Below are positions 1 through 22,855 of a stretch of 22,855 nucleotides of DNA, piece by piece. This DNA comes from a virus. The notes under the pieces were generated by a model. The model was not told the origin of the DNA. It made no database searches and saw only the letters and a list, made by a program, of their open reading frames with translations. A program made the translations under genes and the position numbers. Location of the stretch: the IMG/VR virus record IMGVR_UViG_3300025071_000060, positions 1-22,855 of that record. One strand, 5' to 3'. Numbering within the stretch: position 1 is the first letter of the stretch; every line of letters begins with the position of its first letter.

Positions 1-1503
1 TATATAAGCCCGATCAAAATTTTTAGGATCTAATACATGCAATTCACGCTTCGCTCTCGTCGCTCCGGTATAGAATAATCGATGTAATTCATCCGGGTCG
101 TGACTAAACGTTTCTAATGCAGCACCTGTTAGGTCCTGTAATAATAAAACTTTATCGGCCTCTCCTCCTTTCGCTCCGTGTATGGTTGACATTTTAATAC
201 GAGGATTTTTATTTATCATTTCTCCATTCGCCCTCATGTTACGAATATAGTTCTCTGTAATATTATCTAATCCTTCAAAAGAATCGTACCAAACTTTATT
301 GGTTTTTAATCCATGTTGCTCTTGACACTCTTTTAGTGTATACTTCGCATCCGAATGTAAAGTTTTTCCCTTTTGAAACCCAACTAAAATATTAGATCCT
401 AAATATTCGTAGACATTTTTAATCTCTAAATGATTTAATAATTCACCTTTACGCCAATGTTCCCAATTATTTAAAGCTAATAAAAGTTTTAATGATACAG
501 AATTCATTCCTTTGTATTGATAATACCATCCTTGAATCTCACATAAATCTTTAGCATCTTCTAAAAAATAATTAGCAGAAGATAAAACTAACCAATTACC
601 TTCAGACATATCTACCTGGGTGATGTCCGAATATCGTTTTAAGATTCCTTCTTCAGCCCTAGGTTTATAATTTTTAGGAAACCGGTTCTGTACTTTACTT
701 ATAATTTTTTGAGACAATTCATGAATAGGCCCACCAGGTATACGATAAGATTGGTCTAAAGTTTTAATATCATCCACTTCTTCTTTTAAAGCTATGAAGT
801 GATCTACATCCGCACCTGCCCATTTAAAAATAGCCTGGTCATCATCACCTGCAATGTAAGTTTTTTTAGCATTAGCCCAAATCTTTCTTACCATATCCCA
901 TTGTAGTAAGGATAAATCCTGAGCCTCATCTATAAATAAAACTTCAAAACTAGGTGTAATATTTTTAGCAATAAAAGTTTCCAATAGATCATTAAAATCA
1001 TGTAAACTCTTTTCTTTTTTAAATCTTTTAAGTTCCTCGGACAATAAAAATAAAGTGCTTCTTTCTATGTCTAAAATATTTTTTCTAGAATCATAGTATT
1101 CTAATAGATCCATTCGCTTGACCGCTGCTGTGTTAATAATAGTTAAGTATTCATTATCAGAATTAAAAGTACCATCATCTGTAGAAAATTTAGCGGTCTT
1201 AATAGGAATGCCACATTTCTGCCCAAATTCCTTATAGTCTTCTGTCTTCATCATTTTTTCTTTAGTCATACCTACTTCTCTAAATGCATAAGAATGTAAA
1301 GTTCTAAAGTTAGTTAAATCATTCTCTATATCTAAACCAAACTTATCCGCAGCCCGAGTAGCAGCTTCAGTTGCAGCTTTTTTAGTAAAAGAAAAATAAC
1401 CTATTTGTTTAGGTCGGATTCCTTTTTGTATAAATTCGTCCACTAAGTTTAACAACGTTGTTGTTTTTCCTGTTCCGGGTGGACCCAGTATTATTGTTTT
1501 CAT
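1..1503 (-). CDS. UvrD-like superfamily 1 DNA helicase, cut by the left window edge
   Basis: This is an ATP-dependent DNA helicase that probably unwinds DNA during phage replication or repair. The frame is open from ATG at 1503 to base 1, giving 501 codons with no stop, so only the extreme C-terminus is missing. The SF1 motifs appear in order: Walker A GPPGTGKTT (residues 7-15), Walker B IDEAQD (191-196), motif III GDDDQAIFKWAGAD (219-232), motif IV QSYR (251-254), motif V STIHGAKGGEAD (439-450) and motif VI YTGATRAK (478-485). It is shorter than cellular UvrD (about 720 residues), as is usual for phage members. The start is fixed by Walker A lying seven residues from the N-terminus. No clear Shine-Dalgarno sequence precedes it; the start lies inside the preceding 69-codon ORF, so translation may be coupled. 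Function is inferred from the motif set and the primase neighbourhood. Confidence 0.93.
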   Translation of the reverse strand, partial: MKTIILGPPGTGKTTTLLNLVDEFIQKGIRPKQIGYFSFTKKAATEAATRAADKFGLDIENDLTNFRTLHSYAFREVGMTKEKMMKTEDYKEFGQKCGIPIKTAKFSTDDGTFNSDNEYLTIINTAAVKRMDLLEYYDSRKNILDIERSTLFLLSEELKRFKKEKSLHDFNDLLETFIAKNITPSFEVLFIDEAQDLSLLQWDMVRKIWANAKKTYIAGDDDQAIFKWAGADVDHFIALKEEVDDIKTLDQSYRIPGGPIHELSQKIISKVQNRFPKNYKPRAEEGILKRYSDITQVDMSEGNWLVLSSANYFLEDAKDLCEIQGWYYQYKGMNSVSLKLLLALNNWEHWRKGELLNHLEIKNVYEYLGSNILVGFQKGKTLHSDAKYTLKECQEQHGLKTNKVWYDSFEGLDNITENYIRNMRANGEMINKNPRIKMSTIHGAKGGEADKVLLLQDLTGAALETFSHDPDELHRLFYTGATRAKRELHVLDPKNFDRAYI

Positions 1504-1618
1504 ATTTTTTTAGTTTACGTTCAGCAATATTTAAGTGAATTTGAGTTAGTTCTAATTCTTCCTTAAGAATTCTAATCTCTTCTCTGAATCTTAAGTGCCA
1601 ATTAATACCTACATCCAT
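1409..1618 (-). CDS. small predicted coiled-coil protein of unknown function
   Basis: This 69-residue ORF starts at an ATG that shares one base with the primase stop codon (TAATG), an arrangement that favours translational coupling. Residues 12-41 carry an alternating charged and hydrophobic pattern (EEIRILKEELELTQIHLNIA) that looks like a short amphipathic helix or coiled coil. From about residue 39 the sequence becomes Asn/Lys/Arg-rich and low in complexity. There its DNA overlaps, out of frame, the 5' end of the helicase gene by 95 bases, including the Walker A codons. That tail is therefore probably constrained by the helicase frame rather than by its own fold. I do not recognise a family. 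It could be a small replication accessory protein or a coupling ORF. Confidence 0.55.
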   Translation of the reverse strand: MDVGINWHLRFREEIRILKEELELTQIHLNIAERKLKKYENNNTGSTRNRKNNNVVKLSGRIYTKRNPT

Positions 1619-3162
1619 TAAAAATCATCCTGTTGATATTCCACTTTAGAAATAGCAGCTTCTATTTTTTTCATGGTTTTAATTTTAACGACTCTAGGTT
1701 GTTGATTTTTTATTCGTAATCTTGTTTCTTCTATAAAAATATCTTCTATATAATCAGCTTCTTTAGTTAATCTTTTAATTAAATTTCCTGTCTTAGTCTT
1801 ATCCATTTCCCAATTATTCTTTTTTAAGAAACTATAAAAATCTTCCATTCTAAAATAAGTAAATTCTCTTTTGTCATCAGTGTAAGGAAGTTTGTTAAAA
1901 ATATCATCCATCGTTCGTGCTGCTTGTCTATTCGTAGTCCAATCTTGTAAGAGTCCTGTTAATTCATTGGTAGGATTTAAAGATTCTAAAGGTTCTACTT
2001 CTTGTAAACTATTCATTAAAGGTTTTAAAAAATGTTCTTTCCAATCTCTAGCTTTAGGAACAGGTACTACTAAGTTAGCTTGGTCCAAACAGGCCAAAGC
2101 AAATAAAGGGGGACTGTATAATTGTTCTGTTTTTAATTCTACTCTAGTTTTATCTACATTTAAAAACCATTGAGGAGGTGCAGAAGTATATTTGGTTAAA
2201 CTTCCAAGTAATGGCATTTCTTCTTCTCCATAACCAACACCAAATCTTTTTGTTCTGCATAAACCTGCTTGGCATACTGCATTAATAGGTGCATCTTTAC
2301 ATCTATATTTGTCATAACCTTTTCTGTTAACTGATTTAATTAATTGCTGAACTTCATTATTACTTAAAGCAGGTTCCATGTATTTAGAATTAGCTTCTAC
2401 AATTTTATCTTCCCAACTATCGGGATGTGATTGTTTATAATAAACTGCAATATTAAATAATGCATTATTCCTAGACCCCTCACCAAAACCAATTGATGCC
2501 AATTTGTTTAAACAAGGGGGACCATTAGGAAAAGCTTCGTCTATTTTTTTCTCTTGGACTTTAATTTTCTCCACCTCTTCGCTTCGAAGAGAAAACTTAT
2601 CATAGAGCTGATAAAATTCCTCAAGTGTACAACCGGAGCCATTATCGTTGATAGCATATCGTAGTCCTTTCATTTGATTGTGGTAAGGTAGATTTAAAAA
2701 ATTACCAGTGTCACCACGTTCCACTAGAATTTCTGTTTGTTTAGGAAAGATTTCTGATCCTTCATATCCTAAAGCTTTAGAAAATTGTTTAAGTTTTGAT
2801 TGCATCACAGCTGCAGAAATATTTTCTTTAGTAAAAAGAAAAACATGTGCTCCGCCAGATTTAGAACGGCAAACGATTAGGGGGAAGTTAAAAGATCGTA
2901 TGCTTTGAATGAGACTAAGGTGATCGAGATCATATTCATCAATATCAATGCAACCCCACCTACAATCATTGCTCTGTGTAATAGGGATGATACCCAATGC
3001 GGGTCCTTTACCTTCAAGGTGGTTTGTCCAGAGGTCGTCGGTGACGCTTTTACGAACAATAAAAGCTTTGCCTTTTTGTTTTCCATTGGTACCACGTTCT
3101 CCGGGTTGATATTGTCCATATGCGATTTCTAGTCCACTAAAAATTTGTTTGAATTTCTTCAT
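1618..3162 (-). CDS. archaeo-eukaryotic-type primase (prim-pol) with C-terminal cysteine cluster
   Basis: This protein is predicted to make primers for phage DNA replication. The N-terminal half matches the AEP (archaeo-eukaryotic primase) fold seen in mobile-element primases: a metal-binding DID motif (D73, D75 within WGCIDIDEYD) and the nucleotide-binding motif SGGAHVFLF (102-110, His106). The stretch around 217-242 (C217, then GFGEGSRNNALFNIAVYYK) resembles a PriCT-type helical domain. C288, C297 and C302 (spacing C-x8-C-x4-C), together with C217, could bind zinc or an iron-sulfur cluster. The rest, about 340-514, is not recognised; residues 405-480 look like a winged-helix or helicase-loader-type tail, with low certainty. 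No Shine-Dalgarno sequence is visible before ATG 3162. The gene follows the hairpin at 3187-3210 and abuts the small coiled-coil ORF. The AEP assignment is firm from motifs; the polymerase ability is not shown. Confidence 0.88.
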   Translation of the reverse strand: MKKFKQIFSGLEIAYGQYQPGERGTNGKQKGKAFIVRKSVTDDLWTNHLEGKGPALGIIPITQSNDCRWGCIDIDEYDLDHLSLIQSIRSFNFPLIVCRSKSGGAHVFLFTKENISAAVMQSKLKQFSKALGYEGSEIFPKQTEILVERGDTGNFLNLPYHNQMKGLRYAINDNGSGCTLEEFYQLYDKFSLRSEEVEKIKVQEKKIDEAFPNGPPCLNKLASIGFGEGSRNNALFNIAVYYKQSHPDSWEDKIVEANSKYMEPALSNNEVQQLIKSVNRKGYDKYRCKDAPINAVCQAGLCRTKRFGVGYGEEEMPLLGSLTKYTSAPPQWFLNVDKTRVELKTEQLYSPPLFALACLDQANLVVPVPKARDWKEHFLKPLMNSLQEVEPLESLNPTNELTGLLQDWTTNRQAARTMDDIFNKLPYTDDKREFTYFRMEDFYSFLKKNNWEMDKTKTGNLIKRLTKEADYIEDIFIEETRLRIKNQQPRVVKIKTMKKIEAAISKVEYQQDDF

Positions 3163-3186
3163 ATAATATATTTTTATTTCTTTGTA

Positions 3187-3210
3187 AAGGGGGATCTCAC
3201 AATCCCCCTT
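3187..3210 (-). terminator. GC-rich hairpin between the ssDNA-binding-like gene and the primase gene
   Basis: A perfect 9-base-pair inverted repeat (AAGGGGGAT / ATCCCCCTT) closes a 6-base loop. It is by far the most GC-rich spot in this AT-rich region and fills most of the 57-base gap between two co-directional genes. On the minus strand it is followed by TTACAAAG, not a T-run, so it is not a classic intrinsic terminator. A partial attenuator, an RNA processing site or a 3' stabilising structure for the upstream message are all possible. Any of these would give more ssDNA-binding-like protein than primase. Confidence 0.6.
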
Positions 3211-3219
3211 AAACTAAAT

Positions 3220-3990
3220 TTAGTACGGTGTACTATCTTTAGCTTTCTCTTCCACATCTGCTTTTGTTTGCACGTTTCCTTTAGCAACATTACCTCTAAA
3301 ATCTTTTGCATTGCTGTATAAAGATTTATCAGTTTGTCCTAATATTCGATCCATCGTTACAACCCAACCATACCAAGAACCTTTATCGTTCTTTTGTAGT
3401 GCTGAAGCCAACGTATAGACCACCCCATGCATAGGCGGGATAGCAAATCCACCCTGTCCATCAGGTATTTGTATGGTTTTCATCATTGAATTCCATTTTT
3501 TACTGACGTTCAGCTGCGTAGATTTCATCGTAATCAACGCTGGTGTGTACCCACCATTTTTTGTTTCAACCATAACATAGTAAGAAGCTGTTTCTTCTAA
3601 GTAGTTACCATTTGGTAATCTAATTTTAGAACCATCTCTCTTACCAGTTGCGATTACTGGACTGTTAGGTAGATGAACTGCCACAGGAGCACCAGGGCCG
3701 TCCCCTCTATCCGACCATTCCGGATAATCTTTCTTATAGTAACAAGGAATTACCTTGATACCTTTTTTACCATCGTATAAATCGCTGGTAACAGTATTAT
3801 AGATCATGCCTGGTTTAGCACCTCCTATATACTTCGCATCACCATCAGTTACCTGTGGCGATAGTTGTCCTAAGATTCTGACAAACGGTAACGCAAGGTC
3901 TTCTTGCGTCATGTTTTCAAAACCTTTAGACAGATCGTCGCCAAATAAAGCAACGGATCCTTGTGTCTTAGCTTTTATTTCATTAGCCAT
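3220..3990 (-). CDS. conserved phage protein, putative single-stranded DNA-binding protein
   Basis: This 256-residue protein belongs to a family common in marine and other podoviruses. Recognisable blocks are ENMTQEDLALPFVRILGQLS (about 25-44), the KYIGGAKPGMIYNTVTSDLY region (about 53-72), GIKVIPCYYKKDYPEW (about 77-92), STQLNVSKKW (about 157-166) and a C-terminal SWYGW segment. The core is beta-rich with scattered aromatic residues, and the tail (from about residue 225) is hydrophilic and Lys/Asp-rich. Homologues are often annotated as ssDNA-binding replication proteins, but I know of no experiment that proves this. A strong GGAGG lies 7 bases before ATG 3990, the best ribosome site in the replication block, which fits a protein needed in high amount. 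It sits between the primase gene (downstream, beyond a hairpin) and a second conserved gene. Function is inferred. Confidence 0.75.
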   Translation of the reverse strand: MANEIKAKTQGSVALFGDDLSKGFENMTQEDLALPFVRILGQLSPQVTDGDAKYIGGAKPGMIYNTVTSDLYDGKKGIKVIPCYYKKDYPEWSDRGDGPGAPVAVHLPNSPVIATGKRDGSKIRLPNGNYLEETASYYVMVETKNGGYTPALITMKSTQLNVSKKWNSMMKTIQIPDGQGGFAIPPMHGVVYTLASALQKNDKGSWYGWVVTMDRILGQTDKSLYSNAKDFRGNVAKGNVQTKADVEEKAKDSTPY

Positions 3991-4003
3991 TATTTTTCCT
4001 CCA

Positions 4004-4618
4004 TTATTTTTTCCGGCTTATTTTAGTTTTATCTTTAATCCAAAGACTAAAGCTTTCAGAAGGCATGTCCAAACCGGCTTGAACACGCTCCTGGTATAGA
4101 GCAGTTAATGTATTCCATGCCACATCAGATTTCTGCTGTGGTTGAAAACCATTTTCTGCTGCAAGGTTAAGCAATTGCTCAGCCTTGTCATCTTCTCCTT
4201 TACCAAAAGATACAGTTACATTATTTTTAATAATATCACCCAATCCTTGGTCACGAAGCCATTGTAAACAACTTTCTCTTCTTGCTTCATCTTTAGGAAT
4301 AGTTGCTCTAAACTCTTTTTTAACTGAAACAGTTGAACCATCTGACATTTTAATTGAGGTCAAAGCCTGTTCTGCTAATAATTCTGGGATAACTCTGGAT
4401 CCCACATCATCTGCTTTCAGTTTTAAATCTTTTAAGTTTTCTTCTGCTGCTTCTATTTTATCTTCTAAAGCTTTCAACTTTTGACATTCAGCTGCAATCG
4501 TTGTTACTTCAACAGAATCTAAAAGGTCTTTAGAATCTTTCAACATTTCATCTCGAACATTAAAAGAATTCTTACTACTTTCATTTCTTATAACTATTTT
4601 TTCACTACCCTTATCCAT
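4004..4618 (-). CDS. conserved phage replication-region protein of unknown function
   Basis: This 204-residue protein has an N-terminal coiled coil (about residues 45-72, LKALEDKIEAAEENLKDLKL), then a small domain with ELLAEQALTSIKMSDGSTVS (about 79-98), RRESCLQWLRDQGLGDIIKN (about 113-132) and a C-terminal helix region with SDVAWNTLTALYQERVQAGL (about 164-183). I recognise this as a family that recurs beside putative ssDNA-binding genes in marine podoviruses, with no established function. The two genes are 13 bases apart and the next Shine-Dalgarno sequence follows the stop codon directly, so they are probably made together. A scaffold or adaptor role in replication is a guess. Start ATG 4618 lies two bases after the preceding TAG stop, with AAAGGG just upstream. 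Confidence 0.7.
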   Translation of the reverse strand: MDKGSEKIVIRNESSKNSFNVRDEMLKDSKDLLDSVEVTTIAAECQKLKALEDKIEAAEENLKDLKLKADDVGSRVIPELLAEQALTSIKMSDGSTVSVKKEFRATIPKDEARRESCLQWLRDQGLGDIIKNNVTVSFGKGEDDKAEQLLNLAAENGFQPQQKSDVAWNTLTALYQERVQAGLDMPSESFSLWIKDKTKISRKK

Positions 4619-4621
4619 CTT

Positions 4622-5020
4622 CTACCCTTTCATATATATATCAAATTCAAGAGAGTAATATCTTTTTTGATCTCTCTCCCACTTTAAAACGTTGAATTTG
4701 CCATTTGTGGCGTCATTAATTGCAATGCAAGAAATACCAATAATAACGGGATCCCCTACAGCTAACAAATAATCCTGTGGTCTAAAGTCTTGTAAGTTTT
4801 TTTTCATCTTATGTACATAAGGTGAAGTTGAATATATAGCTTGTTCAAATTGCGGCAAGCATATTACAAGATAGCCATAATCTGATGCACTTAATATATT
4901 AATATTAGGACCAGGTTGTTGGACTACATAGACAAATTTTTCTTTAGGATTATCTTTATAAAAGATTTTAAATTCCTCTAAAGAATTTGGTTTATACAAC
5001 TCAAAAATTTTATTTTTCAT
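4622..5020 (-). CDS. conserved hypothetical phage protein, first gene of the leftward replication unit
   Basis: This is a 132-residue protein of a family widespread in phages but without known function. Typical segments are EKFVYVVQQPGPNINILSAS (about 27-46), DYLLAVGDPVIIGISCIAIN (about 83-102, the signature: a GDP-x-x-I-G turn) and FNVLKWERDQKRYYSLEFDI (about 109-128). The fold looks beta-rich and small. It is the first gene after the divergent control region, with a predicted leader of only about 15-30 bases, and it abuts the 204-residue gene by a one-base gap. Its place suggests early expression with the replication genes. No catalytic motif is visible. Confidence 0.7.
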   Translation of the reverse strand: MKNKIFELYKPNSLEEFKIFYKDNPKEKFVYVVQQPGPNINILSASDYGYLVICLPQFEQAIYSTSPYVHKMKKNLQDFRPQDYLLAVGDPVIIGISCIAINDATNGKFNVLKWERDQKRYYSLEFDIYMKG

Positions 5021-5036
5021 ATTTCTAATTTATTTC

Positions 5037-5064
5037 TTGACACCAAGATAACTATTATTATATA
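5037..5064 (+). promoter_or_regulatory. probable rightward sigma-70-type promoter for the SNF2 helicase gene
   Basis: A perfect TTGACA (5037-5042) is followed after 16 bases by TATATA (5059-5064); TATAGA (5061-5066) is an alternative at 18 bases. The expected start point, about 5071, lies after the ATG at 5066. This argues that translation begins at ATG 5090. The element forms an inverted repeat with the leftward -35 element (TTGACA, 24 bases, TGTCAA). Confidence 0.55.
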
Positions 5065-5072
5065 GATGTCAA
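5045..5072 (-). promoter_or_regulatory. probable leftward sigma-70-type promoter for the replication genes
   Basis: On the minus strand a perfect -35 element TTGACA (5072-5067) is followed after 16 bases by TATCTT (5050-5045, four of six matches to the -10 consensus). Transcription would start near 5038, about 17 bases before ATG 5020. A perfect TATAAT also lies on this strand at 5062-5057 and could serve instead, with a weak -35, starting near 5050. Either choice overlaps the rightward promoter completely. Confidence 0.55.
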
Positions 5073-5089
5073 TAGAAATAAAAATTATT

Positions 5090-6523
5090 ATGAATTACAA
5101 ATTTAAAACAAAGCCTTATGCACATCAATTGGTGGCATTAGAAAAATCATGGAATAAAGATGAGTATGGTTATTTCATGGAGATGGGTACTGGTAAATCA
5201 AAAGTGTTAGTTGATAATATAGCTATGCTTTATGATAAAGGTAAAATTAATGGGGCTCTTATTATAGCACCTAAAGGAGTTTATAGAACTTGGTTGGACC
5301 AAGAAATACCACAACATTTAGCTAGTCACATACAACCTACAGTGGTACTATGGACTGCTTCAACATCAAAAACAAAGGACAAAGAGTATCAATTATTATT
5401 TAAAACTGGACATGACCTTCACATCCTTATTATGAATGTTGAGGCATTAAGTACTAAAAAAGGATTAGATTTTGCTGGTAAATTTATGCGCTGCCATAAA
5501 ACAATGCTTGCTGTAGATGAGTCTACTACTATTAAAAATCAAAACGCAAAACGTACTAAGTCTATTTTACAATTAGGTAAGCAGGCTGAATATAGAAGAA
5601 TTCTTACTGGATCTCCTGTTACTAAATCACCTTTAGATCTATATACTCAATGTGCTTTTTTAAATGAATTTCTTCTAGGCTTTACTTCTTTTTATACGTT
5701 TAGAAATAGATACGCTAATATGATTGACAGAAATTTTGGAGGTAGAAGAGTTCAGCTTATTGGAAGTTATAAACGTTTAGATGAATTAGCAGAAAATTTA
5801 AAAAAGTTTTCTTATCGTGTTTTAAAAGAAGATTGTTTAGATTTACCTCCTAAAGTGTATACACGTAGAGAAGTTGATTTAACAGAAGAGCAAACTAAAG
5901 CTTATACTACTATGAAATCCGCGGCCCTCGCTCTACTGAGAGGTAAAATGGCTACTGCGCCTCATGTTTTAACTCAAATGATGCGACTTCATCAAATTAC
6001 TTGTGGTCATTTAAAAAATGATGATGGCACAATTACAGAACTTAAAAATAATAGACTTAAAGAACTTTTAAATTTATTAGATGAAGTAGAAGGTAAAGTT
6101 ATTATTTGGGCTAATTATATTTATGACATTAAACATATTATAAAAATCCTTAAAGAAGAGTATGGGGAAGAATCTATTGTTCAGTATTATGGTGCCACTT
6201 CTTCTGATGATAGAGCTAAAGCAATTAAAGATTTTCAAGATCCTAAATCTAAAGTTAGATTTTTTGTAGGTAATCCTCAGACAGCAGGTTATGGTATTAC
6301 TTTAACTGCAGCCCAGACCGTGGTTTATTATTCTAATGGATATGATTTAGAAAAAAGACTACAGTCAGAAGACAGAGCACACAGAATAGGTCAAAAGAAT
6401 TCGGTAACATATGTAGACCTTATAGCATCTAAAACAGTAGATGAAAAGATAGTAAAAGCGTTACGTAAAAAAATGAATATTGCTAATACGATTATGGATG
6501 AAGATTGGCGAGAGTGGATTTAA
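5090..6523 (+). CDS. SNF2/DEAD-like superfamily 2 helicase, the only plus-strand gene
   Basis: This is an ATP-driven DNA translocase or helicase of the SNF2-like group. Numbered from the upstream ATG at 5066 (485 residues), the motifs are: Q-like region with YAHQLVALEKSW (18-29), motif I MGTGKSK (40-46), motif II DEST (151-154), motif III LTGSPV (180-185) and motif VI QSEDRAHRIGQ (433-443). The last is the hallmark of SNF2-type proteins. Both RecA-like lobes are complete, and no extra nuclease or DNA-binding domain is visible. I prefer ATG 5090 (477 residues, beginning MNYKFKTKPY) because the likely promoter's -10 overlaps ATG 5066. The helicase lobes are unaffected, and neither start has a good Shine-Dalgarno sequence. 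Such proteins are common in marine phage replication regions and may support replication, recombination or transcription. Its opposite orientation, with its own promoter, suggests separate timing. Confidence 0.9.
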   Translation: MNYKFKTKPYAHQLVALEKSWNKDEYGYFMEMGTGKSKVLVDNIAMLYDKGKINGALIIAPKGVYRTWLDQEIPQHLASHIQPTVVLWTASTSKTKDKEYQLLFKTGHDLHILIMNVEALSTKKGLDFAGKFMRCHKTMLAVDESTTIKNQNAKRTKSILQLGKQAEYRRILTGSPVTKSPLDLYTQCAFLNEFLLGFTSFYTFRNRYANMIDRNFGGRRVQLIGSYKRLDELAENLKKFSYRVLKEDCLDLPPKVYTRREVDLTEEQTKAYTTMKSAALALLRGKMATAPHVLTQMMRLHQITCGHLKNDDGTITELKNNRLKELLNLLDEVEGKVIIWANYIYDIKHIIKILKEEYGEESIVQYYGATSSDDRAKAIKDFQDPKSKVRFFVGNPQTAGYGITLTAAQTVVYYSNGYDLEKRLQSEDRAHRIGQKNSVTYVDLIASKTVDEKIVKALRKKMNIANTIMDEDWREWI

Positions 6524-6897
6524 ATATCCTGGAGTCCCGTTTCTCTATTTAAATATTTATATTCTATCTTAGTAATATTAAAATCATCGGTAATTTTTTT
6601 ACAAATATCAGTATGATTAAAATCTCCACACGAATACACATCAAATTGAATTAAAGCAGGGCTAGGCTCATCCCAAACATGCATAACAATGTGTGAAGTT
6701 TCAATAACGGCAATCCCTGTAATTCCGCGATTACCCTCCATAGAGCAGTATTTGACATAAGGACCCATCATTACTTTCATATTGATAGAGTCTATAAATT
6801 CTTTTAACCATTCTGTTAGCTGTTCTTCATCCGTTGGAGGTTTTACAGCTTCTGCTCTTATGATTAAATGTTTGTGTACTAATAAGCTATTTAACAT
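6520..6897 (-). CDS. speD: S-adenosylmethionine decarboxylase-like protein (SpeD homologue), auxiliary metabolic gene
   Basis: SpeD makes decarboxylated S-adenosylmethionine for spermidine synthesis, using a pyruvoyl group formed by self-cleavage before a serine. This 125-residue ORF is full length for the small bacterial class. Visible landmarks: N-terminal HKHLIIRAEA (8-17), NRGITGIAVI (56-65), the processing region with S68 and H69, proton donor H73 and C90 in DVYSCG. The serine, histidine and cysteine match those essential in Thermotoga SpeD. The residue before the serine is Thr67, where the family normally has Glu (AESH or SESH). Some SpeD relatives have been shown to act on ornithine or arginine instead, so the substrate is uncertain. 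It is the last gene after the lysis genes, overlaps the peptidase gene by 11 bases, and ends tail to tail with the SNF2 gene. Cyanophages are known to carry speD, so a host-polyamine role is reasonable. Confidence 0.85.
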   Translation of the reverse strand: MLNSLLVHKHLIIRAEAVKPPTDEEQLTEWLKEFIDSINMKVMMGPYVKYCSMEGNRGITGIAVIETSHIVMHVWDEPSPALIQFDVYSCGDFNHTDICKKITDDFNITKIEYKYLNRETGLQDI

Positions 6898-7381
6898 AAC
6901 GGTCCGTGCTCAAACCTAAGATAGGTTTATATTGAGTTTTTCCGTCTTCATTTTTCATAGCCATTAAATATTCTTTTCTATTCATATTGATGTCCTTTGT
7001 ATAACTTACATGGATCCAGCCTGAATTTGGATTTCCAGGTTTATAATACTCAAGAATCAATTGGTCAAACATTAAATTTTCTTTGATCCAGTCGCTGACT
7101 TTATTATTATCAACTCCAAAGATTTCAAAGTCACAAGCTTGGCCTTTACAGTGCTGGGATTTTCTACTACTACCGATTTTTTCGCTTAAAATTTCATTAC
7201 GAAATCCACTAGACACAGTTACAATATCGTCGAAATGATCTCTTATAGGCTGTAGCACACGCTCACACAATAGCCTTAAATTTTCTGTCTCATCTTCAGA
7301 AGGGTTGTTATCCATACCCATACGTTCCGCGGTCTGCGATTTGGTTAACTCCGCAAGATAAAAGTTTTTACTAAGCTTCAC
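6887..7381 (-). CDS. M15-family peptidoglycan peptidase, probable endolysin
   Basis: This 164-residue zinc peptidase of the M15A type (D-Ala-D-Ala carboxypeptidase or L,D-endopeptidase-like) is expected to cut cell-wall peptide cross-bridges at lysis. Key features: VSSGFRN (56-62), zinc-binding H77 and D84 in SQHCKGQACDFE (75-86), probable catalytic E111, and third zinc ligand H124 in WIHVSY (122-127). No signal peptide or cell-wall-binding domain is seen, so it needs a holin to reach the wall. The start is GTG at 7381, supported by an AGGAGGG located 7 bases upstream. It overlaps the end of the small exported-protein gene by 11 bases. The holin-like gene two positions upstream makes this a lysis cassette. 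The family call is strong; the exact bond cleaved cannot be read from sequence. Confidence 0.9.
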   Translation of the reverse strand: MKLSKNFYLAELTKSQTAERMGMDNNPSEDETENLRLLCERVLQPIRDHFDDIVTVSSGFRNEILSEKIGSSRKSQHCKGQACDFEIFGVDNNKVSDWIKENLMFDQLILEYYKPGNPNSGWIHVSYTKDINMNRKEYLMAMKNEDGKTQYKPILGLSTDRYVK

Positions 7382-7577
7382 AAATATACCCTCCTATTGG
7401 TTGACCTTTATAATAACTTAACGTCAAGGACTGCATCTCACCTATCTTATAGTTTTTGTTATCCTTATAAGTAACGATTTGATCATACATATCTTGACAT
7501 GTAAGTCCATTAGGAACTTTAAGTTCTTTTAACTCGTATAAAGTACTTGACAGTACAATAATAATTATCAGTTTCAT
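7371..7577 (-). CDS. small exported protein of the lysis cassette, unknown function
   Basis: This 68-residue protein begins with a hydrophobic stretch MKLIIIIVLSS typical of a short signal peptide or membrane anchor. It is followed by a soluble part with two cysteines (C27, C66) that could form a disulfide in the periplasm. There is no lipobox, so it is not an obvious outer spanin. It lies one base after the holin-like gene and overlaps the endolysin gene by 11 bases. This position is where many phages keep spanin or regulatory lysis genes, and a spanin-like or envelope role is only inference from context. No family is recognised. Confidence 0.65.
   Translation of the reverse strand: MKLIIIIVLSSTLYELKELKVPNGLTCQDMYDQIVTYKDNKNYKIGEMQSLTLSYYKGQPIGGYICEA
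7389..7395 (-). promoter_or_regulatory. strong Shine-Dalgarno site fixing a GTG start for the endolysin
   Basis: AGGAGGG on the minus strand ends 7 bases before the GTG at 7381. It lies inside the coding end of the 68-residue gene. It is the strongest ribosome site I saw in the window and justifies the non-ATG start, which also gives the conserved N-terminus MKLSKNFYLAEL. Confidence 0.8.
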
Positions 7578-7578
7578 T

Positions 7579-7797
7579 TTATTGGATTAATAAATTACCC
7601 ACAAAAAGTACTGCTGTTCCCGCAACAGTTAAAAGAACCCAGTAGATCTTATCTACCTTGCCGCCCAATTTCTCGACGTCTTCATGGATATGTTTTAAAT
7701 CATTCGTTTTGATTTTATTAATATCTTTCTTGATGCCGGACATGTGGCCGTACAAGGAAATAATATGTTCGCGAGTTGTTTTGGGTTCTATTGGCAT
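7579..7797 (-). CDS. holin-like small membrane protein, XhlA-type architecture
   Basis: This 72-residue protein has an N-terminal helical, charged region with heptad-like spacing (about residues 8-50, including IKKDINKIK and HEDVEKLGGKVDKI), followed by one C-terminal membrane segment (about 52-71, YWVLLTVAGTAVLFVGNLLI). A coiled coil followed by a single tail-anchor helix is the layout of XhlA-like haemolysin or holin proteins, which open the inner membrane at lysis. The adjacent M15 endolysin supports this. The start ATG 7797 lies just after the stop of the 1518-residue gene region's downstream side, so lysis genes follow the ejection genes in one transcript. I am fairly sure of the membrane layout and less sure of holin function. 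Confidence 0.75.
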   Translation of the reverse strand: MPIEPKTTREHIISLYGHMSGIKKDINKIKTNDLKHIHEDVEKLGGKVDKIYWVLLTVAGTAVLFVGNLLIQ

Positions 7798-7799
7798 AA

Positions 7800-10700
7800 T
7801 TAAATTAAACTATCAATTCTAGCAGCTTTATCTATTTTTTTAGCAAGAGATTCATTAGTATTATAAAGTATTCCGCTAGTATCGGGGATACTAACATTAC
7901 TTTCATTTAAAAATCCAGTGTTATTAGTGACTGAATTAGGTAGGGCATTAGTAACTTCATTAATTAAATTAGGAATAATTGGATTAGCAAATGGATTAAA
8001 TAATTCTGGTAAACTTTTATTAGTTAAAGAGTATTCACTTAATATTTCTTCTAAGTCATTTAATGAATCTATGACTGAGTCTAAAGGATTTAAAATTCCT
8101 AAACTATCCGCTATTTCTTGAAAAGAATTCATAGTGTTACTAGTAATTCTCATAGGTCTAAATATATTTTCATTTAATGTTTCATAATTTACTCCACCTA
8201 CTCGATCCAGAACTTCTGTTTCCATTTGATCTTCTGTCATTCCTAATAATCTAGCAGCACTTATATCTTCTGACATAGTTTTTTGAACTTCAAATAAAGC
8301 TCTGTTAGCATTTAAATAAGCGTCATAAATTTGTTCAGGATTTACAACTCCTCCTTTTAAAACTTCAGAAGTAAATAAAGATTTAGATTGTCTTGTGCCT
8401 CTAGCATAATCTGCTATTTTGTAGGCAATCGCTTTTTCCGGTTCAATTTCAATCGCTCTAGCTCCAATCATACCAGCTACTTCATTTCCTAATTCAAAAT
8501 CTCTACCCCTTTCATCAAATCTTTCAAGACTATCCTTTGGTTTCATTGCTAAACCTAGTCTTTCTAATTGTTTCCAGTTAAGAGGAAGTTGAGATTTACC
8601 AAGATGGGCTAAACTATTATATAATTGATTTCCTAAATTATCTTTTTTATTATAAACTCTAAATCCATCTCTTGTCTCTCCACCTCTCATATAAATATCT
8701 GCTAAAGCTTGAGTCCAAATAGATTCTGAAATAAAAGGTTCTGCTAACTCTTTCGTAGAAGTAAATAAACCTTTCATAAAATCATCCATAATTCCATTCT
8801 TATCTTGTTCTCCAAGTTGAACAGCAGTAATTACAGTTTGAATAGGTCTTGTTAAAGTGTCGTAAGCATTCATGTGAGAAAAATCAATATATTTAAGTTT
8901 TCCATCATCACCTCTTAAAGGAATCAATGTAGAATTTTTAGACCATCTAGCTACATATCTTCTCATTGCTTTTAATTCATCTTGACTTACATCATATAAT
9001 GCTTGACCTGCAGCTACCGCTGCGTAAGGAACCGCTGATGTTGTTATACCCATACCAATTAATCTTTGTAAACCAATTGCTCTTAATGGATTAACAGTAT
9101 TTTTACCTACTTTTACAGAATAAAATATTTCATCAAGTCCTCTTTGAACAATATTAGTGCCTGTTCTTAAAATTTCTGCAGGAAAAGATACAAAATTACC
9201 AATAGGATATTGACGAAGACCTTTTACAAAATCAGAAACATAAGCATAATTTGGAATATTATTTCTTACAATAGCAGCAGCCTCTTCAGCAATAGTTTCA
9301 CGATTAAATCTTACAGTATTGCCTGCCATATTTATAAACGTACCCCCTCTTCCAATTGAAGACCCATCAAATGCTTTTGAATAAGCATTAAAAAGTCTAT
9401 CTTTTTCTTTGAGATAAGAAAATATTTTCCAGAAATCATCTTCAGCTGTGTAAGCATCTTGCGCTCCTTTTTTTATTTTAGATAAACCTTTTGCTAATTT
9501 ATTAAATGCTTTAATTGAGCTTAATGTTCCACCAAAATCTACATCTTTTAATAACTCTTTTAAATCTGATAATTGTGCTTGAGAGTTTACGACTCCTCTA
9601 TCTAATAATTCTCTATATAATGCGTTGCCTTCTTTGCTTCTAGGTCCTAATTGAATAGCTCTTAATGCATCTCTTGCTGCACCTTTAGCTCCTAAAAAAG
9701 GAATAATTCCATTAGCAGTTGCAAACGCCCCTGCACTTAAAAAATTACGCATGTGAGTAAAAGGGCCAAGTACTGTCTTTGCCATTTGAGAAGTGGCTTT
9801 AGGATATAAAATTAAATTTTTATATATGTTTGCAGCTAAACCACTATCTGGGGTAATTAAATTTTTATTTACATTATACAATGCATCTGCGTTTCCTTTT
9901 AAAGTCCACTTCCCTGTTAAAGGATTAATGCTAGCCACATCTATTAACACTTCTTGATTCATTCTTTTTTGATAAGCTGCAAATGTTTCTCCCGGCTGTA
10001 CACCAATGCCTGAAGTGTATTGATCATACATTTCTTTAAAACTAGGTTTTCTTAAAACTTGATTAGCTTCTTCGGCCCACACATTTTCTCCTGTTTTAGG
10101 ATCTATTTCTCCTTTTAACAAAGTTCTTGTTTTATTTCTATCTACTAATGGATTAATTTGTTCTAATCCTTCTTCTCCCCTAGCAGACACAGTTCCAATT
10201 TTTCTATAATCACCAGTTCTTGCCCCAGTTGCTTTAATTAATTCATTTTCAGTATCAAAAAAAGTTTGAATAGGAGCTTGACGAGCTGCCTCTTCTCTAG
10301 ACATTCCTTGTTTTACTAGCTCTTCTATTCGTGCAGCTCTTGCTACTTTAATATTGTTGGAATTATTTAATAACGTTCTATAAAAATCATCTCTTCTAAC
10401 CACTGTAGATAACATGTTACTTCCATTTAATATAACAGACATAACACTTTCATCTTTACCTAATAATTTATTAGCCACTTCTTGTGTTTCTTTTGTTAAT
10501 TGAATTAATTGTTTGTTAGGATATTTTGCCGCTTGTGATGCAAAAGATTTATCTACAAAATAATTTGGAATTTTAAATAGTACACTACCTTTTTCTAATA
10601 AAGGAATTTTTTTATCTAGTCTGGCTGAAGCAACAATATCATTAACTATTTTTTTAGCTTCACTGTTATTTATTTTAACTCCTAAACTTTCAGAAATTTT

Positions 10701-12356
10701 TTTAATACTAGCTTCTTCTTTTTTTATTAATTCTTTGGCTGGGGCCACATTGTCAGCTAGTCTTAAAGAATTATTTTTAAATACTAAATACCCTGTATCT
10801 AAACGATCAGTAATCATTTTAGGCATTATCTCTTTCCATCTTTCAAAAGTAGATTTACCAGTTGGAACGGGTTGACCTCCTTTGATTTTCACACCTTTAG
10901 TAGTATCTAAAGATCTTCCTTCAATGGCTAATAAATCTCCCCATGTTTGTCTCATATCATTTAAAGTTCCGATAACACCTTGTCTTTCTTGTTTACTTAA
11001 TATGTCAGCTTTTTTTATATCTCTTTTAAAATTTTTAAGATTTTGTTGACTTAATAATTTAGGATCTAATTTTTTGTCAAATTCTTTTGCGGTGGATCTT
11101 AACATCTTATCTAATGTTTGAGCTTCTTTAATATCAATTGCTGGCAAAAGAACTTTTAATTGTTGTTCATTGGGAGCTTCTTTTATTGCTTTAGCTGTTG
11201 CTTCTTTAACCGACATTCCTTGTTTTATAAATTTTTCTTTTAATTCATCTAATTTATTTTTGTCTTTAACAAACTCGCCAGTTTTTAAATTACGTTTATC
11301 TATTGTACCAAATTTTATATTGTCTGGATCTAAATTAGAAAGAATTGTTTTTTTAGCTTGTTGTAATAGTTTGGTTTTAGCTTCGGTTCCTCTGTTTCCA
11401 AACCATCTATTCATTGCAGGCATAACAGAATCTAATTGATCATCTAATTTAAAAGCAAGATTCTCTACAAAGTTTTGGTCTCCTCCTAGTTTTCCTCGGT
11501 AACTCATTTCATCTTCAAAGTACTGTCTATTTTTTCCGCTACGAGGTCTTAATTTTTCAGACACCCAATCCAATGCTTTACCTGTTTTAGTTTGAGCCAC
11601 TCTTCCTGCTTTAGTGGAATCTGCTAATTGTTTAATTCCTCTCCCTGCCGTACTTAAAATACCTGTAAATGCTGTTCCTTCTATTCCTAATTTTAATCTA
11701 TTATATAATTCTCTTTCAGGATCATAATCATTTCCTCTATCTAATTGGGTAGGTCCACCAAATAAATCTCCAAATGATCCTACGTCTTCTGGGTCATCTA
11801 CAAAAGCAGCTTCTGCTGCACCGGCCGATACTCCCGTAATTCCCAGTTGAGCAGCTTGTCCTTTTCTATTTAATTGTGCTAATCTATTTGTGGATTTTAC
11901 TTTTTGTCCTTTTTTTAAGGACTCTAAAACAGGAACTCCTTCATCGTCTAATACTTTAAAATAATTTCCAGATTTTTTAGCAGCTAAAGCTCCTTTGCTT
12001 AATTTACTTGCAACGTTGGCGGCTATGCCAACAGGCACTGCAATGTTAGTAAGAATTTCACTAATTCGACCGGCAGCAGTTGCTTCGGCGTACTCATCAA
12101 ATGGATTTATTTTAGCAAAAAACTCTTCTACTTCTTGAGCGGTGTTAGTATCAGCACCTAAATCTATTAAGTTAGCGCCTAATGAAACAAAACCTTCTGG
12201 TATTTTAAAAAAACCAGAACCTATACCCGCAAAGAAGGAACCTAAACTACTAACTCCCACTTCCTTACCAAATAATTGTGCTGTATCTTTTTTAGTAGTA
12301 GGTGCAGAATTAAGATCAGGAAATAATGCATTAACGTTGGCGCTATAATTAGCCAT
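7800..12356 (-). CDS. very large virion protein, probable DNA-ejection (internal virion) protein
   Basis: At 1518 residues this is the largest gene in the window. It is mostly alpha-helical and Lys/Glu/Asn-rich, with several glycine/alanine-rich hydrophobic patches. These include about residues 33-66 (LGSFFAGIGSGFF...), 105-130 (ILTNIAVPVGIAANVASKL), a segment near SAGAFATANGIIPFLGAKGA, and one near LIGMGITTSAVPYAAVAAGQ; these could insert in membranes. I see no lysozyme or other enzymatic motif, unlike T7 gp16, which has an N-terminal transglycosylase. Size, order and composition still match the last, largest member of a podovirus ejection set. The C-terminus (about 1430-1518) is Asn/Ser/Leu-rich and low in complexity. 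A good TAGGAGA site, 4 bases before ATG 12356, overlaps the stop of the 389-residue gene. Similar long proteins are common in uncultured marine phages. Function is inferred from position and composition. Confidence 0.75.
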   Translation of the reverse strand: MANYSANVNALFPDLNSAPTTKKDTAQLFGKEVGVSSLGSFFAGIGSGFFKIPEGFVSLGANLIDLGADTNTAQEVEEFFAKINPFDEYAEATAAGRISEILTNIAVPVGIAANVASKLSKGALAAKKSGNYFKVLDDEGVPVLESLKKGQKVKSTNRLAQLNRKGQAAQLGITGVSAGAAEAAFVDDPEDVGSFGDLFGGPTQLDRGNDYDPERELYNRLKLGIEGTAFTGILSTAGRGIKQLADSTKAGRVAQTKTGKALDWVSEKLRPRSGKNRQYFEDEMSYRGKLGGDQNFVENLAFKLDDQLDSVMPAMNRWFGNRGTEAKTKLLQQAKKTILSNLDPDNIKFGTIDKRNLKTGEFVKDKNKLDELKEKFIKQGMSVKEATAKAIKEAPNEQQLKVLLPAIDIKEAQTLDKMLRSTAKEFDKKLDPKLLSQQNLKNFKRDIKKADILSKQERQGVIGTLNDMRQTWGDLLAIEGRSLDTTKGVKIKGGQPVPTGKSTFERWKEIMPKMITDRLDTGYLVFKNNSLRLADNVAPAKELIKKEEASIKKISESLGVKINNSEAKKIVNDIVASARLDKKIPLLEKGSVLFKIPNYFVDKSFASQAAKYPNKQLIQLTKETQEVANKLLGKDESVMSVILNGSNMLSTVVRRDDFYRTLLNNSNNIKVARAARIEELVKQGMSREEAARQAPIQTFFDTENELIKATGARTGDYRKIGTVSARGEEGLEQINPLVDRNKTRTLLKGEIDPKTGENVWAEEANQVLRKPSFKEMYDQYTSGIGVQPGETFAAYQKRMNQEVLIDVASINPLTGKWTLKGNADALYNVNKNLITPDSGLAANIYKNLILYPKATSQMAKTVLGPFTHMRNFLSAGAFATANGIIPFLGAKGAARDALRAIQLGPRSKEGNALYRELLDRGVVNSQAQLSDLKELLKDVDFGGTLSSIKAFNKLAKGLSKIKKGAQDAYTAEDDFWKIFSYLKEKDRLFNAYSKAFDGSSIGRGGTFINMAGNTVRFNRETIAEEAAAIVRNNIPNYAYVSDFVKGLRQYPIGNFVSFPAEILRTGTNIVQRGLDEIFYSVKVGKNTVNPLRAIGLQRLIGMGITTSAVPYAAVAAGQALYDVSQDELKAMRRYVARWSKNSTLIPLRGDDGKLKYIDFSHMNAYDTLTRPIQTVITAVQLGEQDKNGIMDDFMKGLFTSTKELAEPFISESIWTQALADIYMRGGETRDGFRVYNKKDNLGNQLYNSLAHLGKSQLPLNWKQLERLGLAMKPKDSLERFDERGRDFELGNEVAGMIGARAIEIEPEKAIAYKIADYARGTRQSKSLFTSEVLKGGVVNPEQIYDAYLNANRALFEVQKTMSEDISAARLLGMTEDQMETEVLDRVGGVNYETLNENIFRPMRITSNTMNSFQEIADSLGILNPLDSVIDSLNDLEEILSEYSLTNKSLPELFNPFANPIIPNLINEVTNALPNSVTNNTGFLNESNVSIPDTSGILYNTNESLAKKIDKAARIDSLI

Positions 12357-12364
12357 TTATTCTC

Positions 12365-13534
12365 CTAAAGGTTAAAAATTTCTTTTGCTGTGCCGTCTTC
12401 TTGTATTTCTATAATTTTTTTAATTGTTTTATCGGTTCCTGTTTTTTTATCTCTAGTTGTTGTTTTTACAAGTAAGGTGTCTCCTGTTTTTAATTTTTTT
12501 GAATCTAAAACTGCCTCTAAATTTGTTGCGTCTATTATTCCTTTAAATTTATATCTCTCTCCAGTTGTTGGAGAAGTTGCTCTTTGAATTCCTATTGCTA
12601 TTTTTCTATCCGTACTTGCTCCATTTTTAGTAGCTTCATAAATACTTTCAGATATATTTAATTCTTTACCCGCAGCGATTTTATAATCTACATCTGCTCT
12701 CATCAGATTAACTTTAGCTTTATCTCTTTTTGTTTGAAATTTATCTTTAAGCATAAACGTAGCGGCTGCTTGATCAATTTGTTCTGTTCTACTTGGACCT
12801 TTTTTAGCTTCTGCCGCCGCAAAACTTTTAAATTTTTCGCTTACAGTATCTCCTTCTGCACCCGCAAATCCTAATAACATATCTGATGTATCTCGACCAA
12901 ATGCTTTTTTACTCCCTAACGCGTCTTTAATTTCATCCAAAGATAACTCAGCGTCGTCTGTTACTTTATTTTGATTTTCTAAAACACTATTATTGTTAGT
13001 TAAAGAAGTATCTATTTTACCTAAAGCTAAATTTTTAGCAACTTCCTCATTAGTTCCAAATCTTTGGTTATCCCCTAAACTTCCTTGTGTATCACCTGAA
13101 CCTGGATATATTTCATCTGGGTCGTTGTATTTTGGTACTCCACTTTCTGCTACAATTTCAGCATAAGATTTTTCTACTTCATCTTCACCTACTTGTGTAT
13201 TTACTGTGTCAGGAATGTACATTGATCTTAAATTAATACCTCTGTTACCTAAATTCATTCCTTTATTTTGAGCATATGCTAGTATTTGCGCACCGGTCAT
13301 AGGAGCACCTGTTTGATTTAAAACATCATTAAGACTAAATAAACCACTTGCACCTGGGGCTTGAGTTTTATAACCCACACCTCCACCGTAAGCTCCTGCG
13401 TAACCTCCCGGTCCATTTACTAATCCTCTTTTAGCAGGCATACCACCATTAGCTAACCCTGTAGTAATCCCATTTCCATAACTGGAAACTTGGCCACCAC
13501 CTCTAAACATGGGTCTTCTTAAAATTTTACTCAT
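12365..13534 (-). CDS. virion-associated protein with RRPMFRGGG N-terminus and PGGYAG motif
   Basis: This 389-residue protein starts with the segment LRRPMFRGGGQVSSYGNGIT (5-24), which recurs at the N-terminus of many marine phage structural proteins. It is followed by GMPAKRGLVNGPGGYAG (31-47) and a Gly/Tyr-rich linker. The middle is acidic and Asn-rich. About 215-275 is helical (FKSFAAAEAKKGPSRTEQID), and the C-terminus (about 285-389) looks like a small beta domain (GERYKFKGIIDATNLEAVLD). It shares the PGGYAG motif with the 460-residue protein two genes upstream. Its start shares one base with the stop of the 255-residue gene (TAATG). I infer a role in the ejection apparatus or tail interior, since it lies between two such candidates. 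No enzyme motif is seen. Confidence 0.7.
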   Translation of the reverse strand: MSKILRRPMFRGGGQVSSYGNGITTGLANGGMPAKRGLVNGPGGYAGAYGGGVGYKTQAPGASGLFSLNDVLNQTGAPMTGAQILAYAQNKGMNLGNRGINLRSMYIPDTVNTQVGEDEVEKSYAEIVAESGVPKYNDPDEIYPGSGDTQGSLGDNQRFGTNEEVAKNLALGKIDTSLTNNNSVLENQNKVTDDAELSLDEIKDALGSKKAFGRDTSDMLLGFAGAEGDTVSEKFKSFAAAEAKKGPSRTEQIDQAAATFMLKDKFQTKRDKAKVNLMRADVDYKIAAGKELNISESIYEATKNGASTDRKIAIGIQRATSPTTGERYKFKGIIDATNLEAVLDSKKLKTGDTLLVKTTTRDKKTGTDKTIKKIIEIQEDGTAKEIFNL

Positions 13535-14301
13535 TATCCGAATAGTCCTAATTTACCCATGATACCTGCTCCCCCTGCTGCTCCTGTTAAGAAGTTAGTC
13601 ATAGGACTTGCTGGCGCTGCGGGTGGTGCATAACCTACCGTTTGCGAAGCAAAGGCTCCGGGTTGTATTTGTGCTAGTTGTTGTCCAACTAAACCTAGTC
13701 TTGTGAAGTCTTCAAACTCTGCTTCTCTAGCTGCAATCTGTGCTGCATCTAATTGAGCTTGTTCGAATCCTTGTTGTTGTTGACCCATTTGTGATTGGTA
13801 TGTACCTAAACCTTGTTGAGCGGCTAAGTCATTTCCTCTTGCGGCCTGGGCTTGTTGAAATCCTTGATTTAATAATTGTGCTTGCAGACTCGCTCTATTC
13901 ATTCCTTGTCCTCTTAGAGCTTCAGCTTGCATAACACCTTCTCTACCGCCACCATAAGCTCCCATTTGAATAGATGAATCTCTTAATCCTTGATTTTGTA
14001 TTTGTGCATTTCTATCAAATTCTGAAAGAGACGCATCAATAACTTGTTGTTGGTAAGGTGACATGTAGGATTGAATTGAACCTGCTTGTTCGGCGGTCCC
14101 CGCTCCTGTACCCGTTAAACTTCCTAAACCTTGAGCTGCTGTTTGTGCGCCAGTTTGTAATGCATTTTGTGCAGCTACTTGTGGATTGTAAGCTGCGGTG
14201 TTAAGTTGTTGTCCTACTAAAGGATCTAACTTTTTAAGAAAATTAGTTAGTGAACCTTCTAATACCGGTGAGGGTAATGATTGTGTTTGTTGTACTGCCA
14301 T
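13534..14301 (-). CDS. Gln/Ala-rich virion protein, probable internal or ejection protein
   Basis: This 255-residue protein is very rich in Gln, Ala and Gly. The recognised core is SYMSPYQQQVIDASLSEFDR (about 78-97), then GAYGGGREGVMQAEALRGQG (about 114-133), followed by long helices of the type LQAQLLNQGFQQAQAARGND (about 139-158) that should form coiled coils. The C-terminus is Pro/Ala/Gly-rich and ends in a short hydrophobic patch (FLTGAAGGAGIMGKLGLFG). I know this core from many uncultured marine podoviruses, where it sits with large ejection proteins. Its size and helix content resemble T7 gp14 or P22 gp7/gp20 roles, but this is analogy only. Both ends are TAATG overlaps with neighbours, so the three genes are probably translated in a chain. 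Confidence 0.72.
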   Translation of the reverse strand: MAVQQTQSLPSPVLEGSLTNFLKKLDPLVGQQLNTAAYNPQVAAQNALQTGAQTAAQGLGSLTGTGAGTAEQAGSIQSYMSPYQQQVIDASLSEFDRNAQIQNQGLRDSSIQMGAYGGGREGVMQAEALRGQGMNRASLQAQLLNQGFQQAQAARGNDLAAQQGLGTYQSQMGQQQQGFEQAQLDAAQIAAREAEFEDFTRLGLVGQQLAQIQPGAFASQTVGYAPPAAPASPMTNFLTGAAGGAGIMGKLGLFG

Positions 14302-15683
14302 TATGCTCTTGCCTCTAAGTTATTCATTAAATCATACATTCGTTTTGCTCCTTGATTAACACTTCCACCACCTGCTGCTCTAACAGCATCAGCTGTCATT
14401 ACAAATTCATTTTTACTTACTCTTGCCGGAACGTCGTCTGCTTTTTCTTTAGAGCCCATAGGTATCATTCCACCTTGTCTATAATCCATTTCCATACCTT
14501 GAGGTAATACACTCATCATTCCACCTTCAGCAGCCATTATAGGTCCAGAAGATTCATTTTGAGATACAGGCATTTTTATTTTAAACTCTTTAAAAAAATC
14601 TAATTCTATTTCTTGTATTTTATCAAAATCTTCTCTCATAATAGCTTCATCTCTTAACATAAATAAATCTTTTGCTCGGCTTGCCATTAATTGTTTTTCT
14701 TCTTCTATGTTTCCAACCGCTTCGGTTATACCACCAAAGTCAGGTGCTGTAAATTTTTCTTTAATTTCTTCTTTAATTTCAAATCCATCTTCATCATATT
14801 TTTCGGGATTATTTTTTCTATCATAATAACCTTTATAATCTGCAACATCTTCTATGTTTGGATTGGCAATTCTAAATTCTCTCATATTTTCTATTTCTGT
14901 GATACCTGCATAACCACCAGGTGCATCAACTAATCCACGCTTCGCGTTCATCAATCCTCCACCCATGGCTCTAACTCTTCCACCGTGAGCGTATAATCCT
15001 AAAGATTTTAATGTTTCTATAATTACATTTTCATCATGTTGGCCAGCTTCCATAGCTGCTCGAATCGCTAACGCTCGACCTTCGTCATTAGCACCTTCTC
15101 CTGCTGATGCTTCATATTCTTCTAATGCTCTTTCATAATCTTTTTGTGCTTCTCTACCTTCGGCGTACATTACATCACCACTACCTTGAGCAAACGGTAT
15201 TCCTGCTGCTTTAATACCCGCCATACTAAATGGATCATCCATTCCTGCTTGATTTAAAGCAGATAATTTATCTGCACCTGTACCTAAAAAGTTTAAAGCT
15301 TTATCTCCTATTCCTCCTGAATTAGAAAGACCTCTTAAATATTCACCTGCGCTTTGAGTTCCTCCACTTGTTATAACTCCTTCTGTAGGATGATAAGTTC
15401 TAGTGCCTGGTGTTCCCGGCGCACTTAATGCTCCAATACCACCAGCTAACAAAGTAGACAGTTCATTAAAATCTCCTTCACTACCTTCTTGTGATAATTG
15501 AGCTCCAAGATTTGCTCCACCTGCTAATAAAGCTCTACCCATCATTGATCCCATGAAACCGGTTGTAGGTGCCAACATAGGTGTAAACGCTGCGGCGTAA
15601 GGTAAGAAAGGTTTAATTTCGTTAGGTACTATTTTATCAAGTACTTTGGATACTGGTCTAAATATTTTTTTGAATAATCCCAT
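14301..15683 (-). CDS. virion protein with KADDVPARVSKNEFVMTADA motif, probable tail or ejection assembly
   Basis: This 460-residue protein has an N-terminal region with Gly/Ala-rich hydrophobic segments (about 27-62 and 78-90). A central AHGGRVRAMGGGLMNAKRG patch (232-250) follows, running into LVDAPGGYAG (251-260). Next come an acidic helical part (about 295-365) and a C-terminal block: RQGGMIPMG (402-410), KADDVPARVSKNEFVMTADA (414-433), VRAAGGGSVNQGAKRMYDLM (434-453). That last block is widespread at the C-terminus of phage tail or tail-assembly proteins, often of tape-measure or ejection type, with no enzymatic role known to me. This gene is first after the promoter-bearing gap at 15684-15779, so it probably heads the ejection-lysis unit. 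Start ATG 15683 has only a weak AAAGAAA upstream. Confidence 0.72.
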   Translation of the reverse strand: MGLFKKIFRPVSKVLDKIVPNEIKPFLPYAAAFTPMLAPTTGFMGSMMGRALLAGGANLGAQLSQEGSEGDFNELSTLLAGGIGALSAPGTPGTRTYHPTEGVITSGGTQSAGEYLRGLSNSGGIGDKALNFLGTGADKLSALNQAGMDDPFSMAGIKAAGIPFAQGSGDVMYAEGREAQKDYERALEEYEASAGEGANDEGRALAIRAAMEAGQHDENVIIETLKSLGLYAHGGRVRAMGGGLMNAKRGLVDAPGGYAGITEIENMREFRIANPNIEDVADYKGYYDRKNNPEKYDEDGFEIKEEIKEKFTAPDFGGITEAVGNIEEEKQLMASRAKDLFMLRDEAIMREDFDKIQEIELDFFKEFKIKMPVSQNESSGPIMAAEGGMMSVLPQGMEMDYRQGGMIPMGSKEKADDVPARVSKNEFVMTADAVRAAGGGSVNQGAKRMYDLMNNLEARA

Positions 15684-15738
15684 AGTTTCTTTTTATATTA
15701 TTGATTGAAAAGCAAGTGCGCAAAACTTGTATATAGCG

Positions 15739-15777
15739 ATTGTACCACAATTTACTAGAGTTTTTGTACACAGTCAA
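15739..15777 (-). promoter_or_regulatory. probable promoter in the gap before the ejection genes
   Basis: The 96-base gap 15684-15779 is the longest non-coding gap in the window. On the minus strand it holds TTGACT (15777-15772), 17 bases, TAAATT (15754-15749). Further on is an extended -10, TGGTACAAT, whose hexamer is 15744-15739. The -35 element begins three bases after the stop codon of the 82-residue gene. A small dyad, ATTGT-ACC-ACAAT (15739-15751), overlaps the extended -10 and might be an operator. No terminator hairpin with a T-run is seen here. Confidence 0.5.
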
Positions 15778-15779
15778 TG

Positions 15780-16028
15780 CTAGAATTCTCCTGTTGTAGT
15801 GCCTAAAGGTATAGAAGTTATCTTAATATGTACACTTCTGGATACATCATTAGGTTTAGTATCAGTATTATTGTCTTGAACATCTGCCAAAGCTTCTGCA
15901 TCAGACATATATTCTTTACCTGTTTTTAAATTTTTAAGTGTAACCTCAGTTTCAGGAACAATCGTTATTACTTCTTTTCCATTAATGATCTCTCTTTTAA
16001 GTCTTTCTTTAGTTTCTATAAACGGCAT
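15780..16028 (-). CDS. small conserved phage virion-region protein
   Basis: This 82-residue protein has a pattern I have seen in many marine phage structural regions: NGKEVITIVPETEVTLKNLK (about 17-36), TGKEYMSDAEALADVQD (about 37-53, an acidic turn) and a C-terminal strand VHIKITSIPLGTTTGEF (66-82). It looks like a small beta sandwich. It is coupled to the 109-residue gene by a one-base TAATG overlap and is followed by the promoter gap. No function has been established. A minor virion or tail-assembly role is inferred from neighbours. Confidence 0.65.
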   Translation of the reverse strand: MPFIETKERLKREIINGKEVITIVPETEVTLKNLKTGKEYMSDAEALADVQDNNTDTKPNDVSRSVHIKITSIPLGTTTGEF

Positions 16029-16357
16029 TATTTATCCTCTCTATTTATTTCTAATAAACTGACTGTAACATCAGGTCCGGTAATATCTGATAAACATTTT
16101 AATTTATCATTTTCTTGCAACACTAATATATTGGTTACAAATTCTTCTTTAGATCCTGCGGCCAAGGCAGATGAATTATCATAAAAATAAGTAACACCAC
16201 TTGATTCAATTTTTACTGTAACATCAGCAGAACCTGCTCCTTCATTATATATATGAATAGATTTAATTAAAGCTCTAGAATTATTAGGAACTGTATACAC
16301 AGTGTTTTCTGTACCTGTTATTAAATCTGTATTAACTTTTTTATAAATATTAGCCAT
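16028..16357 (-). CDS. small beta-rich virion protein
   Basis: This 109-residue protein is predicted to be all beta: LITGTENTVYTVPNNSRALI (about 12-31), KSIHIYNEGAGSADVTVKIE (about 32-51) and the NILVLQENDKLKCLSDITG region (about 76-94), ending VTVSLLEI (97-104). This strand order is that of a small jelly-roll-like phage protein often found among structural genes and sometimes labelled as a decoration or tail protein; that label is not tested. Its ATG lies within the last codons of the 54-codon ORF upstream (an eight-base overlap), and its stop overlaps the next start, so it belongs to a tightly coupled series. Confidence 0.65.
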   Translation of the reverse strand: MANIYKKVNTDLITGTENTVYTVPNNSRALIKSIHIYNEGAGSADVTVKIESSGVTYFYDNSSALAAGSKEEFVTNILVLQENDKLKCLSDITGPDVTVSLLEINREDK

Positions 16358-16514
16358 TAAAAAATGTAAACCTTTCTTGCTCTTCTTTTTGTTGTGTTAG
16401 ATAAGTAGAATTTAATTGTTCTACCACTAAACTAATTGCTCGGTTAATTTGTCTTTGGTTGTCTTCTGTATATTCTTTTTTAGGTTCTGGTAATCTTACT
16501 ACAATTTTTGTCAT
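16350..16514 (-). CDS. short conserved phage ORF of 54 codons, helical
   Basis: This short gene starts at ATG 16514 and stops at 16350. The ATG overlaps the TGA of the 181-residue gene (ATGA), and its end overlaps the start of the 109-residue gene by 8 bases, so it fills what otherwise looks like a 153-base gap. The protein begins MTKIVVRLPEPKKEYTEDNQ, followed by RQINRAISLVVEQLNSTYLT (21-40), a strong helix, then an acidic helix ending in an aromatic FTFF-NG. The 'DNQRQINRAI...VEQLNSTYL' pattern is a small protein I associate with virion regions of marine phages. Function is unknown; it may be a chaperone or connector peptide. Confidence 0.75.
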   Translation of the reverse strand: MTKIVVRLPEPKKEYTEDNQRQINRAISLVVEQLNSTYLTQQKEEQERFTFFNG

Positions 16515-17056
16515 TCCATATCTCCTATATCAATTGTTTCTATTCCTTCTTTTTCTTGATTTGCCATCATAGCAAAGTCTTCTAATGTCATATTTGCTTC
16601 ATCTGAATTAGCAGGGGTTGATTGTAATACCATTGTTAATGTTGCAACAGGTAAACTGGCTAAAAAATTTAAGCCTTTTGTAGCTAAAGGAGTAAGAGCT
16701 TTTGCATTAGACATAAAAGTTTTTAAAATATCTACTTTTAATTTAGATGTATTTTTCTTGGATAAAAGTTGAAGTGCACCAACATTATACCCTCCAGATC
16801 CCACGGGTCCTTGGGGAAAATGCATTTTATCAAAAAGTTTTATTCCTATGTTAAGTGCTGCAGGTGTTATGCTTGTAGATTTTACTACATTAGGAAACTT
16901 TCTTGCGTACCCTGATGCATAATCTGCTGATGTCGTAGCAAATCTTCCTAGTTTAGCTTTAGCCTGTTTAGTTATTTCTGGATCTACAAAAAAGTTTTTT
17001 ACTTTATCTAGTACATTTTCCCCTCTATAAACAACTACATCTTCTATGCCTGCCAT
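16511..17056 (-). CDS. virion-region protein with possible ADP-ribosyltransferase-like N-terminus
   Basis: This 181-residue protein begins with VVVYRGENVL (7-16), followed by GRFATTSADYASGYA (37-51) and VVKSTSITPA (57-66). An early 'YRG', then an 'F-x-T-x-S...A..YA' block and a short strand is the order seen at the start of the ART fold (Arg and Ser-Thr-Ser elements). I do not see a secure catalytic Glu, so this could be an inactive relative or chance. The rest includes a Gly-rich turn (PQGPVGSGGYNVG, about 81-93), basic helices and a hydrophobic stretch near 134-150 (NFLASLPVATLTMVLQS) before an acidic tail. It is coupled to both neighbours (one-base overlap upstream, ATGA downstream). The position suggests a virion protein, and if ejected it could act in the host. 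Family call is tentative. Confidence 0.6.
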   Translation of the reverse strand: MAGIEDVVVYRGENVLDKVKNFFVDPEITKQAKAKLGRFATTSADYASGYARKFPNVVKSTSITPAALNIGIKLFDKMHFPQGPVGSGGYNVGALQLLSKKNTSKLKVDILKTFMSNAKALTPLATKGLNFLASLPVATLTMVLQSTPANSDEANMTLEDFAMMANQEKEGIETIDIGDME

Positions 17057-19284
17057 TATCTTCTACCATCTGGTTGTATATCAACTTGGAAAGTTCCGAA
17101 TCGCCACGATTCTCCCGAAGCTGTGTTAGCTAATTTTAAATTTGCATATCTTCCTCTTGCTCTAGTATCTACATGCGTTGTAGAAGAGTTAACGGTAAAA
17201 GGACTCAAAGGAGAATTAACTTCATCCGTTGCAGGGTAATCAGTTATGCCTACAGTAATTTGATTGTTACCTGTCAAAACTTTAAAGTTAGGTAAAAATC
17301 TTCTCATTGATAAAAATACTTCACTCTGATCGGCTTGTAAAGAAAAACTAAAAGATTGAATAAAGGAAGCTAATGTAGTTGTAGATCCATCAGGATTAAT
17401 TTGATCGTTGCCTGTTTCTTGAGCAAAATAAGTTGTTTGTCCTAGGCCTGATTGACCTGTTACATTAGGAAAAGTTCCTGTTGTAGAACTGTTATAAGAA
17501 GTCGAATAAGGTTGAGGATAAATTAAAGTATCCATCCAACTAGTTCTATTAAAATTAGCATTAGTATTTGTATACCACGTTCCAAGAGGTGGTTGTTTAG
17601 CTTCTCCATAATTATAAGTAACAGATCTGTTATTAAAATCAGATCCTGTTGTAGGATACCACCAAGTTACTTCGGTAAATAAATTATTTAAACCTGCACA
17701 AATTTGTTGACCTTTAGTTGTATCAATATCATCAAAAACATAATCTTCCACACTACAAGGTAAAGAATTAACAGTACCATCAAATGCAAACAAACCATTA
17801 TTGGACATCCAGTAAGCTACACCATCAATTTCCACAGCTGCATTTTTACCTATTAAACCACAGTTAGTCCCCACTTGTTCAAATCCAAAGGTAAAAGGTG
17901 CACCTACAAATTTCATCGTATACAAAGCATTATCAGTCCATACTAAAATATTTTCTTTAGCGATCAACGCTCCGACAATTTTAGTTCCGTCTTGAAGTCT
18001 TTGCGAACCAGCAGTATTGGTTGCTAAGATATCATAAGTGTTAATATCTTCTGTTGTTGAAAATCTAATAAACATATCGTCTTGGCTATCTGTAGCCCAA
18101 GTACCATTAGTATTTAACGTTTCTAAAGTTCCAAAATGAATTAAGTGTCTTGTTGTAGGAGAAACTAAAGTTAATCTAGTTTTAGTAGGATTTTGTGTAG
18201 ATAATAATCCTGCTGTACTTTGAGAAGCTCTTACAGCTAAAGGTGATGGAACAGCCGTGTTCCAAGTATAAGTTTTACCATTAGCAATAGTTGCAACTAA
18301 TACATCTCCATAATTATTTAAGGACCAAAGACCTGGTTCTAAAACAACTTGTGATGCGTTAACCGCTGAGCCCCAACCATTATAAATTGTAGCATTAGTA
18401 ACGACGGCATTATTTAAATGTTCAACATCGGTAGTACCACCCGCAGCCCTGCTAATTCCTGATATGGTATTGGTTCCTGTAGTATTAGTAGTGTAAGTCA
18501 TTAACTCACTATCAATTAATAAAGTACCTGAAGATGGAAAAGCAGCAGAGTCATCAACAATTAAACTTGTTGCAGCTACTGCAAAATTACCTGCCATATT
18601 AATGGCGTTGGCTGCAGCTCCAGCAACACTTCCACCATACTGTCCTAAGCCATAACCATATCCATAACTTTGTTCTGAAGGCCCAACAGGTGTGTAAGGT
18701 TCGGTATCTAAAGTTCCTTGTGTTGTAACAGTTGCTGTTGATTGATTTAAAGAATTAATTGTAAAAGTAGTAGCATTAGGAACGGTTAACACTTGATAAA
18801 GTTTGTCTTCAAATTGTGCATCAGTTAAACCTGCGCTAGTTTGAGCAGCAGTTAAAGTTACATTATCAAACAAAATAATATTACCTGCTTCTAAACCATG
18901 AGCGGTAGAAGATGTAATGGTACAAGTTTTAGCACTGGTGCTATCAATACTTAAAGTACAGTTAGTAAATGTAATTTGTGAGGGTGTAGTTGTATCGTCT
19001 GTCTTAAAAGGAGTAATATCAAAAAGTTGTCCTTCAAAATAAATAAGTAAAAATTTATCGGTTCCAATTGCAACATATCTATTTCCTTCTTTATCCACAA
19101 AAGAATGTTGAGCACGAGCTACACCTACAATGGTATCTGTAAGTAAAGATTGCCAACCTCCTATTTTTTCTGGAAGTCCATATCTAAATCTTGCTAAGTC
19201 TGAATCGGTCCACCGTCCGGCAGCACCTACACTAGTATCTTGTTTGTCAATTCCGGGGGCGAATTTAATTTGAGTAAGAGCCAT
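17056..19284 (-). CDS. tail hub or tail tube-like protein (beta-propeller type) with inserted domains
   Basis: This 742-residue protein opens with LTQIKFAPGIDKQDTSVGA (3-21), GRWTDSDLARFRYGLPEKIG (23-42) and VARAQHSFVDKEGNRYVAIG (55-74). That N-terminus is typical of a large tail protein family in marine podoviruses. The repeated 'WxxxxGNRYVAIGT' and 'GLWSLNNYGDVLVA' (about 318-331) blades suggest a beta-propeller like P22 gp10. Two insertions interrupt it: about 103-195, an FCCH-like domain (FTNCTLSIDSTSAKTCTI..., AHGLEAGNIILFDNV), and about 230-300, another small beta domain (LIVDDSAAFPSSGTLLIDSE). They are joined by a Tyr/Gly linker (SYGYGYGLGQYGG). The C-terminus ends in RFGTFQVDIQPDGRR. 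It lies between fibre genes and small virion genes, as a hub would. Function is inferred. Confidence 0.75.
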   Translation of the reverse strand: MALTQIKFAPGIDKQDTSVGAAGRWTDSDLARFRYGLPEKIGGWQSLLTDTIVGVARAQHSFVDKEGNRYVAIGTDKFLLIYFEGQLFDITPFKTDDTTTPSQITFTNCTLSIDSTSAKTCTITSSTAHGLEAGNIILFDNVTLTAAQTSAGLTDAQFEDKLYQVLTVPNATTFTINSLNQSTATVTTQGTLDTEPYTPVGPSEQSYGYGYGLGQYGGSVAGAAANAINMAGNFAVAATSLIVDDSAAFPSSGTLLIDSELMTYTTNTTGTNTISGISRAAGGTTDVEHLNNAVVTNATIYNGWGSAVNASQVVLEPGLWSLNNYGDVLVATIANGKTYTWNTAVPSPLAVRASQSTAGLLSTQNPTKTRLTLVSPTTRHLIHFGTLETLNTNGTWATDSQDDMFIRFSTTEDINTYDILATNTAGSQRLQDGTKIVGALIAKENILVWTDNALYTMKFVGAPFTFGFEQVGTNCGLIGKNAAVEIDGVAYWMSNNGLFAFDGTVNSLPCSVEDYVFDDIDTTKGQQICAGLNNLFTEVTWWYPTTGSDFNNRSVTYNYGEAKQPPLGTWYTNTNANFNRTSWMDTLIYPQPYSTSYNSSTTGTFPNVTGQSGLGQTTYFAQETGNDQINPDGSTTTLASFIQSFSFSLQADQSEVFLSMRRFLPNFKVLTGNNQITVGITDYPATDEVNSPLSPFTVNSSTTHVDTRARGRYANLKLANTASGESWRFGTFQVDIQPDGRR

Positions 19285-19294
19285 TGGTTAGACC

Positions 19295-20065
19295 CTATGC
19301 TGTATTAGTTTTATATGTCCACCCTAAATCAGTGTTAACATATACTAAGGTTATTGCTTGAGTGTTTGTTGTTAAAGTTAAATCAGTTGATGCACTTAAA
19401 ATTTTATTACCATTTCTACCTACTACACAGTTATTAGATGCAAAACCTTGAGGACTTGTATTAGCATCTATAATAGTTATTTCATCTCCTTGAACTGGAC
19501 TTGCCGGTAAATTAACAGTAACTGCTGATGAAAAAGAATTAACTAAAATTTGATCACCTGCGACTGCTGTGTAAGGAGCATTTGTTCCTGCCACTACCTC
19601 ATAGTAACCTTTATTCATTAATCCTCTAACAGTATGAGTTCCGTTTGAATAAAATACTCCTGTTGATTTAACAGGTATAGTTACAGGAGAACCTGAAGCT
19701 GCTGTTTTAACACTTAAAGTATAATTACTACTTGATCGTGTTGTAGCATCTTCTACTATAAATACTCTTAAAGCTGTTCCTCCTGAAGGGACGCTTGCAG
19801 GCATGATTAAAGTTTGATTTCTAGTTAAAGTTCCTGTTAATTTTAAATATAAATTTTTACCTGTTGCAGTTGTTGTTCCTGCAGCCGAACCATCAGCAAG
19901 TGTTAAAGTAACATCTGTACCTCCACCCATAGCAACTTCAATATTACCTGAAGAAGATAGTTCTAAAATTTGTAAGTTAGTATTTGTAATACTACCCCAA
20001 AGACCAGCTTTTTCACCGGTTGTGATTAATTCAATTGATAGATCTGATGAGTGTTGTGATGCCAT
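19295..20065 (-). CDS. tail fibre or fibre-adaptor protein
   Basis: This 256-residue, Thr/Ser/Val-rich, all-beta protein has the N-terminus SDLSIELITTGEKAGLWGSI (7-26) and then TNTNLQILELSSSGNIEVAM (27-46). This is a tail-attachment segment common to marine podovirus fibre proteins. The middle has short strands (GKNLYLKLTGTLTRNQTLIM, about 69-88). The C-terminus carries ITIIDANTSPQGFASNN and ends GWTYKTNTA, a known ending for such fibres. It probably links the tail hub (next gene downstream) to more distal receptor-binding proteins. There is no enzymatic motif. Ten bases separate it from the hub gene, and four from the repeat protein. Confidence 0.75.
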   Translation of the reverse strand: MASQHSSDLSIELITTGEKAGLWGSITNTNLQILELSSSGNIEVAMGGGTDVTLTLADGSAAGTTTATGKNLYLKLTGTLTRNQTLIMPASVPSGGTALRVFIVEDATTRSSSNYTLSVKTAASGSPVTIPVKSTGVFYSNGTHTVRGLMNKGYYEVVAGTNAPYTAVAGDQILVNSFSSAVTVNLPASPVQGDEITIIDANTSPQGFASNNCVVGRNGNKILSASTDLTLTTNTQAITLVYVNTDLGWTYKTNTA

Positions 20066-20068
20066 AGT

Positions 20069-20518
20069 TTAATAAGGTTTTATCTCTATCCAAACGTTAT
20101 TTGCATTTGGATCTATATCATTCCAAGTTATAATGCCTGGTTCTTTTGTTTTTAGATCCATTGCTACACCATCTGGTATAACATTAGCACTAGCAGTAAC
20201 AATAACAGTTCCATTGCCCAAAGTCAAAGGATTCTTGGTGACATTTACTGCTACATCTGTGAAAGCTGTAACGGTAGCCGTTCCTAAAGTAAGAGGACTT
20301 CCTGTAAGAGTAAACTCAGCATCTGATGCAATAACAACAGTCCCTGTTCCGAGTACTAAAGGATCAGGTGAAACGATTTGCGTAATAGAAGTTGCTGCTA
20401 TATTTACAGGACCAATTGTTAATACTAAATTATTAGGATTAACAGATATAATTACACTATTATCTGAACCTGTTGTAGAAAAAGGTGTGGCTGAAAATGA
20501 ATCAAATCCAAGTAACAC
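20069..20518 (-). CDS. small repeat-built tail-region protein
   Basis: This 149-residue protein contains four copies of a motif at a regular 22-23 residue period: NLVLTIGPVNI (30-40), PLVLGTGTVVI (53-63), PLTLGTATVTA (75-85) and PLTLGNGTVIV (97-107). Each copy suggests two short beta strands with a Gly turn, so the whole may form a small solenoid or spike. The C-terminus ends TWNDIDPNANNVWIEIKPY, a tail seen in other short phage fibre-region proteins. It sits between two fibre genes with 3-base gaps on each side. A structural or receptor-interaction role is inferred from place and composition. The start is ATG 20518; no strong ribosome site is seen. Confidence 0.7.
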   Translation of the reverse strand: MLLGFDSFSATPFSTTGSDNSVIISVNPNNLVLTIGPVNIAATSITQIVSPDPLVLGTGTVVIASDAEFTLTGSPLTLGTATVTAFTDVAVNVTKNPLTLGNGTVIVTASANVIPDGVAMDLKTKEPGIITWNDIDPNANNVWIEIKPY

Positions 20519-20521
20519 AAG

Positions 20522-21586
20522 CTACCTCGCCGTGCCGGCTTTGTCATTACTAGAAACTATTGGTTTATTTGCAAATGCCAATACCATATATAAATTAGCT
20601 GCTCCATTAGTATCTCCTGCACCATTACGAACTTTAAATCCATTACTTAAAAAATCTATTGATAAATTTGTATTGTTACTTTCAACTCCAGTTTCTTGTG
20701 CTTGTAAAAAGTTTGAGTTAGGATTCCAATATCCAGGATTTGTACCTGGTCTAACATTATCATACATACACCAACCACTTGAACTATCTGTTTCTTTAAT
20801 CATAAGCCATTGAGGTTCAAAACCACAGTATACAAAAGGGCCATCAGCTAATCCTGTACCATAATAGCTAGTCATTTTAGAGTAGCCAGGAATTTCACTC
20901 CACGCATAGACAAGATAAGTTCCTGAACCATCTGCCGCATTACCATAAGTATTAGAACCAAGATAAATATAAGTTGAATTTGGTGCTGTTGTAAATACAT
21001 CATCTGTCATTAAAGAATTAACAATAGTCCATGATAAAATTTTAGTATTATCATCCCATACTGTAGAAGTATTAGCCCAGTTATAAGTTGAATTTAATTT
21101 TTTAATTGCTATAAATTTTGGAACTTTTCCTAAACCATGTGCTAATGTTGCATTAACAGCTCCACTTCCTGTATAGGTAGCAGAATAAAAACCTGCTGTA
21201 GCATTCATATTAACTGCTGATGGTGTTATACTTCCTCCTGAAGGTACTGATGTTGTACCACCTTTCCAAGAATACGAAATCATATTATTAGTTCCACTTG
21301 GATTAATTGCAGACCAAGGACCTACTGTAAATCCATTTGCATCAAATGAAGTTATTCCGAAATTAGGATCAGCATTAGTACCATTAGTATAATTTCTATT
21401 TGTTGCTAACCATTTATTTGTTCCTCTTACTGCATCATAAACAACATTATCATCTGTAAAATCTCTACCTTTAAGCCAGACTAATGCGGGTTCAAATCCA
21501 GTTCCTGTAATTGCATTTGTAGATGCGTTACCTGAATAACCTACTACTTTTACATTATCTGTTGGTTTAAATGATATATATGCCAT
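20522..21586 (-). CDS. tail fibre/adhesin with three related beta domains (DUF7483-like)
   Basis: This 354-residue protein contains three similar blocks. Block 1 (about 28-110) has GTGFEPALVWLKGRDFTDDN and SFDANGFTVG. Block 2 (about 148-232) has HGLGKVPKFIAIKKL and ends YLVYAWSEI. Block 3 (about 246-345) has CGFEPQWLMIKETD, DFLSNGFKVRNG and ends MVLAFANKPI. The 'GFxPxxVWxK...RG...SF.xxGFxxG' pattern is that of a phage adhesin domain family widespread in marine phages, thought to bind cell-surface ligands. A short C-terminal tail (KAGTAR) is basic. An excellent AAGGAG site lies 8 bases before ATG 21586 and overlaps the stop of the next gene upstream. It is probably a distal tail fibre or decoration. 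The ligand is unknown. Confidence 0.75.
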   Translation of the reverse strand: MAYISFKPTDNVKVVGYSGNASTNAITGTGFEPALVWLKGRDFTDDNVVYDAVRGTNKWLATNRNYTNGTNADPNFGITSFDANGFTVGPWSAINPSGTNNMISYSWKGGTTSVPSGGSITPSAVNMNATAGFYSATYTGSGAVNATLAHGLGKVPKFIAIKKLNSTYNWANTSTVWDDNTKILSWTIVNSLMTDDVFTTAPNSTYIYLGSNTYGNAADGSGTYLVYAWSEIPGYSKMTSYYGTGLADGPFVYCGFEPQWLMIKETDSSSGWCMYDNVRPGTNPGYWNPNSNFLQAQETGVESNNTNLSIDFLSNGFKVRNGAGDTNGAANLYMVLAFANKPIVSSNDKAGTAR

Positions 21587-21598
21587 AGTTTTTTCTCC

Positions 21599-22855
21599 TT
21601 AAAAAGTATTTATCCAATTTGTATTAACCGCACCAAATCCTGTGGGTGGTGCATAAGCCCATGTTCCCTCGTTAGCTGTTACTGAACTACCTATTGCTGT
21701 GGTAGCATAATAACCATTTCCAAAATTTATATTTGATGATGATCCATTACCCTCTAGTGATAAACCAAATAAATATGGTCCATTAGCTGTAGTGATACCT
21801 GTAAAAGCAGCATCGGTTCCAGTTGCAGGATTAGGTGTGCCACCTGAATCAAACCAAGTACCATTTCTACCCCACCAAATTTTTCCATTATCTAGATCGA
21901 AAGCCATCATAATAGTAGAAGTTGCTGGAGTAAAATCTGATTCAGTCCATCTTGGGGAAGAATTATTATTTACTTTATAACCATTACCATTATTACATTG
22001 AAACTCATATCCAACTGCTGACTTACCTGCATAACTTGTATTAAGTGTACTCCAATTTGTTGTTTCACTTGGATCTGCTCCTTGAACTCCAAATTTTAAA
22101 TTATGTCCAGTGCTTACAAATTGTGCTTCCACATAATATTTTCCACTAAAAACTCTTTGTGTTGAATATCTACCTGCCCATTGTGTGGCAGTTGAAGCTA
22201 ATGATGTATTACCATTAGTCATTGTTAAACCTGATGGATAGGGAATATCTGGATATAGCGTTGACATATTATTATCAGGAGTATCTTTTGTATTTGTTAA
22301 ATTTCCTGAAACAGTAAAGTCATTTGTCTCACCCGAACTGTCTGTTCCTGAAGCACCTGATGCAAATTTTAAAAAGAATCCATTAGTTCCATAGGTTACT
22401 GTTGGTGAAGTTTTTGCTACCCATATTCCTGATGTGGCATCTATTTCACCAAATGTAGAAGCTGGATAAGCTTGTCCATCAGCAAAATGGACATGAGACA
22501 TTTCTCCTCCCCAATATTGTGAAGCATCCCCTCTTGCTCCAATAGCATGAACTTGAGCAGAATTAATTACACCGTCTTGATCTTGTGAAGGATAAGTTTC
22601 AGTAGAAAAAGAAGTTTCTCTTACTCCATTTACCCACATCTGTATTCTATCTCCTGATGTTGCATTTCCAGAATCATAAATAACTTGTATGTTGTACCAG
22701 GCAGTCGGGTCTCTAAATACTCTATTCGTTGTTAATGTTCCTGCTGATGGTGTTCCATTATATGAAAGTGTATATCCTGTAAATTCAATATGACCATAAT
22801 TACTACCATCTACATAACTTGAAAATACTTTAGTATCACCACCAAAGCCATCCCA
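21599..22855 (-). CDS. LamG-SPRY tail fibre/adhesin, 5' end beyond the right edge
   Basis: The frame is open to base 22855, so the gene begins outside the window. At least 418 residues are present, and the internal ATG at 22639 is not the real start because the 72 codons before it encode conserved domain sequence. The N-terminal part is a laminin-G/concanavalin-like domain (RVFRDPTAWYNIQVIYDSG, then RIQMWVNGVRETSFS). The C-terminal half is SPRY-like (about 150-330 counted from ATG 22639, with SGKYYVEAQF, VGYEFQCNNGNGYKVNN and GKIWWGRNG). Both are sugar- or protein-binding beta sandwiches. This points to a receptor-binding or capsid-exposed adhesin acting at host recognition. It sits directly before the triple-domain adhesin, 12 bases apart. 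Confidence 0.8.
   Translation of the reverse strand, partial: WDGFGGDTKVFSSYVDGSNYGHIEFTGYTLSYNGTPSAGTLTTNRVFRDPTAWYNIQVIYDSGNATSGDRIQMWVNGVRETSFSTETYPSQDQDGVINSAQVHAIGARGDASQYWGGEMSHVHFADGQAYPASTFGEIDATSGIWVAKTSPTVTYGTNGFFLKFASGASGTDSSGETNDFTVSGNLTNTKDTPDNNMSTLYPDIPYPSGLTMTNGNTSLASTATQWAGRYSTQRVFSGKYYVEAQFVSTGHNLKFGVQGADPSETTNWSTLNTSYAGKSAVGYEFQCNNGNGYKVNNNSSPRWTESDFTPATSTIMMAFDLDNGKIWWGRNGTWFDSGGTPNPATGTDAAFTGITTANGPYLFGLSLEGNGSSSNINFGNGYYATTAIGSSVTANEGTWAYAPPTGFGAVNTNWINTF

Follow-up and report, generated by a model that had tools for sequence, protein, structure and literature searches.

The window analysed here is a stretch of viral DNA of 22,855 nucleotides, positions 1 to 22,855 of IMG/VR record IMGVR_UViG_3300025071_000060. 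Its speD-type gene begins with ATG and lies between genes for an M15 endolysin and a helicase (Table 1), an arrangement shared with most viral relatives. The 3′ end of the endolysin gene overlaps the start of speD by 11 nt, and the helicase gene is convergent with speD, with overlapping stops. Among 80 related viral loci, the endolysin was found near speD in 61 and the helicase in 60, the rest often being cut by contig ends. speD occupies one place across relatives and is thus a cargo gene fixed in a related phage lineage. No polyamine genes besides speD were detected in the flanks of the viral loci (up to about 6 kb), where weak matches to "canonical SpeD" proved to be the speD-type gene itself, here called the ETSH gene after its Glu-Thr-Ser-His junction. 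The nearest matches to the window's structural proteins are in phage 023Pt_psg01 and in Pelagibacter phages HTVC027P and HTVC023P, a phage relationship that is what points to a SAR11 host. In these three phages the late genes reach the convergent helicase and speD is absent at that place; the main text of a survey of HTVC023P-type genomes mentions neither speD nor polyamines (PMC9599517). Elsewhere in the window, three consecutive genes (3220-5020) match Pam3 phage gp32, gp33, and gp34-like families, and an AEP-TOTE/PriCT primase is encoded beside them (1618-3162).

Table 1. Features of the speD-type locus in the window
Feature	Position	Strand	Evidence
SpeD-family pyruvoyl-dependent decarboxylase proenzyme, predicted arginine decarboxylase, 125 aa	6520..6897	-	ORF, PF02675, phrog_3125, AlphaFold2
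Thr67 (6697-6699) / Ser68 (6694-6696), predicted self-cleavage junction	6694..6699	-	codons ACT TCA
Asp76, at conserved-Pro site of bona fide AdoMetDCs (HVWDE vs HTWPE)	6670..6672	-	reading frame
Cys90, counterpart of T. maritima catalytic Cys83	6628..6630	-	alignment; invariant in relatives
Peptidase M15 endolysin	6887..7381	-	PF08291, phrog_894
SNF2-type DNA helicase	5066..6523	+	PF00176/PF00271, phrog_62

The encoded protein is a real member of the AdoMet_dc family (PF02675; 61.9 bits, cutoff 25) and falls in PHROG family phrog_3125. Codons 66 to 69 (GAA ACT TCA CAC) specify E66-T67-S68-H69, and alignment with the AdoMetDC of T. maritima pairs S68, H73, and C90 with S63, H68, and C83 of that enzyme, the latter two being catalytic, with the processing and catalytic set kept. 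Codons and alignment thus confirmed an earlier note on this DNA, which had reported Thr67 before Ser68 and retention of Ser68, His69, His73, and Cys90. The four retained residues were invariant across the aligned relatives, as was the Thr67/Ser68 pair in an alignment of 52 of them. The same note had described Glu as replaced by Thr, which is correct for Thr67 but not for the Glu: compared with the canonical x-E-S-H junction, it has moved one residue upstream rather than simply being lost, and E66 is nearly invariant among relatives. The protein scored 52.7 bits against the AdoMetDC equivalog TIGR03330, under the curated cutoff of 75.65, as did every other ETSH protein tested. According to one study, a Pro is completely conserved in true AdoMetDCs and not conserved in arginine decarboxylases (PMC10407285); if this is the Pro of HTWPE, the window protein has Asp76 in its place.

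An AlphaFold2 model, generated from 52 aligned proteins of the window and the related loci, had a mean pLDDT of 92.4. Its best solved match was to chains of the T. maritima AdoMetDC (1VR7; E 1.3e-6, TM-score about 0.7), followed by the potato and human AdoMetDCs, so the predicted structure indicates an AdoMetDC fold of class 1b. In the model, the Thr67-Ser68 junction falls between strands 58-65 and 68-75. The T. maritima enzyme (1TLU, 1VR7) shares this fold and the Ser/His/Cys catalytic set, whereas it has a Glu-Ser junction and HTWPE where the window protein has Thr-Ser and HVWDE.

Relatives were drawn from an IMG/VR scan for proteins related to the window SpeD (best 80 of 379), a second scan yielding 46 HTVC201P-type relatives, a profile scan (best 80 of at least 586), and bacterial and archaeal genomes, in which 45 cellular loci were detected. 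Thr preceded Ser in all 249 scored loci of these sets, so the tree and position-67 scoring proposed in the earlier note gave the same residue throughout the branch. All four Thr codons (ACA, ACC, ACG, and ACT) were used at this site. In nearly all Thr-type relatives the residue after Trp was Asp, or rarely Glu, in place of the Pro of canonical HTWPE. Thr and Asp together form a conserved signature rather than a chance change. A sequencing error at codon 67, which the earlier note had named as a possible explanation, was rejected, as the change from ACT to GAA or GAG takes three bases, excluding a single error, and Thr is present in all relatives. Its proposal that Thr marks a phage subgroup held for the subgroup but not for phages as such: the ETSH branch includes genomes of marine gamma-, alpha-, and deltaproteobacteria, and these cellular homologues led us to reject a phage-only marker. 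Pairwise dN/dS in the window clade was about 0.01-0.2 for usable pairs, which are close homologues only, indicating that the window speD is under purifying selection.

Earlier work explains much of this oddity, which is itself real; the Thr signature of AdoMetDC-derived amino acid decarboxylases of phages and bacteria was already known. When tested in E. coli, the AdoMetDC homologue of pelagiphage HTVC201P did not act as an AdoMetDC. It did decarboxylate L-arginine (kcat/Km 290 per M per s), whereas ornithine and lysine were not substrates (PMC9992855). This protein (AXH71538, taken from the genome record) carries the motif IETSH..H.WDE (IETSHIAFHSWDE; in a longer stretch, LQAIETSHIAFHSWDED). 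Because this ETSH enzyme is active, Thr-Ser processing allows pyruvoyl formation and goes with a change of substrate. The suspicion voiced in the earlier note that decarboxylated SAM is not the product is thus strengthened, while its suggestion of altered processing is not, since Thr seems to be no block in an active pyruvoyl-dependent arginine decarboxylase (PMC9992855). A proven SAM decarboxylase with Thr, a counterexample that the note had envisaged, was not among four phage AdoMetDCs reported as functional in the same study and compared here, in which the residue before Ser is Glu in S-PM2, P2559S, and phiYS40 and Asp in phiN3.

The window protein carries the signature of the HTVC201P-type arginine decarboxylase SpeDA (ETSH and no Pro after Trp). 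The two proteins share ETSH, WDE for WPE, Q-x-D-V-Y-x-C, a length of about 122-125 aa, and a marine pelagiphage origin, at an identity of about 40% (39% to L086, which is nearly identical to the HTVC201P protein). They differ at positions -5 and +4, with Gln and Phe in HTVC201P and Ala and Met in the window, and in context: in the Pelagivirus HTVC201P, speD is flanked by exonuclease and ribonucleotide reductase genes, in the window phage by those for endolysin and helicase. The SpeD homologues of HTVC115P and HTVC103P, phages of HTCC7211, likewise have ETSH and WDE (45-48% identity) but belong to another phage lineage with another gene neighbourhood. In HTVC109P (MH598805; L134:4001-4375), the annotated SpeD start is too far downstream, the homologous frame beginning about 110 bases earlier. 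Microcystis phage MaAM05 (MW495066; L137:1477-4255) encodes a canonical SpeD in tandem with a Pro-less SpeD homologue (AESHITFHSFID), followed by SpeE and agmatinase, so that a single phage may encode the full path from arginine to spermidine.

In a SpeD tree, built from 125 columns only and weak at its deep forks, the window clade was sister to cellular proteins (support 97/90) from a deltaproteobacterial lineage (L173) and two marine alphaproteobacteria (L164, L179). HTVC201P was not sister to the window clade; both lie within an ETSH assemblage whose base is weakly supported (85/50). The marine deltaproteobacterial MAG (L173:3998-5748) encodes consecutively an ETSH-type SpeD, a canonical ESH SpeD that passes the TIGR03330 cutoff with 129.2 bits, and the spermidine synthase SpeE. 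The trio resembles a compact gene cluster for polyamines in which the two SpeD paralogues differ in function. Two short MAG contigs assigned to Thermoplasmatales (L169) and to a gammaproteobacterium (L170) encode SpeD proteins 63-70% identical to that of the window and probably come from phages, having been wrongly binned with cellular genomes.

Agmatine-using enzymes recur in the genomes of these cellular relatives. Agmatine deiminase (AguA) and N-carbamoylputrescine amidase (AguB) were found in genomes related to the delta lineage, and their genes adjoin in the two alphaproteobacteria, where spermidine synthase was not detected in the draft genomes. Ten gammaproteobacteria with genomes of about 1 Mb have the ETSH gene head-to-head with spermidine synthase, in addition to a divergent SpeD of class 1a. 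An AguA-AguB-like pair of neighbouring genes occurs in eight of them, and the AguA of this group scored 69.6, far below the curated cutoff of 381.8. Thioglobus-type genomes have an agmatinase (above cutoff where checked), and neither a strong spermidine synthase match nor a canonical SpeD was found in these drafts. A search for OKR decarboxylase in the cellular ETSH groups returned weak partial matches only. In six ETSH genomes, those PF02784 proteins that were checked were diaminopimelate decarboxylase, LysA, above cutoff. A further genome, G008, has another PLP decarboxylase and was left out of the support. With no other arginine or ornithine decarboxylase detected, the ETSH protein is the one candidate source of agmatine visible in these genomes, although the absence of others is soft given their draft state. 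Most control genomes carry PF00491 or PF04371, the agmatinase and deiminase families, so either alone is uninformative, and weight was placed on adjacent AguA-AguB pairs together with the absence of other decarboxylases. On this basis, the gene content of the cellular relatives favours arginine as the substrate, a conclusion that would extend to the phage protein through homology (about 45-55% identity).

These data bear unequally on what else the protein might be. It is extremely improbable that it is unprocessed, catalytically dead, or a structural relic. The unusual residue by itself might suggest this, but the invariant Ser68, His69, His73, and Cys90, the purifying selection, the retention of the gene at one position across many phages, and the processing and activity of the HTVC201P ETSH protein (PMC9992855) all argue otherwise, and a dead enzyme was rejected as unlikely. 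We also regard it as very unlikely that the protein still decarboxylates SAM, with Thr as a change of no consequence. The fold and catalytic residues are kept, the reportedly functional AdoMetDC of Sinorhizobium phage phiN3 itself departs from Glu at -1 (Asp), and ten cellular relatives adjoin spermidine synthase. However, where spermidine synthase lies beside the ETSH gene, the genome encodes another SpeD, and Thioglobus-type genomes carry the ETSH gene without a strong spermidine synthase match. The Pro conserved in true AdoMetDCs (PMC10407285) has been lost, and AdoMetDC activity is missing from the HTVC201P protein, which shares the motif (PMC9992855).

Ornithine is a more serious candidate, if still an unlikely one: the protein could be a pyruvoyl-dependent ornithine decarboxylase of the SpeDC type, with putrescine as its direct product. 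SpeDC enzymes of bacteria, archaea, and freshwater phages likewise have Thr before the processed Ser and have lost AdoMetDC features, and in PMC10407285 Thr is one of four ornithine-specific diagnostic residues (Gln, Thr, Phe, and Tyr) and HTVC201P falls inside the SpeDC clade of the published tree. We took this Thr to be the residue before Ser, and the conserved Pro to be that of HTWPE; both placements are our own. Five other phage homologues, described as HTVC201P-like, are ornithine decarboxylases (PMC9992855). The Gln, Phe, and Tyr companions are, however, apparently absent from the window protein at their presumed positions, with Ala63 and Met72 at the Gln (-5) and Phe (+4) places as set from the HTVC201P and L185 sequences. 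In addition, the nearest cellular sister lineages point to agmatine use, for which an ornithine decarboxylase has no need. A search for SpeDC references through L185, a divergent TSH protein, returned two distant viral relatives only and no named SpeDC phage, and a freshwater query of the phage collection recovered no assayed freshwater ornithine decarboxylase phage, so the tree does not by itself distinguish the arginine from the ornithine type.

Several points also weigh against arginine. By sequence comparison, identity to L086 is 39% and HTVC201P does not group as sister to the window clade. The HTVC201P-like phage ornithine decarboxylases (PMC9992855) and the ornithine-diagnostic Thr count on the same side, as do the low AguA score in the ~1-Mb gammaproteobacteria and the general commonness of agmatinase and deiminase families.

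Taken together, the protein is probably a self-cleaving proenzyme of the class 1b AdoMetDC fold that has lost activity on SAM and instead acts as an amino acid decarboxylase, with L-arginine as the most likely substrate. The best reading of the window is a phage related to HTVC023P and HTVC027P that carries a SpeDA-like pyruvoyl-dependent arginine decarboxylase, for which self-cleavage and arginine specificity are what we infer by analogy. The proenzyme would cut itself between Thr67 and Ser68, with Ser68 giving rise to the N-terminal pyruvoyl group of the alpha chain, and the enzyme would convert L-arginine to agmatine, as in HTVC201P. In an infected SAR11-type host, agmatine may then feed the host agmatinase or related enzymes, and its use by the host could raise putrescine and homospermidine. 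What is new here is the support for arginine from cellular relatives that have an agmatine-to-putrescine route.

A further proposal, which we consider doubtful, is that the window clade represents an arginine decarboxylase lineage that was acquired separately and became fixed in an abundant group of marine phages. Its agmatine could enter an agmatine-coupling (caldomycin-type) homospermidine route in the host instead of supplying free putrescine. The proposal draws on Ala63 and Met72 flanking the cleavage site and on the window clade being nearest to cellular proteins and not to the HTVC201P type.

More broadly, "S-adenosylmethionine decarboxylase" is probably a misannotation throughout this phage clade and in the ETSH/WDE proteins of marine bacteria. 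Such proteins can be flagged by two residues, Thr before the processed Ser and Asp replacing Pro after Trp, and the bacterial lineages named here are ones in which the assignment is open to genetics. The lineage related to HTVC023P and HTVC027P would thereby join the pelagiphages that apparently boost polyamines via arginine or ornithine and not via SAM.
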